A stretch of 64,000 nucleotides of DNA from Acidimicrobiales bacterium (GTDB taxonomy: Bacteria; Actinomycetota; Acidimicrobiia; Acidimicrobiales; DATDAH01). The notes under the pieces were generated by a model. It was not told the origin of the DNA, did not search any database, and saw only the letters and a program-made list of their open reading frames with translations. Location of the stretch: the NCBI GenBank assembly GCA_016794585.1, contig JAEUJM010000043.1:62001-126000 (forward strand). Reading direction: 5' to 3'. Below are positions 1-64,000 of this stretch, piece after piece. The position numbers and the translations under genes are program-made. The first letter of the stretch is position 1, and every line of letters starts with the position of its first letter.

Positions 1-913
1 GCGGGCCGTGCCCGTTCGCCTCGAGCTGGGCGTCGTACGCCTCGAGCGCGCCGATGGCGGCGTCGAGCTCGTCGGCCGCGGCGCGGGCGACCGGGTCCGG
101 CACCTCGCCGGGGGCGTCCCCGCTGGGCACCTCGGCGAGCGCGGCGCGGACCGCGGTGGTGTCGATGTCGTCGAGGGGCTCGAGCGCGACCAGGAGGTCG
201 TCCCGCCGGGTGCGGAGTCGGTCCACCCGTGCGGCCGCGGCGGCGAGTGCGGCGACGGCCTCCGGCGTCGGCCCGGGACTGTCGAGCACCGCCGTGCTCG
301 CCCGCATGACGGTGTGCTCCGCCACCGGGGCGACCTCAGCATCATCGTGGTCGACGTGGTCGAGGTGGTCGACGTGGTCGGCGTGGTCGGTGCCCTCGTC
401 GGCCGGGACCGGGTCGGGGTGGCCGCCGGCGTCGGCGACGGCGAGGGCGAGGGCCGACCGGCGGGCCAGCGCTCGCCGGTGCTCTTCTTCGAGGGCCTCG
501 ATCGACTGGCGCAGGAGATCGTGGGTGGCGGCCGAGTCACGGGCGGCGCGGCGGGCGGCATCGAGCAGCTCGGGGGTGGCCGGCACGCCGGGGACGTCCG
601 CAGCCCCCGAGCGATCGTCGGCGTCGACCCCACAGGTGGCGAGGTCGTGCGCCCGGACCACCATCTCGAGCCGGGGATCGAGGTCGAGCAGTGCCAGGGA
701 CTCGGCGTCGAGGTCGAGGATGATGCCGTTCACCTCGACCTCACCCGAGATCCCGTCGAGGGCGCCACCGGCGCCACCGACGGGCAGCGCCGCCAAGGCG
801 GCCAGGAGCCGCTCCTTGGCGGCCGGGGTCAGACCGCTGACGATCGACAGCCGCGGGTGGAGCTCGATGTGGGCTCCGTCGGGAGCGTGGTCGTGCAGGC
901 GCAGCAACCTCAT
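1..913 (-). CDS. Partial ATPase-like (SMC/RecF-type N-terminus) protein
   Basis: An open minus-strand frame runs from ATG at 913 off the left edge, so only the first ~304 residues are visible. It begins MRLLRLHDHAP and continues with HPRLSIVSGLTP-AAKERLLAAL. This is the position of the Walker A loop in SMC/RecF-like ATPases, but the GxxGxGK[ST] motif is degenerate. Residues about 120-300 are Ala/Glu/Arg-rich and likely coiled coil, interrupted by an Asp-His repeat (D-H-x five times, near 344-395). GAGGG lies 8 bases upstream of this ATG; an in-frame ATG at 925 is less likely. The plus-strand frames here are mirror images of this biased gene. The family is inferred from the N-terminus only. 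Confidence 0.6.
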   Translation of the reverse strand, partial: MRLLRLHDHAPDGAHIELHPRLSIVSGLTPAAKERLLAALAALPVGGAGGALDGISGEVEVNGIILDLDAESLALLDLDPRLEMVVRAHDLATCGVDADDRSGAADVPGVPATPELLDAARRAARDSAATHDLLRQSIEALEEEHRRALARRSALALAVADAGGHPDPVPADEGTDHADHVDHLDHVDHDDAEVAPVAEHTVMRASTAVLDSPGPTPEAVAALAAAAARVDRLRTRRDDLLVALEPLDDIDTTAVRAALAEVPSGDAPGEVPDPVARAAADELDAAIGALEAYDAQLEANGHGP

Positions 914-971
914 TGCTGCCCTCATCGGTCGCCGACCCGGGTTCCTCAAGGATCCGGGGCCTGCGGGCCGC

Positions 972-1220
972 TCACGAGACGGGGATGTGCTCCACCGGAT
1001 CGTCGCCCTCGTCGCTGCGCCCGGCTCCCGACGCCCGGCCCGACCGACCGCGCGTGGCCATGGTGGTGACGGAGTCGAGGAGGCCGAGCAGCGAATCCGC
1101 CGTCTTCGGGTCGGTCACGACCTCCTCGGCCACGTCGAGGAAGGCCCGCGCCGCGGCGATGAGCTCCTCGGCCGCCGTCTGGAGGTGCTCGAGGCCCTCG
1201 TCGGCCCGTTCGTCGTTCAC
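972..1220 (-). CDS. Small helical protein downstream of ArsA (82 aa)
   Basis: A GTG start at 1220 overlaps the arsA-like stop by four bases (GTGA), and AGGAGGT lies 9 bases upstream. The first ~55 residues (HLQTAAEELIAAARAFLDVA) look like amphipathic helices and the tail is Gly/Arg/Asp-rich and probably disordered. No catalytic motif or membrane segment is visible. The overlap implies co-translation with the upstream ATPase. A longer in-frame extension (to 1658) is Arg/Pro-rich and mirrors the ATPase gene, so it was rejected. Function unknown. Confidence 0.7.
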   Translation of the reverse strand: MNDERADEGLEHLQTAAEELIAAARAFLDVAEEVVTDPKTADSLLGLLDSVTTMATRGRSGRASGAGRSDEGDDPVEHIPVS

Positions 1221-2428
1221 GTCCCGCGCACCTCCTGTTGGGCTTTCGTGGCGGTCTGGTCGCCGGCGAAGGTGACCTCCAGTGTGCCCTCCCGCAGGGA
1301 GGCGCCCGTGACCGTGTGGCGTCGGAGGGAGTCGGGCAGGATCAGGGCGCGTCGATAGGGGCCGGCCGTGATGATCAGCTCGTCGCCCCGCCGCGCCACG
1401 TCGACGTCCCCGCGCTCGGCGAAGGGCAGCTCGAGCGTGAGGCGCCATCCCTCGCCGTCTTCGTCCCGGTCGATGCGCAGCGGGTTGCCCTCGTGGAGGA
1501 GCGCGTCCGGCTCGAGGTCCCCGTAGACCTCCTGGGCGAAGGCCGCGAGGGCGTCGAGACCTACGAGCTCGTCGGGGGCGAGGTGGGCCCGCAGCACGGG
1601 CAGCGGAGCGAACCCCTCCTCGATGGTGGCCAGGTGTTCGGTGTGGAGGGCCTGCCACCGGGCGAACCAGGGGTCGTCGATCCCCGCCGGCAGCACACGG
1701 TTGGCCACGACCGCGTCGACCCGGTAGCCGAAGAGCGAGAGGTAGGTGTGGGTCCGACGGGCCTCGGCGATGACCATGCGCTCGGGGTTCACCACCAGGC
1801 GGGCACTGGTGACGTGGGGGTCGGTGAGCAGGTCCCGGACGCCGTCGAGCCGGTCGTAGAAGCGGTGGGCGGCGCCGAACACCTCGTCGCCCGCGACCGG
1901 CAGGTTGGTGACGCGGGACAGGACGGGCGAGAGCACCCGGTTCAGGCGGCGACTCGCGGGGAAGACCCGGTCCATGTACCAGGCGAGGATCTCGGGCAGC
2001 GAGAGCAGCCGGATGGTCTCGGCCGTCGGTGCGCAGTCGACGACGATCGTGTCCCAGTCACCCGAGGCGGCGAACGCCTTGATGTCGGCGAGCGCGAAGA
2101 TCTCGTCCAGGCCGGGCAACACCGCCAGCTCCTCGGCCTCGATGCCGGCCACGCCGGCCCAGTCGAGCACCTCGGTGAGGTAGGCCTGGATCTCGGACCA
2201 GGACTCCTGCATCCGCTCCTGGGCGTCGAGCTGCTGACCGGACAGGCGCTCGGTGACCGTGGAGGGCTCGCTACCCAGGGGCACGTCGAGTGCGTCGGCG
2301 AGCGAGTGGGCCGGGTCGGTCGACAGCACGAGCGTGCGCCGGCCCGCGTCGGCGCAGCGCAGCGCGGTGGCGGCCGCCACGGTGGTCTTGCCGACGCCGC
2401 CCTTCCCCGTGAAGAGGAGGATGCGCAC
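1217..2428 (-). CDS. ArsA/Get3-family P-loop ATPase with Hsp20-like tail
   Basis: A 403-residue ATPase. The N-terminus VRILLFTGKGGVGKTTVAAA carries the deviant Walker A (KGGVGKTT) of the ArsA/Get3/MinD class, followed by a LSTDPAHSLADAL switch segment and a DTIVVDCAPT Walker B-like segment. The last ~80 residues (LRIDRDEDGEGWRLTLELPF onward) match the small-heat-shock-like domain appended to many actinobacterial ArsA proteins. GTG at 2428 puts the P-loop at the very N-terminus; the longer frame adds an unrelated Arg-rich leader. It lies 7 bases after an SRPBCC gene. No arsenic regulator or pump is nearby, so a chaperone or membrane-protein targeting role is more plausible than arsenite export. 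Confidence 0.87.
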   Translation of the reverse strand: MRILLFTGKGGVGKTTVAAATALRCADAGRRTLVLSTDPAHSLADALDVPLGSEPSTVTERLSGQQLDAQERMQESWSEIQAYLTEVLDWAGVAGIEAEELAVLPGLDEIFALADIKAFAASGDWDTIVVDCAPTAETIRLLSLPEILAWYMDRVFPASRRLNRVLSPVLSRVTNLPVAGDEVFGAAHRFYDRLDGVRDLLTDPHVTSARLVVNPERMVIAEARRTHTYLSLFGYRVDAVVANRVLPAGIDDPWFARWQALHTEHLATIEEGFAPLPVLRAHLAPDELVGLDALAAFAQEVYGDLEPDALLHEGNPLRIDRDEDGEGWRLTLELPFAERGDVDVARRGDELIITAGPYRRALILPDSLRRHTVTGASLREGTLEVTFAGDQTATKAQQEVRGT

Positions 2429-2435
2429 GTCGGGC

Positions 2436-2891
2436 TCAGGCGGCGGCGTCGCGCTCGACCCAGGCCTTGAGCTCGCGGAGCGCGGTGTGCACGATGCGCG
2501 TCTCGGCACGGCGCTTCACGAAGCTGGGGAGCGGGACCACGAGCTCCACGGTGAGGTGGTACGTGACGTCGGTGCGCCCGGCGTCCCCGTCGACGGGGGC
2601 GAACTCGTACGAGCCGTCGAGCTGGCGGGTGATGTCGCTCTCGAGGAGCTGCCAGGAGAGCGTGTGGGGCAACGCGCTGTAGTCGTAGCCCAGCACGTAC
2701 GTGGTGCTGCGCCCCATGGCCGCGGCGCGGTAGCGCACCTTGGTGCCGCGGCCCTCGCCATCTCGCTCGAGGACCTCGGTCTCTTTGATGTCGTGGGCCC
2801 AGCTCGGGTAGTCCTCGAAGGCGAGGGTCGCCTCGAGGACGCGCTCGGGCGACGCGTCGATGGTGGTGCGCTCGGTGGCCTGGTCCGGCAT
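2436..2891 (-). CDS. SRPBCC (START-like) family protein
   Basis: 151 residues from ATG at 2891. The sequence has the SRPBCC/polyketide-cyclase-like pattern: an N-terminal TTIDASPERVLEATLAFEDYPSWAHDI strand-helix, a run of beta strands (VRYRAAAMGRSTTYVLGYDY), and a long C-terminal helix (RAETRIVHTALRELKAWVER). Such proteins form a hydrophobic cavity for lipids or polyketides. It lies 11 bases after a 4-TM protein gene and 7 bases before the ArsA ATPase, so it is probably in the same transcript. The ligand cannot be read from sequence. Confidence 0.8.
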   Translation of the reverse strand: MPDQATERTTIDASPERVLEATLAFEDYPSWAHDIKETEVLERDGEGRGTKVRYRAAAMGRSTTYVLGYDYSALPHTLSWQLLESDITRQLDGSYEFAPVDGDAGRTDVTYHLTVELVVPLPSFVKRRAETRIVHTALRELKAWVERDAAA

Positions 2892-2902
2892 CGACACGGA
2901 TC

Positions 2903-3406
2903 CTACTTGGAGGGCGCCGTGCCGCCCGGCTTCTCGTCGTCGAAGCGCGGGCCGAAGTGGCCGTAGCGGGCGCCCCAGAGCCCGGCCTGGGCGAGGCCGA
3001 ACATCGGCACGAGCACACCGAAGGCCAGGCTGGTGAACGGGCGCAGCCCGGCCGTCACCAGGGCCACGGCGACCTGGACCCCGAAGGGCACGAGCAAGGC
3101 CACCTGCACGGCCCGCGGCGCGCTGCCCTGGAGGAAGTAGAGGCCGCCGATGCCGATGGCGTCGGTGCGGCTCCGGCCCACCGCGATCCCGAAGGCCCAC
3201 AGGAAGACCACGCAGCCGATGAGGAACAGGACCAGCGCGACCGCGACGGCGACGAGGCCGAAGACGTCGCCATCGATCACCGCGGCGATCGCGGTGGCGA
3301 CGAACGCGGCGGTGCCCACCCGGCTGACGAGGACGATGCGGGACCCCGGGGTGGGGGCGTCCTCGACGGGTTCATCCCCGCTCGCGCCCGGTGCCACGTC
3401 GCTCAC
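2903..3406 (-). CDS. Four-TM membrane protein (167 aa)
   Basis: GTG at 3406 overlaps the stop of the mannosyltransferase gene by four bases (GTGA). Hydrophobic segments at about residues 25-45, 48-72, 100-122 and 128-148 predict four membrane helices; the N-terminal ~22 residues are acidic and the C-terminus is charged (FDDEKPGGTAPSK). No enzymatic motif is visible. It sits inside a tight minus-strand cluster between the PimB-like enzyme and the SRPBCC protein, which suggests an envelope-related role; this is inferred from position only. Confidence 0.75.
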   Translation of the reverse strand: MSDVAPGASGDEPVEDAPTPGSRIVLVSRVGTAAFVATAIAAVIDGDVFGLVAVAVALVLFLIGCVVFLWAFGIAVGRSRTDAIGIGGLYFLQGSAPRAVQVALLVPFGVQVAVALVTAGLRPFTSLAFGVLVPMFGLAQAGLWGARYGHFGPRFDDEKPGGTAPSK

Positions 3407-4518
3407 GGGAGGGCTCCGGCGAGGCGCTCGACCAGCACCTCGTAGGCGAACTCGGCCTCGGCCCGCGCCCGGGCGGCCTCGCCCATGCGGCGGCGACGCT
3501 CGGGGTCGTCGAGGAGGGCGGCGAGGGCCGCGGTGACCTCGTCCACGTCGTGGGGGTCCCCGACGACGAGGCCGGTGTCCCCGTCTACCACGGCCTCGGC
3601 CGAACCTCCGCTCTCCCCTGCCACCTGGGCGACGCCCGCCGCCGCCGCCTCGAGGAACACGATGCCGAAGCCCTCCTGCTCGAGGCCGGCCCAGCGGCTG
3701 CGGCAGAGCATGGCGAACACGTCGGCGCAACCGTAGAGGTCGGGCAGGTCGTCGTCGGGCACCCGCCCGAGCAGCCGCACGGGGGCGCCCGTGTCCGCCA
3801 CGAGGCGATCGAGCCGGGCGCGGTCCCGGCCGCTGCCGGCGATGGCCACCAGGAGGTCGGGCCGACCTTCCGCCAGCCGCGCCGCGCTGCGGATGAGCAC
3901 GTCCATCCCCTTCCGGGGGACGAGGCGACTGAGGCTGACCACGAGACGGGCGTCCTCGGGGAGGTCGAGTCGACGGCGGGCGGCGAGGCGCTGCTCGTCG
4001 TCGAGGGGACGGAACCGCTCGACGTCGACCCCGGGCGGCACGATCGTGGTGGGCAACGACCGGCCGGCGGCCCGCTCGCCCTCGGCGGCCGGGTAGCCAC
4101 CGGCGGCGATCACCACCTCAGCGCCGCGCAGCACGCGGCGCAGGGCGAGGTTGGTGCCCGGGAGCCGCCCCGGGATGGTGACCTCGGCGCCGTGGAGGAT
4201 GACGCCGTAGGGCCGCTCGAGGTGGGGGCCGACGAGGCCCACGGGCAGCGCGGGATCGAGCAGGACGAGATCGGCGTCGACCTCGGCGGCGAGCCGGTCG
4301 ATGTGGCGCACCAGCAGCGGGTTGGGCAACAGCACCGGTTCACGGGTGCGCTCGACCCGGTAGGCCTGGGCCGCGTCCCACTCGGTGGCGCCGTCGTAGG
4401 GCGTGGTGAGCACGGTGGTGGACTCGGGCGGGAGCCGGCGCCACAGCTCCCACAGGTACGACTGGATGCCACCCACCTTGGGCGGGAAGTCGTTGGTGAC
4501 CAGGAGGTGGTGCCTCAC
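3403..4518 (-). CDS. pimB: GT4 glycosyltransferase, PimB-like mannosyltransferase
   Basis: 371 residues from GTG at 4518. The N-terminus LLVTNDFPPKVGGIQSYLWE is the hallmark of actinobacterial PimB', which adds the second mannose to phosphatidylinositol mannoside from GDP-mannose on the cytoplasmic face of the membrane. The C-terminal Rossmann domain contains SLSRLVPRKGMDVLI and the retaining GT4 motif EGFGIVFLEAAAAG (E-x7-E). Length fits the family (about 375-380). The start overlaps the queG stop (GTGA) and its own stop overlaps the 4-TM gene. The longer upstream frame is Arg/Pro-rich shadow of queG. Acceptor specificity is inferred from similarity. Confidence 0.85.
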   Translation of the reverse strand: MRHHLLVTNDFPPKVGGIQSYLWELWRRLPPESTTVLTTPYDGATEWDAAQAYRVERTREPVLLPNPLLVRHIDRLAAEVDADLVLLDPALPVGLVGPHLERPYGVILHGAEVTIPGRLPGTNLALRRVLRGAEVVIAAGGYPAAEGERAAGRSLPTTIVPPGVDVERFRPLDDEQRLAARRRLDLPEDARLVVSLSRLVPRKGMDVLIRSAARLAEGRPDLLVAIAGSGRDRARLDRLVADTGAPVRLLGRVPDDDLPDLYGCADVFAMLCRSRWAGLEQEGFGIVFLEAAAAGVAQVAGESGGSAEAVVDGDTGLVVGDPHDVDEVTAALAALLDDPERRRRMGEAARARAEAEFAYEVLVERLAGALP

Positions 4519-5582
4519 CGGCCCACCTCGACCCGCACGGCGTGACGGCCGGCGCGGGCCGCCAGCCGCTCGGCGGCCCAGGTGGCGTGCTCGCGGAGCA
4601 GCGCGTCGTCGCCGGCCCGGGCCCGGTCGACGACGCGCCGGACCTCGGCGTCGCCGGGGTCCGCGGTGTTGCCCAGGGCGAGCAGGGCGTTGCGGCGGAG
4701 GTGGCGGGGGTCCCGGTCGGCGATGTACCAACGTCCGTGTCGGGCGAGCAGGGTGGCGTCGTCGGCGTCGAGCAGGGCGACGAGATCGACCGAGGCCGTG
4801 CCGTCGGGGTCGACCTCGGCGGACTCGCGCCGATCGGTGCGGCGGTTGGGCGGGCACACCTCCTGGCAGTCGTCACACCCGTAGATGCGGTTGCCGAGCG
4901 CCACCCGGTGCTCGACCGGGAAGGGGCCGGGCGCCTGCACCAGCCACGCCAGGCAACGTCGCGCGTCGATCACCCCGGGAGCGACGATGGCCCCGGTGGG
5001 ACACCCGTCGAGGCACCGCGTGCAGGTGCCGCACCCGTCGGGCACCGGCTTGACGGCGGGCGTCAGTGCGGCGTCGGTGACCACCGAGCCGAGCACGAAC
5101 CAACTGCCCCGGCCGGGCAGCAGCACGTTGGCGTTCTTGCCGTACCACCCGAGCCCGGCCCGCACCGCCGCTTCGCGGTCGACCAGGGCGTTGTCGTCGA
5201 CGAGCACCCGTGTGCGCCACCCCTGATCCTGGAGGTGGGCGGCCATCGCATCGAGTCCCGCCCGGAGGGTGGCGTAGTGGTCGTGGCGGGCGTACCGGGC
5301 CACCCGGCCGGATGGACGGGCGGCGGGCACGTCCTGGGGCCCCTCGGCCGACTCGTGGGCGTAGGACCGCGCTCCGACCACCAGCGCCCGGGCCCCGGGG
5401 AGGGCCTGGCCGGGGTCGGTCGATCGTTCGGGCCGGCGGTAGGTGAACTGCATGCCGGCGGCCAACCCCTGGGCCTTGCGCTCGTCGAGGTCGCGCCGCG
5501 TCCGCTCGAACGGGGTGGCCGGGGCCACGCCGACGGCATCCAGGCCCGCCGCCCGGCCCACCGCCGCGAGCGCGTCGATCAC
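4515..5582 (-). CDS. queG: Epoxyqueuosine reductase QueG
   Basis: 355 residues. QueG is a cobalamin-dependent iron-sulfur enzyme that reduces epoxyqueuosine to queuosine in the anticodon of tRNAs with GUN anticodons. The N-terminal domain (VGVAPATPFERTRRDLDERK) precedes a ferredoxin-like region with cysteines at 184, 187, 190 and 194, then 210, and 236, 239 and 243, enough for the two [4Fe-4S] clusters of the family. A short C-terminal helical-repeat region (HLRRNALLALGNTADPGDAE) follows, as in many family members. It is first in the coupled queG-pimB-4TM cluster. No other queuosine gene is present in the window. Confidence 0.92.
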   Translation of the reverse strand: MIDALAAVGRAAGLDAVGVAPATPFERTRRDLDERKAQGLAAGMQFTYRRPERSTDPGQALPGARALVVGARSYAHESAEGPQDVPAARPSGRVARYARHDHYATLRAGLDAMAAHLQDQGWRTRVLVDDNALVDREAAVRAGLGWYGKNANVLLPGRGSWFVLGSVVTDAALTPAVKPVPDGCGTCTRCLDGCPTGAIVAPGVIDARRCLAWLVQAPGPFPVEHRVALGNRIYGCDDCQEVCPPNRRTDRRESAEVDPDGTASVDLVALLDADDATLLARHGRWYIADRDPRHLRRNALLALGNTADPGDAEVRRVVDRARAGDDALLREHATWAAERLAARAGRHAVRVEVGR

Positions 5583-5591
5583 CCGATCAGA

Positions 5592-5795
5592 TCAGCCCGT
5601 GCGAGGGACGTGGCGCAACTCCGGCACCATGCCGGCGTCCTGGAGCAGGCGCACCGCCCGCACCTCGGCCACGTCGATCACCACCGCGTCGTCGGGCTCG
5701 CGGTTGATGAGGAAGGTGACGATGCAGTCGTCACACGTGGACGTGTGCTGCATCACGCAGTCGTCGCAATCGATTCGCACCGTGTTGTCCTCCAT
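5592..5795 (-). CDS. Small Cys-rich protein (67 aa), probable zinc binder
   Basis: Starts at ATG 5795 (MEDNTVRIDCDDCVMQHTS) and ends 9 bases before queG. Two C-x2-C motifs within the first 25 residues (C10/C13 and C22/C25 by counting) suggest a small metal site; the rest is a short alpha/beta segment (DDAVVIDVAEVRAVRLLQDA). An upstream in-frame ATG at 5828 would begin inside the inverted repeat of the divergent promoter region and is less likely. Function not recognised. Confidence 0.7.
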   Translation of the reverse strand: MEDNTVRIDCDDCVMQHTSTCDDCIVTFLINREPDDAVVIDVAEVRAVRLLQDAGMVPELRHVPRTG

Positions 5796-5825
5796 GGCCC
5801 CATCTTCCCCAGGGGGTATGACACT

Positions 5826-5858
5826 CATGATGGACTCGTGCTCGCCGGGGCCATCATG
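5826..5858. promoter_or_regulatory. Inverted repeat in divergent promoter region
   Basis: A perfect 8-bp inverted repeat, CATGATGG at 5826-5833 and CCATCATG at 5851-5858, is separated by 17 bases. It lies between the divergent Cys-rich gene (starts 5795) and the next plus-strand gene (starts 5864). It could be an operator or chance; the right arm sits only 5 bases before the plus-strand start codon. Confidence 0.3.
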
Positions 5859-5863
5859 GGGCC

Positions 5864-6541
5864 ATGTCGACCCGTGACCCCGACGAGCTCGTGGACGTGG
5901 CCGACGGTGAGGTGACGTGGCGCTTCGAGCGGGCGTTCCTCACCTCCCGCTGGACCTGCCTCTGGGGAAACGGGTGCCAGGGCATCCTCGACGAGCCCGC
6001 CGAGGCACTGGGCCAGGGGTGCTGCTCGGTGGGTGCTGGCCTGGATGACGGCGACGAGGCCCGCACCATCGGGGCGCTGGCCACGATGCTCCCGGACGAG
6101 CTCTTCCAGCACCACCGCGAGGCCGCCGAGGGCGGCATCTACCGCGACGACGAGCGCAACCACACCCGGGTGGTCGACGGCGCCTGCATCTTCCTCAACC
6201 GGCCGGGCTTCGCCGGCGGCGCCGGCTGCGCCCTGCACCTCGCCGCGGTGGCCGAAGGCGAGCCCGTCACCGAGTGGAAGCCGTCGGTGTGCTGGCAGCT
6301 CCCGCTGCGCATCGACTGGGCGGACGCACCCGACGGCACGGAGGTGGCGACGGTGCGACGGTGGACGCGCTCGGACTGGGGCGACGAGGGCGACACCATG
6401 GCGTGGTGCTGCACCGAGGCGCACGAGGCCCCCGAGGCCTTCGCCGGCGACCGCCCGGTGGTCGAGACCCTGGCCGACGAGCTCGAGGCCCTCACCGGCA
6501 CCGAGGTCTACGTGCAGCTGCGCGAGCGCCTCAGTCGCTGA
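5864..6541 (+). CDS. Cys-cluster protein, DUF3109/YkgJ-like
   Basis: 225 residues from ATG 5864. Cysteines occur in spaced clusters: WTCLWGNGCQGI, GQGCCSVGA, DGACIFLNRPGFAGGAGCALH, PSVCWQLP and AWCCTEAH. This resembles the YkgJ/DUF3109 class of Cys-rich proteins thought to bind iron-sulfur or zinc; the family call is tentative. No membrane segment or signal is present. It is divergent from the small Cys-rich gene, and its 3' end overlaps the convergent CxxC gene by 11 bases. Confidence 0.72.
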   Translation: MSTRDPDELVDVADGEVTWRFERAFLTSRWTCLWGNGCQGILDEPAEALGQGCCSVGAGLDDGDEARTIGALATMLPDELFQHHREAAEGGIYRDDERNHTRVVDGACIFLNRPGFAGGAGCALHLAAVAEGEPVTEWKPSVCWQLPLRIDWADAPDGTEVATVRRWTRSDWGDEGDTMAWCCTEAHEAPEAFAGDRPVVETLADELEALTGTEVYVQLRERLSR

Positions 6542-6764
6542 CGGGGCGCACCGAGGCGCTGGTCCCGCACCAGCGGCAGGCCACGTCCTCGATCACCTCG
6601 TCGAGGACCTGCTCCTCCTCGATGTCGAGCTCGCCCCCCACCGTGTAGTGGTGGAAGGCCTTCGTTCGCCGGGTGCTGGTGACGTCGAACCGCGTGAGGT
6701 TGCCGCAGGAGTCGCAGCGGTAGCGCTGCGGGAGGACGTCGTCGTCGGCCACGGCGTCGAGCAT
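6531..6764 (-). CDS. Small CxxC/CxxC protein (77 aa)
   Basis: ATG at 6764 gives 77 residues with YRCDSCGNLTRFDV near the N-terminus and VACRWCGTSAS near the C-terminus. The two C-x2-C pairs bracket an acidic centre (GGELDIEEEQVLDEVIED), typical of a zinc-ribbon-like fold. Much longer in-frame extensions are low-complexity mirrors of the exonuclease gene. It faces the nuclease gene at 6802 divergently across 37 bases. Function unknown. Confidence 0.72.
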   Translation of the reverse strand: MLDAVADDDVLPQRYRCDSCGNLTRFDVTSTRRTKAFHHYTVGGELDIEEEQVLDEVIEDVACRWCGTSASVRPVSD

Positions 6765-6801
6765 AGGGCCACTTGCGCAACGAACATCCGTTCGCTTCAC
6801 T

Positions 6802-8526
6802 GTGTCGATGCAACGTACGTTCGATGACCTGGGGACGCCGCTCATCGACGTCACGTTCTGCGTGATCGACCTCGAGACCACCGGCGGCCTCGCCGAGGAC
6901 GTGGGCATCACCGAGATCGGCGCCGTGAAGCTGCGGGGCGGCGAGTGCCTCGGCACCTTCCAGACGTTGGTCAACCCCGGCGCCGCCATCCCGCCGACCA
7001 TCACGATGCTCACCGGCATCACCCAGGCCATGGTGCTGCCCGCACCCCGCATCGAGTCGGTGCTGCCCACGCTGCTCGAGTTCATCGGCGACGCCGTCAT
7101 CGTCGGCCACAACGTCTCGTACGACCTGCGCTTCCTGCGGGCGGCCACCGACCGGGGGCGACGCCCGCCGCTGGCGAACGCGGTCGTGGACACCTGTCGC
7201 CTCGCCCGCCGGCTCCTGTCCGACGAGGTCCCCAACCACAAGCTCGGGACCCTCGCCGACCGCCTGCGCCTCCCCCACCAGCCCTCGCACCGCGCCCTCG
7301 ACGACGCCCTCGCCACGGGCGACCTGCTGCACGTCCTGCTCGAGCGGGCGGGGCGTCTCGGGGTGTCCGGCCTCGACGACCTGCTCGCGCTCCCCAAGCT
7401 GGCCGCCCACCCGCAGGTGGGGAAGCTCGCCCTCACCAACCGACTCCCCCGCACCGCGGGGGTCTACGTGTTCAAGGACCGCCGGGGCCAGCCCCTGTAC
7501 GTCGGCAAGGCCACCAACCTGCGCACACGGGTCCGCTCGTACTTCTCCGGCGAGCGGCGGCGGAAGGTGGCCCAGCTGCTGCGCGAGACCGAGCACATCG
7601 ACCACATCGTCTGCCCCGGTCCGCTCGAGGCCGAGATCCTCGAGGTCCGCCTCATCCAGGAGCTGCTCCCCCGGTTCAACCGCCAGGGGACGCGTTGGCG
7701 GTCGTACACGTACGTCAAGCTCACCTGCAACGAGCGCTTCCCCCGCCTCTCGGTGGTGCGGAGCACCCCGGCGGACGGTGGGCTCTACCTCGGCCCGCTC
7801 TCGTCCACCCGCTACGCCCGGCTCGTGGTCGAGGCCATCGAGTCCGTGGTGCCCGTGCGTCGTTGCTCGACCCGCATCGGCGGCTCGCTCCGCCTCGACC
7901 GGACGCCCGTGCGCGAGGCCCCCTGCACCGCCGCCCAGCTCGGGGTCAGCACCTGCCCGTGCTCGGGGGCCACCTCCGAGGCCGAGTACGGCGCCATCGT
8001 CGACCGCCTCGTCCACGCGCTCGTGCACGACCCCGCGGCCCTGCTCGAGCCCCTCGCCGACAAGATGGCCGCACTCGCCCTGGCCGAGCGCTACGAGGAG
8101 GCCGCCGACGTGCGCGACCGGGCCGCGGCCCTGGCCAAGGCCCTCGCCCGGCAGCGCCGCCTGGACACGCTGCGACGCTCGGGAAACGTGCGCGTGGAGC
8201 TGCCCGGCGTGGGCGGCCTCGAGCTCGCCGGCGGGCGCCTCGTGCGCTCGTGGGCCGACGCACCGGACCCGAGCGGCGATGCCGTGCTCGCCCTTCCGTT
8301 CCCGGCGCCCGAGCCGACCGCTCCCGGCGACGGCAGCGGCGCCCTCGTCTCGCCGGGGCCCGGGCTGGCGCTCGGCGAGCCCCTCCCCCGCGAGCACGCC
8401 GACGAGCTGCTGTGCGTGGCGCGCTGGCTCGACGCCAAGGCCGCCCGCCTACGTCTCGTGCACTCCGAACGCGGCCTCACGTCGAGCCTCCCGAAGCTGG
8501 CGACCTACGAGCCCGCCCGCACCTGA
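6802..8526 (+). CDS. DEDDh exonuclease - GIY-YIG endonuclease - UVR fusion protein
   Basis: 574 residues. Residues ~15-180 are a DnaQ-like DEDDh 3'-5' exonuclease: VIDLETTGG (D and E of motif I), VGHNVSYDLRFL, and SHRALDDALATGDLL (H and D of motif III). Residues ~210-300 are a UvrC/Cho-type GIY-YIG nuclease: PRTAGVYVFKDRRGQPLYVG-KATNLRTRV and LEAEILEVRLI. Around residue 420, MAALALAERYEEAADVRDRA resembles the UvrB-interacting UVR motif. This architecture is known from actinobacteria (mycobacterial Rv2191 type) and suggests nucleotide-excision-repair-linked processing. The sequence shows the domains directly; the repair role is inferred. Confidence 0.88.
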   Translation: MSMQRTFDDLGTPLIDVTFCVIDLETTGGLAEDVGITEIGAVKLRGGECLGTFQTLVNPGAAIPPTITMLTGITQAMVLPAPRIESVLPTLLEFIGDAVIVGHNVSYDLRFLRAATDRGRRPPLANAVVDTCRLARRLLSDEVPNHKLGTLADRLRLPHQPSHRALDDALATGDLLHVLLERAGRLGVSGLDDLLALPKLAAHPQVGKLALTNRLPRTAGVYVFKDRRGQPLYVGKATNLRTRVRSYFSGERRRKVAQLLRETEHIDHIVCPGPLEAEILEVRLIQELLPRFNRQGTRWRSYTYVKLTCNERFPRLSVVRSTPADGGLYLGPLSSTRYARLVVEAIESVVPVRRCSTRIGGSLRLDRTPVREAPCTAAQLGVSTCPCSGATSEAEYGAIVDRLVHALVHDPAALLEPLADKMAALALAERYEEAADVRDRAAALAKALARQRRLDTLRRSGNVRVELPGVGGLELAGGRLVRSWADAPDPSGDAVLALPFPAPEPTAPGDGSGALVSPGPGLALGEPLPREHADELLCVARWLDAKAARLRLVHSERGLTSSLPKLATYEPART

Positions 8527-8620
8527 TCCCCGCACGTGATCCCTCGCACCTGACACCGCGTGGCTGACCGCCCCCGCCCGGCGCACCCGCGACGCCCGGG
8601 TCGACCCGTATCCTGAGGGC

Positions 8621-9262
8621 GTGCTGCGGATCCTCGTGATCATCACGGTCTTCTACCTGGGCTTCGTGGCCCTGGTCGCCGGCTCGATCGCCGCGCTGCT
8701 CTGGAGCCTGCGGCGCCGCAACCGGGTGTCCGCCTCGACGAAGACCCCGGCACCGGTCACCTGGCTCGTGTCGCCGCGCTCGGCCGCCCGCATGCACCGC
8801 CGCCTGCGCAACGCCCTCACCTCCGCCCGGGTCGCCTACGCCCCCGCCGTGGGCGAGGCCCACCCGCAGCTCCCCGACCTCGCCCTCACCCTCGAGCGCG
8901 AGGCGGTGCTCACCGACGAGCTCCTCGTCGCGGCCAGCACCACCCCCCGGCCCCACCGGCGGCGTTCGCTCCAGCCCCTGCAGGCGCAGGTCACCGAGAT
9001 CGAGCGCCTCGCCCACCAGATCGCCCACACCGCCCGTCGGGCCGGGCCCGCCGCGCTCCCCCAGGCCGCCGACGGCCTGCGCGACGTGGCCGACCAGCTC
9101 GAAGCCCTCCGGGCCGCCCAGGCCGAGGTCGAGGCCGTCGAGCGACTCGCGCAGGGTCGACCCGACCTGGCGGCCCCCGCCGCCGGCGCCCTTCCCCCGC
9201 AGGCCGCACCGGCTCCCCCGGCCACGCTCCTGCCGCCCCCTCCCCCCGTCGGCCTCGGCTAG
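8621..9262 (+). CDS. Single-TM anchored helical protein (213 aa)
   Basis: GTG at 8621. Residues ~3-28 (ILVIITVFYLGFVALVAGSI) form an N-terminal membrane anchor followed by RRRN, so the bulk probably faces the cytoplasm. The middle is a long Ala/Glu/Arg helical region (about 60-170) and the C-terminus is Pro/Ala-rich. No conserved motif is recognised. A hairpin overlaps its stop codon. Function unknown. Confidence 0.65.
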   Translation: MLRILVIITVFYLGFVALVAGSIAALLWSLRRRNRVSASTKTPAPVTWLVSPRSAARMHRRLRNALTSARVAYAPAVGEAHPQLPDLALTLEREAVLTDELLVAASTTPRPHRRRSLQPLQAQVTEIERLAHQIAHTARRAGPAALPQAADGLRDVADQLEALRAAQAEVEAVERLAQGRPDLAAPAAGALPPQAAPAPPATLLPPPPPVGLG

Positions 9263-9272
9263 CGCCGAGGCC
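9251..9272 (+). terminator. Hairpin over the stop codon
   Basis: GGCCTCGG (9251-9258) pairs with CCGAGGCC (9265-9272) around a 6-base loop that contains the TAG stop of the upstream gene. There is no U-tract, as is usual for intrinsic terminators in high-GC actinobacteria. Confidence 0.45.
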
Positions 9273-9363
9273 CCACCAGCGAGCGAAGGCGCACCCGGCG
9301 CACGACGGCGTCCGCGGAGGCCGTCCGCCCGCAGGGCCGGTCAGCTGCGTCGGAGAGCGAGCC

Positions 9364-10374
9364 TCAGGAGAACGAGCGCAGGCGCTCGAGCACGCCGGCG
9401 GCGCGACCGTCGTCGAGGGATGCCTGGGCCAGCTGGACCCCAGCCGCCAGGTCGTCCACCCGCCCACCCGCCAGCAGGCCGGCGCCGGCGTTGAGCACCA
9501 CGATGTCGCGGTGCGCTCCGGCCTCGCCGTCGAGTACCCGACGGGCGGCCGCGGCGTTGACGGTGGCGTCGCCGCCGAGGAGCGCCTCGGGCTCGGCCCG
9601 GGCCAGACCGAAGGCCGTTGCGTCGATCTCGTGGGTGCGCACCTCGCCGTCGACCCACTCGAGGAGCGTCGACGTGGTGGTCGTGGTGAGCTCGTCCAGG
9701 CCGTCGTGGCCATAGACCACGAGCGGTCGGACCGACCCGTTGGCCACGAGGACACGGAGCATGCGCTCGCCCATGCGCGGGTCGGACACGCCCACCACCT
9801 GGCGGCGCACCCGGGCGGGGTTGGCCATGGGCCCGAGGAAGTTGAACGCGGTGCGCACCCCCAGCTCCTTGCGGGTGGGGCCGGCGTGGCGCAGGGCGGC
9901 GTGGAACCGCTGGGCGAAGCAGAACCCCATGCCGATCTCAGTGACCGCACGCGCCACGGCGTCCGGGTAGAGGTCGATGGGCACCCCGAGGGCCTCGTAG
10001 ACGTCGGCGGAGCCGCACTGCGACGACGCCGCCCGGTTGCCGTGCTTGCACACCGCCACCCCGGCGCCGGCGACCACGAAGGCGGCGATGCTGGAGATGT
10101 TGATGGTCCCGCTGCGGTCACCACCGGTGCCGCAGGTGTCGATGGCGTCGACCGAAGGGTCGAGGACGACGGGATCCGCCGCCTCGACCATGGCCCGCAA
10201 CAGTCCGGTGAGCTCGTCGACCGTCTCGCCCTTCATGCGCAGCGCGATCGCGAAGGCGGCGATCTGCGCCGAGGTGGCCTCACCGGCGAGGATCGTGGCC
10301 ATGGCGTCGTGGGCGACGCCGGTGTCGAGATCCTCTCCCTCGGTGAGCGCGCCGAGGACCGCTGTCCAGTTCAC
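9364..10374 (-). CDS. trpD: Anthranilate phosphoribosyltransferase
   Basis: 336 residues, the normal family length. TrpD transfers the phosphoribosyl group of PRPP to anthranilate in tryptophan synthesis. Visible motifs are DTCGTGGDRSGTINISS (PRPP-binding loop), CKHGNRAASSQCGSADVYEA (anthranilate/phosphate site) and FNFLGPMANPA. The start MNWTAVLGALTEGEDL fits the helical N-terminal domain. No other trp gene is present, so the pathway genes are scattered. It is followed at its 5' side by whiB on the same strand, 41 bases away. Confidence 0.95.
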   Translation of the reverse strand: MNWTAVLGALTEGEDLDTGVAHDAMATILAGEATSAQIAAFAIALRMKGETVDELTGLLRAMVEAADPVVLDPSVDAIDTCGTGGDRSGTINISSIAAFVVAGAGVAVCKHGNRAASSQCGSADVYEALGVPIDLYPDAVARAVTEIGMGFCFAQRFHAALRHAGPTRKELGVRTAFNFLGPMANPARVRRQVVGVSDPRMGERMLRVLVANGSVRPLVVYGHDGLDELTTTTTSTLLEWVDGEVRTHEIDATAFGLARAEPEALLGGDATVNAAAARRVLDGEAGAHRDIVVLNAGAGLLAGGRVDDLAAGVQLAQASLDDGRAAGVLERLRSFS

Positions 10375-10415
10375 GACGGGGAGCCTACGGCGTGGGTGGC
10401 GACGCGGCGGGTGCC

Positions 10416-10646
10416 TTAAGAGGCCCGGCGGCGCTGACGGATGATGCGGCGACGCTCCTTCTCAGTGGCGCCGCCCCACACGCCGTCACGCTCGCGCGAG
10501 CCCAGTGCGTGCTCGAGGCACGACTCCTGCACCGAACACGCGCCGCACACGGCCTTGGCCCGATCGGCCTCTTCGTCCGTGGCCGGGTAGAAGATCTCTG
10601 GATCGAGCCCCCGGCACGCGCCCTGGTTGTGCCACGCGTGGTTCAT
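10416..10646 (-). CDS. WhiB-family iron-sulfur transcription factor
   Basis: 76 residues from ATG at 10646. The four cluster-binding cysteines are C11, C34, C37 and C43 (ACRGL and VCGACSVQESC), followed by the GVWGG beta-turn (55-59) and a basic C-terminus (EKERRRIIRQRRRAS). WhiB proteins carry a [4Fe-4S] cluster, bind the housekeeping sigma factor and regulate stress, redox and developmental genes. The paralogue cannot be assigned safely. The upstream region holds a strong palindrome with three half-sites (10690-10727), which suggests tight control. Confidence 0.93.
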   Translation of the reverse strand: MNHAWHNQGACRGLDPEIFYPATDEEADRAKAVCGACSVQESCLEHALGSRERDGVWGGATEKERRRIIRQRRRAS

Positions 10647-10689
10647 GGCGGGAGATTGGCACCGGTGCGCGCGCGTCCGCAAACCGACG

Positions 10690-10727
10690 GTGTCCGAGAT
10701 GTGAACGCGATCGGACACGTGTCCGAT
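10690..10727. promoter_or_regulatory. Palindromic operator cluster upstream of whiB
   Basis: ATCGGACACGTGTCCGAT at 10710-10727 is a perfect 18-bp palindrome, and a third half-site GTGTCCGA lies at 10690-10697. The half-sites TCGGACAC/GTGTCCGA therefore occur at 10690-10697, 10711-10718 and 10719-10726. The cluster is 44-81 bases upstream of the whiB start codon. The binding protein is not identifiable from the sequence; it is not a LexA or Fur box. Confidence 0.6.
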
Positions 10728-10744
10728 TCGCCGGGGATCGACGC

Positions 10745-11344
10745 TCAGGCGGTGGCGAGGTCCTCGGCCAGCGATGCCCGCGTCTCGTCGCCGAGGACGA
10801 CCTCGTGGCGATACTCGGGATGGACCGACGCGAGCGTGACGGGACCGGCCCGGAACCGCTCGGCCTGGCCGGCGTCGAGGGCGAAGCGGACGTAGTGGAC
10901 CGACGCGGTGATCTCCTCACGGGTGAGCTGCGCCTCGTGGGCCGCCTCGGGGATGCACGCCAGCCGCTCGGCGTCGGGCCCGTCGCCGAGGCGGAGCTCG
11001 ACGGCCCGCTCGATGCCCACCAGCTTGGGCAACCAGGCCATGAGGTCCTCCTTGGAGGTGAGCTCGATGAACAGCGTGGCCGACAGGTGCCCGTCGTCGG
11101 GGAGGAGCGGGTTGTAGGCCGCCAGCTCGGCCTCGATGGCCTCGTCGCTGATGAGCTTCTCGACGCGCGCCATCTCCTGGATCTGGAAGCGGATGGTGTC
11201 GCGGTTCTCGAAGACCAGGGTCACGAACGGGCCCACGGCGACCCGCCGGCGCTTCTTCAACGCGATGACGTGGGAGCGGAACGCCTCGCGCTCGCGCTCG
11301 TACTCGCGCAGATCGGCGATGTCGTCCAGGGTCAGCGCGGTCAC
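10745..11344 (-). CDS. DUF3501 family protein
   Basis: 199 residues from GTG at 11344, overlapping the Fe-S protein stop by four bases (GTGA). The N-terminus ([20 protein letters not shown]) and central [24 protein letters not shown] segment are characteristic of DUF3501, a soluble family that travels with a CCG-domain Fe-S protein and rubrerythrin. It has no cysteine cluster of its own. Biochemical role unknown; the neighbourhood suggests oxidative-stress or electron-transfer functions. Confidence 0.82.
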
Positions 11345-12687
11345 GGGGAGCCCTCCTCGGGAATGGCGTAGGCCCGGGCCAGGAACTGGACGGGGTGGCT
11401 CGGGCGCTTGCCGGTCTCCTGCACGATGGCGCCGTTGGCCAGGTGGCAGTCGCCGGCGACGGCGTCGTTGTCGGCCCTGTCGATGGCGGTGACCATCTTC
11501 TTGGCGACCTGGCGCGATGCCTCGAAGTTCTCCTGGCGGTAGCCCCAGGTGCCGTCGATGCCGGAGCACTCGCTGACCACGGCGACCTTCGTGCCGGTGA
11601 GCTTCAGCAGGTCACGGCTCTTGAGGCCGATGTTCTGCGCCCGGAGGTGACAGGGCGCGTGGTAGGTGATGGCCTCGGGGACCTCGCCGGCGAACTCGGT
11701 GTCGAGCGGCGGGGTTTCCTCGTCCTTGTGCAGGCCCATGAGGTACTCGGCCGCGTCCTGGGTGCGAGCCGCCACCAGCTCGGCGTCGGGCCCTCCGATG
11801 TAGTCGACGTAGTCCTTCTTCAGGACGTAGCTGCACGTGGGCTGCGGGACGACCACGGTGGCGTCGGGGCCCCCGTCGCGCAGTGCCTTCGCCAGCACGC
11901 CCACGTTCTTGCGGCCCTGCTCGACGAAGCGGTCGACGTCCCCGGCGTGGAGCCACGGCGCCCCGCAGCACACCTCGCCCTCGGGGAGCTCGCAGCTCAC
12001 CCCGTTGCGCTCGCACACCTTGACGAGGTCGTGACCGACCTCGGGGGCCTGGTACTCGACGATGCAGGTCGGGAAGAGCACGGCCGTCTCGGTGCGGGCC
12101 TCGGCGCCGGGGGCGGTCGCCACGGTGGTGCCGGCGGCGCGGCGCTTGGTGAACCAGGTGCTGAAGCGCTGGCGGGTGTAGGGCGGGAGGAGCCGCTCGG
12201 CGGCGATGCCCACCGTCTTCTCCATCAGCTTGCGGGTGGCCGAGCCCGGGGTGCCGATGGCCTTGTTGGCCAGCGGGGCGAGGGCGGTGTTGGCCTTGCC
12301 CGCGAGGTCGGTGCGGCCGAGGGCCTGGGTGGTGAGCTTGGCCTTGACCGTCTGCTTCTGGTTGCGGTGGCGCACCTGCTCGGCGCGCAGCATGAGCCGG
12401 GGGAAGTCCAGCTCCCACTCGCTCTGGCCGGGGATGTAGGGGCAGATGACGTAGCAGAGCTTGCAGTTGAAGCACTCGTCGACCACGCGGTCCTGCTGCG
12501 CCGGGGTCATCCGGGCGGCGTCCTGGTCGTCGAACTCGTCGACCATCTCGAACAGCGAGGGGAACGACGGGCAGAGCTTGAAGCACATCCGACAGCCGTG
12601 GCACAGGTCGAAGACACGGGTCATCTCGCCGCGCAGGTCGGTCTCGTCCCAGTACGCGGGGTCCTGGGGGTCGTAGGTGATGGTCAC
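11341..12687 (-). CDS. Fe-S protein with two ferredoxin motifs and CCG domains (GlpC/HdrD-like)
   Basis: 448 residues. Two [4Fe-4S] motifs lie at C29/C32/C35/C39 ([13 protein letters not shown]) and C72/C75/C78/C82 ([13 protein letters not shown]). Two cysteine-rich CCG-type segments follow: [14 protein letters not shown] and [12 protein letters not shown] with [11 protein letters not shown]. The architecture matches the GlpC/heterodisulfide reductase-D-like electron-transfer subunits. In this DUF3501-linked subfamily no glycerol-3-phosphate dehydrogenase partner is implied, although glpD lies 1.2 kb away on the other strand. It is coupled to DUF3501 and separated from rubrerythrin by 164 bases containing a hairpin. 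Confidence 0.85.
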
Positions 12688-12779
12688 GGGTGCGTCGGTC
12701 TCCGTCGGGCGGCGGGTGCGGGTAGCGAAATGGGTGGAGCGAGGGTTGGGGTGCGGAGGCGACCGCAGCGGCCCGCCCC

Positions 12780-12809
12780 GGCGGCCGTCCGCAGAGGTGC
12801 GGGGCCGCC
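12780..12809 (-). terminator. Bulged GC hairpin downstream of rubrerythrin
   Basis: GGCGGCC (12780-12786) pairs with GGCCGCC (12803-12809), and inside them CCGCA (12789-12793) pairs with TGCGG (12798-12802) around GAGG. It lies 43 bases beyond the rubrerythrin stop and may separate fur-rubrerythrin transcription from the Fe-S/DUF3501 genes. Confidence 0.45.
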
Positions 12810-12851
12810 AGGACGGATCGTCAGCTGCGGGTGGTGCTCAGAGCGAAGCCC

Positions 12852-13263
<412 letters not shown>

Positions 13264-13271
<8 letters not shown>

Positions 13272-13743
13272 GGGCTGCATGCTCCTTGTGGTTGTGCTGC
13301 TGTTGGGAACGGGCGGCGGCGGTGGTGGGGCCGCCGTCGTGGCAGGCGCCGCAGCGCCCGCGGAAGACGATCTCGGTGCTCGAGGCGACGAAGCCGGCGT
13401 CGTCGGGGACGCGGACCTCGGGGAAGTCGAGGTGGAGGTCGCTGACCTGGCCGCACGACTCGCACACGAGGTGGTGGTGCGGGGCGATGGTCGGGTCGAA
13501 GCGCGAGGAGCCCGAGCCGAGGGTGATCTGGTGCAGCTCGCCCATCGCGGTGAGGTCGTTGAGGGTCTGGTAGACGGTGCGCAGCGAGATGGTGGGCATG
13601 TCCCGGCGCACCTCCTCGTAGACGGACTCGGCGGTGGGGTGCTCGCGGGTCCCGTGCAGGGCGCGGAAGATGCTCTGGCGCTGGGGGGTGACCTTGAGGC
13701 CACGGTCCCGGAAGAGGCCGGTGAGCTCGTCGGGCGTCTTCAC
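13264..13743 (-). CDS. Fur/PerR-family metal-dependent repressor
   Basis: 159 residues. The winged helix ([30 protein letters not shown]) is followed by the metal-binding dimerisation domain with [10 protein letters not shown] (His89-91, C94, C97) and RCGACHDGG (C131, C134), the structural zinc site of PerR-like proteins. The C-terminal tail is His/Gln-rich. Co-transcription with rubrerythrin favours a PerR-like peroxide sensor over an iron-uptake Fur; sequence alone cannot settle metal specificity. Probably autoregulated through 13771-13793. Confidence 0.88.
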
Positions 13744-13770
13744 GGTTGCGCACCTTACTGCACGAGTTGC

Positions 13771-13793
13771 TAATCAACAATTCCTGTTGATTA
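13771..13793. promoter_or_regulatory. AT-rich inverted repeat, likely Fur/PerR operator
   Basis: TAATCAACA (13771-13779) and TGTTGATTA (13785-13793) form a perfect 9-bp inverted repeat around ATTCC. It is strikingly AT-rich in GC-rich DNA, lies 28 bases upstream of the fur start, and sits in the divergent region shared with glpD. A direct repeat TTACTGCA also occurs at 13755-13762 and 13791-13798. Confidence 0.7.
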
Positions 13794-13875
13794 CTGCAGT
13801 CAGATGGTGACCGTCGGGGGCGGAGAGGGCTCGATCCGGTCGTCGCGGAAGGTGCCTCCCTAGTATGGGCGGCGT

Positions 13876-15537
13876 ATGAGCGGACCCGTGCCCTTCGACC
13901 GATCCGAGGCGCTGGAGCGGCTGGCGTCCACCGAGTTCGACGTCCTCGTCGTGGGTGCGGGTGTCACCGGCGCGGGGGTGGCGCTCGACGCCGCGTCCCG
14001 GGGCCTGCGCACGGCACTCGTCGAGCGCGACGACTTCGCCTCCGGCACCTCGTCGAAGTCCTCGAAGCTGGTCCACGGCGGCCTGCGCTACCTCCAGCAG
14101 GGCGACATCCGCCTCGTGTACCAGGCGCTGCGAGAGCGCCAGATCCTGCGCCACAACGCACCGCACCTCGTGAAGATCCTGCCCTTCCTCATCCCGATCT
14201 TCTCGAAGGACGGGCTCATCAACAAGAAGCTGGCCCGGGCCATGGGCTCGGCCATGTGGATGTACGACCTCACCGGCGGCGCCCGCATCGGCAAGCTGCA
14301 CAAGCGCCTCTCGGTGGACGAGGCCGTGGCCCACATGCCCACCCTCCCCCGCGGCCGGCTCGCCGGTGCGTACCTCTACTACGACGCCCAGGCCGACGAC
14401 GCCCGCCTCACCCTCACCCTCGCCCGCACGGCCGCGGTCGACCACGGCGCCGTGGTGGCCAACGGCGTGGGCCTGGTGGGCATCGAGAAGGGCGCCGACG
14501 GCCGGATCACCGGCGCCACCGTGCGCGCCGCCGAGAGCGACATCGACCTCCACGTCTCCTGCAAGGCCGTGGTCAACGCCGCCGGCGTGTGGTCCGACGA
14601 CGTGCGGGCGATCGACGAGGGCACCCACCCGCACTCCATCCGCCCGGCCAAGGGCATCCACATCACCGTCCCCTGGTCGCTCGTCCGCAACGACATCGCC
14701 GCGGTCATCCCGGTCCCCAAGGACAAGCGCTCGGTCTTCGTGGTGCCCTGGGGCGACCTCACCTACGTCGGCACCACCGACACCGACTACGACGGGCCCG
14801 TCGACGACCCCCAGTGCACCGCCGAGGACGTCGACTACCTGTTGGGCGCCCTGAACGGCGCGGTCGAGGGCCACATCACCACCGCGGACATCGTGGGCAC
14901 GTGGGCCGGCCTGCGCCCCCTCGTGAAGGACGCCACCTCCAACCGCACGGCCGACCTCTCCCGCCGCCACAAGGTCACGCCCTCGGCCTCCGGGGTGGTC
15001 ACCATCACCGGCGGCAAGCTCACGACCTATCGGGAGATGGCCGCCGACACCGTCGACGAGGTCGTCGCCCAGCTCGGCCCCCTGGACCACCCTGTGTCCA
15101 AGCGCAGCCTCACCAAGAAGCTCCGTCTCCACGGGGCCAAGGGGTTCGAGGATGAAGCGGCCCGCGACACCCACCTCGCCGAGCGCTACGGCGGCGACGC
15201 CGAGGCCGTGCGGGCCCTCGTGGCCGACGACCCGTCCCTCGGTGAGCCGCTCGTGCCCGGCCTCCCCTACCTGCGGGCCGAGGCGGTCCACGCCGCTCGC
15301 CACGAGATGGCCCGAAGCCTCGACGACGTCCTGACCCGTAGGACCAGGGCGCGCCTGCTGGCCCGGGACGCCACCGCCGAGGCGGCGCCCGCCGTCGCCG
15401 CGCTCCTCGCCCCCGAACTGGGCTGGGACGACGCCGAGCAGCAGCGCCAGGTGCGCGAGTTCCAGGCCTCGATCGACCACGAGCGCGAGGCCGCCGACCT
15501 GCCCCTCTCCGCACCCGAGGTGACCCACGGTGGCTGA
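13876..15537 (+). CDS. glpD: Glycerol-3-phosphate dehydrogenase (FAD, GlpD)
   Basis: 553 residues, the usual GlpD length. The N-terminal Rossmann fold FDVLVVGAGVTGAGVALDAA (GxGxxG at 27-32) is followed by the FAD/substrate segment ASGTSSKSSKLVHGGLRYL, the catalytic domain with VPWGDLTYVGTTDTDYDG, and the C-terminal helical domain. The enzyme oxidises sn-glycerol-3-phosphate to dihydroxyacetone phosphate at the membrane, passing electrons to the quinone pool. It overlaps the next gene by 8 bases and is divergent from fur. Start ATG 13876 immediately precedes the conserved MSGPVPFDRSEALERL. Confidence 0.95.
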   Translation: MSGPVPFDRSEALERLASTEFDVLVVGAGVTGAGVALDAASRGLRTALVERDDFASGTSSKSSKLVHGGLRYLQQGDIRLVYQALRERQILRHNAPHLVKILPFLIPIFSKDGLINKKLARAMGSAMWMYDLTGGARIGKLHKRLSVDEAVAHMPTLPRGRLAGAYLYYDAQADDARLTLTLARTAAVDHGAVVANGVGLVGIEKGADGRITGATVRAAESDIDLHVSCKAVVNAAGVWSDDVRAIDEGTHPHSIRPAKGIHITVPWSLVRNDIAAVIPVPKDKRSVFVVPWGDLTYVGTTDTDYDGPVDDPQCTAEDVDYLLGALNGAVEGHITTADIVGTWAGLRPLVKDATSNRTADLSRRHKVTPSASGVVTITGGKLTTYREMAADTVDEVVAQLGPLDHPVSKRSLTKKLRLHGAKGFEDEAARDTHLAERYGGDAEAVRALVADDPSLGEPLVPGLPYLRAEAVHAARHEMARSLDDVLTRRTRARLLARDATAEAAPAVAALLAPELGWDDAEQQRQVREFQASIDHEREAADLPLSAPEVTHGG

Positions 15538-17035
15538 CGACCTGGGCCCCGCCGCCCCCACCCCGCCCATCGCCCTGGCCGGCGGCGCCGCCGCCGTGTC
15601 CGACCGACTGGGCAGCGCGCGGGTCGACGTGCCCGACGCACTGGTCGAACGCCTGGGTGGCATCTGCCCGGTCGACACCGACGCCGGGGCCCTCGGCGAG
15701 GCCGGGCGGGATTGGTGGCCCCTCGCCATGACTTGGGCCCTCGACGGCCAGGTCGGCGCCCGCGCCGGGGTGGTGGCCCGCCCCACGACGGCCGCGCAGG
15801 TGTCCGAGGTACTGCGGGCGTGCAACGAGGCCAAGGTGCCCGTCACGGCAGCCGCCGGCCGCAGCGGCGTCTGCGGCGGCTCGGTCCCGGTGCACGGCGG
15901 CGTGGTGCTCGACCTCTGCGGGCTCTCCGGCATCGTCTCGGTGGACGACGACTCTCTCCTGCTCGACGTCCTGCCCGGCACCTTCGGCGACCATCTCGAG
16001 GCCGAGCTCCGCGACGGGCACGGCCTCACCTTGGGGCACTGGCCGCAGTCCATCACCCTCTCGACCGTCGGCGGCTGGCTGGCCTGTCGGTCCGCGGGCC
16101 AGCTCTCCAACCGCTACGGCAAGATCGAGGACATGGTCGTGGGCCTCGACGTGGTCCTCGCCGACGGCCGCACCATCCACACCGGAGGCGCGCCCCGGGC
16201 CGCCGTCGGCCCCGACCTCAACCAGGTGTTCGTCGGCTCCGAGGGCACCCTCGGCATCATCGTCGGCAGCCGCCTGCGCCTACACCCCGCGCCCACCCAC
16301 GAGCGGCGGGGCGCGTGGGGCTTCGACTCCTTCGCCGCCGGCCTCGACGCCTGCCGGCGCATCCTGCGACGGGGCGGGCGCCCAGCGGTGCTGCGCCTCT
16401 ACGACACCGTCGAGTCCGACCGGAACTTCCAGACCGGCGACGCCCACCACGTCGTCCTGGCGCTCGACGAGGGCGAGGCCGCCGTGGTCGACGGCTCGTG
16501 GGCCATCGTCGCCGAGGAGTGCGCCGGGGCCGACCCGCTCGACGAGGCACTCGTCGAGACGTGGATGGGCCACCGCAACGACGTGTCCGCCCTGGAGAAG
16601 CTGATCTCAGGTGGCCTGGTGGTCGACACCATGGAGATCAGTGGACCGTGGGCGGCCCTGCCCGGCATCTACGAGGCCGCCATCGCCGCCATCAAGGGCG
16701 TCGAGGGGGCCCTTGCCGCCAGCGCCCACCAATCCCATGCGTACACCGACGGCGCCTGCCTCTACTTCACCTTCGCGGGCAAGCCCGCCCCCGACGCGAA
16801 GGACGCCTTCTACCGTGCCGTCTGGGACGCGGGCACCCGGGCCGTGCTGGACCACGGGGGCGCGCTCAGCCACCACCACGGGGTCGGCCTAAACCGCTCC
16901 CGCTTCGTGCGCGAGGCGCTCGGCCCGGCCTTCGACGTCCTCGTCGACCTCAAGGGCGCGCTCGACCCCAACGGCATCCTCAACCCCGGCAAGCTCGGCC
17001 TGCCGAGCCCGTTCGGCGAGGTCGGCGCCTGGTGA
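15530..17035 (+). CDS. FAD-binding alkyl-DHAP-synthase-like oxidoreductase
   Basis: 501 residues. An FAD-linked oxidase (PCMH) domain occupies ~70-260: ARPTTAAQVSEVLRACNEAK, the AAGRSGVCGGSVPVHGGVVL flavin loop, and HWPQSITLSTVGGWLACRSAGQ. The C-terminal domain has GGALSHHHGVGLNRSRFV at ~446. The three-His run followed by GVG and Arg is typical of alkylglycerone-phosphate synthase and its bacterial relatives, and differs from D-lactate/glycolate oxidases. That enzyme swaps the acyl chain of acyl-DHAP for a fatty alcohol to make ether lipids. Its placement between glpD and glpK supports glycerophosphate chemistry. The ether-lipid role is inferred. Confidence 0.85.
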   Translation: MADDLGPAAPTPPIALAGGAAAVSDRLGSARVDVPDALVERLGGICPVDTDAGALGEAGRDWWPLAMTWALDGQVGARAGVVARPTTAAQVSEVLRACNEAKVPVTAAAGRSGVCGGSVPVHGGVVLDLCGLSGIVSVDDDSLLLDVLPGTFGDHLEAELRDGHGLTLGHWPQSITLSTVGGWLACRSAGQLSNRYGKIEDMVVGLDVVLADGRTIHTGGAPRAAVGPDLNQVFVGSEGTLGIIVGSRLRLHPAPTHERRGAWGFDSFAAGLDACRRILRRGGRPAVLRLYDTVESDRNFQTGDAHHVVLALDEGEAAVVDGSWAIVAEECAGADPLDEALVETWMGHRNDVSALEKLISGGLVVDTMEISGPWAALPGIYEAAIAAIKGVEGALAASAHQSHAYTDGACLYFTFAGKPAPDAKDAFYRAVWDAGTRAVLDHGGALSHHHGVGLNRSRFVREALGPAFDVLVDLKGALDPNGILNPGKLGLPSPFGEVGAW

Positions 17036-17051
17036 CGGCGCCCGCTCGCCG

Positions 17052-17438
17052 GTGAGTCGGCTCGACCCGCGCGCCGTCCTGATCGGCGCGACCGCCTCGC
17101 TCGTCATCGCGGTGCCCCCTGCGGTCCTGGCCCAGATCCAGTCCGACCGCGACGCGCTCGAAGGCTCCAACTGGGTCCTGATCCTGTTCGCCGTGGTCCT
17201 CATCGCGTTCATGATCGGCGGTTACGTGGCGGCGAAGCGCGCCGAGGGTGAGCCGCTCGCCAACGGTGCCCTGGCCGCCCTGCTCGCCTACCTGCTCGTC
17301 CAGGGCTACGGCGTCATGCGGCGCCTCGCCGACGGCGACGAGATCCGTTGGCTCGGCATCCTGTTCGCCGCGCTCCTCGCCGCGAGCTGCGGCACGGTCG
17401 GCGCCATCGTGGCCACGGCGCGCCGACGTCGGACGTGA
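17052..17438 (+). CDS. Small membrane protein in glycerol cluster (128 aa)
   Basis: GTG at 17052, 16 bases after the FAD enzyme. Hydrophobic stretches at about 8-28, 42-61, 72-90 and 99-122 predict four membrane helices. The loops are short and the C-terminus is Arg-rich (TARRRRT), suggesting a cytoplasmic tail. No transport motif is visible. Function unknown. Confidence 0.72.
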   Translation: MSRLDPRAVLIGATASLVIAVPPAVLAQIQSDRDALEGSNWVLILFAVVLIAFMIGGYVAAKRAEGEPLANGALAALLAYLLVQGYGVMRRLADGDEIRWLGILFAALLAASCGTVGAIVATARRRRT

Positions 17439-17521
17439 CGGCGAGCCCGTCCGCCTCGCTGCGCCGTGCCGTCGGTTCGGCCCGGTCGTGACATCGTGGA
17501 GGCCATGAGGGGGCAGCGACC

Positions 17522-18967
17522 ATGAGCATCCTGGTGATCGACGTGGGGACGAGCGGGGTGCGAGCGGCGGTCGTCCGGCCGGACACGACCGTCAGCTTCG
17601 AGCTCCACCAGGAGGTGCTCCCCGACTCGCCGGCGCCCGGGCTGGTCGAGTTCGACGCCTCGGCCATGGCGCAGAGCGCACTCGAGGTGGCCCGGGCGGT
17701 CCTCTCCGACCACGGCCCGGTGGACGCCGTGGGCATCGCCAACCAGCGGGGCTCCACCGTCGTGTGGGACCGCGCCACGGGCGAGCCGGTCGGGCCGGGC
17801 CTCGGCTGGCAGGACCTGCGCACGGTCGGCGAGTGCCTGATGCTCGGGGCCGAGGGCATCCGCATGGCGCCCAACGTGTCCGCCACCAAGGTGGCCTGGC
17901 TGCTCGACCAGGTCGACCCCGATCGCGACCGGGACCTCTGCTTCGGCACCGTGGACAGCTGGATCGCCTGGAACCTCTCGGGCGGCGACCTGCACGTGAC
18001 CGACATGAGCAACGCCGGGGTGACCGGGCTGGTCGACCTCGAGGGCTCCCCACGCTGGTCCGAGCGCATCCTCGAGCGCCTTCGCATCCCCGCCTCGATG
18101 CTGCCGAGCATCGTCGACTCCACGGGGATGGTCGGCGCGGCGAGTGCCCTGCCGGGCGCCCCGCCCATCGCCGGCATCGCCGGCGACCAGCAGGCCTCGC
18201 TCATCGGCCAAGGCTGCGTGCGGCGTGGCCTGGCCAAGGTCACCTTCGGCACGGGCGGCATGCTCGACCTCTGCCTCGGCCCGGACCGTGCCGCCTTCGA
18301 CGTGCGCGGCGAGGGCGGCACCTTCCCCATCGTCGGCTGGCGCGAGGCCGGCGAGCTGGTCTGGGGCCTCGAGGCGATCATGTTGTCGGCCGGCACGAAC
18401 GTCGAGTGGCTGCGTGACGACCTCGGCATCATCGCCACGGCGGCAGAGTCGCACGACGTGGCCAGCCAGGTCGACGATGCCGACGGCGTGGTCTACGTCC
18501 CGGCCCTGCTCGGCCTGGGCACGCCGGCGTGGGACTACGGCGCCCGAGGCGCCCTGCTGGGCATCACCCGGGGCACCGGTCGTCCCCACGTCGTCCGGGC
18601 GGTACTCGAGGGCGTCGCCCAGCGCGGCGCCGACCTCGTCGAGGCCGCCGAGGCCGACAGTGGCCTCGCCATCCCCACCCTGCGCGTCGACGGGGGCATG
18701 AGCGCCAACCCCACGTTCGTGCAGGCCGTGGCCGACGCCACCGGGCGCCCCGTCGAGGTGTCGCCGGTGCTCGAAGCCACCACCCTGGGGGCCGCCTTCC
18801 TCGCCGGTCTCGCCACCGGTGCCTGGGCGGGGTGGGACGACGTGGCCGCGGCGTGGCAGCCGAGGGCGACCGTCGAGCCCGCGACCGCCTTCGACCGTGA
18901 TCGCTGGCGTGACGCCGTCGCCCGCGCCGCCCGCTGGCACGAGGACCTCAGCGCCCTCGACTTCTGA
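17522..18967 (+). CDS. glpK: FGGY carbohydrate kinase, probable glycerol kinase
   Basis: 481 residues. The sugar-kinase/actin fold has the phosphate-1 motif MSILVIDVGTSGVRAAVV, GLGWQDLRT (glycerol kinases have WQDRRT), FGTVDSWIAWNLSGG-DLHVTDMSNA and GIAGDQQASLIGQGC, and the adenosine motif LRVDGGMSANPTFVQAVAD. The local motifs agree better with GlpK than with xylulokinase, and the glpD context agrees. Glycerol kinase makes sn-glycerol-3-phosphate from glycerol and ATP. A different sugar substrate is not excluded because overall conservation looks modest. Confidence 0.82.
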   Translation: MSILVIDVGTSGVRAAVVRPDTTVSFELHQEVLPDSPAPGLVEFDASAMAQSALEVARAVLSDHGPVDAVGIANQRGSTVVWDRATGEPVGPGLGWQDLRTVGECLMLGAEGIRMAPNVSATKVAWLLDQVDPDRDRDLCFGTVDSWIAWNLSGGDLHVTDMSNAGVTGLVDLEGSPRWSERILERLRIPASMLPSIVDSTGMVGAASALPGAPPIAGIAGDQQASLIGQGCVRRGLAKVTFGTGGMLDLCLGPDRAAFDVRGEGGTFPIVGWREAGELVWGLEAIMLSAGTNVEWLRDDLGIIATAAESHDVASQVDDADGVVYVPALLGLGTPAWDYGARGALLGITRGTGRPHVVRAVLEGVAQRGADLVEAAEADSGLAIPTLRVDGGMSANPTFVQAVADATGRPVEVSPVLEATTLGAAFLAGLATGAWAGWDDVAAAWQPRATVEPATAFDRDRWRDAVARAARWHEDLSALDF

Positions 18968-19086
18968 CCGCGGCGTCGGGAGACGTCCCGTTACGAAGAG
19001 CGCGCGCCTTACCGAAACTTGGATGTGACGCGGCCCGAGCGGCGCCGATACACGGGGGACGTTCCAACCAGGGAGGGAACCACCCC

Positions 19087-19965
19087 ATGTCACCGTCTGC
19101 CTCGAAGTCCCCGCTCACCAGGGTCACCCGACTCGCCGCCGGCCTGCTGCTCATCGCCGTGGTCGGCCTCGGCTACCTGGCCACCTCGGCCGGTGCCGCC
19201 GGCCGCGACCGCGACGGCGACGGCATGCCCAACCGTTGGGAGGTCAACCACGGCCTGAACGCCAACCGGGCCAACGCCCGCGGCGACAAGGACCACGACG
19301 GGCTCCGCAACATCGGCGAGTTCCGCCACCGCACCGACCCGAACGACGTCGACACGGACGACGACGGCTCCGACGACGTCGACGAGGTCCGCCACCACGG
19401 CACGGACCCCAACGATGCCGACAGCGACGACGACGGCGTGGCCGACGGCAACGAGGACAGCGACGACGACGGCATCGACGACGAGGACGAGGACGACGCC
19501 GACGAGGTCTGCGATGACGACAGCACCACCTCCGCCGAGCACGGCGCCAACCGCCACTCCGGCGACGGCGAGTGCGATGAGGACGACGACGACCACAGCG
19601 GCCCCGGCGGCGGCGATGACGACTGCTCCGTCGACGACACCACCACCACCGTCGCCGAGTCCGGCTCCGACGACTGCGGCATCGACGACGACGACGACTG
19701 CAGCACCGACGACACCACCACGACCACCGTCGCCGAGTCCGGCTCCGACGACTGCGGCATCGACGACGACGATGACGACTGCAGCACCGACGACACCACC
19801 ACGACCACCGTGGCCGAGTCCCACGGCGCCGACGACTGCACACCCGATGGAGACGACGACTGCAGCACCGACGACACCACCACCACGACCGTCACCGAGT
19901 CCCACGGCGCCGACGACTGCGGCATCGACGCCCCCGACGACAGCGACCCCGTCGTGACCGGCTGA
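19087..19965 (+). CDS. Secreted Asp-rich protein with TSP3-like and Cys-pair repeats
   Basis: 292 residues. A Sec signal peptide (TRLAAGLLLIAVVGLGYLAT-SAGAAG) precedes residues ~40-140 made of thrombospondin type-3-like calcium motifs (DRDGDGMPNRWE, DKDHDGLRN, DTDDDGSDD, DSDDDGVAD). The C-terminal ~110 residues hold four tandem units of the form DCS[TV]DDTTTT-TVxES-xxDDC, each with two cysteines and acidic linkers. A ribosome site (AGGGAGGGA) lies 9 bases before the ATG. TSP3 repeats bind calcium in known proteins; a calcium-stiffened, disulfide-stapled surface protein is inferred. Confidence 0.85.
   Translation: MSPSASKSPLTRVTRLAAGLLLIAVVGLGYLATSAGAAGRDRDGDGMPNRWEVNHGLNANRANARGDKDHDGLRNIGEFRHRTDPNDVDTDDDGSDDVDEVRHHGTDPNDADSDDDGVADGNEDSDDDGIDDEDEDDADEVCDDDSTTSAEHGANRHSGDGECDEDDDDHSGPGGGDDDCSVDDTTTTVAESGSDDCGIDDDDDCSTDDTTTTTVAESGSDDCGIDDDDDDCSTDDTTTTTVAESHGADDCTPDGDDDCSTDDTTTTTVTESHGADDCGIDAPDDSDPVVTG
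19625..19935 (+). repeat. Four tandem coding repeats, ~24-29 codons each
   Basis: The C-terminal part of the secreted Asp-rich protein consists of four near-copies built on TGC-AGC-ACC-GAC-GAC-ACC, with Thr runs of four or five codons, VAES/VTES and a closing Asp-Asp-Cys. The copies are similar at DNA level, which suggests recent expansion by slippage or recombination. Confidence 0.75.
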
Positions 19966-20015
19966 GTCACCGATCCCGAGCGCTGGGGGACGCCCCTCCA
20001 CCAGCGGTCGAACGT

Positions 20016-20056
20016 CCGGAGGCCACCGACCCACCCGCCGGGTCGGTGGCCTCCGG
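20016..20056. terminator. Strong 17-bp hairpin terminator
   Basis: Bases 20016-20032 and 20040-20056 pair perfectly over 17 bp (arm CCGGAGGCCACCGACCC) around a 7-base loop. It lies between the convergent Asp-rich gene (ends 19965) and phzF-like gene (ends 20132), so it probably terminates both directions. No U-tract is present. Confidence 0.75.
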
Positions 20057-20131
20057 CGCGTCAGGTCACTCGGGAAGGACGCGATGGCGGCTCGCTGCCC
20101 CGGGGCCCACGGAGTCAGGCCGGGCCGGTGC

Positions 20132-20962
20132 TCACAGCTCGACCGCGCCCCGGATCCTCGTGGTCGTGGCGCCGCCGACCCAGATGGCGCCGGCCGCGTC
20201 CTGGTCGACCTCCACCAGGCCGTGGCGGCCCAGGACCGTGCCCTGCCGGGAGCGGTAGGGGGCGGTGAGCGCGCCGTCCCGGAGCATCCAGCAGGCCAGG
20301 GACGCGTTGAGACTGCCCGTCACGGGGTCCTCCACCGTGACGCCGTCCTTGGGGAAGAAGGCCCGCACCTCGATGGCCGCTTCGTCGTCGTCGGGCAGCC
20401 GGGTGAAGGCGCCCACCTTGCACTCCCCCGGGGCGGCCTCCAGAGCGAGCAGCTGGTCGAGCGAGCCCACCTCGAGGGCGATCCACCCGGGCCCGTTGTC
20501 CACCCACTCCGCCCGCAGCACCGACGCCGGGTCGAGCTGCACCTGGCGGCACGCTTCGGACAGGACCTCCGGATCGACCGGCCCGGACCGGAGGAGCGGC
20601 GGCGCCTCGAAGGCCAGTTGCCCGTCCGAGCTCGAGCGGAGGGTCACCAGCCCCACGCCGCACTCCTGCACGAGGTCGCCGCCCTTGGGCCGCCCACCCG
20701 CCTCCCGCCAGGCGTGGGCGCTGCCGAGCGTCGGATGGCCGGCGAAGGGCAGCTCGAAGCTCGGGGTGAAGATGCGCAGCCGGTAGTCCGCGCTCGGATC
20801 GGTCGGTGTGAGGACGAACGTCGTCTCCGAGAAGTTCATCCAGTGGGCGAAGCGCTGCATCTCCTCGTCGGACAGGCCGTCGGCCTCGAGCACCACGGCC
20901 ACCGGGTTGCCCGAGAACGGGCCCGTGTCGAAGACGTCCACCTCGAAGATCGGTCGCGGCAT
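20132..20962 (-). CDS. PhzF-family isomerase/epimerase
   Basis: 276 residues from ATG at 20962. The DapF-like fold shows PIFEVDVFDTGPFSGNPVAV, the catalytic glutamate region MNFSETTFV (E46), FELPFAGHPTLGSAHAW, and EDPVTGSLNASLACWM in the second half. PhzF enzymes catalyse proton shifts; one member isomerises DHHA in phenazine synthesis, but most members are uncharacterised. There are no phenazine genes here, so the substrate is unknown. The frame extends upstream to 21100 without homology. Confidence 0.87.
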   Translation of the reverse strand: MPRPIFEVDVFDTGPFSGNPVAVVLEADGLSDEEMQRFAHWMNFSETTFVLTPTDPSADYRLRIFTPSFELPFAGHPTLGSAHAWREAGGRPKGGDLVQECGVGLVTLRSSSDGQLAFEAPPLLRSGPVDPEVLSEACRQVQLDPASVLRAEWVDNGPGWIALEVGSLDQLLALEAAPGECKVGAFTRLPDDDEAAIEVRAFFPKDGVTVEDPVTGSLNASLACWMLRDGALTAPYRSRQGTVLGRHGLVEVDQDAAGAIWVGGATTTRIRGAVEL

Positions 20963-21125
20963 CCCGCGAGCGTCGCACGTCGCCGTGCCCGAACGGGCGT
21001 CGTTCCCTCGACCGGCGCCACTGGACGGCCGCGTGCACGCGGGGCCGGTCAAACCATGGGTCACGGTCGAGATCACCGATCCCGCCGCCGAACAGATCAA
21101 CTGGCCGCTGGAGCGATCCTGACAG

Positions 21126-22565
21126 TCAGCCCACGGGGTGGTCGGCGAAGATGACGCTGATCGAGTGGCCCGTCGACGCCCAGTTCGGGACGTTGACCGT
21201 CTGCGGGCGATCGGCGTCCCCCCTGGGCAGGTTGGTCACCGTGATGGTGCCGTCGGGCACGTCGGCACCCGGGAGGTACACGTCGACGCCGGCCTGGAAG
21301 GGCTGGGCGGAGAAGTACGGCAGCGGCTCGAGCGTGGACACCCCGGGCGTCGCGGCGTCGTCGTGCAGGTGCAGCGCGATGTCGGCGTTCCCTACGAAAT
21401 CGACGATCACGTTCGCCTCGGGTGCGTCGCCGCTGGCGCTGTTCGTGGCGACCGTCAGCACGTCCCGCTCGTCGCCGGGCCGATCGGCGTCGTCCTCGGC
21501 GTACCACTCGCGCATGCGCATGACGATGAGCGCGGCGTGCTCATCCCCGGTGTTGGTGTTGGCCCGGGTGGCGCCGTCGGGGCCCGAGGAGAGCAGGCGC
21601 ACCATGCTGCTGCTGCGCACCGAGGGCTGCAGGTACAGGTGATGCTGGACGTCGGTGTCGGGCGCGGACAACGCGTACTCGTAGTGCGCGCCGGAGGCCG
21701 CGACGAACGGCCCGAACGCTCCGTCCGCGCCGAGCTCGAAGGAGACGTGCGGCTCGTCGCCCAGCCGGGACCCGGTGTCGGGATCGACCTCCCACACGTC
21801 GAGCGTGGCGTCCTCGCGACCCGTGTTCGCCGGGAACTCGACGGCTCGGCCGGCCAGCACCACAGGCGCTTGCTGCGGCTCGATGTCGACGACTTCGGGC
21901 GCCTCGCCCACGAGGAACTCGTACTGGGCCTCGAACGACTCGGGGGACGTCGCCACCTCGACGTGCGACTGACCGGGGTTCGTCTCCTGCGTCGGAGCGA
22001 GGCAGGGCACCACCTCAGGGCAGGGAGCGCCATCGAGGGCGACGTACTTGGCCACCTTGGCGGCCCGGGCCGGGTCGGCCAGGTAGGAGCCGGACACGAA
22101 CGTCCCCCGCGAATGTCCGACCAGGTACACCTGCTCGGCATCGAACTCGGCCAGCGTGTCGTCGATCACCTCCTCGAGCCCGTCGGTGTAGCCGTCGACG
22201 TCGAAACCTGCGCCGTCGTGGTCGTAGGCGACGATCCGCTCCTGCGGATACCCGTTGGCCGCGAAGCGGATGGCCTGCGACTCGTACTGCTGGGCCGAGC
22301 CGGCGAATCCGTGCACGAACACGATGGGCAAGGCGACGTCGTCGGGCAGCGACGGCAAGGGGTCGGTGCCGTCCGGGTCGATGGCGGCCACGTCCCCGCC
22401 GGGCAACTCGGCGATGGCGGGATCGACCTGCTCCTGCGCCGCGGTCGTCTCGGTCGAGACCGCGACGTCGGTGCTCTCCTCGCCGCCGGACGAGCAGGCG
22501 GCGAGTGCCAGCAGCGCGGCGAGGCCGACCACGGTTCGTCGGCGCCCCCGGTGAACCGACCCCAT
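21126..22565 (-). CDS. Alpha/beta-hydrolase lipoprotein, lipase-like with C-terminal beta domain
   Basis: 479 residues from ATG at 22565. The signal peptide ends in the lipobox LAAC (Cys24), so the protein is probably lipid-anchored outside the membrane. The hydrolase domain has LPIVFVHGFAGSAQQYESQA (oxyanion HG), DHDGAGFDVDGY and the nucleophile elbow VGHSRGTFVSG. The C-terminal ~230 residues are beta-rich and hydrophobic-patterned, as in bacterial and archaeal lipases with an added lipid-binding barrel. A lipase or esterase role is likely; specificity unknown. The upstream in-frame segment to 22709 overlaps no homology and was excluded. Confidence 0.83.
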   Translation of the reverse strand: MGSVHRGRRRTVVGLAALLALAACSSGGEESTDVAVSTETTAAQEQVDPAIAELPGGDVAAIDPDGTDPLPSLPDDVALPIVFVHGFAGSAQQYESQAIRFAANGYPQERIVAYDHDGAGFDVDGYTDGLEEVIDDTLAEFDAEQVYLVGHSRGTFVSGSYLADPARAAKVAKYVALDGAPCPEVVPCLAPTQETNPGQSHVEVATSPESFEAQYEFLVGEAPEVVDIEPQQAPVVLAGRAVEFPANTGREDATLDVWEVDPDTGSRLGDEPHVSFELGADGAFGPFVAASGAHYEYALSAPDTDVQHHLYLQPSVRSSSMVRLLSSGPDGATRANTNTGDEHAALIVMRMREWYAEDDADRPGDERDVLTVATNSASGDAPEANVIVDFVGNADIALHLHDDAATPGVSTLEPLPYFSAQPFQAGVDVYLPGADVPDGTITVTNLPRGDADRPQTVNVPNWASTGHSISVIFADHPVG

Positions 22566-22719
22566 GGTGTGGCCAGCGTACTCAGCGGCCGCGTGCGGTC
22601 GACCGGCGGCTCGACGAGCGAACAGGCCCGGGTTCTCGGCACCTTCAGACCGCTCGGAACGGCTCGACGCTTCCCCGAACCGGAGGACTTCGGCGGTGGT
22701 GGGTGGCACACTTGAACGG

Positions 22720-23084
<365 letters not shown>

Positions 23085-23108
23085 CACCGGGCAGGCCGGG
23101 CTCGTCGC

Positions 23109-23954
23109 TCAGGCGCCGGCGGCCTGGCCGGTGATGGCGTCGAGCACCGTGGGCCAGTCCGTGCGGTCGAGGCCGTGGCCGGCACCCTCGAGGACCAGGA
23201 GGTGGGCACCGGGGATCTCCTCGGCGAGGGCCTCGCCGTGGGCGAGGGGGAACATCGGGTCGGCGCTGCCGTGGATCACGACCGTCGGAGCGGCGATGGA
23301 CGACAGCGGCGGTCGCTCCCTGCCGTCGTCGGCGATCTGATCGTGGTTCTGCAGCGCCGCGATGTCCGTGGCCCGCTCGACGTCGCGACGCACGAGATCA
23401 CGCATCGCCGCCTCGTCGAACGGGCGGACCCCGCCCGCGAGCAGCCGGGCGTAGGCGACCTGTCCCTCGATGACCGACGCCTCGTCCTCCCAGTCCACCG
23501 AGAAACCGGAGGCGAAGCGGAGGAACTCGTCCGTGGGTGGCGGCAGTTCACGATCGAGGGACAGCGCCGCGGTGGTGGTGATGAGGACCAGACCCTCGAC
23601 CCGGTCGGGGCGGTCGAGCGCGAGGAGCTGGGCGAAGGCGCCGCCGGCCGACACCCCGACCAGTTGCGCCCTCTCCACGGCGAGGGCATCGAGCACACCG
23701 ACGGCGTCGGCGACGAGATCGCCACCGGTGTACTCGGGCCGCCCGGGCTCAGAGGTCACCGAGCGACCCGTGTCCCGGTTGTCGTAGCGGATGACGTGGC
23801 GGCCCCGTCCCGCGAGCGAGCGGCAGAACGGCTCCTCCCACCACAACATCGAGGCACCGACGCCCTGCATGAGGAGGACGGCCGTATCCTGCGGCTCGCC
23901 GAAGGCCTCGACGCAGAGATCCACCCCGTTGGCCCGGACAACTCGTTCAGCCAC
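23109..23954 (-). CDS. Alpha/beta-fold hydrolase (281 aa)
   Basis: GTG at 23954 with GGGAG 6 bases upstream; an in-frame ATG at 23972 is possible. Motifs: VLLMQGVGASMLWWEEPF (oxyanion region), nucleophile elbow LVGVSAGGAFAQ, acid residue region VIHGSADPMFPL and catalytic His in GAGHGLDR. It resembles soluble hydrolases of the haloalkane dehalogenase/esterase class; substrate unknown. The start region, including ribosome site and GTG, is duplicated 37 bases upstream. Longer upstream extensions of the frame are not supported. Confidence 0.85.
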   Translation of the reverse strand: MAERVVRANGVDLCVEAFGEPQDTAVLLMQGVGASMLWWEEPFCRSLAGRGRHVIRYDNRDTGRSVTSEPGRPEYTGGDLVADAVGVLDALAVERAQLVGVSAGGAFAQLLALDRPDRVEGLVLITTTAALSLDRELPPPTDEFLRFASGFSVDWEDEASVIEGQVAYARLLAGGVRPFDEAAMRDLVRRDVERATDIAALQNHDQIADDGRERPPLSSIAAPTVVIHGSADPMFPLAHGEALAEEIPGAHLLVLEGAGHGLDRTDWPTVLDAITGQAAGA

Positions 23955-24007
23955 GACAACTCCCTGGTCCATCACCGACTCGTTCAGCCACGACGACTCC
24001 CTGGCCC
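23941..24007. repeat. Tandem duplication (37-bp offset) of a translation start region
   Basis: Bases 23941-23970 recur at 23978-24007 with 28 of 30 identities. On the minus strand each copy contains GGGAG, then TTGTC or TCGTC, then a GTG codon. The upstream copy starts a 14-codon frame (23991-23947) whose TGA overlaps the first codons of the hydrolase. Confidence 0.85.
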
Positions 24008-24218
24008 CCCACCGGGGACAGTCTGCCGCCGTCGGGGGCCTCGTCCGGGCTCCGGCGCTCGCAACACCGTTGCGCACTACCCGTCGTCCCCGACGGCGAG
24101 AACTCCCTCGAGAACGGTGGCGCTCGCGCCGGTCTGCGACGAAACCCTCGGCGTCCACCCGGGGCCGCGCTCTACGGTCGGTGTCCTGTCCCGCCGCCCA
24201 GACCCCGCGAGGCCCGAG

Positions 24219-24833
24219 GTGACCGACCACGACCCCACCTCCCCCGCCGCCGTCGGTCCCGACTCGTCCGCCGACCCCTGGGGCGGGCCCACGATCATGC
24301 AGACCGAGCGGCTCGTCCTGCGGCCGTTCCGCCGCGACGACGTCGCGCTCTACGCCGCCATCTCGGCCGACCCGGAGGTGATGCGGTACCTCGGCGGTCC
24401 GAGGGACCCGGCGTACACCGAGGAGCAGATGGCGGACAGCAACGGCACCTTGCGCCGCACCGGGGCGGGCATGGTCGCGGTCGAGCGCCGCGACGATGGA
24501 GCGTTCATCGGCGCCGTCGGCTTGTCGGTCGTGCCGTGGTTTCCGGACGACCTCCAGCTCGGATGGCGGCTGGTACCGCAGCACTGGGGGCACGGCTACG
24601 CCACCGAGGCCGCCCGAGCATGGCTGGCCCACGGCTTCGAAGTCCTCGGATGGGACCGCCTCACCGCCATGGCCGACGTGCCCAACCTCCGCAGCCTGGC
24701 CGTCATGGAGCGCCTCGGCATGCGCCGACTGCACGAGGTCGACCTCACCGAGGACGGCGAGCGGTTCCGGGTGGCGGTGTACGGCCTCACGGCAGGGGCC
24801 TGGCAGCTCCAGGAGGCCACCGGCAGGCGCTGA
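24219..24833 (+). CDS. GNAT N-acetyltransferase, RimJ/RimL-like
   Basis: 204 residues from GTG 24219 (178 if ATG 24297 is used; both have weak ribosome sites). The core has MQTERLVLRPFRRDDVALYA, acetyl-CoA loop LVPQHWGHGYATEAARAWL, and VPNLRSLAVMERLGMRR, typical of the RimJ/RimL branch. These acetylate N-termini or small amines; the target is unknown. It is divergent from the hydrolase gene, and the intervening ~265 bases hold the duplicated start region and nothing else recognised. Confidence 0.85.
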   Translation: MTDHDPTSPAAVGPDSSADPWGGPTIMQTERLVLRPFRRDDVALYAAISADPEVMRYLGGPRDPAYTEEQMADSNGTLRRTGAGMVAVERRDDGAFIGAVGLSVVPWFPDDLQLGWRLVPQHWGHGYATEAARAWLAHGFEVLGWDRLTAMADVPNLRSLAVMERLGMRRLHEVDLTEDGERFRVAVYGLTAGAWQLQEATGRR

Positions 24834-24858
24834 CCCCCGCATCTTGGGGATGGATCGG

Positions 24859-24877
24859 TATACCCCCTAGGGGTATC
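24859..24877. promoter_or_regulatory. CsoR-like copper operator
   Basis: TATACCCCCTAGGGGTATC lies 31 bases before the CopB start. The central CCCCTAGGGG is a perfect 10-bp palindrome flanked by ATAC and TAT, the form expected for CsoR/RcnR-family sites in front of copper-efflux genes. No csoR gene is in the window. Confidence 0.7.
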
Positions 24878-24907
24878 CTGATGTTCATCCGATCGAGGAG
24901 TGCCGCC

Positions 24908-26998
24908 ATGCCCATCACCGTCGACCCGACCGCGCCGCCCAACCACCGCGACGATCGGGGCCACGTCCACCGGGACCACGCCGACCGGGGCCACGACGAG
25001 GAGCGGGTCGCCGAGCACGGCAAGCACGCCGGCCACAGCGTCGCCATGTTCCGGCGTCGGTTCTGGCTCAGCCTCCTGCTGACCCTCCCGGTCGTGGTGA
25101 CCAGCCACATGGTCATGGAGTGGTTCGGCTACGAACTCGACCTCCCCGCGATGGAGTGGGTCGGACCGGTGCTGGGGACGGTGCTGTACCTGTGGGGAGG
25201 CTGGCCCTTCCTCACCGGGGGCGCCCGCGAAGGCCGTGAGCGCGAGCCGGGGATGATGCTGCTCATCGCCATGGCCATCACGGTGGCCTACGCCGCTTCG
25301 CTGGCAACGTCCCTCGGCTGGTTCGACCTCGACTTCTGGTGGGAGCTCGGCGCGCTGATCACCATCATGCTGCTCGGCCACTGGCAGGAGATGCGTGCCC
25401 TCGGTCAGGCCCAGGACGCCCTTGGCGCCCTCGCCTCGCTGCTGCCCGACGTCGCCGAGCGGGTCGGCGAGGACGGCACGGTGACGACCGTGGCCTCAGC
25501 CGATCTCCACCCTGGCGACGTCGTCCTCGTGCGCTCGGGCGCCCGGGTACCGGCCGACGGCGAGGTCGTCGACGGGGCCGCCGAGGTCGACGAGTCGATG
25601 ATCACGGGTGAGTCCCGCCCGGTCCCCCGCAGCCACGGTGACCGGGTGGTGGCCGGGACGGTGGCCACCGACTCGGCCCTGCGCCTCCGGATCACCGCGG
25701 TCGGCGACGACACGACCCTGGCCGGCATCGGGCGGCTGGTCGCCGAGGCCGAGGCCTCCCGGTCCCGCTCGCAGGTGCTCGCCGACCGTGCGGCGGCGCT
25801 CCTGTTCTACGTCGCCGTGGCGGCCGCGCTCCTCACCGGCCTCGTGTGGACCGCGCTGGGCGAGCCCGACGAGGCCGTCGTTCGGGTGGTGACCGTGCTC
25901 GTGATCTCCTGCCCCCACGCACTGGGCCTGGCCATCCCGTTGACGACCTCGTTGGCCAGCGCCATGGCCGCCCGCAACGGCATCCTCGTGAAGGACCGCC
26001 TCGCCCTCGAGGCGAGCCGCACGGTCGACACCTTCCTGTTCGACAAGACCGGCACCCTCACGAAGGGCGAGCACGCCGTCCTCGGCGTGGTCGGTGCCGG
26101 TGGGTGGAGCGAGGACCGGGTGCTGCGGACGGCCGCGGCGGTCGAGGCCGACAGCGAGCACCCACTCGCTCGGGCCATCGTCGCCACGGCAGGCGACCTC
26201 GTGAGGCCGACCGCGACCGACTTCCGCTCCCTGACCGGACGAGGCGTCGAGGCCACCGTCGAGGGAACCCGGTACGCGGTCGGCGGACCGACACTGCTGC
26301 GGGAACGCCACACGCAGCCGCCTGAGGAGGTCGGCTCGCCGATCCAGGCGTGGAGCGATCGCGGCGCCGCAGTCCTCTTCCTCGTCAGAGAGGACGAGGT
26401 CGTGGGTGCGTTGGCCCTCGAGGACGAGGTCCGCCCGGAGGCGCGAGCGGCCGTGGCCGCCCTGCAGGCCGACGGGCGACGCGTCGTCATGGTCACCGGC
26501 GACGCCCAACAGGTCGCGACGGCGGTCGGCAACGACCTCGGCGTCGACCAGGTCTTCGCCGAGGTGCTGCCCGAGGACAAGGCGGCGACGGTGGCCGAGC
26601 TGCAGCACCAGGGTCACCGCGTCGCCATGGTCGGCGATGGCGTCAACGACGCTCCCGCGCTCGCTCGGGCCGACGTCGGCATCGCGATCGGAGCGGGCAC
26701 CGACGTGGCCGTCGAGTCGGCCGGCCTCGTGCTGGCCAGTAGCGACCCGCGAGCGGTGCTGGGCATCCTCGCCCTGTCCCGCGCCACGTACCGCAAGTCG
26801 GTCGAGAACCTCCTGTGGGCCGCGGGCTACAACGCCGTCGCCATCCCCTTGGCGGCCGGCGCCCTCCAGTGGGCGGGCATCGAGCTCTCCCCCGCCGTGG
26901 GAGCCATCTTGATGAGCGTCTCCACCATCGTCGTGGCCCTCAACGCGCAGCTCCTGCGTCGACTGGACCTCCGTCCCGAGCGTGCCGAGGCGCGATGA
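24908..26998 (+). CDS. copB: Copper-exporting P1B ATPase, CopB type (CPH)
   Basis: 696 residues from ATG 24908, which has GAGGAG 8 bases upstream; an ATG at 24881 is in frame but abuts the operator. The N-terminus is His-rich (eight His in the first 44 residues) and lacks the CxxC domain. Membrane helices flank the actuator TGES (DESMITGESRPVP), the ion-binding CPH motif (C335, ISCPHALGLAIP), the phosphorylation site DKTGT (D379) and VGDGVNDAPALA. CPH defines P1B-3 (CopB) pumps for Cu(II)/Cu(I) or Ag(I), exporting from the cytoplasm. Likely controlled by the CsoR-like site upstream. Confidence 0.93.
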   Translation: MPITVDPTAPPNHRDDRGHVHRDHADRGHDEERVAEHGKHAGHSVAMFRRRFWLSLLLTLPVVVTSHMVMEWFGYELDLPAMEWVGPVLGTVLYLWGGWPFLTGGAREGREREPGMMLLIAMAITVAYAASLATSLGWFDLDFWWELGALITIMLLGHWQEMRALGQAQDALGALASLLPDVAERVGEDGTVTTVASADLHPGDVVLVRSGARVPADGEVVDGAAEVDESMITGESRPVPRSHGDRVVAGTVATDSALRLRITAVGDDTTLAGIGRLVAEAEASRSRSQVLADRAAALLFYVAVAAALLTGLVWTALGEPDEAVVRVVTVLVISCPHALGLAIPLTTSLASAMAARNGILVKDRLALEASRTVDTFLFDKTGTLTKGEHAVLGVVGAGGWSEDRVLRTAAAVEADSEHPLARAIVATAGDLVRPTATDFRSLTGRGVEATVEGTRYAVGGPTLLRERHTQPPEEVGSPIQAWSDRGAAVLFLVREDEVVGALALEDEVRPEARAAVAALQADGRRVVMVTGDAQQVATAVGNDLGVDQVFAEVLPEDKAATVAELQHQGHRVAMVGDGVNDAPALARADVGIAIGAGTDVAVESAGLVLASSDPRAVLGILALSRATYRKSVENLLWAAGYNAVAIPLAAGALQWAGIELSPAVGAILMSVSTIVVALNAQLLRRLDLRPERAEAR

Positions 26999-27058
26999 TG
27001 CCGGGCACGCCCCGCCGTCGACACCGGGACGACACCGTCCACCGCGCCAGGAGGCACC

Positions 27059-27532
27059 ATGCCCCGCATCACTCCGAACCTGTGGTTCGACACCCAGGCC
27101 CTCGAAGCCGCCGAGTTCTACGTGTCGATCTTCCCCAACTCGGCGATCGGGGAGATCACCCACTACATCGAGGGCTCCCCGGGCCCGGCCGGCACGGTGC
27201 AGACCGTGAACTTCACCCTCGACGGCCAACCCTTCACCGGCATCAACGGCGGGCCCCAGTTCACCTTCAGCGAGGCCGTGTCCCTGCTCATCGACTGCGC
27301 CGACCAGGCCGAGCTCGACCACTACTGGGACAAGCTCACCGACGGCGGTGAGCCGGTCCAGTGCGGCTGGCTGCGCGACCGCTACGGCCTGTCGTGGCAG
27401 GTGGTCCCCGCCGGCTGGGAAGCGCTCATGAACGATCCCGATCCGGACCGGGTCGCCCGGGCCACCAAGGCGATGCTGGGCATGGTGAAGCTGGACATGG
27501 CCGCGCTCCAGGCGGCCGCCGACGGCGCCTGA
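27059..27532 (+). CDS. VOC-fold protein, PhnB/3-demethylubiquinone-methyltransferase-like
   Basis: 157 residues. ITPNLWFDTQALEAAEFYVS with IFPNSAIG, FNFTLDG-like strands and LDHYWDKLTDGGEPVQCGWLRDRYGLSWQVVP match the PhnB/YjdN family of vicinal-oxygen-chelate proteins, which are small dimers of unknown substrate despite the historical methyltransferase name. Begins 61 bases after copB; AGGAGG lies 5 bases upstream of the ATG. Confidence 0.88.
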   Translation: MPRITPNLWFDTQALEAAEFYVSIFPNSAIGEITHYIEGSPGPAGTVQTVNFTLDGQPFTGINGGPQFTFSEAVSLLIDCADQAELDHYWDKLTDGGEPVQCGWLRDRYGLSWQVVPAGWEALMNDPDPDRVARATKAMLGMVKLDMAALQAAADGA

Positions 27533-27545
27533 GGCGCCCCCTCGC

Positions 27546-27758
27546 TCAGGCCCCGGCTTCGACCCGGACCAGTCGACTGCACTCGTCGCAGGCGTGCTCG
27601 CCGAAGGCGATGAAGGGCAGGTCGTGGAGCAGCAGCACCTTGGCGGAGTACTTGTCGCAGAGCGCACGCTCGTCCCCATCGCGTAGCGCGTGGTCGTGCT
27701 TGTCGGTCTGGACGATGCGCTGGCGGCCGATCCGGTAGGTGGAGACCTCGGTCATCAT
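27546..27758 (-). CDS. Small CDxC protein (70 aa), unknown
   Basis: MMTEVSTYRIGRQRIVQTDK starts at 27758 (or ATG 27755). Cysteines occur in RALCDKYSA and GEHACDECSRLV. The latter C-x2-C with the preceding Cys and His could form a small metal site. Longer frames upstream lack support. Convergent with the VOC gene, 13 bases apart. No function recognised. Confidence 0.6.
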   Translation of the reverse strand: MMTEVSTYRIGRQRIVQTDKHDHALRDGDERALCDKYSAKVLLLHDLPFIAFGEHACDECSRLVRVEAGA

Positions 27759-27819
27759 GGCGACGAGTCTCGCAAACCCGGCACCGGCCAGGCCAGGGAC
27801 CAAGGTCCGCGATGACGCC

Positions 27820-29013
27820 TCAGTCCGGCAGCATCGGGACCGACCATCCCTGGTCGCGGCCGACCTGGACCGCACGGGTGACGGCGTCGGTGCCGAACCG
27901 CTCCTGGAGCTGATCGACCGCGGCATCGAGCGCGCCGGCGCGCCGCCCCCGCCAGGGCAGCGCGAGCTGGACCGGCCGGTCGTCGGCCAGGTTGGCCACG
28001 GCGACACCCACCATCGTGAGCCCCCGCTCGGCGATCAGCGGTCGAGCCCCGTCGAGCAGCGCCTGCGCCGCCTCGAGGATCGCCGTGGTCTCGGAGGTCG
28101 GCTGCGCCAGGGTGTGTGAGCGGGTCGCTCGACTGAAGTCGCCGAAGCGCAGGCGCAGCACGACCGTCCGTCCGATGCGCTCTGCACGGCGCAGGCGCCT
28201 GGTCACGCGGTCGACCAGGCCGATGAGCACGGCGTCGACCTCGTGCGGCGGGCGAGGGCGGCTCCCGAGGGCGCGCTGGGAGCCGATGGAGCCGCGGCGC
28301 TTGCCGGTCTCGACCCGGCGGGGATCGCGGTTGTGGGCCAGCGCGTGCAGATGGCGGCCGGCGGCCGGCCCCAGGATGGCCACGAGGTCCTCCTCGGCCA
28401 GTTCGGCGACCTCGCCGACGGTCCGGAGGCCCCTCTCCCGCAGCTTCTGGCCGGTGACGGGCCCGACCCCCCACAACCGCTCGACCGCGAGCGGGTGCAG
28501 GAAGGCCAGCTCCCCGTCCGGCGGCACGACGAGCAGGCCGTCGGGCTTGGACACCGCACTGGCCACCTTCGCCAGGAACTTGGTGCAGGCGATCCCCACC
28601 GAGATGGGGAGCCCGACCTCCTCGGCGACGGTCCGACGAAGCGTGACCGCGATCTCGCGTGGCGGGCCCACCAACCGTCCCAACCCGCCCACGTCCAGGA
28701 ACGCCTCGTCGATGGAGAGGCCTTCGACCAACGGAGTCGTGCGATCGAAGATGGCGAACACGGCTTTGCTCGCCTCGGTGTAGGCGTGCATGCGCGGGGG
28801 CACGATCACGAGCCGCGGGCACAGCTCCCGGGCCTGGCGGCCGCCCATCGGGGTCCGCACGCCGAAGGCCTTGGCCTCGTAGCTGGCGGCCAGCACCACA
28901 CCCCCGCCCACCGCCACGGGACGACCCCGCAGCGCCGGATCGTCCCGCTGCTCCACCGAGGCGTAGAACGAGTCGAGGTCGGCGTGCAGGATGGACGCAT
29001 CACCTCGGGACAC
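27820..29013 (-). CDS. dinB: DNA polymerase IV (Y-family, DinB)
   Basis: 397 residues from GTG 29013 (GTG 29019 is also in frame). Catalytic motifs: ILHADLDSFYASVEQRDDPA (metal-binding Asp and steric-gate Phe-Tyr region), VVLAASYEAKAFGVRTPMGG, and GLSIDEAFLDVGG. Helix-hairpin-helix RLWGVGPVTGQKLRERG and the little-finger domain follow. The C-terminus (LPWRGRR, then DQLQERFG) lacks an obvious beta-clamp motif at the extreme end. Pol IV performs error-prone translesion synthesis. A LexA box covers the start codon, implying SOS induction and probably a very short or absent leader. Confidence 0.93.
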   Translation of the reverse strand: MSRGDASILHADLDSFYASVEQRDDPALRGRPVAVGGGVVLAASYEAKAFGVRTPMGGRQARELCPRLVIVPPRMHAYTEASKAVFAIFDRTTPLVEGLSIDEAFLDVGGLGRLVGPPREIAVTLRRTVAEEVGLPISVGIACTKFLAKVASAVSKPDGLLVVPPDGELAFLHPLAVERLWGVGPVTGQKLRERGLRTVGEVAELAEEDLVAILGPAAGRHLHALAHNRDPRRVETGKRRGSIGSQRALGSRPRPPHEVDAVLIGLVDRVTRRLRRAERIGRTVVLRLRFGDFSRATRSHTLAQPTSETTAILEAAQALLDGARPLIAERGLTMVGVAVANLADDRPVQLALPWRGRRAGALDAAVDQLQERFGTDAVTRAVQVGRDQGWSVPMLPD

Positions 29014-29026
29014 GAACACATGTTCG
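29013..29026. promoter_or_regulatory. LexA/SOS box at dinB start
   Basis: On the minus strand the site reads CGAACATGTGTTCG: arms CGAAC/GTTCG around ATGT, fitting the actinobacterial SOS consensus CGAAC-R-NN-Y-GTTCG. It overlaps the alternative GTG and the first base of the chosen dinB start codon. Confidence 0.85.
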
Positions 29027-29083
29027 CACAGGAGCGCCCAAGCTGCCTGCCGGCCCTGGCGCCGACCGGGGCCGACCAAGCAC

Positions 29084-29896
29084 TCAGGCGGGAGTGATCA
29101 CCCCGTAGTGGCCGTCGTAGCGGCGGTAGACCACGCTCCCCCGCCCCGTGGAGGGATCGACGTGGAACACGAAGGGCAGCACGTCGACGTCCAGTTGAGC
29201 GACCGCTTCCGCGACCGTGCACCGGGGCGTGCCGTGGTGGCTCAGGCGCACGGGCGCCACCGTGTCGGTGGCGACGGCATCGGCGCGGCCCGACGCGTCG
29301 ATGAGCTCGAGCCCGTGATCGTCGCCGTAGAACACGACGGCGTCGGCGCCGGTGGCGAGGTTGGCGAACAGGAGGAAGTCGTGACCCAGGAGATCGAGTG
29401 CGTCGGCGGCTTCGTCGCAGGTCATCTCCCCCATCGTGAAGCTCTTGCGCCGGACGACGCGGCGCTCGTCGGCCGGGCGGTCGAAGTACTCGGGCCGCTG
29501 GCCGGGAGGGTCCCCGTGACGCCACTCGTGGTCCTCGTGGCCGTGGAGGCGACGCGCCCGATCGGTGCCCCGGCGCCGGTGTCGCTCGAGGCGGCGAGCC
29601 ATCCGGTCTTCGAGAAGGTCGACGGCCTCGGGCAGATCGTGCGCCGCGACGTGGGCCCGCACCGGGTCGCCGTTCACCACGAACACCGCCTCGGCCTTGG
29701 CCGGTCGCTCGCGCGCCCGGTTGGGCTCGAGGGTGAGGCGGACCTCCCCGAAGAGGATGGGGGCCCGCTCGTGGCTCGCGAGGTGGCGCAGCTTGGCGGT
29801 GGCGTAGTCGACCGCGGAGGCGGGCACGCCCTCGCCGGCGGAGACGGCCAGCCGAACCTGCTCCTCGGGACGGGTGGTGTCGCTGAGATCTGTCAT
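29084..29896 (-). CDS. Long-form ribosome hibernation factor (HPF/RafH-like)
   Basis: 270 residues from ATG 29896. Residues ~20-105 form the S30AE fold (VPASAVDYATAKLRHLASHE, FGEVRLTLEPNRARERPAKA). Two C-terminal S30AE_C-like modules follow: RRKSFTMGEMTCDEAADALD-LLGHDFLLFAN near 155-205 and TVAEAVAQLDVDVLPFVFHV-DPSTGRGSVVYRRYDG near 220-268. Tandem C-terminal modules are typical of the mycobacterial hypoxia factor RafH. Such proteins bind the 30S decoding centre and stabilise inactive ribosomes. Coupled (ATGA overlap) to the TraR/DksA gene. Confidence 0.87.
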   Translation of the reverse strand: MTDLSDTTRPEEQVRLAVSAGEGVPASAVDYATAKLRHLASHERAPILFGEVRLTLEPNRARERPAKAEAVFVVNGDPVRAHVAAHDLPEAVDLLEDRMARRLERHRRRGTDRARRLHGHEDHEWRHGDPPGQRPEYFDRPADERRVVRRKSFTMGEMTCDEAADALDLLGHDFLLFANLATGADAVVFYGDDHGLELIDASGRADAVATDTVAPVRLSHHGTPRCTVAEAVAQLDVDVLPFVFHVDPSTGRGSVVYRRYDGHYGVITPA

Positions 29897-30510
29897 CGCT
29901 GCTCCTCTTCCTCTCGGGCCACCTCGCGGGCGACCCGCTCGTCCTCCTCGTCCCACTCGGCGCGCCGACGCTCCAGGACGGCGAGCTCGTCCGCCGTGAG
30001 GGCGTCGGGGTCGGGCCGTGCCGGGTCGGTCAGGTGGAGGGCCCGTTGCTCGGGGCCCGCTTCCACCGTCTCGGTCTCGTCGTCGTCGGGTACCAGGTCG
30101 AGGTTGCGTCCCGCTTCCCGGGCGGCTGCACGCTCGATGGCGTGGGCGTCGTCATCCATGTAGGCACCAGCCGGCACCGACAGGTTGAGCCGGTCGGCCT
30201 CCCACATTCCCTCGTGCTCGGCGCAGAACCGGGTCGCCGGCACGGCTTCGAGCCGCTCCGAGGGAATGGGCAGATCGCACGTCTCGCATCGGCCGTAGCG
30301 GCCGGCCTCGAGCCGAGCCAACGCATCGGCGACGTCTCGCAGATCCGCGGCCACCTGGTGCCGGAGCGATCGCTCCTTCTCGTTCTCGAAGACCGCAGAC
30401 GCGTTCTCGGCCTGTGCCCGATCAGGGCCGACGTCGTCGAATCCCCGGTCCAGGGCCTCGAGCCGCGCCTGTTCCTCTTCCAGCAACTGCCTTGCCGTCC
30501 GTTCGTCCAT
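29893..30510 (-). CDS. TraR/DksA-type zinc-finger protein
   Basis: 205 residues. A coiled-coil-like N-terminus (RQLLEEEQARLEALDRGFDD) leads to a DksA-like finger with C75, C78, C96 and H99 (GRCETCDLPIPSERLEA ... RFCAEHE). The C-terminal half is acidic and probably flexible. DksA-like proteins enter the secondary channel of RNA polymerase; whether this one does is unknown. Its stop overlaps the HPF start, pairing a transcription-type factor with a ribosome-hibernation factor. Confidence 0.85.
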   Translation of the reverse strand: MDERTARQLLEEEQARLEALDRGFDDVGPDRAQAENASAVFENEKERSLRHQVAADLRDVADALARLEAGRYGRCETCDLPIPSERLEAVPATRFCAEHEGMWEADRLNLSVPAGAYMDDDAHAIERAAAREAGRNLDLVPDDDETETVEAGPEQRALHLTDPARPDPDALTADELAVLERRRAEWDEEDERVAREVAREEEEQR

Positions 30511-30615
30511 GACGGCACCTCCGTCCTCGTGGGTGGTTGGGGCGCGACGGGCCAGTGCGACGGCCGTGCAGCCGTCGAGTCGCCCCGTCGGGGGTTCGAT
30601 CGACGCCGATCGAGC

Positions 30616-30816
30616 TCAGGAAGCGTGGTGCGCCAGGTGCTCGACCAGGGCGTCGGAGCCCGGGAAGAAGAGGGTCTCGTGGCCGGTGTCCTCCCATCGC
30701 ACGATGTAGGGCGGCCCGCCGTCGGGCCCGCGCACCTCGAGGATCTCGCCGTCACGAATCGGCTCGCCGACGTGGTGGCCACGGATCACGATGCGGTCTC
30801 CTACTCGTGCCTGCAT
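30616..30816 (-). CDS. DUF1918 domain protein (66 aa)
   Basis: MQARVGDRIVIRGHHVGEPI starts an SH3-like DUF1918 domain, with DGEILEVRGPDGGPPYIVRW and GHETLFFPGSDAL. This small actinobacterial family has no established function. An AGGGAG-type ribosome site lies just upstream. It is 105 bases upstream of the TraR/HPF pair, on the same strand. The 128 bases before it hold only a short GC hairpin. Confidence 0.87.
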   Translation of the reverse strand: MQARVGDRIVIRGHHVGEPIRDGEILEVRGPDGGPPYIVRWEDTGHETLFFPGSDALVEHLAHHAS

Positions 30817-30944
30817 GGGGCACTCCCTTCTCGGAGAGGACTTCCACCGACATCGTCATCCCGCGACACCGGGCAGGACAGGGCCGAAGGTCACGACGGC
30901 CGCGCCTGACCCGTGGCGACGGCGGACGCCGCCGGACGGTGGGC

Positions 30945-31514
30945 TCAGACCGAGAGGTGCGAGGTCTCGTTGAACGTGTGCAGGGAGGGGCCCCAGGGGC
31001 CGCCGGCGATCCGGGTGACGGAGGCCGGCGCCACGAACGTGCGCCACGAGACCTCACAGCCGACGCCGAGGGCCCAGGCCACGGCCGCCTTCACCGGTGA
31101 TACGTGGGTGACCACGACCACGTCTCGTCGGGTCGCCTCCTCGATCAGCTCGTCGCAGGCACCGGCGACACGCTCCTGGAGCTCGACCAGGGACTCGCCA
31201 CCCTCGGGGTGGTAGCAGACGTCGGCGCGCCACTCCGCCCAGGTCTCACGCGGCACGTCGGCGGTCGGGGTCCCCTCCAGGTCGCCATAGTCCAGTTCGA
31301 TCCACCGCTCGTCGACCTCGATCGGGCACCCGAGGGCCTCTGCGGTCTGGCGCGCCCGGAGCAGGGGGCTCGACACGACACGATCGGCCCGGAGCGCCGC
31401 GCCGACCCGCCGCGCCTGGGCCCGCCCCTCCTCGTCGAGGGGAGGGTCGTCGCGGCCCAGCAGACGACCCTGTGCGTTGGCGGCCGTGCGGCCGTGGCGG
31501 ACGATGATGAGCAC
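30945..31514 (-). CDS. Histidine phosphatase (phosphoglycerate-mutase-like)
   Basis: 189 residues from GTG 31514. The N-terminal catalytic motif IIVRHGRTAANAQGRLLGRD and the second catalytic His in VVVVTHVSPVKAAV define the superfamily; ELDYGDLEGTP carries the proton-donor Glu region. It lies 5 bases after the zinc-ribbon coiled-coil gene. The pair resembles the mycobacterial Rv2229c/Rv2228c arrangement, where the phosphatase (CobC-like) is fused to RNase H; here no RNase H domain is present. Substrate (alpha-ribazole phosphate or a sugar phosphate) is not determinable. Confidence 0.87.
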   Translation of the reverse strand: MLIIVRHGRTAANAQGRLLGRDDPPLDEEGRAQARRVGAALRADRVVSSPLLRARQTAEALGCPIEVDERWIELDYGDLEGTPTADVPRETWAEWRADVCYHPEGGESLVELQERVAGACDELIEEATRRDVVVVTHVSPVKAAVAWALGVGCEVSWRTFVAPASVTRIAGGPWGPSLHTFNETSHLSV

Positions 31515-31519
31515 GGGCC

Positions 31520-32269
31520 CTAGTGGACGAGGATGCGCCCGCACTCCTCGCAGTGCACCATGGCCCCCGCCGGGGTCTTGCGGATCCGGTCGACCTCGAC
31601 CGCCGACAGGCTGAGGTGGCACCCACCGCAGGACGTCCCTGCGAGTCGAGCCACCGCCACCCCACCCAGCTCGCGCCGGAGACGCTCGTACTCCGCGAGC
31701 AGCTCCTCATCGAGCCCGTCCACGCTGGCCTCCCGCGCCGCGACGGCTCGCTCGAGATCGGCGCTCACCGAGCTCTCGGCCTCGGCCAGCGCCGCGGTGA
31801 GCACCGTGGCCTCCTCGTCGGCGGCGGCCTGCTCGGCGCCGAGGCGCTCGAGGTCCGCGTCGAGCGGCTCGGCGGCCTCCATCAGCTCGAGCTCGTCGTC
31901 TTCCAGGCTCGTCTGGCGGCGCTTCAACGACGCCAACTCGTCCTGGAGCGCCTGGAGCTCCCGAGCCGCGTTGACCGCGCCGCCGTAGAGCTTGGCGTCG
32001 GTCTCCGCGCGTCGCGCCTCGACGATGGCGACCTCGTCCTCGAGCCGCTTCAGGTCCCGTCCGATGGCGCTGCGCCGCTCGGTGAGCTCCGCGACGCGCG
32101 CCTCGAGAGCCGCGATCTCGGTCATCTTGGCATCGAGGCGCGCCCGCTCGGGCAGGGCGTTCAGACGGTGCCGGAGTTGGTCGGCCTCGGTGTCGTGCTG
32201 CTGGACGACGAGCAGGCGCTCGAGCGGACCGGCCGGGGCCTCGTCCTGCGCTGCGGCGTCTTCGCTCAC
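31520..32269 (-). CDS. Coiled-coil C4 zinc-ribbon protein (CT398/DUF164-like)
   Basis: 249 residues from GTG 32269, overlapping the PBP stop by four bases. Residues ~20-185 are an uninterrupted charged coiled coil (RLLVVQQHDTEADQLRHRLN ... LDADLERLGAEQAAAD). The C-terminus has SCGGCHLSLS and HCEECGRILVH, two C-x2-C pairs forming a zinc ribbon. The family is widespread and not well understood; Chlamydia CT398 and mycobacterial Rv2229c are members. Confidence 0.87.
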   Translation of the reverse strand: MSEDAAAQDEAPAGPLERLLVVQQHDTEADQLRHRLNALPERARLDAKMTEIAALEARVAELTERRSAIGRDLKRLEDEVAIVEARRAETDAKLYGGAVNAARELQALQDELASLKRRQTSLEDDELELMEAAEPLDADLERLGAEQAAADEEATVLTAALAEAESSVSADLERAVAAREASVDGLDEELLAEYERLRRELGGVAVARLAGTSCGGCHLSLSAVEVDRIRKTPAGAMVHCEECGRILVH

Positions 32270-34356
32270 GGTGGCACCGTCACGGTGACGGGATCGGGCG
32301 CGGTGGTCGGCGTGGGCTGGAAGCAGCCGGTGGCGGCCGGAACGAACCCCGGCGGGCACGACGTGGCCGGCACCGAGTCCGGGGTGACGCTCCCGTCGTC
32401 CACCACCACCTCGCCGGGATCACCGTTGGCCCCGCCGGAGAAGTCGGGGATGCGGTCGATGGTGCGTCCCGGGCGGGTCGGCTCGCACTGCGGGAAGTCC
32501 TCGATGGGCGCGAGCGTATGCGCGGCGGCCATGAAGTCGTGCCAGATCTGTGCCGGGTACGAGCCGCCGGTGACCTGGCGGCCCCCGACGTTGGTCATCG
32601 GCACCCGGGCCTCGGCGTTGCCCATCCACACCGCGGTGGCCAGCTGCGCCGTGTAGCCGACGAACCAGGCGTCGCCGAAGCTCTGGGCGGTACCCGTCTT
32701 GCCCGCAGCGGGGCGGCCGTTGGGGAGCTGGGCCGCGGTGCCGGTGCCGCCACGCACGTTGGCCTCGAGGATCTCCGTGGCGAGGCAGGCGCTCTGGGCG
32801 GAGACGACCTGGCGGTTCTCGGGGACGTGCTGTTCGATGACGTTGCCCTGGCGGTCCTCGATGCGCTCGATGAAGTACGGCTCGTTGTACTGGCCGCCGT
32901 TGGCGAAGGTCGCCGCCATCCCCGCCATCTCGATGGGGTGCACCTCGAAGGCGCCGAGGGGCATCGACATCGCCCGCGGGTCCAGAGGCGTGGTGATACC
33001 GAGGCGGCGAGCCGTCTCCACCACCTTGTCGAGTCCGACGAGCTGGCCGAGGCGGAGGAAGCCGCAGTTCGACGACGCCGTGGTCAGGCTGGTGATCGTG
33101 CCCCGGCCGCCGCGGCTGCCGCCGAAGTTGGACGCGACGTACGGGTCCGGTGCGCCCCCCGGGTTCGCGAAGCTGCAGGGGCTGCCACCGTCGACGTTGT
33201 CGTCGGGCACGACACCGTTCTCCAGCGCCGCCATGAGCACGATCATCTTGAACGAGGAACCGGGCTGGCGCAGGCCCTGGGTGGCCAGGTTGTACTTGTA
33301 GTTGTCGAAGCCCGGACCCCCGACGAGCGCCCGCACCGCGCCCGTCGACGCCTCGACGGAGGCGAGGGCCGCGGTGAACTGGCCGCCGGTGTCGGGCATC
33401 TGGGTGTTGCGGGCGAGCAGCGCGTAGTACTGCGCCTGCGGGCTGTAGGTCGTGTAGATGCGCAGCCCGCCCCGGAACACGGCGTTGTAGCGCTCCTCCT
33501 CGGTGGCCCCGAGGTTGGGGTCGTCGAGGAGGCGCTGCTTCACCTCTTCGATGAAGTAGTCGTTGGCCTGCGGCAGGGCCTGGTTGCGCACCGTCGGCAG
33601 CGGGGCCAAGTCGTAGAAGTCGGCCTCCTCCTGGGTGAGGTGCTCGGTCTCCACCAGGCGCTGAAGCGCGACCCGCCGGCGCTCGCGGGCCTGGTCGGGG
33701 CGCAGGACCGGGTCGTACCCGACGGGGTTCTGGATGAGGCTGGCGAGCATGGCCGCCTCACCCCAGCCCAGCTCGCCGACGTCCTTGTCGAAGTACAGCT
33801 CGGCCGCCGCCTGGACGCCGTAGGCGCCACCACCGAAGTAGACGCTGTTGAGGTACCTCCGGAGGATCTGGTCCTTGGTGAGGTCGCGCTCGAGCTGCAC
33901 GGCGAGGACGGCCTCGCGGATCTTGCGGTTCAGGCTCTGCTCCGGGGTGAGCAGCGAGATCTTCACGAGCTGCTGGGTGATGGTGGAGCCACCCTGCTCG
34001 ACGTCACCGGCGGACACGTTCTCGAACAGCGCCCGCACGGTGGAGCGCAGGTCCACGGGCCCGTGGTCGTAGAAGTTCTCGTCCTCCACGGCGAGGATGG
34101 TCTGGATCACCGTGTCGGGGATGTCCTCGAGGGGCACGATCTCGCGGTTCTGCTCGCGGTGGAGCGAGGCGAGCACGGTGCCGTCGCCGGCGTAGACGAT
34201 CGAACGCTCGTCGAGCGGACGGAGCCGGAAGCGTGGGTCCTCCACCCGGGTGGCACTGACGATGTCGCGCGCCTGGGGCGCGAGGGCGAGCGCCGAGACG
34301 GCGAGGCCGGCGCCCGACAGGGCGACCACGAGGAGAAGGGTGAGGAGCTTGCGCAC
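32266..34356 (-). CDS. Class A penicillin-binding protein (PBP1A type)
   Basis: ~696 residues. An N-terminal signal-anchor (LLTLLLVVALSGAGLAVSAL) is followed by the GT51 glycosyltransferase with AVEDENFYDHGPVD and GGSTITQQLVK, then the transpeptidase with PGSSFK (active Ser), SSNCG (SxN-like) and AGKTGTAQ (KTG). A Pro/Thr-rich tail ends VTVTVPP. It polymerises and crosslinks peptidoglycan at the outer membrane face. GTG 34356 starts at VRKLLTLLL; a TTG at 34368 is the alternative, and neither has a clear ribosome site. Its stop is coupled to the coiled-coil zinc-ribbon gene. Confidence 0.93.
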   Translation of the reverse strand: MRKLLTLLLVVALSGAGLAVSALALAPQARDIVSATRVEDPRFRLRPLDERSIVYAGDGTVLASLHREQNREIVPLEDIPDTVIQTILAVEDENFYDHGPVDLRSTVRALFENVSAGDVEQGGSTITQQLVKISLLTPEQSLNRKIREAVLAVQLERDLTKDQILRRYLNSVYFGGGAYGVQAAAELYFDKDVGELGWGEAAMLASLIQNPVGYDPVLRPDQARERRRVALQRLVETEHLTQEEADFYDLAPLPTVRNQALPQANDYFIEEVKQRLLDDPNLGATEEERYNAVFRGGLRIYTTYSPQAQYYALLARNTQMPDTGGQFTAALASVEASTGAVRALVGGPGFDNYKYNLATQGLRQPGSSFKMIVLMAALENGVVPDDNVDGGSPCSFANPGGAPDPYVASNFGGSRGGRGTITSLTTASSNCGFLRLGQLVGLDKVVETARRLGITTPLDPRAMSMPLGAFEVHPIEMAGMAATFANGGQYNEPYFIERIEDRQGNVIEQHVPENRQVVSAQSACLATEILEANVRGGTGTAAQLPNGRPAAGKTGTAQSFGDAWFVGYTAQLATAVWMGNAEARVPMTNVGGRQVTGGSYPAQIWHDFMAAAHTLAPIEDFPQCEPTRPGRTIDRIPDFSGGANGDPGEVVVDDGSVTPDSVPATSCPPGFVPAATGCFQPTPTTAPDPVTVTVPP

Positions 34357-34460
34357 GCCGGGGAGCAATCTACCCGTCGGCTCGGTCCAGTAAGCATCGG
34401 GCCGACCGGTCGCGCGCGGCCCGATCTTGAGGGAGCGCCGCTACGGTCGATGGAGAAGCC

Positions 34461-35003
34461 ATGGCCAGCCAGGACCCACCCCGGGACGCCCCGGAGGCGT
34501 TGACCCTCGACGAGGTCGCTCCCCGACGGCGTGACCCCCGCTCGGGGGACGTAGGCGCGCCGCGGTCCCGCCGCCGTCGGATGGCCGTCGTGGCGGCCAT
34601 CGTGGTGGTCCTCGTCGCCGCGGGCGCGACGGTCGCGGCCGTCGCCGGGCCCGCTCCGGCCCGGCCGGTCGGCGAGGGGGTCGCCCTCGTGGCCGACGCG
34701 GCGCCTTCCCCGTCGACGACCGTCGGTCCCACCGCCACCACGGCGCCACCGACGACCGCCGCAGCCGTCCCCGAGTCCGCCGACAACGCCGACATCGCGC
34801 CCACCGACTGCAGTGACGCCGAGATGTGCGGGGAGATCGTGCCCTCGGACGACTGCGGCGACGTGGGCATGTGCGGCGAGATCAGGACCGACGGCGAGTG
34901 TGCCGATGGCGAGATGTGCGGCGACATCCCGGCAGCCACCACCTGTCCCGATCCCAGCATGTGCGGGGACATCGTCCCCGAGCCCGTCCCCGGCACCGGG
35001 TGA
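34461..35003 (+). CDS. Membrane-anchored protein with four C-x4-MCG-[ED]-I repeats
   Basis: 180 residues. A basic/acidic cytoplasmic N-terminus (~45 aa) precedes one membrane helix (MAVVAAIVVVLVAAGATVAA), a Pro/Thr/Ala linker, and then four tandem motifs: CSDAEMCGEI, CGDVGMCGEI, CADGEMCGDI and CPDPSMCGDI, spaced 15-18 residues. Only the repeat region contains cysteines, two per unit. The topology suggests repeats outside the cytoplasm. Its stop overlaps the next GTG by four bases, so it is co-translated with the FG-GAP/dehydrogenase. No known family is recognised; the repeats could form disulfides, bind metal or be modified. Confidence 0.8.
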   Translation: MASQDPPRDAPEALTLDEVAPRRRDPRSGDVGAPRSRRRRMAVVAAIVVVLVAAGATVAAVAGPAPARPVGEGVALVADAAPSPSTTVGPTATTAPPTTAAAVPESADNADIAPTDCSDAEMCGEIVPSDDCGDVGMCGEIRTDGECADGEMCGDIPAATTCPDPSMCGDIVPEPVPGTG

Positions 35004-37216
35004 CCCTCCCGGCGGCCCGCGTCCGTGCGCTGCTGGTCGCCGGGACGCTCGTGGCCATCGCCGGGGCCACGCTCCCGCAACCGGTGGCCGCGGTGTCCAG
35101 CGGGACGGCCCCGGCACCTCCCCCGGCCGTCTCGTTCACCCGGGTCTCGGCCCCACTCGGCGGCGACCGCCGGCCGGTGGCCGGCGACTTCGACGGCGAC
35201 GGCGCAGACGACATCGCCTGGTACGGCGGCGGGACGGACGAGGTGGCCTTCGGCGGCCCGTCGGCCGCGTTCACGACCGTCGCCCTCACGGCGCCCGAGG
35301 ACCAGAAGGCGGTGGCCGGAGACTTCGACGGGGACGGCCGCGAGGACCTCGTCTGGTACGGGCCCGGCACGGACGTCCTCGCCGCGGGGCGGGGCAACCG
35401 CACCTTCGTCGACCACGCCCTGTCGACGCCCGACGGCGCCCGACCGGCGGTCGGCGACTTCAACGGCGACGGCAACGACGACGTCCTGTGGTACGCCGAC
35501 GGAGCGGACCGACTGGACCTCGGCCAGCCCGACGAGACCTTCGACACCGGGTCCACGACGGCGCCCGACGACGCGAAGGCGCTGGTGGGCGACCTCGACG
35601 GGGACGGCCGCGACGACGTGCTCTGGTACCGGGCCGGACCTGCGGGCGACTCCGTGCGGTACGGCAACCCGGACGGCACCTTCACGAAGGCGACCGTCAC
35701 GGTCAACGGCACGTACCGGCCGTTCACCGGCGACTTCGACGGGGATGGACGCGACGACGTGTTCTGGTTCGGCTACGGCGCCGCTCCCGACCGGGTCTGG
35801 TACGGCAACGCCTCGCGGGCCTTCTCCCCCGCCACGGTCTCGATCGACGGCCCGTACCGGCCCGTCGCGGCCAACTTCCACCCTTCGGGCACCGACGTGC
35901 GGACCGACGTCCTGTGGTACGCCGAAGGGGCGGCCGCCGACCCGCTGTGGCGTGGGACCGGGACGCGCGGCTCGTTCGCCACCAGCATCGAGGAGCGCGG
36001 TGGGAGCTTCGCGGGAGTCGTGGGCGACTTCGACGCCAGCACCGGCGCCGACATCGTCTGGCACCGGCAGGGACCGAGGCCCGACCAGGTGTGGACGTCG
36101 AGTCGACGCCCCACCCTGACCGTCGAGACCTTCATCAGCGACGGCGATCTGCCCGACGGCAGCATCGGCGTGCCCTGGGACCTCGCCTTCACCCCCGACG
36201 GGGCGCTCCTCTTCGACGAGCGGTCCGGCGACCTCGACGTCCGCCTGCCCGACGGCACGGTGCGCCAGCTCGTGGCCGACCAGAGCGACGTGTACGCCGT
36301 GGGCGAGGGCGGGGTGCTCGGCCTCGCAGTGGACCCGGCGTTCGCCACGAACCGCCGCTTCTACACCTGCCAGGGCCAACAGGCCGGAGCGGCCTACGAC
36401 ATCCAGGTCGTGGCGTGGCAGGTGGACGTCGGGTACACGACGGCCACCCGCGTGGCCGACCCCCTGCTCGGAGGTTTGCCGGTGGCACCCCCGAGCGCGC
36501 CGTCGCCGGGTCGCCACAGCGGATGCCGGCTTCGCTTCGGGCCCGACGGGTACCTGTGGATCGGCACGGGCGACGTCGCGTCCCCGACGGTGCCCCAGGA
36601 CCGCGCCTCGTTGGGGGGCAAGGTGCTGCGCATCGACGCCGTGACCGGCGCGGCGGCACCCGACAACCCGTTCGTGGGCGACACCGACCCGACCACGGAC
36701 CCACGCGTCTACAACTACGGCCACCGCAACGTGCAGGGCCTCGCGTGGCGGACCGGCACCCGCCAGATGTGGTCCGTCGAGCACGGGACCTTCCGGGACG
36801 ACGAGGTGAACCGCCTCCGGCCGGGGGCCAACTACGGCTACGACCCCGTGCCCCTCTCCGGGCCGCTGTTCTACGACGAGAGCCGCCCGATGACCGACCT
36901 CACCCGGCACCCGGGGTCCCTCGTGGCCAACCGCTCGTCGGGCAACCCCACCAACGCCTGGAGCGGGGCCCACTTCCTGACCGGCGGCGCGTGGGGCACC
37001 TGGGAGGGCGCGCTCGCGGTCGCCGCCCTCAAGGACAGCCAACTGCACGTCATGTTCTTCACGCGCGACGGGACCTACGTCCGCCAGGAGATCCCGGCCG
37101 AGCTGGACGGCACCCACGGCCGCCTGCGCACGCCGACCCAGGGCCCTGACGGCGCGCTCTACCTGACCACGTCGGACTCCAGCGACAACGCCATCCTGCG
37201 CATCACCCCCGGCTGA
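35000..37216 (+). CDS. Secreted FG-GAP repeat - sugar dehydrogenase (GSDH) fusion
   Basis: 738 residues from GTG 35000. A Sec signal peptide (VRALLVAGTLVAIAGATLPQ) is followed by ~7 FG-GAP/VCBS-like units at ~55-365, each with a GDFDGDGxDDxxWYG-type calcium loop. From ~371 a soluble aldose-sugar-dehydrogenase-like beta propeller begins: IGVPWDLAFTPDGALLFDER, GGVLGLAVDPAF, GRHSGCRLRFGPDGYLWIGT, YNYGHRNVQGLAW and LRTPTQGPDGALYLTTSDS. GSDH relatives use PQQ and calcium to oxidise sugars. Whether PQQ-binding residues are intact was not tested. No PQQ synthesis genes are seen here. Confidence 0.85.
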   Translation: MTLPAARVRALLVAGTLVAIAGATLPQPVAAVSSGTAPAPPPAVSFTRVSAPLGGDRRPVAGDFDGDGADDIAWYGGGTDEVAFGGPSAAFTTVALTAPEDQKAVAGDFDGDGREDLVWYGPGTDVLAAGRGNRTFVDHALSTPDGARPAVGDFNGDGNDDVLWYADGADRLDLGQPDETFDTGSTTAPDDAKALVGDLDGDGRDDVLWYRAGPAGDSVRYGNPDGTFTKATVTVNGTYRPFTGDFDGDGRDDVFWFGYGAAPDRVWYGNASRAFSPATVSIDGPYRPVAANFHPSGTDVRTDVLWYAEGAAADPLWRGTGTRGSFATSIEERGGSFAGVVGDFDASTGADIVWHRQGPRPDQVWTSSRRPTLTVETFISDGDLPDGSIGVPWDLAFTPDGALLFDERSGDLDVRLPDGTVRQLVADQSDVYAVGEGGVLGLAVDPAFATNRRFYTCQGQQAGAAYDIQVVAWQVDVGYTTATRVADPLLGGLPVAPPSAPSPGRHSGCRLRFGPDGYLWIGTGDVASPTVPQDRASLGGKVLRIDAVTGAAAPDNPFVGDTDPTTDPRVYNYGHRNVQGLAWRTGTRQMWSVEHGTFRDDEVNRLRPGANYGYDPVPLSGPLFYDESRPMTDLTRHPGSLVANRSSGNPTNAWSGAHFLTGGAWGTWEGALAVAALKDSQLHVMFFTRDGTYVRQEIPAELDGTHGRLRTPTQGPDGALYLTTSDSSDNAILRITPG

Positions 37217-37290
37217 CACGTCGGGGCCGGCGCCTCCGCCACCGCTCGGGCCTCGGCGGCCGGGAGCGCATCGGTAGACTCCGCCCCGCC

Positions 37291-38772
37291 ATGCGCGCCC
37301 TCGCCGTCCGACCCCACTCGGCCTGCGCCGCCCCGTCGGTCCAGCTGTACTTCGACCCCAACGGGGACGTCCGAGCGTGCTGTCGCAACGTGCGCTTCCC
37401 TCTGGGGAACATCGGCACCGACCGGCTCCGCGATCTCTGGACCGGGGAACGCCGTCGCGAGCTGGTCGCCGCGCTCGCGCAGGACGACTGGTCCCTCGGG
37501 TGCCAGGGCTGCGGCATCGAGGTCGCGCAGGAGGGCCGCGAAGGCTCGTACCCCGCAGGCTTCGACGCTCGGGCCACACACCTCACCGAGGACCCCGCCA
37601 GCGGCGCCTGGCCCACCTTCTTCGAATTCAACCTCTCCAACAGCTGCAACCTCCAGTGCATCCAGTGCAACGGCGACCTGTCGTCGTCGATCCGGATCCA
37701 TCGAGAGCACCGGGCCCCGCTGCCGGCGGTCTACGGGGACGAGTTCTTCGAGGACCTCACCGCGTTCCTCCCCCACCTCCACCAGGTCCAGTTCGCCGGC
37801 GGCGAGCCCTTCCTCGGCGCCGAGAACTTCCGGGCCTGGGACCTGATCGCCGAGGTCGCCCCCGAGCTGCCCGTGGTCGTGGTGACCAACGCCACCCAGT
37901 GGAACGACCGGGTCGAACGCGCCCTCGACCAGCTGGCGTTCAGCTTCGTGTTCTCCCTCGACGGCGTGAAGGAGGAGACCTACGAGGCCATCCGCGTCGG
38001 AGCGGACATCGACGCCGTGCTGGCCAACGTCGACCGCTTCTGCGACTACGCCCGCCGGCGCGGCACCACGGTGATGATCAACCACTGCCTGATGGTCCAG
38101 AACGCGCACGAGTTCGCCGACCTGCTGCTGTTCGCCGACGAACGGGACATCCCCGTCAACGTGAGCGTCGTGCACCACCCGGGGCACTGCAGCATCGCCC
38201 GGCTCCCGCGGGACGAGATGCAGGCGGTGCTCGACCTCCTCCGGTCGCAGGCGCCGACGGTCGCCCCGCGTCTCGGTCGCAACCTCCCCGTCTGGGAGCA
38301 GGAGCTCGCCCGCATCGCCCACTGGGTCGAGAGCGGAGGCGGCGGTGGAGGCGACGACGCGGAGTGGGCGGCCTCTGCCTACGAGATCCTCGACCTGCCG
38401 CGCCAGGGCGACGGCCCCCATGACGCCACCGCCGCCCTCGCCACGATCGGCGAGTTCTCCGAGGCCCCCGTGCACGTCATCACCGTGGGCCCCGACGACG
38501 TGATCCGGGCCTGCACGCCGGCGCCCGACGACCTCTTCGGGGTGCCCGAGGGCGACTTCGTGGGTCGTCCGGTCTCGGACCTGCGCGACCTCCTCACCGT
38601 CCGCTTCGGCCTGATGAAGGACTACGTGGTGGTGCACCGCGACACGAACCAGGTCGACGCCCACACCTCGTGTGGCGACGAGGAGTTCCGTCTTGCGCTG
38701 GTCGCCCTCCGCGACGAAGACGGGTGGGCCGACGAGGGCTGCGTCGTGGTGGGTCACCGCGCCCACAGCTGA
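37291..38772 (+). CDS. Radical SAM protein with N-terminal SPASM/twitch-like Cys domain
   Basis: 493 residues. Residues 1-90 hold a SPASM/twitch-like region placed before the core: C12, PNGDVRACCRN (C30, C31), LGNIGTDRLRDLWTG and LGCQGCGIE (C71, C74). The radical SAM cluster C-x3-C-x2-C follows at C119, C123 and C126 (SNSCNLQCIQCNG), with QVQFAGGEPFLG for SAM binding. From ~335 there is a Gly-rich hinge and a C-terminal ~130-residue domain of unknown fold (HVITVGPDDVIRACTPAPDD). Twitch-type proteins often modify peptides or act on cell-surface compounds; the substrate is unknown. Located 74 bases after the FG-GAP/dehydrogenase. Confidence 0.87.
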   Translation: MRALAVRPHSACAAPSVQLYFDPNGDVRACCRNVRFPLGNIGTDRLRDLWTGERRRELVAALAQDDWSLGCQGCGIEVAQEGREGSYPAGFDARATHLTEDPASGAWPTFFEFNLSNSCNLQCIQCNGDLSSSIRIHREHRAPLPAVYGDEFFEDLTAFLPHLHQVQFAGGEPFLGAENFRAWDLIAEVAPELPVVVVTNATQWNDRVERALDQLAFSFVFSLDGVKEETYEAIRVGADIDAVLANVDRFCDYARRRGTTVMINHCLMVQNAHEFADLLLFADERDIPVNVSVVHHPGHCSIARLPRDEMQAVLDLLRSQAPTVAPRLGRNLPVWEQELARIAHWVESGGGGGGDDAEWAASAYEILDLPRQGDGPHDATAALATIGEFSEAPVHVITVGPDDVIRACTPAPDDLFGVPEGDFVGRPVSDLRDLLTVRFGLMKDYVVVHRDTNQVDAHTSCGDEEFRLALVALRDEDGWADEGCVVVGHRAHS

Positions 38773-38807
38773 CGAGCGCCGGGCGCTCCTGGCGCGCCGC
38801 GTCGCCT

Positions 38808-40178
38808 TCAGAAGGGCAGTTGCTCCGCCTGGAGCTCGCACAGCTCGTCGAACATGGCCCGGCAGGCCGCCGGGTCGTCGGGCGAGAGCGGATCCTCGAG
38901 AAGGGCGCGGAAGGCCAGCTCCCGGTCACCCGTGACGGTGGCCTCGACGATCATCTCCTGGAGCTCGATCTGGGGTGCGATCCAGCCCGCCAGCGGCTCG
39001 CCCACCGGCGCCACGACGTCCGGGTGGACACCCGCCCCGTCGACCGTGGCCCCGACCTCGACGATGGCCCCGTCGGCGATGTCGGGGACGTTGCCGTGGT
39101 TGGGGACGTTCACGGCCATCAGCCGGGTCGGCGTGGACGTCCAGACCGCGGCGATGATCGGGATCACCTCCTCGGCGCTGTGGCCGACCCGGTGCAGGGG
39201 CAACGGCAGGTGGGTGTCGGCCACCCAGGTGCTGAGGCGCTCGGTGAAGTCGCTGAAGCGCTCCATCACGTCCACGCGTGAGGGGTACCACTCGGCGACG
39301 TCGGCGGTGAACGGCAGGTACTCGCCGATGTGGCTGTCGATGGAGCAGGGCACGAGTCCGTACTCACGGACCAGGTGCACCACCAAGGGCATGTAGAGCT
39401 CGTCCACGAGGGCGCCCAGCGGTCCGATGCCCCCCATGCGCCTGGCCGCGTCGATGGAGCGGGGGCCGTAGTCGAACGCCCTCTTGGCGAAGAGGCGGCG
39501 CACCTCGGGGAGGAGGTCCTCGCCGGTGCGACGGTCGCGCATCGTCGTGAAGAACGTGAAGTGGTTGATGCCGGAGGCCTCGGCCTCGATGTCGTGTCGG
39601 TCACGGCGCAGGAACTTGGCGAGGCGCGAGACGCCGTTGGGCATCTCGTGACACATGCTCACCGACCGGACCTCCGTGTGGCGGTCGATGGCCAGGGCGA
39701 CCCGACTCAGTGGGTTCGACAGGTTGATCAGGAGTGTGTCGGGGCAGTGGCGCTCGATGTCCGCGCAGATGCCGAGCGTGTTCTTCACGCTGCGCAGCGA
39801 GTGGAACACCGCGCCGGGGCCGCCGTTCTCACCGTTGATCTGGCGGGCGCCGTGACGGTTGGGCACCTCGTAGTCCTGGCGCCGGTAGTGGAAGCGGCCG
39901 AACTCGGCGCTGCTCATCACGAAGTCGGCGCCGTCGAGCGCGGCGGCGGCGTCGGTGGTGTGGTCGAGGATGACCGGGGCGCCGGACGCAGCGTTGAGCT
40001 TGGCCGCGAACCGGTAAGCCCGCAGGAGCCGCTCCTGGTTGACGTCGTGGAGCACCAGGCGGCTTCCGGCCAGCTCAGGGGTCTTGATGACGTCGTTGAC
40101 CATCGTGGGCCCGAAGGCCATCCCGCCGGCGCCGACGAGGGTGATCTTGGGGGCGGTCGAGCTGGGCGCAGCAGACAT
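38808..40178 (-). CDS. GH4-family glycosidase (NAD/Mn-dependent)
   Basis: 456 residues from ATG 40178. The N-terminal Rossmann motif KITLVGAGGMAFGPTMVNDV, the metal-binding CHE motif (SMCHEMPNG), GINHFTFFTTM, and NLSNPLSRVALA define glycoside hydrolase family 4 (LplD/MelA/6-phospho-glucosidase class). These cytoplasmic enzymes oxidise C3 transiently with NAD+ and eliminate the glycosidic bond with Mn2+. Phospho- or free-sugar specificity cannot be called; no PTS genes are near, which argues for a non-phosphorylated substrate such as an alpha-galactoside or alpha-glucuronide. Divergent from the HAD gene. Confidence 0.88.
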   Translation of the reverse strand: MSAAPSSTAPKITLVGAGGMAFGPTMVNDVIKTPELAGSRLVLHDVNQERLLRAYRFAAKLNAASGAPVILDHTTDAAAALDGADFVMSSAEFGRFHYRRQDYEVPNRHGARQINGENGGPGAVFHSLRSVKNTLGICADIERHCPDTLLINLSNPLSRVALAIDRHTEVRSVSMCHEMPNGVSRLAKFLRRDRHDIEAEASGINHFTFFTTMRDRRTGEDLLPEVRRLFAKRAFDYGPRSIDAARRMGGIGPLGALVDELYMPLVVHLVREYGLVPCSIDSHIGEYLPFTADVAEWYPSRVDVMERFSDFTERLSTWVADTHLPLPLHRVGHSAEEVIPIIAAVWTSTPTRLMAVNVPNHGNVPDIADGAIVEVGATVDGAGVHPDVVAPVGEPLAGWIAPQIELQEMIVEATVTGDRELAFRALLEDPLSPDDPAACRAMFDELCELQAEQLPF

Positions 40179-40224
40179 AGGACAATGACGATATGGACCT
40201 GCTCCCCCCTCTGCGGCGTCACCC

Positions 40225-40869
40225 GTGATCCGCGCCGCGCTCTTCGACTTCGGCGGGGTCATCCTGTCCTCGCCGTTCGAGGCCTTCGCTGCGTTCGAGC
40301 GCGAGCGCGGGCTGCCCGAGGACTTCCTCCGCACCGTCAACGCCACCGACCCGGACACCAACGCCTGGGCCGCCCTCGAGCGCAGCGAGGTGAGCCTCGA
40401 GGAGTTCGGGCGACGCTTCGCGGCCGAGTCGAAGGCCCTCGGCCACGAGGTCGACGGCGGTGACGTGCTGGCCCTGCTCCAGGGGCGGCTGCGGCCCCGC
40501 ATGGTCGAAGCGGTGCGGCGCTGCTCCGAGCGGCTCGTCACCGGCCTGTTGACGAACAACTTCGTCGTGGCGGCGGACCCCGACGACGGCCACGGCCACG
40601 TCGACCGTGAGGACGAGATGGCGGAGGTGCTCGCGTTGTTCGACGCCGTCGTCGAGTCCAGCAAGGTCGGCGTGCGCAAGCCCGACCCCCGGTTCTACGA
40701 GGTCGCCTGCGAGCGCCTCGGCATCGAGCCGACGGAGGCCGTCTTCCTCGACGACCTCGGCATCAACCTCAAGCCCGCGAAGGCCATGGGCATGACCACC
40801 ATCAAGGTGGTGGACCCCGACGAGGCGATCACGGCACTCGAGTCGGTGGTCGGCTTCCCCCTGGGGTGA
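40225..40869 (+). CDS. HAD-superfamily hydrolase (DxG motif I)
   Basis: 214 residues from GTG 40225. Motif I is ALFDFGGVILS, motif II GLLTNNF, motif III around SKVGVRKPDPRFYEVACE and motif IV VFLDDLGINL. The second Asp of motif I is Gly (DFG), as in YihX- and epoxide-hydrolase-N-terminal-like members, so phosphatase activity should not be assumed. It is divergent from the GH4 gene by 46 bases. Confidence 0.85.
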   Translation: MIRAALFDFGGVILSSPFEAFAAFERERGLPEDFLRTVNATDPDTNAWAALERSEVSLEEFGRRFAAESKALGHEVDGGDVLALLQGRLRPRMVEAVRRCSERLVTGLLTNNFVVAADPDDGHGHVDREDEMAEVLALFDAVVESSKVGVRKPDPRFYEVACERLGIEPTEAVFLDDLGINLKPAKAMGMTTIKVVDPDEAITALESVVGFPLG

Positions 40870-40937
40870 CCGCTTGCGCCTACCCTGGCGCAAAACGGGG
40901 CGGGACGGCCGCTCCGAGGACCGAGAGGCTGACGTAC

Positions 40938-41429
40938 ATGAGCGAGCAGGACAACGACCCCGACATCGTCGTCTCGGGCATCGACCTGGACGGGGACGGC
41001 GAGCTCGACGGCGTCAACGTCACCGAGACCGTCTCGAAGGACGTGGATGGTGACGGCTTCGACGACATCGTGACCGAGACGTCGACCACGGTGATCGACG
41101 TGGACGGCGACGGCGAGCCCGACATCATCACCTCGACCGAGACCACCATCTACGACCTCGACGGCGACGGGCAGACCGACGTGATCCAGGAGGTCACCAC
41201 CACCGCCATCGACGTGGACGGCGACGGCGTCCCCGACATCGTCCAGGAGACCACCACGACGGCCATCGACATCGACGGCGACGGCACCTTCGACGCCGTC
41301 GAGGAGATCGTGGCCACCGGCGTCGACCTGGACGGCGACGGCACCATCGACGAGATCGAAGTCACCGAGACGGTGTACGGGACCGACGAGCTCGAGGCCG
41401 GCGACGACGCCGAGGGCGACGAGGGCTGA
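40938..41429 (+). CDS. Seven-repeat DxDGDG protein without signal peptide (163 aa)
   Basis: From ATG 40938 (GAGAGG 9 bases upstream) the protein is almost entirely seven tandem ~19-22-residue units starting DLDGDG, DVDGDG or DIDGDG and continuing xxDxxxExxTTxI. Each DxDGDGxxD loop matches the calcium loop of EF-hand/dockerin/TSP3-type repeats; the Thr/Val/Ile stretches look like beta strands. There is no signal peptide or membrane segment, so it is predicted cytoplasmic or exported by an unknown route. It ends 17 bases before the molybdopterin enzyme. No family recognised beyond the loop type. Confidence 0.82.
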   Translation: MSEQDNDPDIVVSGIDLDGDGELDGVNVTETVSKDVDGDGFDDIVTETSTTVIDVDGDGEPDIITSTETTIYDLDGDGQTDVIQEVTTTAIDVDGDGVPDIVQETTTTAIDIDGDGTFDAVEEIVATGVDLDGDGTIDEIEVTETVYGTDELEAGDDAEGDEG

Positions 41430-41446
41430 CGCCCCCGGGCGCACCC

Positions 41447-43453
41447 GTGCCCGATCACCGCTCCTACTGCCGGATCTGCGCCGCGGCGTGCGGCATCGTG
41501 GTCACCGTCGACGGTGACCGGGTGCAGCGCGTCCGCGGCGACGCCGACCACCCCGTGTCCCGGGGCTACGTGTGCGGGAAGGGCCGGGGACTGCCGGCCT
41601 GGCACCACGGTCCCGGGCGGCTCGACCAACCCCGGCTCGGGGAGCGGCCGGTGTCGTGGGACGAACTGCTGGCCGACCTCGCCGGCCGCCTCGGCCCGAT
41701 CATCGCCGACGACCCCGATGCGGTCGCCCTCTACCTGGCCACCGGCCTCGCCTACGACGCCGCCGGGCAGGTCGCGGCCGCGCAGTGGCTGCCCTCGATC
41801 GGCAGCTCCTCGTTCGTCACCGCGGTCACCGTGGACAACGCCCCCGTCCTCGTGGCCGCCGAGCTCGTGGCGGGCGAGCCGATGCTCAACCCGGTGTGGG
41901 ATCCGACCCGGCCGGGGTTGGCCGTCCTCGTCGGGACCAACCCGGTCGTGTCCCACGGCTACGGCACGGCCCTGCCCGACCCCATCGGGCGGCTGCGCGC
42001 GTTCCGCGCTGCGGGCGGGCGGGTCTGGGTGCTGGACCCCCGGGCGAGCGAGACCGCCCGCCACGCCGACGCCCACCTTCCGGTGCGACCGGGAGCCGAC
42101 GTCGCCGTCCTCGCGGCGATGGCCCGGGCCGTCCTCGACGATGGCGCCGACGAGCGGGAGCTCACCGACCACTGCCGTCCCGACGAGGTCGAGGCGCTCC
42201 GCAGGGCACTCGCCCCGTTCACGGTCGAGCGCGCCGCCGCGGTCGCCGGCGTCGACCCGGCGCGGCTCGAGGACCTGATCGCCGAGGTCCGCGCCCACCG
42301 CGGCTGTCTCGCCATGCACTGCGGCACCGGCGTCACCATGAGCCCGGACGGCGTCATCGCCGAGTGGCTCCGGTGGGTGCTCCTGATCGCCACGGGCTCC
42401 CTGGACAACCCCACGGGCATGTACTTCCACCGTGGGGCCATCCACCAGCTGCGGCGCCGCCCGGCACCGTCCCCCGACGCTCCCCCACCGCCGGGCCCCG
42501 CCCGCAGCCGCCCCGAGCTCCCGCGTGTGCTGGGGCAGATCGCCTGCGCCGCGCTCGTGGACGAGATCGAAGCGGGCCACGTGCGTGCCCTCCTCGTGAC
42601 CGGCGGCAACCCGCTCTCCGCGTTCCCGCAGCCCGAGCGCCTGCGGGCGGCACTGCGTCGCCTCGACGTCCTCGCCGTGGTGGACGTGACCGAGGGCCCG
42701 ATGACCGAGCTCGCCACCCACGTCCTGCCTGCCACCGGACAGCTCGAACGGGCGGACCTCACGCTCGCGGAGCTGACCGCGGTCCGCCCCGGCCTCCAGG
42801 CGACCACGGCCGTGGTGGCTCCCGTCGCCGACCGACGCCCGGTCTGGTGGATGTTCGCCGCCCTCGATCGTGCCCTCGGCCGGCCGACGCCGGGGGGCGT
42901 CGACCCCGACCTGCTCACCGACGAGCTCTACCTGCACGGGATCCTGGGCCACAGCACCCTCGACGGCGCCGCCGTGTTCTCCGCCGGTCCCCACGGGGTC
43001 ACCACCGAGGTGGAGCACGGGTGGGTCCACGACGACCTGCTCCCTGAGGGACGCTGGAGCATCGCCCCCGCTCCGCTGCTGTCCCGCTTGCAGGCGCTCA
43101 GTGCGGCGACCCCGTCCGCGGGTGCGACGGATGCGCTGCTGCTCGCCCCCCGACGAGAGCCGGCGTGGAGCAACTCGGTGCCCTACGGCGCCGGCGCCGA
43201 CGTCCCCGTCGTGCGCCTCCACCCGGATGACCTCACCGAAGGCGCCACCTCGGTGCGCCTCACGTCCGCACACGGCCGCGTGACCGCCGTGGCCGTCGCC
43301 GACCCCGCGGTGCGCCGCGGCGTCGCCTCGATGACCCACGGCCACCTCGACGCCGGCCCGGGGGCGCTGACCAGCGGCGACGTCGACGTCGACCCGCTCA
43401 CCACCATGCCCCTGGCCTCAGGCCTCCCGGTAGCGGCGTCGCCCTCACCCTGA
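41447..43453 (+). CDS. Molybdopterin-dependent oxidoreductase (DMSO reductase family)
   Basis: 668 residues from GTG 41447. The N-terminal [4Fe-4S] motif uses C8, C11, C15 and C43 (YCRICAAACGI ... GYVCGKG). Molybdopterin-binding segments follow: VLVGTNPVVSHGYG, VWVLDPRASETARHADAHLP, LAMHCGTGVTMS and LLVTGGNPLSAFP. A C-terminal dinucleotide-binding domain is present (NSVPYGAGADVPVVRLHPDD). It is shorter than nitrate reductases and resembles the standalone formate-dehydrogenase/assimilatory-nitrate-reductase-like group. No TAT signal, so cytoplasmic. Substrate and Mo/W preference unknown. Confidence 0.88.
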   Translation: MPDHRSYCRICAAACGIVVTVDGDRVQRVRGDADHPVSRGYVCGKGRGLPAWHHGPGRLDQPRLGERPVSWDELLADLAGRLGPIIADDPDAVALYLATGLAYDAAGQVAAAQWLPSIGSSSFVTAVTVDNAPVLVAAELVAGEPMLNPVWDPTRPGLAVLVGTNPVVSHGYGTALPDPIGRLRAFRAAGGRVWVLDPRASETARHADAHLPVRPGADVAVLAAMARAVLDDGADERELTDHCRPDEVEALRRALAPFTVERAAAVAGVDPARLEDLIAEVRAHRGCLAMHCGTGVTMSPDGVIAEWLRWVLLIATGSLDNPTGMYFHRGAIHQLRRRPAPSPDAPPPPGPARSRPELPRVLGQIACAALVDEIEAGHVRALLVTGGNPLSAFPQPERLRAALRRLDVLAVVDVTEGPMTELATHVLPATGQLERADLTLAELTAVRPGLQATTAVVAPVADRRPVWWMFAALDRALGRPTPGGVDPDLLTDELYLHGILGHSTLDGAAVFSAGPHGVTTEVEHGWVHDDLLPEGRWSIAPAPLLSRLQALSAATPSAGATDALLLAPRREPAWSNSVPYGAGADVPVVRLHPDDLTEGATSVRLTSAHGRVTAVAVADPAVRRGVASMTHGHLDAGPGALTSGDVDVDPLTTMPLASGLPVAASPSP

Positions 43454-43570
43454 GGCCCACCCGGTGTCGTCCCAGTCCGGGGCCATCGTGGTGGCCACCA
43501 CACCACCTTCACCACCACGCCACCGTGGACCCGGCGCGAACGTGCGTGCGACGCGGACCCGGATCGGGGA

Positions 43571-45028
43571 TCAGTGTCGCGGGCCTGCCGCGGCGCGCCC
43601 GGCGCGACGTCCGAAGTAGGTGCCGTCGCCCAGCGAGATCCCGCTGACGTACCCGCCGACGGCGATGCCGACGGTCGTTCGACCCGCGGCGAAGAGGCCG
43701 GGCACCTCGCCGCCCTCGGCTGTGGCCACGACACCGTCGGGATCCGTGACCAGGCCACCGAGCGTGAAGGTGGCGTACCAGGAGCGGTCGACGCTGAGGT
43801 CGACGACGCCGTAGGGAGGCTCGAGCGGCTGCACGAACTCGGACGCCTTGTGGTGGGCGGGATCGTGGCCCTCGGCGGCCTGGCGGTTGTAGTCGTCGAG
43901 GGTGCGCTGGAGCGACCCGGCGGGCAGGCCCATCTCCTCCTCGAGCTCGGTCGCGGTCTCGGCCACCCAGCGCGGCTTGTAGCCGGCGATGTTCACCGCG
44001 AACGTCTCGTCGTCGTGCACGAAGTACACCCGGCCGTCCTGATGCAGCAGGAACTCGTGGCCGAGGCGGCCGGCGTAGGTGTCCTCGTTCATGAAGCGTT
44101 CGCCCTGGCCGTTCACGATGATCCCCCGCACGATGCTGCGGGGCGGCGCCAGCGGGATGCCCACCTCGATGCGGTCCAGACCCTCCACGGCCGCGCCGGC
44201 GCCCGCCGCCATGCGGATGGCCCGGCCGTCGTCGTGCTCGGTGCCGATGGGGACGTTGCAGCGCAGCGCGGCCGCGCAGTGGCGTTCGACCATGGCGCGG
44301 TTGAACATGAAGCCGCCGGCGGTGAGCACCACGCCACGTTCGGCCTGGACGCGGCGCAGGTCGCCTTCGACCATGGCCTCGATCCCGACCACGGCGCCGT
44401 CGCGTACGACGAGGCGCTCGACGGTGGCCTCCGTGACCACCCGCACGCCTGCCGCATCCACGGCGGCCAGGAGCCGCTGCATGAGGAATCCGCCGGCGGC
44501 GTCCGGATGCGCCGGGTGGTGCCCGCGCGCGGCCGGGGTGGCCACCTCGTTGAACGGCCAGGAGTCCTCCCCGCCGCTGAACACGAGGCCGGAGGTGTCC
44601 GGCGGCTCGCGGTCGTGCTCGGGGTGGTACCGCCCCTCGAAGGGGACGCCATGGTCCACGAGCCAGTGGAAGTGCCCCACGCTGTCGTCGCAATAGGCGG
44701 TCACCTTGGCCTCGTCGACACCGGGGCCGCAGGCCTTCCTCAGGAAGCGGGCCATGTTGTCGGGCGAGTCCTCGAAGCCGCAGGCCTCCTGCACCGGCGT
44801 ACCCCCGCCGAGGTAGATCAGCCCACCCGACAGGGCCGAGGTGCCGCCGCCGAACGCGGCCGCCTCCAGCACCACCACGCTGGCCCCGGCCTCCGCCGCC
44901 TCGATCGCTGCGCAGGCGCCGGCGCACCCGAGCCCGACCACGACCACGTCGGCGGTGTCATCCCAGTCCGCGACGGCGTCCGCCGCCAGGGGCTCGATCG
45001 GCGAGAGCAGGTCGTCCGAGGTCGTCAC
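43571..45028 (-). CDS. FAD-dependent flavoprotein, KstD/fumarate-reductase-like
   Basis: 485 residues from GTG 45028. Dinucleotide motif DVVVVGLGCAGACAAIEAAE, then FGGGTSALSGGLIYLGGGTP (typical of 3-ketosteroid-dehydrogenase-like proteins), VVLTAGGFMFNRAMV, and the C-terminal LFAAGRTTVGIAVGGYVSGI. Members of this group dehydrogenate or reduce alpha,beta-unsaturated ketones such as steroids. The neighbouring SnoaL-type protein and hydrolase could belong to the same catabolic unit, but this is conjecture. Confidence 0.87.
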   Translation of the reverse strand: MTTSDDLLSPIEPLAADAVADWDDTADVVVVGLGCAGACAAIEAAEAGASVVVLEAAAFGGGTSALSGGLIYLGGGTPVQEACGFEDSPDNMARFLRKACGPGVDEAKVTAYCDDSVGHFHWLVDHGVPFEGRYHPEHDREPPDTSGLVFSGGEDSWPFNEVATPAARGHHPAHPDAAGGFLMQRLLAAVDAAGVRVVTEATVERLVVRDGAVVGIEAMVEGDLRRVQAERGVVLTAGGFMFNRAMVERHCAAALRCNVPIGTEHDDGRAIRMAAGAGAAVEGLDRIEVGIPLAPPRSIVRGIIVNGQGERFMNEDTYAGRLGHEFLLHQDGRVYFVHDDETFAVNIAGYKPRWVAETATELEEEMGLPAGSLQRTLDDYNRQAAEGHDPAHHKASEFVQPLEPPYGVVDLSVDRSWYATFTLGGLVTDPDGVVATAEGGEVPGLFAAGRTTVGIAVGGYVSGISLGDGTYFGRRAGRAAAGPRH

Positions 45029-45073
45029 GGCCGGGAGTCTGGCAGAACCCGAACGACGCCGAGACCACCCGGG

Positions 45074-45478
45074 TCAGGGGGCGCTGAGCTGGGCCATCAG
45101 GCCGGCGACGTCGACCTGATCCCATGCCTCCGCGATGAGCCCGTCGGCGATCCGCAGCACCGCCGTGGAGGTGAAGGTGACGGACCGACCGGTCGCCTCC
45201 ACCCCGGCGAACGGCCCCGAGTGGGTGCCACTCCAGCGCTGGTGTGCCGCGACCAGGTCGCCCTCGGCGAGGATGAGCAGGATCTCGTTGCGGAGGTCCG
45301 GGAAGGCGTCGAGGAAGGCGGCCACGGCGACCCGCTGACCGTCGTGCCCGCGCTGCTCGCCGTCGTGGGTGAAGTCCGCGGTGAGCAGTCGATCCACGGC
45401 ACCGAGGTCGCGCTCGTTGATGGCCTCGGCGTAGAAGCGGCGGACGAGGGCCTTGTTGGCGTCGAGGTCGTCGTTCAC
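45074..45478 (-). CDS. SnoaL-like/ketosteroid-isomerase-fold protein (134 aa)
   Basis: GTG 45478 overlaps the hydrolase stop by four bases. The cone-shaped alpha+beta fold is evident from ALVRRFYAEAINERDLGAVD, HDGEQRGHDGQRVAVAAFLDA and a strand series ending in VDVAGLMAQL. SnoaL-like proteins are small isomerases/cyclases or ligand binders; activity cannot be predicted. Long upstream extensions are shadows of the hydrolase. Confidence 0.83.
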   Translation of the reverse strand: MNDDLDANKALVRRFYAEAINERDLGAVDRLLTADFTHDGEQRGHDGQRVAVAAFLDAFPDLRNEILLILAEGDLVAAHQRWSGTHSGPFAGVEATGRSVTFTSTAVLRIADGLIAEAWDQVDVAGLMAQLSAP

Positions 45479-46287
45479 GGGGACAGGTGCTCCTTGATCT
45501 GGGCGGCGAGGACGTCCGGGACCTGGGCCATGAAGGCGTGCCCGCAGTCCTCGAAGGCGGTGGCGGTCGGCGCCTGCCAGCGCTCGGCCAGCAGTGGGGC
45601 GTTGGCCGCAGGGATGACGACGTCGAGCGCGCCGCAGGCGACCAGTGTGGGCAGCGACGGGGCGGGCGGCGGCGTCGCGGCGTGCCACGCGTCCATGGCC
45701 GCCTCCTGGGCCCGCAGCACCCGGTGGTCGAGCGCCTCCCGGCCCTCCGCCACCAGCGGTCCGACCTGCTCGTCGAGCTGCGCGGCCAACGCCGCCGGGA
45801 AGAGCACACCGAGAAGCCGGGAGGCCTGCTCTCGTGGCGAGCCCGAGGCGTCGGTCAGGCGCGCCCAGACCGCCGGGTCGGCCGCGACGGCCGACGGGCC
45901 ACCGGGATCGGTCCCGAGGAGGGCCAGTGCTTCGATGCGCTCGGGAGCGTGCGACGCCAGGGTCTGCGCCACGAAACCACCCATCGACCACCCCACGACC
46001 GGCGCCGACGAGAGGCCCAGGGCGTCCATCACCGCTGCGACGTCGGCGGCCATCGACGCGACGGACAACGGCTCGTCGTCGTCGCCCCAGGTGGACGTGC
46101 CCATCCCCCGGTGGTCGGGCAGCACCACCTCGAAGCCGTCGGCGAGGGCGCCGAGGAAGACCGGGTCCCAGTCGGCCGCCGTCGCCGCGTAGCCGTTGAG
46201 CAGCACCAACGGTGGACCGGCTCCGACACGCGACCAGCCGACCTGGCGGCCGCTGCGCTCGACGACGCCGCGTTCCTCCCCGTCCAT
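45475..46287 (-). CDS. Alpha/beta hydrolase (270 aa)
   Basis: Start at MDGEERGVVERSGRQVG (46287); an in-frame upstream start at 46323 has no clear support. Motifs: LVLLNGYAATAADWDPVF, LPDHRGMGTSTWG, nucleophile VGWSMGGFVAQT, and catalytic His in FEDCGHAFMAQ. Overall similar to lactone/ester hydrolases (BioH/3-oxoadipate enol-lactonase type). Co-translated with the SnoaL-like protein. Confidence 0.84.
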   Translation of the reverse strand: MDGEERGVVERSGRQVGWSRVGAGPPLVLLNGYAATAADWDPVFLGALADGFEVVLPDHRGMGTSTWGDDDEPLSVASMAADVAAVMDALGLSSAPVVGWSMGGFVAQTLASHAPERIEALALLGTDPGGPSAVAADPAVWARLTDASGSPREQASRLLGVLFPAALAAQLDEQVGPLVAEGREALDHRVLRAQEAAMDAWHAATPPPAPSLPTLVACGALDVVIPAANAPLLAERWQAPTATAFEDCGHAFMAQVPDVLAAQIKEHLSP

Positions 46288-46332
46288 GCCGCACAGCAGA
46301 GCAGAGGCTCGACGTGACGGCAACCGCCGGCT

Positions 46333-47517
46333 TCAGCGCGGCGGCTGGAGCGGCGCGGGCTGCACGCTGGTGGAGGGGAACTCCTCGAGAGGGCCGACCG
46401 GCGCCCGGTCCCAGTGGGTGAAGGTGAGCTCGCTTCGGAGGTAGGCGACGAGGAGCTGCACCACCGATGCGACACCGTCGAGGTGCGTGCGCTCCCAGGC
46501 GTGGCTGGCGTCGACGGGCACGCCCACGAGGGCAGCACGTGTCGCCATCCCCGCCTCGAGCGCGGCCGCCGCGTCCGAGCGGTAGAAGTCGAACACGTCG
46601 CGGCAATGGCGGATCCCGTGGGCGCGGCACAGCTCGATGAGGTGGCGGGTGAGGTGGTAGTCGAACGGGCCGTGGAGGTCCTGGGTGGCGATGGTGACCC
46701 GATCCTCCCTCGACTGCTGCCCGGGTGCGACCACGGCGTTGTCGACCGCGACGAGCTCGGCCACGTCGTCGTCGAGGCCGTTGGATGCGCCGTGCCCCAC
46801 CTCCTCGGAGATGGTGATCAGCACCTGACACGCCACCGTCGGCTCGACCTCGGCGTCGCGCAGCGCCTTGAGGGCCGTGAGCACGGCGGCCACGCCGGCC
46901 TTGTCGTCGAGGTGGCGGGCGTTGACGAAGCCCGACGGCGTCACGACCGGCACCGAGTCGACCGCGATGTGGTCGCCCACACGGAGGCCGAGCGTGGCGA
47001 GGCCATCGGCGTCGTCCACCCGTTCGTCCACCCGCACCTCGAGGTTGTCCCAGGCCGACGGCTGGGTGTCGACCTCACGGTGGTAGCGGTGCCCTGACGC
47101 TTTCAACGGCAGGATCGTGCCCGTCAGCGGCGCCCGGTCGGTGCCGTCGGTGAAGAGGGTCACGCGTGCTCCCTCGGCCACACGAGGGCTGTAGGTGCCG
47201 ATGGGGACGACGGCGAGCCGCCCGTTCCCCTTCAGCTCCTTGACGGTCGCACCGAGGGTGTCGATGTGCGCGATGAGCGCGCGGCGCGTGTGGTGCTCGC
47301 GCGGAGCGCCCCACTCGACCCGCAGTGCGCCGCGCCGAGTGACCACGATCTCGAAGCCGAGGTCGGTCAGTCGGTCCCCGACCAGCTGGATGGCCTGATC
47401 GGTGCGGCCCGACGGGCTAGGCGTCCGCAGCAGATCCACCAGCAGGTCGGTGAGATAGGAGCGGTCGAACGGCAGGGGGCCACCGCCCGCCGGCCGCTCT
47501 GAGGCCATCCCGGTCAC
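46333..47517 (-). CDS. M42-family peptidase of the NAGGN cluster
   Basis: 394 residues from GTG 47517, overlapping the synthetase stop (GTGA); an ATG at 47508 is also possible. Metal ligand regions: RALIAHIDTLGATVKEL (His), VNARHLDDKAGVAAVL (bridging Asp), TISEEVGHGAS (Glu pair) and a C-terminal DASHAWERTHLDG. M42 enzymes are dodecameric aminopeptidases. The fixed trio of amidotransferase, GNAT/ATP-grasp and M42 hydrolase is the known N-acetylglutaminylglutamine amide locus; the hydrolase's own role is less certain and may be turnover of the osmolyte. Confidence 0.9.
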   Translation of the reverse strand: MTGMASERPAGGGPLPFDRSYLTDLLVDLLRTPSPSGRTDQAIQLVGDRLTDLGFEIVVTRRGALRVEWGAPREHHTRRALIAHIDTLGATVKELKGNGRLAVVPIGTYSPRVAEGARVTLFTDGTDRAPLTGTILPLKASGHRYHREVDTQPSAWDNLEVRVDERVDDADGLATLGLRVGDHIAVDSVPVVTPSGFVNARHLDDKAGVAAVLTALKALRDAEVEPTVACQVLITISEEVGHGASNGLDDDVAELVAVDNAVVAPGQQSREDRVTIATQDLHGPFDYHLTRHLIELCRAHGIRHCRDVFDFYRSDAAAALEAGMATRAALVGVPVDASHAWERTHLDGVASVVQLLVAYLRSELTFTHWDRAPVGPLEEFPSTSVQPAPLQPPR

Positions 47518-49265
47518 CGGTCGGCGCCGGCGGTGTGCATCCGTCCGGTCGTCCCGGCATCGGGCTCCCAATGGCGCGGTAGCGGCGAGGTGCCGGGGAA
47601 CAACAGGTCGACGAAGCACTCGGCGGTTGGTTGGGGCTCGTGGTTGGCGAGGCCGGGCCGCTCGTTGGCCTCGATCAGCGCGTACTCCGGGCCCGCGACA
47701 TCGGGCACGATCAGGTCGATGCCGGTCACCGGGATGGCGATGGCCTGGGCGGCACGGATGGCCACGTCGACGAGGCTCGGGTGGACCCGGTCGGTGACGT
47801 CCTCGATGGTGCCGCCGGTGTGCAGGTTGGCCGTACGCCGGACCTCCACCTCGGCGCCCGCCGGCGGCACGTCGTCGAGCCCGTAGCCCGCGGCCGCCAG
47901 GGCCTCGAGGGTGTCACCATCGATGGGGATCGAGGACTCGCCACCCGTGGCCGCGCCCCGACGCCGGCTCTGGGCCTCGATGAGGTCGGCCACCGTAGCT
48001 CCTCCGTTTCCCACCACGGTCGCGGGCCGACGCACCGCCGCCGCGACGACGGCGTCGTCGATGACCACCAGCCGCAGGTCGAGACCGGCGACGTACTCCT
48101 CGAGCAGCACCTGGGTGTCGAAGCTGCGGGCATGGTCGATCGCGGTGGCCAGGGCATCGGGACGGTCGATGCCGACGGTGACGCCTTGGCCCTGCTCGCC
48201 ACGGGCCGGCTTCGCCACGAGGCGCCCACAGCGTTCGAGGAAGGCCACGTCCTCGGGGCCCTCGGTGGCCACGCGCCCTTCGGGAACCCGGATGCCGGCG
48301 CTGCTCACCACACGGCGAGTGACCCGCTTGTCGTCGCAGCGGCTCATGGCCACCGCGGTGGTCAGCTCGGACAGCGACTCACGGGTGACGATGGTCCGAC
48401 CACCGTGCGACAGCCGCAGGTACCCGCCTTCGGCGTCGAGCACCTCGACGGTGATCCCCCGCCGGGCCGCCTCGTCGGCCACGATGCGGGCGTAGGGGTT
48501 GAGCGCCTGGACCTCGTCGATCGTGCGCACGAAGAGCGGCTCGTTGATCGGGTTCTTGCGCTTCAGGCAGAGCACCGGCACCGGGCGGAACCCGAGCTTG
48601 TCGTACAAGGCGATGGCGGGCCCGTTGTCGTGCAGCACCGAGAGATCGAGCATCGATCGGCCGGCGTCAGCGAAGAGCGCCGCCAGTTCCACGACGAGCG
48701 CCTCGCCGACGCCGGGGAACACCGCCTGCGGGTCCACGGCGAGGCACCAGAGGCTCGTCCCGTTCCCGGGATCCCCGAACGCTTCGCGGTGGTCGATACC
48801 GGTCACCGTGCCGACCACGGCGCCTGAGGCGTCGTCCACGGCCACGAGGTAGTGGAACACCGGGGTGCGCTGGTTGGCGCGGATCGTGTCGACGTCGGCC
48901 GTCACCATCCCGCACCGCGCGTAGACGTGGTTGACCGCGTGGGCGTCGTCCTCCGAGTCCGCCTGCAGCTCGCGGATCGTCACCCCCGCCACCTCGGTGC
49001 GGGACCGACGGTGCGCGCCGAGATCGAGCCGGTAGGTGAACGACGGATCGATGAAGAGCGCGTGCGGATGCCGACTGGCGAGGACATGGGCGTCCTCGGC
49101 GTAGAGGCAGATGTCGCGCTGGCCCGCCCGCTCGTCGGCCATGGCGGCGGCGATGCGGTCGTGGTCGGTGAAGGTCTGGCCGAACACGACCCGGCCCCAC
49201 CCACACTCGAGGGCGACCTCAGCCCCGGCGGCGGTCGGACCGGCGGTGGAGGATGCGGCCGTCAT
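47514..49265 (-). CDS. ngg: N-acetylglutaminylglutamine synthetase (GNAT + ATP-grasp)
   Basis: 583 residues from ATG 49265 (ATGA overlap with the amidotransferase). Residues ~90-265 are a GNAT fold (VAGVTIRELQADSEDDAHAV, GVGEALVVELAALFADAG, NGPAIALYDKLGFRPVPV). Residues ~290-560 are an ATP-grasp ligase (MSRCDDKRVTRRVVSSAG, RLVAKPARGEQGQGVTVG, QVLLEEYVAGLDLRLVVIDD, LIEANERPGLANHEPQ). In the known pathway this single protein acetylates and joins two glutamines. Part of the compatible-solute operon made in response to high osmolarity. Confidence 0.93.
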   Translation of the reverse strand: MTAASSTAGPTAAGAEVALECGWGRVVFGQTFTDHDRIAAAMADERAGQRDICLYAEDAHVLASRHPHALFIDPSFTYRLDLGAHRRSRTEVAGVTIRELQADSEDDAHAVNHVYARCGMVTADVDTIRANQRTPVFHYLVAVDDASGAVVGTVTGIDHREAFGDPGNGTSLWCLAVDPQAVFPGVGEALVVELAALFADAGRSMLDLSVLHDNGPAIALYDKLGFRPVPVLCLKRKNPINEPLFVRTIDEVQALNPYARIVADEAARRGITVEVLDAEGGYLRLSHGGRTIVTRESLSELTTAVAMSRCDDKRVTRRVVSSAGIRVPEGRVATEGPEDVAFLERCGRLVAKPARGEQGQGVTVGIDRPDALATAIDHARSFDTQVLLEEYVAGLDLRLVVIDDAVVAAAVRRPATVVGNGGATVADLIEAQSRRRGAATGGESSIPIDGDTLEALAAAGYGLDDVPPAGAEVEVRRTANLHTGGTIEDVTDRVHPSLVDVAIRAAQAIAIPVTGIDLIVPDVAGPEYALIEANERPGLANHEPQPTAECFVDLLFPGTSPLPRHWEPDAGTTGRMHTAGADR

Positions 49266-51043
49266 CGGATGCCCTGGCGCTGGAGCCACAGCTCGAGCAG
49301 CCCGATCTGCCACAACGGGTTGCCACCGAGCGGCGTGAGTGCGGCGTTGGGGTCCTGGAGCAGGCGGTCGACGGCATCCGGTCGGAACAGGCCGCGGGCT
49401 TTGGCTTCGGGCGCGTAGAGCGCGCCCCGGACCATCTCGAGCACCTCGCCGTCGAGGTGGGTGAGGGCCGGGACCGGGAAGTACCCCTTCGGCCGGTCGA
49501 TCACCTCCTGCGGGATCACCTGGCGGGCCACCTCCTTCAAGACACCTTTGCCGCCTTGGTCCAGCAGCAGCTCAGGCGGGCAGGCACCGGCCAGCTCGAC
49601 GAGGTCGTGGTCGAGGAAGGGCACCCGGGCCTCGAGGCCCCAGGCCATCGTCATGTTGTCCACGCGCTTCACCGGGTCCTCCACCAGCATCACCTCGGTG
49701 TCGAGGCGCAGGGCTCGGTCGACCGCCGTGTCGGCGCCGGGCCGCGCGAAGTGGGCGTCGATCAGCTCGCCGGTCACGTCGTGATCGGCGAGCCAGTCCC
49801 CGTCCACGAGGTCGGACATCGCCGCGTGCGGGCGGTCCACGAACCCTTCCCGATAGGCGGACGCTCCGTCGTCGTCGGCGTCGACCAGCGGCGGGTACCA
49901 GTGGTACCCGGCGAAGACCTCGTCGGCGCCCTGGCCCGACTGCACCACCTTCACGTGCCGGGAGACGACCTGCGAGAGCAGGGAGAACGCCACGACGTCG
50001 TGGCTCACCATCGGCTCGCTCATGGCTCCGATCGCGTCACGCAGGGCGGGGACGAGATCATCGGTGGGGATGCGCAGGCGGTGGTGATCGGTGTCGAAAC
50101 GCTCCGCCACGACGTCGGAGTAGCGGAACTCGTCGCCCTCGATCTCGCCGGCCGATTCGAAGCCGATGCTGAAGGTGGACAGCCGGTCCTGGCCGAGCTC
50201 GGCCAAGAGCCCCACGATGAGGCTCGAGTCGAGGCCGCCCGACAGGAGGACCCCGACCGGGACATCGGCGACCAGACGGCGGCGGACCGCCTGCCGTAGC
50301 GACGCGCCGAGGGCGTCCCGCCACTCGTCGGCCGAGAGGTCGACCAGGTCGTCACGGCGCCGGCGCGCCGCCTCCCAGTACCGGTGGGTCGATCGACCGC
50401 CGTCGGGCTCGACCGTCATGACCGTGCCGGCGTCGAGGCGCCGGACGCCGGTGAGGATCGTGCGTGGGGCGGGCACGACCGAGTGCAGCGAAAGGTAGTG
50501 GTGGAGCGCGACGGGGTCGATGCTGGTGTCGACGCCGCCGCCCGCGACGAGGGCAGGGAGGGTGGAGGCGAAACGCAGGGCGCCATCGACGTCGGCGAGG
50601 TACAAGGGCTTGATGCCGAGGCGGTCGCGGGCCAGCACCACGCGCCCGCTGTCGCGCTCGGCGACGGCGAAGGCGAACATGCCGACGAGCCGATCCACCA
50701 CCGCCGTTCCCCAGCGGTGGTAGCCGGCCAGGATGACCTCGGTGTCGCCGTGCGACGAGAACGTGTAGCCACCGGCCACGAGCTCGGCCCGCAGCGCCTC
50801 GTAGTTGTAGATGCACCCGTTGAAGGTGACCGTGAGGCCCAGGTCCGAGCGGTGGAACGGCTGCGCCGCCGCCTCCGACAGGTCGATGATCGCCAGTCGC
50901 CGGTGGGCGAACGCGATCGGCCCGCTCGCCCACACCCCCGATCCATCGGGCCCGCGGGACTCGAGACGAGTGGCCATGGCGTCGACGGCGGCCACATCGG
51001 CGCGCTCCCCCGCCCTGCGCACCTCGCCCGCGATCCCACACAC
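49262..51043 (-). CDS. asnO: NAGGN amidotransferase (asparagine-synthase family)
   Basis: 593 residues beginning MCGIAGEVRRAG with catalytic Cys2 of the class II glutamine amidotransferase domain (SRGPDGSGVW, FNGCIYNYEAL). The synthetase domain has the ATP-pyrophosphatase loop VLLSGGLDSSLIVG and QSGQGADEVFAGYHWY, and EARVPFLDHDLVELA. In the NAGGN locus it converts the C-terminal carboxylate of acetyl-Gln-Gln to the amide. It is first in the operon; a tRNA-Val gene lies 110 bases upstream. Confidence 0.92.
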   Translation of the reverse strand: MCGIAGEVRRAGERADVAAVDAMATRLESRGPDGSGVWASGPIAFAHRRLAIIDLSEAAAQPFHRSDLGLTVTFNGCIYNYEALRAELVAGGYTFSSHGDTEVILAGYHRWGTAVVDRLVGMFAFAVAERDSGRVVLARDRLGIKPLYLADVDGALRFASTLPALVAGGGVDTSIDPVALHHYLSLHSVVPAPRTILTGVRRLDAGTVMTVEPDGGRSTHRYWEAARRRRDDLVDLSADEWRDALGASLRQAVRRRLVADVPVGVLLSGGLDSSLIVGLLAELGQDRLSTFSIGFESAGEIEGDEFRYSDVVAERFDTDHHRLRIPTDDLVPALRDAIGAMSEPMVSHDVVAFSLLSQVVSRHVKVVQSGQGADEVFAGYHWYPPLVDADDDGASAYREGFVDRPHAAMSDLVDGDWLADHDVTGELIDAHFARPGADTAVDRALRLDTEVMLVEDPVKRVDNMTMAWGLEARVPFLDHDLVELAGACPPELLLDQGGKGVLKEVARQVIPQEVIDRPKGYFPVPALTHLDGEVLEMVRGALYAPEAKARGLFRPDAVDRLLQDPNAALTPLGGNPLWQIGLLELWLQRQGIR

Positions 51044-51153
51044 GACCCCGGCCTTACCCGGACCACCGGCGACTATGCGCGGGCCTCCTCACCGCAACCG
51101 AACGCCCGGGGCGGTCGGCCGCGGCGATCGACCCGGACGTCACCCGTCCCCGG

Positions 51154-51228
51154 TGGGCGCTGAGGGACTCGAACCCCCGACCCCCTCCTTGTAAGGGAGG
51201 TGCTCTGACCAGACTGAGCTAAGCGCCC
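51154..51228 (-). tRNA. tRNA-Val (TAC)
   Basis: Minus strand: acceptor GGGCGCT pairs with AGCGCCC, D-arm AGCTCAGTCTGGTCAGAGC, anticodon arm CCTCC-CTTACAA-GGAGG (anticodon TAC) and T-arm GGGGG-TTCGAGT-CCCTC with one wobble or mismatch. CCA is not encoded. Confidence 0.95.
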
Positions 51229-51335
51229 GGGTCGGCCACGCTAGCCCTTGTCCCCACCGACCCTCGCGTGGTTGCCGCCAGCGCCTCCGGAGCGTCGGCT
51301 ACCCTCCGGTTCTCGCCACCGAGGGGAACGTCCCA

Positions 51336-53612
51336 ATGCCACATCCGTCCCGGACATTGCGACGCAGCGTGGTCGTTGCGTCACTGACCGCAACGGCACT
51401 GGCCGCTGCCCTCATCGCCACGTCGCCGCCCGCCGGTGCGCAGGGCGCCCCCGAGGCGGGTAACCCAGCGCTCACCATCACGAAGGTCGCCGACCAGGCC
51501 ACCGTGGTCGCCGGCGACCCGATCGACTACCACCTCACGGTCACCAACACGGGCGACGTCACCCTCACCGGCGTCACCATCATCGATCCGAAGGCGCCGG
51601 ACTGCGCGGGCCCGGTGGCAGACCTCGCGCCCGCCGAGGACGTCGTCGTCGACTGCTCGTACACCACGGTCGACCCCGACGACGTCGGCACCTACAGCAA
51701 CGCCGCGGTGGTCACCTCGAACGAAGGGGCCCTGGCGCTGTCCGAGACGGTGAACACCACCGTCGAGGCCCCCCTGTCCGAGCTGACCGTCACGAAGACG
51801 GCAGACGAGACGAGCGTGATCGCGGGCGATGACATCCACTTCCACGTCGAGGTCACGAACAGCGGCAACCAGCCCCTGACGGGGGTGACGGTCACCGACC
51901 CGGTGGCGCCCGGTTGCGACAGCGCCGTCGGTGCCCTGGCCCCTGACGCCGGCACGACCATCGACTGCACCTACACCACCGACGCGGGCGACGTCGGTAC
52001 GGTCAGCAACGTGGCGTCGGCGGTGTCCGACCAGACCACCTCGGTCGACTCCAACCAGGTGGACGTCACCGTCACGGCGGAGTCCTTCGGGCTGACCGCC
52101 ACCCTGACGGTCGACCAGAGCGAGGTGGTCGCAGGCGAGGACCTCGACTACCACCTCGAGCTCGAGAACACCGGTAACCGCACGCTCACCGGCCTCGCGG
52201 TCACCGACGCCGCGGCACCCGACTGCGACGGCCCCGTGGCCGACCTCGCCGCCGGGGCCACGACCACGGTGGACTGCACCTACACCACGACCCCGGGCGA
52301 CGTCGGCACCTTCGCCAACAGCGCGTCCGTGGACTCCAACGAGACGACCGCCGTGGTCAGCAACGAGGTGTCCAGCACCGTCGTCGCTGCGGCGCCCGCC
52401 ATCACCATCGCCCAGACGGTCGACCAGACCTCCGTGTTCGTCACCGAGGAGATCGACCTCCACCTGGAGCTGGAGAACACCGGCAACCAGACCCTCACCG
52501 GCATCGTGATCGTCGACTTCAAGGCGCCGGACTGCGCCGGACCGGTCGCCGACCTGGCGGCCGGAGCGAGCATCACCATCGACTGCACCTACATCCCGGT
52601 GCTGGCCGACGTGGGCAGCTGGAAGAACACCGCCGCGGTCGACACGGCCCAGACCCCGCTGCTCGCGTCGAACCAGATCAGCGTGACGGTCAAGGCACCG
52701 TTCTGCGGACCGAACCCGGTGAACATCTCGCTGGCCGAGGGCGACGTGCCCACCGAGGGCGACGACGTGATCCTCGGCACGCCGGGGCCAGACGTCATCA
52801 ACAGCCTCGGCGGCGACGACGCCATCTGCGCCCTCGGCGGTGACGACATCATCGACGGCGGCGCTGGCGCTGACCTCATCGTCGGCATGAACGGCGCGGA
52901 CACCATCACGGGCGGGTTCGGGTCCGACTACCTGCTCGGTGACCTCGACTTCGCCACCTCCAACCCAGGGGCCGATGTCATCAACGGCGGCGGCGGCAAC
53001 GACTACATCGACTCGTGGGTGGGAGACGACACCATCGACGGCGGGCCGGGCAACGACGAGATCTACGCCCGTGGCGGCTCGGACACCGTCGTTGCCGGTG
53101 ACGGCAACGACTTCGTGCGCGGCTACGGCGGCAACGACGACATCGACGGTGGCGCCGGTCGTGACCAGCTCTACGGCGACGAAGGCAACGACACCATCCA
53201 CGGCGGCTCCGACAACGACGTCCTCATCGGCAACGCGGGGGCCGACGTCCTGACCGGCGGAGGCGGCGTCGACCTCCTCAAGGGTGGTGGCGGTGCGGAC
53301 CGCGCCGACGGCGGCGCCGGCGACGACCGGGTCGACGGCGACGACGGCGACGACGTCGTCAAGGGCGGCACCGGCAACGACGTGGTCAAGGGCGGCAACC
53401 AGAACGACCAGGTCCATGGCGGCAGCGGCAACGACGTGCTCTTCGGCGACGCCGGCAACGACCGCTTGTTCGGCGACGCCGGCATCGACCGCCTCAGCGG
53501 CGGCACCGGCAACGACCGCCTCAGCGGCGGCTTGGGCTCGGACGGCTGCTTCGGCGACTCGGGCACCGATGTCGCCGACAACACCTGCGACGCCACGGCG
53601 AACGTGCCCTGA
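51336..53612 (+). CDS. Secreted DUF11/DUF7507-like repeat protein with RTX calcium repeats
   Basis: 758 residues. Sec signal peptide (VVVASLTATALAAALIATSP, cleavage near AGA-QGA at 34-36), then four ~105-residue Ig-like units of the DUF11/DUF7507 type (DPIDYHLTVTNTGDVTLTGV and CTYTTDAGDVGTVSNVASAV patterns) to ~455. From ~470 to 750 there are about 18 nonapeptide RTX units (GGxGxDxUx, e.g. GGDDIIDGGAGADLIVG). RTX repeats fold as calcium-bound beta rolls. The final ~20 residues contain a Cys pair (DGCFGDSG ... DNTCDA). No type I secretion genes are nearby, so Sec export is likely. Surface or matrix role inferred. Confidence 0.9.
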   Translation: MPHPSRTLRRSVVVASLTATALAAALIATSPPAGAQGAPEAGNPALTITKVADQATVVAGDPIDYHLTVTNTGDVTLTGVTIIDPKAPDCAGPVADLAPAEDVVVDCSYTTVDPDDVGTYSNAAVVTSNEGALALSETVNTTVEAPLSELTVTKTADETSVIAGDDIHFHVEVTNSGNQPLTGVTVTDPVAPGCDSAVGALAPDAGTTIDCTYTTDAGDVGTVSNVASAVSDQTTSVDSNQVDVTVTAESFGLTATLTVDQSEVVAGEDLDYHLELENTGNRTLTGLAVTDAAAPDCDGPVADLAAGATTTVDCTYTTTPGDVGTFANSASVDSNETTAVVSNEVSSTVVAAAPAITIAQTVDQTSVFVTEEIDLHLELENTGNQTLTGIVIVDFKAPDCAGPVADLAAGASITIDCTYIPVLADVGSWKNTAAVDTAQTPLLASNQISVTVKAPFCGPNPVNISLAEGDVPTEGDDVILGTPGPDVINSLGGDDAICALGGDDIIDGGAGADLIVGMNGADTITGGFGSDYLLGDLDFATSNPGADVINGGGGNDYIDSWVGDDTIDGGPGNDEIYARGGSDTVVAGDGNDFVRGYGGNDDIDGGAGRDQLYGDEGNDTIHGGSDNDVLIGNAGADVLTGGGGVDLLKGGGGADRADGGAGDDRVDGDDGDDVVKGGTGNDVVKGGNQNDQVHGGSGNDVLFGDAGNDRLFGDAGIDRLSGGTGNDRLSGGLGSDGCFGDSGTDVADNTCDATANVP
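52769..53590 (+). repeat. RTX nonapeptide-coding repeats
   Basis: About 27-base units encode GG-x-G-[ND]-D-x-[ILV]-x in tandem through the 3' third of the secreted protein gene. The most regular block lies at ~53270-53560. Confidence 0.8.
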
Positions 53613-53645
53613 CCGCTGGGCCGCGGGCCGGCGCGGCGTCGGGGC

Positions 53646-54161
53646 TCAGGCCACCTCGCCGCCGCGCAGGCCGCGGTCCATCCCATCCCGGTCCGTGCGG
53701 GCCAGCGCCATCAGTGCGGTCGTGGTCTCGTGCTGGAGCTCGGGCAGCGCATCAGGGGGGAACCAGCGCGCCTCGGCGATCTCCGCGGACACCGGTCGGA
53801 CGTCGTCGAGCGCGGCTCCGGCGCTGAGCCGGGCCCGGTACACCAGGTCGACGCGCTGCGGCACGGCGTCCACCACCACGGCAGGCTCGCCCCAGAGGTC
53901 GACCTCGAGACCGACCTCCTCCCGCACCTCGCGACGAGCGGCGACGGCGGGGTCCTCCCGCCGGTTCAGCAGCCCACCCGGGACTCCCCAGCGGCTCCGG
54001 TAGCTGTGGCGGATCAACAGGAGCGCACCGTCGTGTCGTTCGATGATGCACATGGCGCCGACGGTGTAGGAAGGCGCGATCGTGCGCACCACCCAGCGCC
54101 GGCCGAGGACGGGGAGTCGCTGGTAGCACCGCAGGGCGAAGCGGTGCAGACGGTCGGGCAC
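53646..54161 (-). CDS. NUDIX hydrolase
   Basis: 171 residues from GTG 54161. A perfect NUDIX box, G-x5-E-x7-REV-x-EE-x-G, spans residues 63-84 (GLLNRREDPAVAARREVREE then VG). The N-terminal segment (HRFALRCYQRLPVLGRRWVV) precedes the NUDIX core. Cleaves nucleoside-diphosphate-linked compounds with Mg2+; substrate unknown. Starts 4 bases after the inositol-phosphatase-like stop codon. Confidence 0.88.
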   Translation of the reverse strand: MPDRLHRFALRCYQRLPVLGRRWVVRTIAPSYTVGAMCIIERHDGALLLIRHSYRSRWGVPGGLLNRREDPAVAARREVREEVGLEVDLWGEPAVVVDAVPQRVDLVYRARLSAGAALDDVRPVSAEIAEARWFPPDALPELQHETTTALMALARTDRDGMDRGLRGGEVA

Positions 54162-54165
54162 CGGC

Positions 54166-54942
54166 TCAGGATACGGGCGGCGCCCCGCCGAACGACCTGC
54201 GGGCCTCGACGAGCGCATCGAGCAGGGCCGGCGTCGCCGCGGCCACCGGCGTCCGTCGGGCGGCATGGTCGAGGACCACGAGCTCACGGTCGACGGCGTC
54301 GACCACCGGGACACCGGCCTCCCGACACACCAGGAGGGCCCCGAGGTAGTCCCACGCCCCATGGGCGTCGGGCGAGCAGTCCACGAACGCGTCGAGGGTG
54401 CCGTCGGCCACCGCGCAGAGATCGAGGGCCACCGCCCCCATCGCCCGGAACTGACGCCATCCCAGGTGGCGAGGAGGAAGCCCCGAGAGCCCGACCACGG
54501 CATCGCCGAGATCGGTGCACCCCGTGGGGGCGAGCGCCTCACCGTCGACGAGGGCCCCGCCACCTCGCTGCGCCTCATAGGTGCGACCGCTGACGAGGTT
54601 GCGGACCAGGGACGCCCTCGGGCCGTCGGCGTCGACGGCGCAGAGGCTCGTCGCGTACCAGGGCAGCCGCCGGGAGGCGTTCGTGGAGCCGTCGAGAGGA
54701 TCGACGACCACGACCACCCGGGCATCGAGGCCCCGGGCGCCCGATTCCTCACTCAACACCCCCACCCCGGCGCGTGCGAGCACCGCGTGGACCGCGGCGT
54801 CGGCGACGAGGTCGCTGCGGTACTGCCCGAGCCGCTCACCGGAGGGGCCCCAGTCCGCCAACGGGGCCAGCGCATCGGCCACCGCATCCGCAGCCGCTCG
54901 AAGCAGTGCTCTCAGCTCGTCGTCGTCCACCTGTGCTCCCAT
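54166..54942 (-). CDS. Inositol-monophosphatase-family phosphatase
   Basis: 258 residues from ATG 54942. Metal site: LSEESGA (Glu65/66), VVDPLDGSTNASRRLP (Asp81, Asp84) and GAWDYLGALLVCREAG (Asp near 198). These are the Li-sensitive phosphatase signatures of IMPase/CysQ/FBPase-like enzymes. The substrate could be myo-inositol-1-phosphate (phosphatidylinositol synthesis is relevant given PimB) or another sugar phosphate. Divergent from the next gene by 36 bases. Confidence 0.87.
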   Translation of the reverse strand: MGAQVDDDELRALLRAAADAVADALAPLADWGPSGERLGQYRSDLVADAAVHAVLARAGVGVLSEESGARGLDARVVVVVDPLDGSTNASRRLPWYATSLCAVDADGPRASLVRNLVSGRTYEAQRGGGALVDGEALAPTGCTDLGDAVVGLSGLPPRHLGWRQFRAMGAVALDLCAVADGTLDAFVDCSPDAHGAWDYLGALLVCREAGVPVVDAVDRELVVLDHAARRTPVAAATPALLDALVEARRSFGGAPPVS

Positions 54943-54978
54943 GTCCGCAATGTCGCACCTCCGTGGCAGGCTAGGGAC

Positions 54979-55542
54979 GTGGCCGCCATCGACGTCGCTG
55001 GTTTCATCGCCGACCTGAAGGACCACGCCGTGGACCACGGCTTCCACGTCCACGACGAGCGCCATTTCGTCGAGTCCTACTCGCTGCGCCAGGCGTGGGA
55101 GGTCGACCTCCATCCCGAGGAGGCATGCGGCGGCCCGCTCGACCTGCACCTCTCCCTCGAGGTCGACCCAAGGGTCCTGCTGTCTTTCGAGGACAAGGTG
55201 CTCGAGCTCCCCGAGACCGACGAGCCCCCGGACGAGTTCCACTTCCCGATGCTCTTCACCTGGGCGCTCCCGCCGTTGCCGATGGGCCCCGACCTGCTCG
55301 TGCTCGCCACCGAGCTCGCCGGCGTGGGAGGGCCGGACCTCCCCCTCGAGGTCTCCGCCATCGACTCCTTCGCGGCGGTGACCGACGCCCCCGAGCGCAG
55401 CCTCGCCATCGTCGCCCGCATCGAGGTCTCCCTCGCCAAGGTCTTCCTCGGCCAGGAGCTGCTCTGCGAGGTGCTCGACCGCTGCCTGGCGGTCAGCCAG
55501 TACCTGCTCGACCGCGCCCCCGTCTGGCTCGACGAGGTCTGA
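54979..55542 (+). CDS. Conserved-looking hypothetical protein (187 aa)
   Basis: GTG 54979. The protein is soluble and acidic, with LRQAWEVDLHPEEACGGPLD, an LSLEVDPRVLLSFEDKVLEL strand pair, and a C-terminal helical segment SQYLLDRAPVWLDEV. No catalytic motif, signal or TM is visible. Codon use and composition match real neighbours, and it lacks the Arg/Pro-rich look of shadow frames. Function unknown. Confidence 0.7.
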   Translation: MAAIDVAGFIADLKDHAVDHGFHVHDERHFVESYSLRQAWEVDLHPEEACGGPLDLHLSLEVDPRVLLSFEDKVLELPETDEPPDEFHFPMLFTWALPPLPMGPDLLVLATELAGVGGPDLPLEVSAIDSFAAVTDAPERSLAIVARIEVSLAKVFLGQELLCEVLDRCLAVSQYLLDRAPVWLDEV

Positions 55543-55552
55543 TCGCCGCCGT

Positions 55553-56872
55553 TCAGCGGCGGCCGGACGCCAACCAGGCGCCGACGGCCAGCACGTGGTC
55601 GTCGCTGCCGCGACGGCCGACCACCTGCACCCCCACGGGTAACCCCTCGATCCGGGCGAACGGGAGGCAGAGCACGGGGAGCCCTGTCAGCGAGAACGGC
55701 GCCGTGAGCGCGAGGAGGCTCGGGCGCAGCGGTGCCGGCCCCGACTCCAGCTCGACCGCTTCGCTCCCCTGGAGCGGCGCCGGCACGGGCGTCGCGGGCA
55801 GGACCAACGCGTCGACGCGGCCCACGGCCGCGTCGAGGGCGTCCGCCAGCTCGGCGCGCGCGGTGCGGGCGTCCGTCTCGGCGGTCGCCTCCGCCTCGAT
55901 CCCCGCCTCGAGCTGGGCGCGCACCGTCGGCGAGAACCCGTCCGGGTTGGTCGCCAGCGCCGAGGCGTGCACCCTGGCGGCCTCCGGCGCCTGGATCGCC
56001 CGGAAGATGTCGAGGGCGTCCTCGATGCCCGGCAGATCGAGGTCCACGACGTCGACACCGGACCGCCGGGCCACGTCCAGCCAGCCCTCGAAGGCGTGGC
56101 GGACCGGCCGGGAGAGACGACCACGGAGGAACCCCAACGGCACCGCGAACCGCGCCGGCATGCGGGGCAGGAGCGGCGCCGGCGACGTGCCCGAGAGCAC
56201 CGCGGTGAACAAGGCGGCATCGTCGACCGACCGGACCAGCGGCCCGGCGTGGTCGCACGTGAGGCTCAGTGGGAGCGCACCGTCGAGCGGGACGCGTCCG
56301 GTGGTCGGCTTGAAGCCGACGACGCCGCAGTGGCTGGCCGGAACCCGTATGGACCCCCCGGTGTCCGTCCCGAGTGAGGCCAGACCGATGCCGGCCGCCA
56401 CGGCGGCGGCCGACCCGCTGCTCGACCCGCCGGCCTGACGTTGGGGGTCGACGGGATTGGCGACGTGGCCGGTCCACTGGTTCTCACCGGTGATGCCGTA
56501 GGCGACCTCGTGCAGATTGACGGTGGCGACCACGATGGCGCCGGCATCGCGGAGGCGGGTGACCGCCGTGCCCTGCCCTCCGAGGTCGGGCAGCGGCGCA
56601 CGGGTGCCCGCCCGGAGCGGGAACCCGTCCACCACGAACAGGTCCTTGACGGTGATGGGCAGACCGTGGAGCGGGCCCACGACCTCCCCGGCGGCGAGCT
56701 GCGCGTCACGGGCTCCGGCGAGCGTGAGCGCACCGTCGCGGTCGAGGTGGGCGACCACGTTCAGCTCGGCGCGGGCATCGGCACGAGCGAGGGCGCGCTC
56801 GACGAGCTCGCGCGAGCTGGTGGTGCCCGCCCGGAGGGCGGCGGCGGCCGCCCCGAGGGTGTCAGGCTCCAT
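55553..56872 (-). CDS. Amidase-signature family hydrolase
   Basis: 439 residues from ATG 56872. The Ser-cisSer-Lys triad is visible: ITVKDLFVV (Lys76), RQAGGSSSGSAAAVAAG (cis-Ser ~150) and SLGTDTGGSIRVPAS (nucleophile Ser174). Hydrolyses carboxamides; without gatB/gatC it is not a GatA. Its start overlaps the sulfatase stop by 11 bases, suggesting a joint transcript with the sulfatase and hydrolase upstream. Substrate unknown. Confidence 0.88.
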   Translation of the reverse strand: MEPDTLGAAAAALRAGTTSSRELVERALARADARAELNVVAHLDRDGALTLAGARDAQLAAGEVVGPLHGLPITVKDLFVVDGFPLRAGTRAPLPDLGGQGTAVTRLRDAGAIVVATVNLHEVAYGITGENQWTGHVANPVDPQRQAGGSSSGSAAAVAAGIGLASLGTDTGGSIRVPASHCGVVGFKPTTGRVPLDGALPLSLTCDHAGPLVRSVDDAALFTAVLSGTSPAPLLPRMPARFAVPLGFLRGRLSRPVRHAFEGWLDVARRSGVDVVDLDLPGIEDALDIFRAIQAPEAARVHASALATNPDGFSPTVRAQLEAGIEAEATAETDARTARAELADALDAAVGRVDALVLPATPVPAPLQGSEAVELESGPAPLRPSLLALTAPFSLTGLPVLCLPFARIEGLPVGVQVVGRRGSDDHVLAVGAWLASGRR

Positions 56873-58388
56873 CCACGGCCTCCGTCGACCCCGAGGTCGA
56901 CAGCGACGCCGACGCCCGCGGCTGCATGGCTGGGTGCTCGGGTGGGAACCGTCCGGTGCCGCCATCCAGCAGCAGCAGACCGGTCATGGTGCGGTCGAGG
57001 TGGTTCATGCGCCACTCGAGCATGGCCTGAGCTTCGCCGAGGACGACCTCGGGATCGCGGATCTCGGTGCGCCAGGTCGGGTCCGCGGCGAGGTCGAAGC
57101 AACGCCACCCACCGTCACCGAAGTGGACGTAGGCGCGCTCTTCGCTGCGGCGTACGGCCAGGTGGTAGGTCTCGGGCCGTCGATCCCACGGCCAGGGGAA
57201 CTCGCGGAACGCCAGCACGACGTCGCGCCAGTCCCACTCGTAGAACGCGGCGGTCCGCCACCAGGGCGGCTCCTCGCCGTCGAGGAACGGCGTCAGCGGC
57301 ACCCCGTCGCATTGCGCGGGCACGTCGATGCCCATCGCGTCGCACAGCGAGGGGAACACGTCCACGTTCTCGGTGAAGCGCTCGACGACGGTCCCCTGCC
57401 CTCCCTGGCGGTGGGGGTCGCGCCAGATGGACACGACGCGGTAGCTGGCCTCGAAGAAGCCCGCCTTCTCGATGAGGCCCTGGTCACCGAGCTGTTCGCC
57501 GTGGTCTGCGGTGACGACCACGACGGTGTCGTCCCACTGACCCAGGCGCTCCAGCGCCGCTCGGAGCCGGCCCACCTGATGGTCGACGTCGCTGATCATG
57601 CCGTAGTACTGCGCCCGGAGGGCCCGGATGGCCGCCTCGTCGGCAGGCGCACCGAGGAACGGGTGCTCGAGCATGTGGTCGTGCAACGGGTGGCGGTCGT
57701 CGGCCGGCGGCACCGGCAAGGGGACGTCGGCGGGGTCGTACGCGGTCGCCCAGTGGCCGGCGGCGGCGTAGGGCGGGTGCGGGCGCAGGAACGATGCGTG
57801 GGCGAACCACGGTGCACCCCCGGCGGCCTGCTCCTCGATCCACGCGATGAGACGGTCGGCCAGGAACGCGGAGACACCGTGCTCGGCAGGTCGGTCGGGC
57901 TCGGACGACAGGGCGGCGTCCGGGTTGTCCGGGACGTCGTAGCCCAGCTCGGCCAGCCACGTGAGCCACGGGACCACCTCGGTGGGAAGGTGGAGCACCG
58001 GATCGAACCCGGCCAGCACACCCTCGTAGGTGTCGAGGCGGGGATCGTCGGGACCAGAGGCCAGCCGAGGGTCGATCCCCTGGTCGGTGTATCCGAACAG
58101 CGCCGGCCGATACCCGGCCCGGCGGGCGGCGAGGGCCAGGTTGTCGAAGCGGCTGTCCAAGGGCGTGCCGTTGCTGACCACCCGGTTGTTCATCTGGTAC
58201 GTGCCCGTGTACAGCGCCGCACGCCCCGGGCTGCAGGGCGCCGCCTGCGAGTAGTGGTTCGCGAAGCGGACGCCCTCCGCCGCGAGCCGATCGAGGTTCG
58301 GGGTGCGCACGACCGGGTGGCCCGCGCACGACAGCGAGTCCGCCCGGAACTGGTCGAGCGTGATGAACAGGATGTTCGGGCGCGTCAC
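56862..58388 (-). CDS. Sulfatase (Cys-type, alkaline-phosphatase superfamily)
   Basis: 508 residues from GTG 58388. The formylglycine signature C-x-P-x-R is at AAPCSPGRAALYTG (Cys52). Metal sites: PNILFITLDQFRADSL (N-terminal Asp) and VVVTADHGEQLGDQ (Asp-His). Length and ISDVDHQVGRL fit the arylsulfatase/phosphonate-monoester-hydrolase clade. Maturation needs a formylglycine-generating enzyme, which is not present here. No signal peptide is seen, so it is predicted cytoplasmic. Located 9 bases after the alpha/beta hydrolase. Confidence 0.9.
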   Translation of the reverse strand: MTRPNILFITLDQFRADSLSCAGHPVVRTPNLDRLAAEGVRFANHYSQAAPCSPGRAALYTGTYQMNNRVVSNGTPLDSRFDNLALAARRAGYRPALFGYTDQGIDPRLASGPDDPRLDTYEGVLAGFDPVLHLPTEVVPWLTWLAELGYDVPDNPDAALSSEPDRPAEHGVSAFLADRLIAWIEEQAAGGAPWFAHASFLRPHPPYAAAGHWATAYDPADVPLPVPPADDRHPLHDHMLEHPFLGAPADEAAIRALRAQYYGMISDVDHQVGRLRAALERLGQWDDTVVVVTADHGEQLGDQGLIEKAGFFEASYRVVSIWRDPHRQGGQGTVVERFTENVDVFPSLCDAMGIDVPAQCDGVPLTPFLDGEEPPWWRTAAFYEWDWRDVVLAFREFPWPWDRRPETYHLAVRRSEERAYVHFGDGGWRCFDLAADPTWRTEIRDPEVVLGEAQAMLEWRMNHLDRTMTGLLLLDGGTGRFPPEHPAMQPRASASLSTSGSTEAVDGA

Positions 58389-58397
58389 CGGGAGCGC

Positions 58398-59300
58398 TCA
58401 GCCCTCGGCGTGGGCCAGCAGGAGCTCACGGAGCTCGGCCATGTCGACCTCGGCCGGCTCGGTGGTGTCCAGGAAGTCGAGGAGGACGTCGAGGAACTCC
58501 TCGGGGCACTCGACGTGGGGGAAGTGACCCGCTCCTTCGATGATGGCGAGCCGGCTCCCCGGGATGGCCTCGTGCGCGTCGTGGGCGTGCTCGACGGGGA
58601 TGATGGTGTCCCGATCGCCCCACACGATGAGCGTGGGCAGGTGGGCGGCGAGGTAGAGCCGGTCCATCGCGCTGACGGTCTGCCCGCCGGGGTCGATCAC
58701 CCCGCGCATCGTGCGGACGAAGGCGTACCGGTTCTCTGAGTCGGTGAGCGAGCCGTACGCGCGCCACATCTCGGACACACGCGCCGAGCGGACCCCACGC
58801 TCGCCCAACCAGCGTCCGGTGGCGTCCCCCCAGGGTCGGACGAAGCGGGGGAAGATCGCCGGCATGACGTACTCGGCCCCGGGGAGCGTCAGCAGGCGCA
58901 GCATCCAGCTGACCTCCCGCCCCAGCCCCCCGCTGTTGACGAGCACCAGGCGCTCGCACAGCTCGGGGTGCTGATAGGCCAGCTGCATCGCCACACCGCC
59001 ACCGAAGGACTGGCCGACGATGGTGGCGCGGGTGATGCCGAGCACGCCCAACAGGTCACGAAGCCCGCTGGCCACGGCGCCGAGGGAGTAGTCCCCCATC
59101 GGCTTGGCGGACTCGCCGTGCCCCAGCAGGTCGGGAGCGATGACCGTGTACTCCTTGGCCAGCCGCGGCATGACCTCCTTCCAGGCGGTCGAGCTTCCGG
59201 CGATGCCGTGGATGAGTAGGAGCGCAGGTCCCGAGCCGCCCATCCGGTAACCGACGTCATGCCCGTGGATGCGCACGTGGCGGAGGTCGAGTTCGGCCAT
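58398..59300 (-). CDS. Alpha/beta hydrolase (300 aa)
   Basis: ATG 59300 (MAELDLRHVRIHGHDVGYRM). Motifs: ALLLIHGIAGSSTAWKEVMP, PDLLGHGESAKP, nucleophile IVGQSFGGGVAMQL, acid VWGDRDTIIPVEHA and His in IEGAGHFPHVECP. Resembles meta-cleavage-product or epoxide/ester hydrolases. First gene of the hydrolase-sulfatase-amidase run. The N-terminal extension of the frame to 59651 is not homologous and was excluded. Confidence 0.88.
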   Translation of the reverse strand: MAELDLRHVRIHGHDVGYRMGGSGPALLLIHGIAGSSTAWKEVMPRLAKEYTVIAPDLLGHGESAKPMGDYSLGAVASGLRDLLGVLGITRATIVGQSFGGGVAMQLAYQHPELCERLVLVNSGGLGREVSWMLRLLTLPGAEYVMPAIFPRFVRPWGDATGRWLGERGVRSARVSEMWRAYGSLTDSENRYAFVRTMRGVIDPGGQTVSAMDRLYLAAHLPTLIVWGDRDTIIPVEHAHDAHEAIPGSRLAIIEGAGHFPHVECPEEFLDVLLDFLDTTEPAEVDMAELRELLLAHAEG

Positions 59301-59341
59301 GGCTGCAGTCTCCCACGCTGACCGGGGAGGGGGCAGGTTCG

Positions 59342-59857
59342 CTAGCCGGCGCTGCTGGCGCTCAAGCGGCGATACCCGAGGGGCGCGTCGAGGGTCACGG
59401 CGAGCTCCTGGGCCTCGGCGATCTCGATGCATGCCTGATCGGTGGCCTCGGGCCGGGTCCCGGTCTCGAGGCGGACCTCGACGACCGAGTCGTCCTCCCG
59501 CACGACGCTGACGTTGGCGCCGTAGCAGTCCTGGACGCCCCCGTAGAAGCGCACGAGGACCACGGTGTCGTCCTCGGGGTCGACCAGCAGCTCGGTCGGC
59601 GTGACCACCGCGGCGCCGACGAGATCGTCCGTGGGCTCGATCCGGGCCCACGACGTCTGGGTGGTGTCACTGGTGCCGGGCACCGGCACGACCGTGTCAC
59701 CCGAGCCGGTGGCACCCGGGGAGCTGTCGCCTCCGGTGGTCGACGTGGAGGCGTCGGCTCCCGACTCGACCTCCTCACCACTGCTTCCGCAGGCGGTCAC
59801 CAGGACCGCGCCCACGAGGAGGATGCCGATCAACGAGGTCCGGAGAGCGTTGCGCAC
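59342..59857 (-). CDS. Lipoprotein (171 aa) of unknown function
   Basis: GTG 59857 with AGGTGA about 8 bases upstream. A lipoprotein signal peptide ends LVTAC (Cys23), followed by a Ser/Thr/Gly-rich linker and a small folded domain of ~100 residues with two cysteines (VQDCYGANVSVV, DQACIEIAEAQ) and LLVDPEDDTVVLVRFYGG. The protein is probably membrane-anchored on the outside. No family recognised. Confidence 0.8.
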   Translation of the reverse strand: MRNALRTSLIGILLVGAVLVTACGSSGEEVESGADASTSTTGGDSSPGATGSGDTVVPVPGTSDTTQTSWARIEPTDDLVGAAVVTPTELLVDPEDDTVVLVRFYGGVQDCYGANVSVVREDDSVVEVRLETGTRPEATDQACIEIAEAQELAVTLDAPLGYRRLSASSAG

Positions 59858-59937
59858 GGGTGGGTCACCTTTCGATCCGACGGGGGTCGTGCCGGTAGGA
59901 CGGAGCGGGAAGCCGGTTTGGTTCCCGAGTCGGCCGA

Positions 59938-60381
59938 TCAGCGGCGGGGCGGCGGGACCTGCCCGGGGTTGGCGGCCCGCCAGCGGTCGACGCGGATGCG
60001 GTAGTCCAACCACTCGACGAGGCTGTGGAAGGCCAGGGCCAGCACGCCGTAGACGATGATGGCGAAGAGCACGGCGAAGTCGAGTACCGAGCCGTTGCCG
60101 GCCTGCTTGGTCGGGAAGATCCCCCGGAACGGCTCCATCACCCGGTCGCCGCTTCGGTAGACCCACTCGGCGAACCCGGCGTCCGGGTTGGCGTTGAAGA
60201 GCAGCAGGAAGAACTCGAGGACGAGCAGGATCACCGCCACGAGGAAGTAGGCGTAGACCAGCCACGTGAGCACCTTCGCGACACGCAGCCCGGTCACCTT
60301 GCCGGGGTCGGGCGGCGGCGCCGCCGGGGCGGCGGCGTTCGGGGCGCCGGTCGGCGCCGGCGTTCCAGGCATCGGCTCCAT
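59938..60381 (-). CDS. YggT-family/DUF-type membrane protein (147 aa)
   Basis: ATG 60381. A Pro/Ala-rich N-terminus (~28 aa) is followed by hydrophobic helices at ~34-62 (VLTWLVYAYFLVAVILLVLE) and ~100-122 (FAVLFAIIVYGVLALAFHSL), with VMEPFRGIFPTKQAGNGSVL between them. The 'EPFRxxxP' loop between two helices is the YggT pattern. YggT proteins are linked to osmotic stress and cell division; role here unknown. The left att repeat begins 25 bases upstream. Confidence 0.82.
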   Translation of the reverse strand: MEPMPGTPAPTGAPNAAAPAAPPPDPGKVTGLRVAKVLTWLVYAYFLVAVILLVLEFFLLLFNANPDAGFAEWVYRSGDRVMEPFRGIFPTKQAGNGSVLDFAVLFAIIVYGVLALAFHSLVEWLDYRIRVDRWRAANPGQVPPPRR

Positions 60382-60405
60382 GCGCGGACCTTACTGTGCC
60401 GTGAG

Positions 60406-60454
60406 CGGTGGGCCCGGCAGGGATCGAACCTGCAACCGAGCGATTATGAGTCGC
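60406..60454. repeat. Left attachment-site repeat (tRNA-Met 3' part)
   Basis: Identical over 49 bases to 63792-63840. It covers the acceptor 3' strand, T-arm and anticodon arm of tRNA-Met(CAT) but lacks the 5' half, so it is not a functional tRNA. Confidence 0.9.
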
Positions 60455-60611
60455 GACCCCAGCATCCGGCCCCGTCCGGGCGGATGCTCCCCCATCCCGA
60501 AACGCCTGTGATCTCGGGCCGATCAGCCACCCGACGGCGGACCGTCATCCGGCCCCGTCCGCCCCAGTTGGCTGACGTTCGTTTGCACGCCGTTTGCAGC
60601 GGTCGCGAGGG
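60455..60611. other. Left-end non-coding segment of island
   Basis: A hairpin GCATCCG/CGGATGC lies at 60462-60468 and 60481-60487. The 16-mer CATCCGGCCCCGTCCG occurs at 60463-60478 and again at 60546-60561. Two GTTTGCA motifs are at 60581 and 60592. No gene is seen. Confidence 0.55.
60581..60598. promoter_or_regulatory. Left-end paired GTTTGCA motifs (11-bp period)
   Basis: GTTTGCA at 60581-60587 and 60592-60598, same orientation, 11 bases apart. The same arrangement occurs at the right end. Likely arm-type or excisionase-binding sites. Confidence 0.5.
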
Positions 60612-61211
60612 TCACGCCATCAGCGAGCCGCCGAGCCACTTCTCGTCGAGACCCGGCAGTTGGCACTCAACTAGCTGATGCCAGTGGCGGTCGTCCAAGG
60701 AACAGCTCACCAGGAGGCGCAGCACGCCGGGGGCCAGCTGTTCTGCCCGGTGGGCTTCGATCGTACGACGGTCGCCCGCGCTCAGGGTCCCGAGGTCCTG
60801 CATCCGGCGGGCCGAGACAGCGTTGCCGGGTTCCCCGATCCAGGTGATGATCCCACCCTCGTCGTAGTCGAGGAGCTGGACTGTGTCGACCTCGTACACG
60901 AGCGGGCCTGAGCACTCGAGGCGGACGAGCTCGCCCCAGGCGTCGGCTGTCGGTCCGATGTGGACCAGGGCGAGGACTGGCGCTGTCTCGCGGTGGTGTC
61001 GGTCGCCTTCGATCCTCGCCACGTCCTCAGATGCGTGGGCGCCTCGCTCGGCTGCCGCGGCCGAGGCCACGGCGGCGTCGGCCGCTCGTCGTGCCTCTTC
61101 GTTGGCCTGGTCGACGCGCCCGTTGGCCCGCATAGCCACGACTACGGCTCCGATCGACACGCCGCCGGCGGCGAGTACTCCGATGGCCTCGGTGGTCGAC
61201 TGCCAGCTCAC
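60612..61211 (-). CDS. Membrane-anchored island protein A (199 aa)
   Basis: GTG 61211. An N-terminal membrane helix (~8-28, EAIGVLAAGGVSIGAVVVAM) is followed by an Ala/Glu-rich coiled coil (RVDQANEEARRAADAAVASA), then the motif VARIEGDRHHRETAPVLALV and a ~110-residue beta-rich domain. The DRxHxExxP motif is shared with the next gene upstream, so the two look like paralogues. Located 25 bases after that gene's stop. Function unknown. Confidence 0.75.
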   Translation of the reverse strand: MSWQSTTEAIGVLAAGGVSIGAVVVAMRANGRVDQANEEARRAADAAVASAAAAERGAHASEDVARIEGDRHHRETAPVLALVHIGPTADAWGELVRLECSGPLVYEVDTVQLLDYDEGGIITWIGEPGNAVSARRMQDLGTLSAGDRRTIEAHRAEQLAPGVLRLLVSCSLDDRHWHQLVECQLPGLDEKWLGGSLMA

Positions 61212-61236
61212 GGTCGGCGACCTCTCCCGTCGTCAA

Positions 61237-61743
61237 TCATCGCGGCCCCCTGGACACGAGGCCGCCGCGCCGACCGGAGGAGGGGTACTCGACCTCGGCG
61301 GCGAGGGTCCAGCGCTCATCGCCTGCGTAAGCGACCAGCTGCAGCCTGAGGAGTTCGCTGTTGGATGAAGGGTCCCTGAGCCCCGTAAGTACCTCGCGAT
61401 GCCCGACCTCGAACGGAGCGACAGGCCCTGATCGGACGAACCCATCGCCGCCGGCGAACAGCATCCCCAAGATCGGGGGCGTGTCGTGGGCGTCGACGAC
61501 GATGGTGGCCTCGAGGTTCGTGAGGGTCGGCCCTGAGACGAGGCGGAACTCGAGGCGCTCGTTGCCGTCCTGGGCCCGGGAGAGGCGGCGCACCTCGACG
61601 ACCGGTGTTCTCTCGTCGTGGCGGCGGTCGCTGTCGATCGAGCTCAGATCCTCCGTGGCCACGGCCTGGCGGTACGTGTACGAGGCGCTGGCGACCGCTA
61701 CGCAGAGAGCGAACAGCGAGATGAAGAACGCGGCGAAGATCAC
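61237..61743 (-). CDS. Membrane-anchored island protein B (168 aa)
   Basis: GTG 61743 overlaps the HTH gene stop (GTGA). One N-terminal membrane helix (FAAFFISLFALCVAVASASY), then SSIDSDRRHDERTPVVEVRR and a beta-rich domain (LEFRLVSGPTLTNLEATIVV; RLQLVAYAGDERWTLAAEVE). It is shorter than protein A because the coiled coil is missing. Function unknown; similar DRRHxExTP modules occur in hypothetical proteins of actinobacterial integrative elements as far as I recall. Confidence 0.75.
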   Translation of the reverse strand: MIFAAFFISLFALCVAVASASYTYRQAVATEDLSSIDSDRRHDERTPVVEVRRLSRAQDGNERLEFRLVSGPTLTNLEATIVVDAHDTPPILGMLFAGGDGFVRSGPVAPFEVGHREVLTGLRDPSSNSELLRLQLVAYAGDERWTLAAEVEYPSSGRRGGLVSRGPR

Positions 61744-61943
61744 GGCTGGGGGCCGTCGACGAACGCGACGACCGAAGCGCGAGAGATGAGCCGGCGGCGG
61801 ATGCCGGGCACCTTCCGCTCGTAGGTCAGGCCGGCGTCGAGGAGGCGGTCGACCGTGGTGCGGGAGACCCCGATCAGGTCGGCGGCTTCCTGCACGGTGC
61901 AGGTGAGAAGCTGGTCGTCGTCGTGGTCCTGTGTGGAGGTCAC
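61740..61943 (-). CDS. Excisionase-like HTH protein (67 aa)
   Basis: GTG 61943. The MerR/Xis-like helix-turn-helix CTVQEAADLIGVSRTTVDRL is followed by a KVPGIRRRLISRASVVAFVD wing, typical of excisionase-family DNA-binding proteins. Coupled on both sides by four-base overlaps. It could direct excision of the island or repress its operon. A C-terminal remnant of a similar gene lies at 62822-62893. Confidence 0.85.
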   Translation of the reverse strand: MTSTQDHDDDQLLTCTVQEAADLIGVSRTTVDRLLDAGLTYERKVPGIRRRLISRASVVAFVDGPQP

Positions 61944-62155
61944 GATGTGCCTCTACGGCCGGGGTGTGACGCGGCCCACTGCTCGATGTCCTGCCGGCGC
62001 CAGAGCACGCAGCGGCCGGCTCCCTTCTCGACGAACGGCGCCGGGAAGTCCCCGCTGTATCGGTCTCGGTAGACGCTTACCACCCGGTTGTTGGCCAAGC
62101 CCAGCAGCTGGGCGACGTCGTGGGAGTCGAGGAGGTCGTCAGGGTCGATCACCAT
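61940..62155 (-). CDS. AlpA/MerR-like HTH protein (71 aa)
   Basis: ATG 62155 with AGGG 7 bases upstream; GTG 62161 is possible. DSHDVAQLLGLANNRVVSVY and YSGDFPAPFVEKGAGRCVLW followed by RQDIEQWAASHPG match small phage/ICE regulators of the AlpA type. First gene of the four-gene minus operon. Probably an autoregulator or second directionality factor. Confidence 0.82.
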   Translation of the reverse strand: MVIDPDDLLDSHDVAQLLGLANNRVVSVYRDRYSGDFPAPFVEKGAGRCVLWRRQDIEQWAASHPGRRGTS

Positions 62156-62240
62156 CGGCACCCTAGTTGACGATCCTCATCACGACGCATCCCCGGTCAC
62201 TGGATCGGCCCCACGGAAGCAACAGCGCGAGTGGCGGACC

Positions 62241-62369
62241 GTGGAGCTCGTCGACGACGGATCCGACCCGGCCCCGCTCGCGCAGGCGTTCCGTGACCGG
62301 TGGGCGCCCGGGCTGAACGAATCCACCGCGGTCGACGTCGGCGAGTGGGTGCGGGAGTGGGCGCCGTGA
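62241..62369 (+). CDS. Possible 42-aa island protein
   Basis: GTG 62241 gives VELVDDGSDPAPLAQAFRDR plus an acidic helical tail. Its stop overlaps the GTG of the next frame by four bases, as for true coupled genes here. The interval from 62156 has no other gene. Start uncertain, as the frame extends upstream without another good start. Confidence 0.4.
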   Translation: MELVDDGSDPAPLAQAFRDRWAPGLNESTAVDVGEWVREWAP

Positions 62370-62613
62370 GCGACCTTCTCGTCGGGGCCCCTCCGGGCCG
62401 CAAGGTCCCCCACCCTTACCAGCTGGCCGACCTCCTCGACGCCCTCGCCATCCCCTCGAGACGAGGCTGGCTCAGGCCCGCCGACTCGGGCCCGACCGCG
62501 GGCACCTTCACCGGCTGGCCCGCACCGGGCTCACCGAGGAGATGGCGGACCGTCTCGCCTGCAGGGCCGGCCTGCACCCCGGTACCGTCTGGCCGCACTG
62601 GTGGCCTGACTAA
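62366..62613 (+). pseudogene. Frameshifted small island gene
   Basis: GTG 62366 opens VSDLLVGAPPGRKVPHPYQL-ADLLDALAIP, but the natural continuation LETRLAQARRLGPDRG then LTEEMADRLACRAGLHPGTV-WPHWW (stop TAA 62611) is in another frame. The joint lies near 62450-62460 at a C-rich run. The second part resembles small actinobacterial element proteins ending LHPxxVWPxW. Either a frameshift mutation, a sequencing error or a programmed shift. Confidence 0.6.
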
Positions 62614-62625
62614 GGGGGCGTGGCG

Positions 62626-62826
62626 ATGACCGACGGCGAGAAGGCGATCGTGGACGAACTGAGCTCGCTCAGGCTGGAGGTGGTGCAGCTCCATCAGCGG
62701 GTTGCGCAAGTCGACCGCAGCGCCACGATCATGCTGGTGTTCTTGCTGATCATCGGCGGGCTCGTCGCAGCGATCGCTCTCGGATGGGTCGAGGTGGCCA
62801 TCAAGGTGAAGGACGCCAGCTTTTGA
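62626..62826 (+). CDS. Coiled-coil plus one-TM protein (66 aa)
   Basis: ATG 62626 (GTG 62620 in frame). A short coiled coil (IVDELSSLRLEVVQLHQRVA) is followed by one membrane helix (IMLVFLLIIGGLVAAIALGW) and a small basic tail. Size and layout recall small phage membrane proteins, but holin function is not shown. A GGGGG stretch precedes the start. Confidence 0.65.
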   Translation: MTDGEKAIVDELSSLRLEVVQLHQRVAQVDRSATIMLVFLLIIGGLVAAIALGWVEVAIKVKDASF

Positions 62827-62893
62827 GGCCGCGCCGCCTCGACAGGCGCGGCTGATCCGCCTCGCTTCTGTCGTCGCGTTCGTCGACGCCTAG
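62822..62893 (+). pseudogene. Remnant of an excisionase-like HTH gene (3' end)
   Basis: The frame ending at TAG 62891 reads RQARLIRLASVVAFVDA, closely matching the C-terminus of the intact HTH gene (RRRLISRASVVAFVD). A 19-base stretch (62870-62888) is identical, in opposite orientation, to 61754-61772. No start or HTH part remains. Nothing convincing is seen from 62894 to 63081. Confidence 0.6.
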
Positions 62894-63081
62894 GAACGGC
62901 CCGGAGGGGCGCATATGCCGCGCACGTCGCACTCGACGGCGTCAGCGGCATCGCGCAACAGGGCCGCTACGGACATCAGCGTGGACAGCGGGCGGCGACA
63001 ACCGCGCTGCTCGTACTCGCGGGCGACCGGCTGACCGCCGCGGCGGCCGACGCCCTCGACCAGGCGCTCGGCTCATGGACG

Positions 63082-63702
63082 TCAGCTGCCCCGGATAGGT
63101 GACGGGTCAAACGGCCACGTTGTGATCGGGTCGCCGTTCGTCGTTGTGCTCGGCGTGCCCAAGAATGTGTACGGCTCCCCCAGATCTCCGAGATCCTCTG
63201 GGTGGTCCAGGTCGAAGCGCGCCGACCAGTTGACGAACGCCTCGGCGACGACCTCGGCACCTTCCAGGGCCTCGGCCATCAGCGGTGTCAACTGACCGAC
63301 GAAGGTGCCGAAGACCTCGAGCACATCGACCGTCAACCTCAGGACGTTCCACGGGAGGCCTTCCAGGCGGTCCATCGAAAGGTGCGCCACCTGCACGTTC
63401 ACGGCATCGCGACGGTCACCGAGCGGCCGCACTGGGGTCCAATGCGAGACGTAGTCGAGTGCCATGACGTCCCGCATCTCTCTCCCAGCGATGACCGGGC
63501 GCTTCTTCATGCCGAAGAAGTCATCGAGCAGGCGGAGGTGCACAAGCGACGAGATCATGAACGCGCTCTGAGCGGCGCGATCTAGGATCCCGGGCCCGTT
63601 CTGCCACATGGCTGCCGTGTGAGCAGCGATGCAGACCTCGTACTCAAGATGCGTCCGAGCGAAACGCTCCAGTTCGTCGGGTGTGAAGGACACAGATCCC
63701 AT
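63082..63702 (-). CDS. Island protein of unknown function (206 aa)
   Basis: ATG 63702. Soluble, mostly helical; features include MGSVSFTPDELERFARTHLE, a LVHLRLLDDFFGMKKRPVIA segment and a central DRRDAVNVQVAHLSMDRLEG. No recognised catalytic motif. It is the last island gene before the right-end GTTTGCA motifs and tRNA. Cargo function unknown. Confidence 0.78.
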   Translation of the reverse strand: MGSVSFTPDELERFARTHLEYEVCIAAHTAAMWQNGPGILDRAAQSAFMISSLVHLRLLDDFFGMKKRPVIAGREMRDVMALDYVSHWTPVRPLGDRRDAVNVQVAHLSMDRLEGLPWNVLRLTVDVLEVFGTFVGQLTPLMAEALEGAEVVAEAFVNWSARFDLDHPEDLGDLGEPYTFLGTPSTTTNGDPITTWPFDPSPIRGS

Positions 63703-63714
63703 TGCTCCGCTCCC

Positions 63715-63732
63715 GTTTGCAGATGGTTTGCA
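63715..63732. promoter_or_regulatory. Right-end paired GTTTGCA motifs (11-bp period)
   Basis: GTTTGCA at 63715-63721 and 63726-63732, with the same orientation and 11-base period as the left-end pair. Located between the last island gene and the tRNA-Met repeat. Confidence 0.5.
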
Positions 63733-63791
63733 TCACGCCCTCCCGCGCCCGTGGATGAGCTGGCGGGGCGCAGCGTTTCCCCTTGTCAGGA

Positions 63792-63840
63792 CGGTGGGCC
63801 CGGCAGGGATCGAACCTGCAACCGAGCGATTATGAGTCGC
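63792..63840. repeat. Right attachment-site repeat (within tRNA-Met)
   Basis: 49-base copy of 60406-60454; it forms the anticodon arm through 3' end of the intact tRNA-Met gene plus three flanking bases. Confidence 0.9.
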
Positions 63841-63867
63841 CTGCTCTGACCATTGAGCTACGGGCCC
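63795..63867 (-). tRNA. tRNA-Met (CAT), elongator type
   Basis: 73 nt on the minus strand: acceptor GGGCCCG/CGGGCCC with discriminator A, D-arm GCTC-AATGGTCA-GAGC, anticodon arm GGCGA-CTCATAA-TCGCT (anticodon CAT), T-arm GCAGG-TTCGATC-CCTGC. The GCGACTCATAATCGC arm is typical of elongator Met; a tRNA-Ile2 (modified CAT) cannot be excluded. CCA is not encoded. Integration site of the island. Confidence 0.93.
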
Positions 63868-63943
63868 CGGCGACAGTCTCGCGGACCGGCCGCACGTCGA
63901 CGGCGCCGCCGGCGTGGCCACGGCGACGGATCGTCTCGAAATC

Positions 63944-64000
63944 TGGCTCCGGGGGTGGGGCTCGAACCCACGACCTTGGCATTAACAGTGCCCTGCGCTA
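63944..64000 (-). tRNA. tRNA-Asn (GTT), partial
   Basis: The minus strand shows the anticodon arm ...GGCA-CTGTTAA-TGCC... (anticodon GTT), T-arm GTGGG-TTCGAGC-CCCAC, acceptor CCCCGGA, discriminator G and an encoded CCA. The 5' part is cut by the window edge. Confidence 0.85.

Follow-up and report, generated by a model that had tools for sequence, protein, structure and literature searches.

An integrase-free 3.4-kb island in tRNA-Met with putative integrase arm sites at both ends

How does an element that encodes no recombinase come to lie in a tRNA gene, and could it leave again? The locus raising this question lies at the right end of the window, that is, the whole 64-kb stretch of Acidimicrobiales DNA analysed here. 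The initial annotation had described a perfect 49-bp repeat of tRNA-Met bounding ~3.4 kb that carry two excisionase-like HTH genes, membrane-anchored paralogues and a novel 206-aa gene, without integrase or transfer genes. It had read this island as a satellite mobilised in trans or as a remnant retaining its directionality factors, and had suggested, as a check, looking in the genome for a tyrosine recombinase whose own element has the same att core.

Results

Boundaries and gene content of the island

The repeat search returned two copies of the 49-bp repeat that are 100% identical and 3,386 bp apart, at exactly the positions described before, and these are the only two copies of the core in the 5.5-Mb genome. 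The right copy belongs to an intact tRNA-Met(CAT), of which it forms the 3' part, while the left copy is an orphan; tRNA-Asn adjoins tRNA-Met just beyond the window edge. The G+C content of the island is 68.6%, compared with 72.6% for the remaining window. Since the island is embedded in a contig of 246,846 bp, in an assembly that is 98.4% complete (5.5 Mb, 51 contigs), an edge effect of the assembly is excluded. The neighbourhood dnaG, sigma factor, tRNA-Asn and tRNA-Met is conserved, and relatives normally have a single tRNA-Met copy at the orthologous sigma factor-tRNA-Asn-tRNA-Met locus; yggT was not found beside tRNA-Met in relatives and lies elsewhere in G018 and G005. Because this locus is normally single-copy and the island has arm sites at its ends (see below), we conclude that it is an integrated element and not vertical tRNA debris.

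Table 1 Features of the tRNA-Met island (positions in the window)
Feature	Position	Strand	Basis
Distal att copy, duplicate of the tRNA-Met 3' part	60406..60454	-	100% identity to 63792-63840
Left arm-type pair GTTTGCA-CGCC-GTTTGCA	60581..60598	+	126 bp inside the core
199-aa protein, hydrophobic N-terminus, no family	60612..61211	-	Paralogue of the 168-aa protein
168-aa protein, N-terminal helix, no family	61237..61743	-	Paralogue of the 199-aa protein
67-aa excisionase-family HTH, 4-bp overlap with both neighbours	61740..61943	-	TIGR01764 'excise' 7.2e-8, HTH_17 1.4e-7
73-aa excisionase-family HTH, first gene of the operon	61940..62161	-	phrog_597 1.3e-10, phrog_66 'excisionase' 7.3e-7
Probable frameshifted HTH-type gene, two overlapping frames	62366..62613	+	Three-frame translation
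68-aa small protein, one transmembrane stretch, no family	62620..62826	+	ORF and profile searches
Fragment like the 67-aa HTH C-terminus, RLIRLASVVAFVDA-stop	62849..62893	+	Inverted repeat I1, translation
206-aa orphan protein	63082..63702	-	Starts 12 bp from the right arm pair
Right arm-type pair GTTTGCA-GATG-GTTTGCA	63715..63732	+	60 bp from the tRNA 3' end
Intact tRNA-Met(CAT)	63793..63867	-	ARAGORN; its 3' 48 bp within the proximal att copy 63792-63840

The gene content agreed with the earlier description. Four genes form a minus-strand operon (73-aa HTH, 67-aa HTH, 168-aa and 199-aa proteins), the first three of which overlap by 4 bp. Profile matches (TIGR01764, HTH_17, phrog_597 and phrog_66) place both small HTH proteins in the excisionase family; they are possible directionality factors, or may instead be simple operon regulators. 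The 199-aa and 168-aa proteins are paralogous (BLASTP 3e-10), the former with a hydrophobic N-terminus and the latter with a predicted N-terminal helix. This long helix is the sole confident part of the 168-aa structure model (mean pLDDT 51) and is a probable membrane anchor. In Pfam, PHROG and NCBIfam, the 206-aa protein matches no family. The search for relatives yielded a single one, in genome G142 of the same order (4e-9, 32% identity), and none in genome contigs, viral contigs, plasmids or 396 genomes of the phylum. The model of the 206-aa protein reached a mean pLDDT of 37, and both this model and the 168-aa one were too poor for a fold search. Defence profiles gave only weak HTH matches.

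Some genes of the island appear to have decayed. The translation suggests that an HTH-type gene upstream of the 68-aa frame was likely disrupted by a frameshift, and its two frames have no significant database match. The HTH fragment further downstream matches the 67-aa HTH gene as inverted repeat I1 with 85% identity over 40 nt (E=2e-4).

No integrase found in the island

No integrase or recombinase was found among the scanned island ORFs with Pfam, PHROG and NCBIfam, and the same collections yielded no relaxase, coupling or transfer family; no packaging gene was found in the island either. Searches for an integrase relic were also negative, as tblastn with 29 integrases gave no E below 0.025 and the lowest value in six-frame hmmsearch was 0.2. 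A candidate integrase C-terminus at 62827-63099 (+) was rejected, since its alignment reached 3.4 bits, about the best of 1,000 shuffles, and tblastn returned nothing; a genome search with this stretch gave weak, scattered and seemingly compositional matches. The start of the 206-aa gene occupies the position at which the integrase gene stops in intact elements (see below), suggesting that an integrase was replaced and not merely truncated as it was in L084. Since no integrase relic could be demonstrated in the island, an integrase that was lost is not distinguished here from one that was never carried.

Paired GTTTGCA heptamers at both inner ends

The window contains four copies of the heptamer GTTTGCA, all of them inside the island, in two tandem pairs with an 11-bp period and the same orientation, one pair at each inner end (Table 1). 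The arrangement GTTTGCA-N4-GTTTGCA occurs nowhere else in the 5.5-Mb genome, and no match is expected from 100 shuffles. Repeat pairs on either side of a core are the arm-type site layout of tyrosine integrases, as in lambda-like recombination. The pairs had gone unmentioned in the initial annotation and are the strongest evidence obtained in the present follow-up. Among the titles listed by a text search of the open-access literature, none describes GTTTGCA as an integrase arm site.

The motif was first spotted in this window, and its validation in other loci is independent of it. Among 397 genomes of the order, 12 contain the pair, with 14 occurrences in total, compared with one match for the reversed motif, and in four other genomes of the order it adjoins a tRNA 3' end. 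One of these loci is of the same tRNA-Met (G177): the arm spacing is 61 bp, and the sequence ends 119 bp past the arms, before any integrase. We then used a composite pattern consisting of the GTTTGCA pair, 65-95 bp and an antisense T-loop. Its matches numbered at least 116 in named genomes and 21 in viral contigs; as controls in the viral collection, the reversed motif gave two matches (without integrase) and the opposite orientation 11, five of them in one tRNA array.

In 97 of the 137 loci, from many phyla, ARAGORN places a tRNA 3' end at a distance of 47-78 bp from the pair. The distances fall into three classes (~50, ~60 and ~70 bp) with a strong periodicity of 10.5-11 bp, which is what contacts with a protein on one face of the helix would produce; the 60 bp of the window belong to the middle class. 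In L084, L148, L175 and L202, where the available sequence includes both ends, the distance between the left pair and the point at which the tRNA repeat starts is 119-197 bp, compared with 176 bp in the window. In 40 of the 137 loci, and in 15 of the 21 viral ones, the pair marks the end of an integrase gene, which most often stops 5-35 bp before it, and nearly all of these integrases belong to one subfamily with the signature SERLGH..TLDTYSHVLPGMQ. In the other 97 motif loci no integrase was detected at the pair, but it may in part lie at the other end or beyond the available sequence. From the tRNA-adjacent loci, the helically phased spacings and the integrase genes ending at pairs elsewhere, we conclude that the GTTTGCA pairs are almost certainly integrase arm sites. 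The island thus shares arm motif, orientation and tRNA-proximal spacing with tyrosine integrase elements of Bacillota, Actinomycetota, Chloroflexota and others, but those carry their own integrase gene right at the arm pair, which the island does not. Judging by this geometry, it almost certainly keeps a complete attP in two halves, namely the core and both arm pairs.

Other islands in tRNA genes

The tRNA-Met site is a hotspot, since four other genomes of the order have islands there as well. Two of these are integrase-bearing, in G340 (2.95 kb) and G002 (5.0 kb). The G340 C35 island resembles the window island in its site, the 49-bp extent of the repeat and its similar size; it differs in having an integrase of another subfamily and a PD-(D/E)XK nuclease, and in lacking GTTTGCA arms. 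The genes of the G011 island (1.6 kb) are limited to an HTH gene of XRE type and one gene of AbiEii type, and no integrase was found in the G041 island (5.05 kb); neither has GTTTGCA arms. Outside tRNA-Met, a tRNA-Thr gene is occupied by an island of 1,407 bp at locus L084, which comes from a metagenome-assembled genome labelled Bifidobacterium breve. This island has a 52-bp repeat and an arm pair at either end, and its integrase is reduced to the final ~31 codons, beside the right pair. It shows directly that both arm sets can survive intact when the integrase is lost. Integrase-free islands are therefore recurrent.

Search for a helper in the resident genome

Eleven Pfam tyrosine recombinase matches were found in the resident genome, and none has GTTTGCA arms beside it. 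No resident recombinase element with the same att core was detected, nor any further core copy or arm pair, so that the check suggested in the initial annotation was negative. Three resident integrases (L003, L005 and L007) form one clade near the GTTTGCA-arm subfamily. All three were rejected as helpers: the arms of L003 are CAGTAGAAA and not GTTTGCA, L005 is cut by a transposase-like frame at the contig start, and no arm repeat was seen for L007. The L003 integrase belongs to a ~105-kb element in tRNA-fMet on contig 42 of the same genome, whose repeat pairs (CAGTAGAA..) lie at a distance of 70 bp from the tRNA on one side and, on the other, 163 bp from where a mutated tRNA remnant starts. 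The layout of this element is that of the island and only the arm sequence differs. Its distal tRNA-fMet remnant has mutated so far that an exact match of 20 bp is left. The composite pattern with GGGATCGAACC had no match in viral contigs.

Discussion

Origin and state of the island

We consider it probable that the island is a stranded CIME-like element, competent in cis and excisable only by the integrase of a helper. It would have entered tRNA-Met by means of a tyrosine integrase with an arm-binding domain recognising the paired GTTTGCA heptamers, and upon integration the tRNA gene would have become complete again at the right end, with the duplicate core remaining at the left. The integrase may then have been lost, which is the presumed origin of the present state, or may never have been carried, while the two halves of attP and the two excisionase-like genes would have been retained. 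Excision and re-integration would take place only upon the arrival of a helper integrase with matching core and arm specificity, and the excisionase-like proteins could possibly aid excision by such a returning enzyme. With no helper in the resident genome, the element would be stranded there with its cargo, a small operon of HTH and membrane proteins and one orphan protein. The att and arm sites may still be able to work today, and mobility appears possible in principle. Since core and arms are free of substitutions, in contrast to the drifted remnant of the L003 element, recent insertion or continued use is indicated, whereas the probable frameshift, the HTH fragment and the lack of a resident helper make present autonomy doubtful. 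The earlier proposal of a trans-mobilised satellite or a remnant with directionality factors is thus supported in part: the cis-acting sites required for mobilisation in trans are intact, but no matching helper was found in the genome and genes in the interior have likely decayed.

A dead relic, the remainder of an old prophage or conjugative element after deletions, with sites that persist only by chance and will not be used any more, would account for the frameshifted HTH frame, the HTH fragment and the lack of a helper at home, and L084 demonstrates that integrases do get deleted. We nevertheless regard it as unlikely, because neither the 49-bp distal copy nor the arms contain a single substitution, unlike the tRNA-fMet remnant of the L003 element, and the operon is intact with its genes overlapping. 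A true minimal satellite, an integrase-free lineage travelling with a phage or conjugative helper that encodes a GTTTGCA-arm integrase and bringing its own excisionase, seems quite improbable to us. It would fit the unaltered sequence of the core (49/49) and of the arms (4/4 heptamers), even though no tRNA selection acts on the distal copy, the two excisionase-like genes that were kept, the second integrase-free island with both arm pairs (L084) and the integrases of the GTTTGCA-arm class in viral contigs. Yet the island as a unit has no relatives in any collection searched, its genome has no helper with the same core and arms, genes inside it have likely decayed, and packaging and transfer genes are lacking. 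We consider a CIME-like derivative with a lost integrase more likely than a minimal satellite adapted to parasitising a helper. Partial duplication of the tRNA by ordinary recombination, without site-specific integration, has nothing specific in its favour beyond the fact that recombination can duplicate tRNA fragments. Symmetric, genome-unique arm-type sites at both inner ends, and the same 49-bp repeat extent in the integrase-bearing G340 island of the same tRNA-Met, make it extremely improbable.

Relation to known elements

Cis-mobilizable elements (CIMEs) still have attL and attR, whereas their genes for integration and transfer have been lost (PMC5704250). Among the known kinds of elements, this concept fits the island best. 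Like a CIME, the island is flanked by attL and attR, here the 49-bp core repeat with arm pairs at both inner ends, and no recombinase (profile scans, tblastn and hmmsearch) and no conjugation or mobilisation gene (profile scans) was found in it. It differs in its very small size (3.4 kb), in the two excisionase-like genes that it kept and in having no identifiable ICE/IME parent; as to such parentage, there are likely decayed genes inside, but no recognisable parent and no integrase relic. Accretion with a neighbouring element, as in CIMEs, was not seen at the island, and the core copy search found no accreted neighbour with the same att core in the genome. A PICI-like phage satellite was rejected because none of its own integrase, replication and phage-interference genes was found in the island, and an IME because no recombinase for self-encoded excision and integration was found. 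CALINs and MITEs are integrase- or transposase-free hitchers (PMC11389934). They resemble the island in being non-autonomous and in keeping sites for an enzyme supplied in trans, but there an integron integrase or a transposase acts, while the island has a tRNA att site with arm sites and protein genes.

To be listed in the TIGER/Islander database, an island must have an integrase gene and must not be shorter than 2 kb (PMC12424338). By these rules the window island, L084 and the AbiEii-type mini-island are unlisted, and such islands are systematically unseen. We tentatively raise the possibility, though an unlikely one, of an overlooked class of integrase-free mini-islands that have the complete, arm-bearing att sites of a widespread integrase subfamily together with its directionality factors, and that visiting phages or conjugative elements of this subfamily move in trans; if it exists, integrase-requiring island finders cannot list its members. 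The arm motif converts the otherwise undecidable case of an island without an integrase into a sequence-defined prediction, namely of the integrase subfamily that inserted it and could mobilise it, and GTTTGCA can be used to find further integrase-free tRNA islands. For the window island, the predicted 270-bp attP makes trans-mobilisation directly testable.

Islands in the same tRNA-Met in other genomes of the order

The tRNA-Met gene used by the window island is also occupied in G340, where an island of 2.95 kb is bounded by a 49-bp repeat identical in extent to that of the window island. It encodes an integrase, a PD-(D/E)XK nuclease (PF20796, 3.6e-55) and two small gene products, and is a candidate compact defence island. 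The tRNA-Met island of G011 is integrase-free and measures 1.6 kb; its 45-bp tRNA repeat encloses just two genes, one for an XRE-type HTH protein and one for an AbiEii-type nucleotidyltransferase. At the tRNA-Met locus of G041, a 40-nt direct repeat is found at positions 5553 and 5661. Since three copies of the tRNA-Met 3' part are present there, the one at 5449 being 87% identical, this locus suggests tandem accretion of decayed islands.

Coordinates of the compared islands and elements
Feature	Locus	Coordinates
G340 tRNA-Met island	L218 (G340:C35)	2608-5602
G011 tRNA-Met island	L061 (G011:C6)	496-2128
tRNA-Thr island	L084	2626-4082
G041 tRNA-Met locus	L062 (G041:C281)	671-5770
tRNA-fMet element	L003, L236, L237	G000:C42:38762-144372

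Arm repeats at other tRNA genes

A tRNA-Thr island of 1,407 bp (L084) carries GTTTGCA arm pairs at both ends; its integrase gene is deleted except for the final ~31 codons, and a 163-aa ORF is retained. In the window's own genome, tRNA-fMet is occupied by an element of ~105 kb that encodes its own integrase and is delimited by CAGTAGAA-type arm repeat pairs and a mutated tRNA remnant. In Flavobacteria and relatives, a GTTTGCA pair often lies ~48 bp from tRNA-Arg(TCT) (L070, L079, L087, L088, L099, L146, L149, L159 and L162). No integrase was detected near the pair at these loci, and such pairs may belong to another integrase class or be fixed remnants. Across loci L067-L203, the distances between arm pair and tRNA 3' end fell into three classes (47-52, 55-62 and 66-74 bp), separated by about one helical turn.
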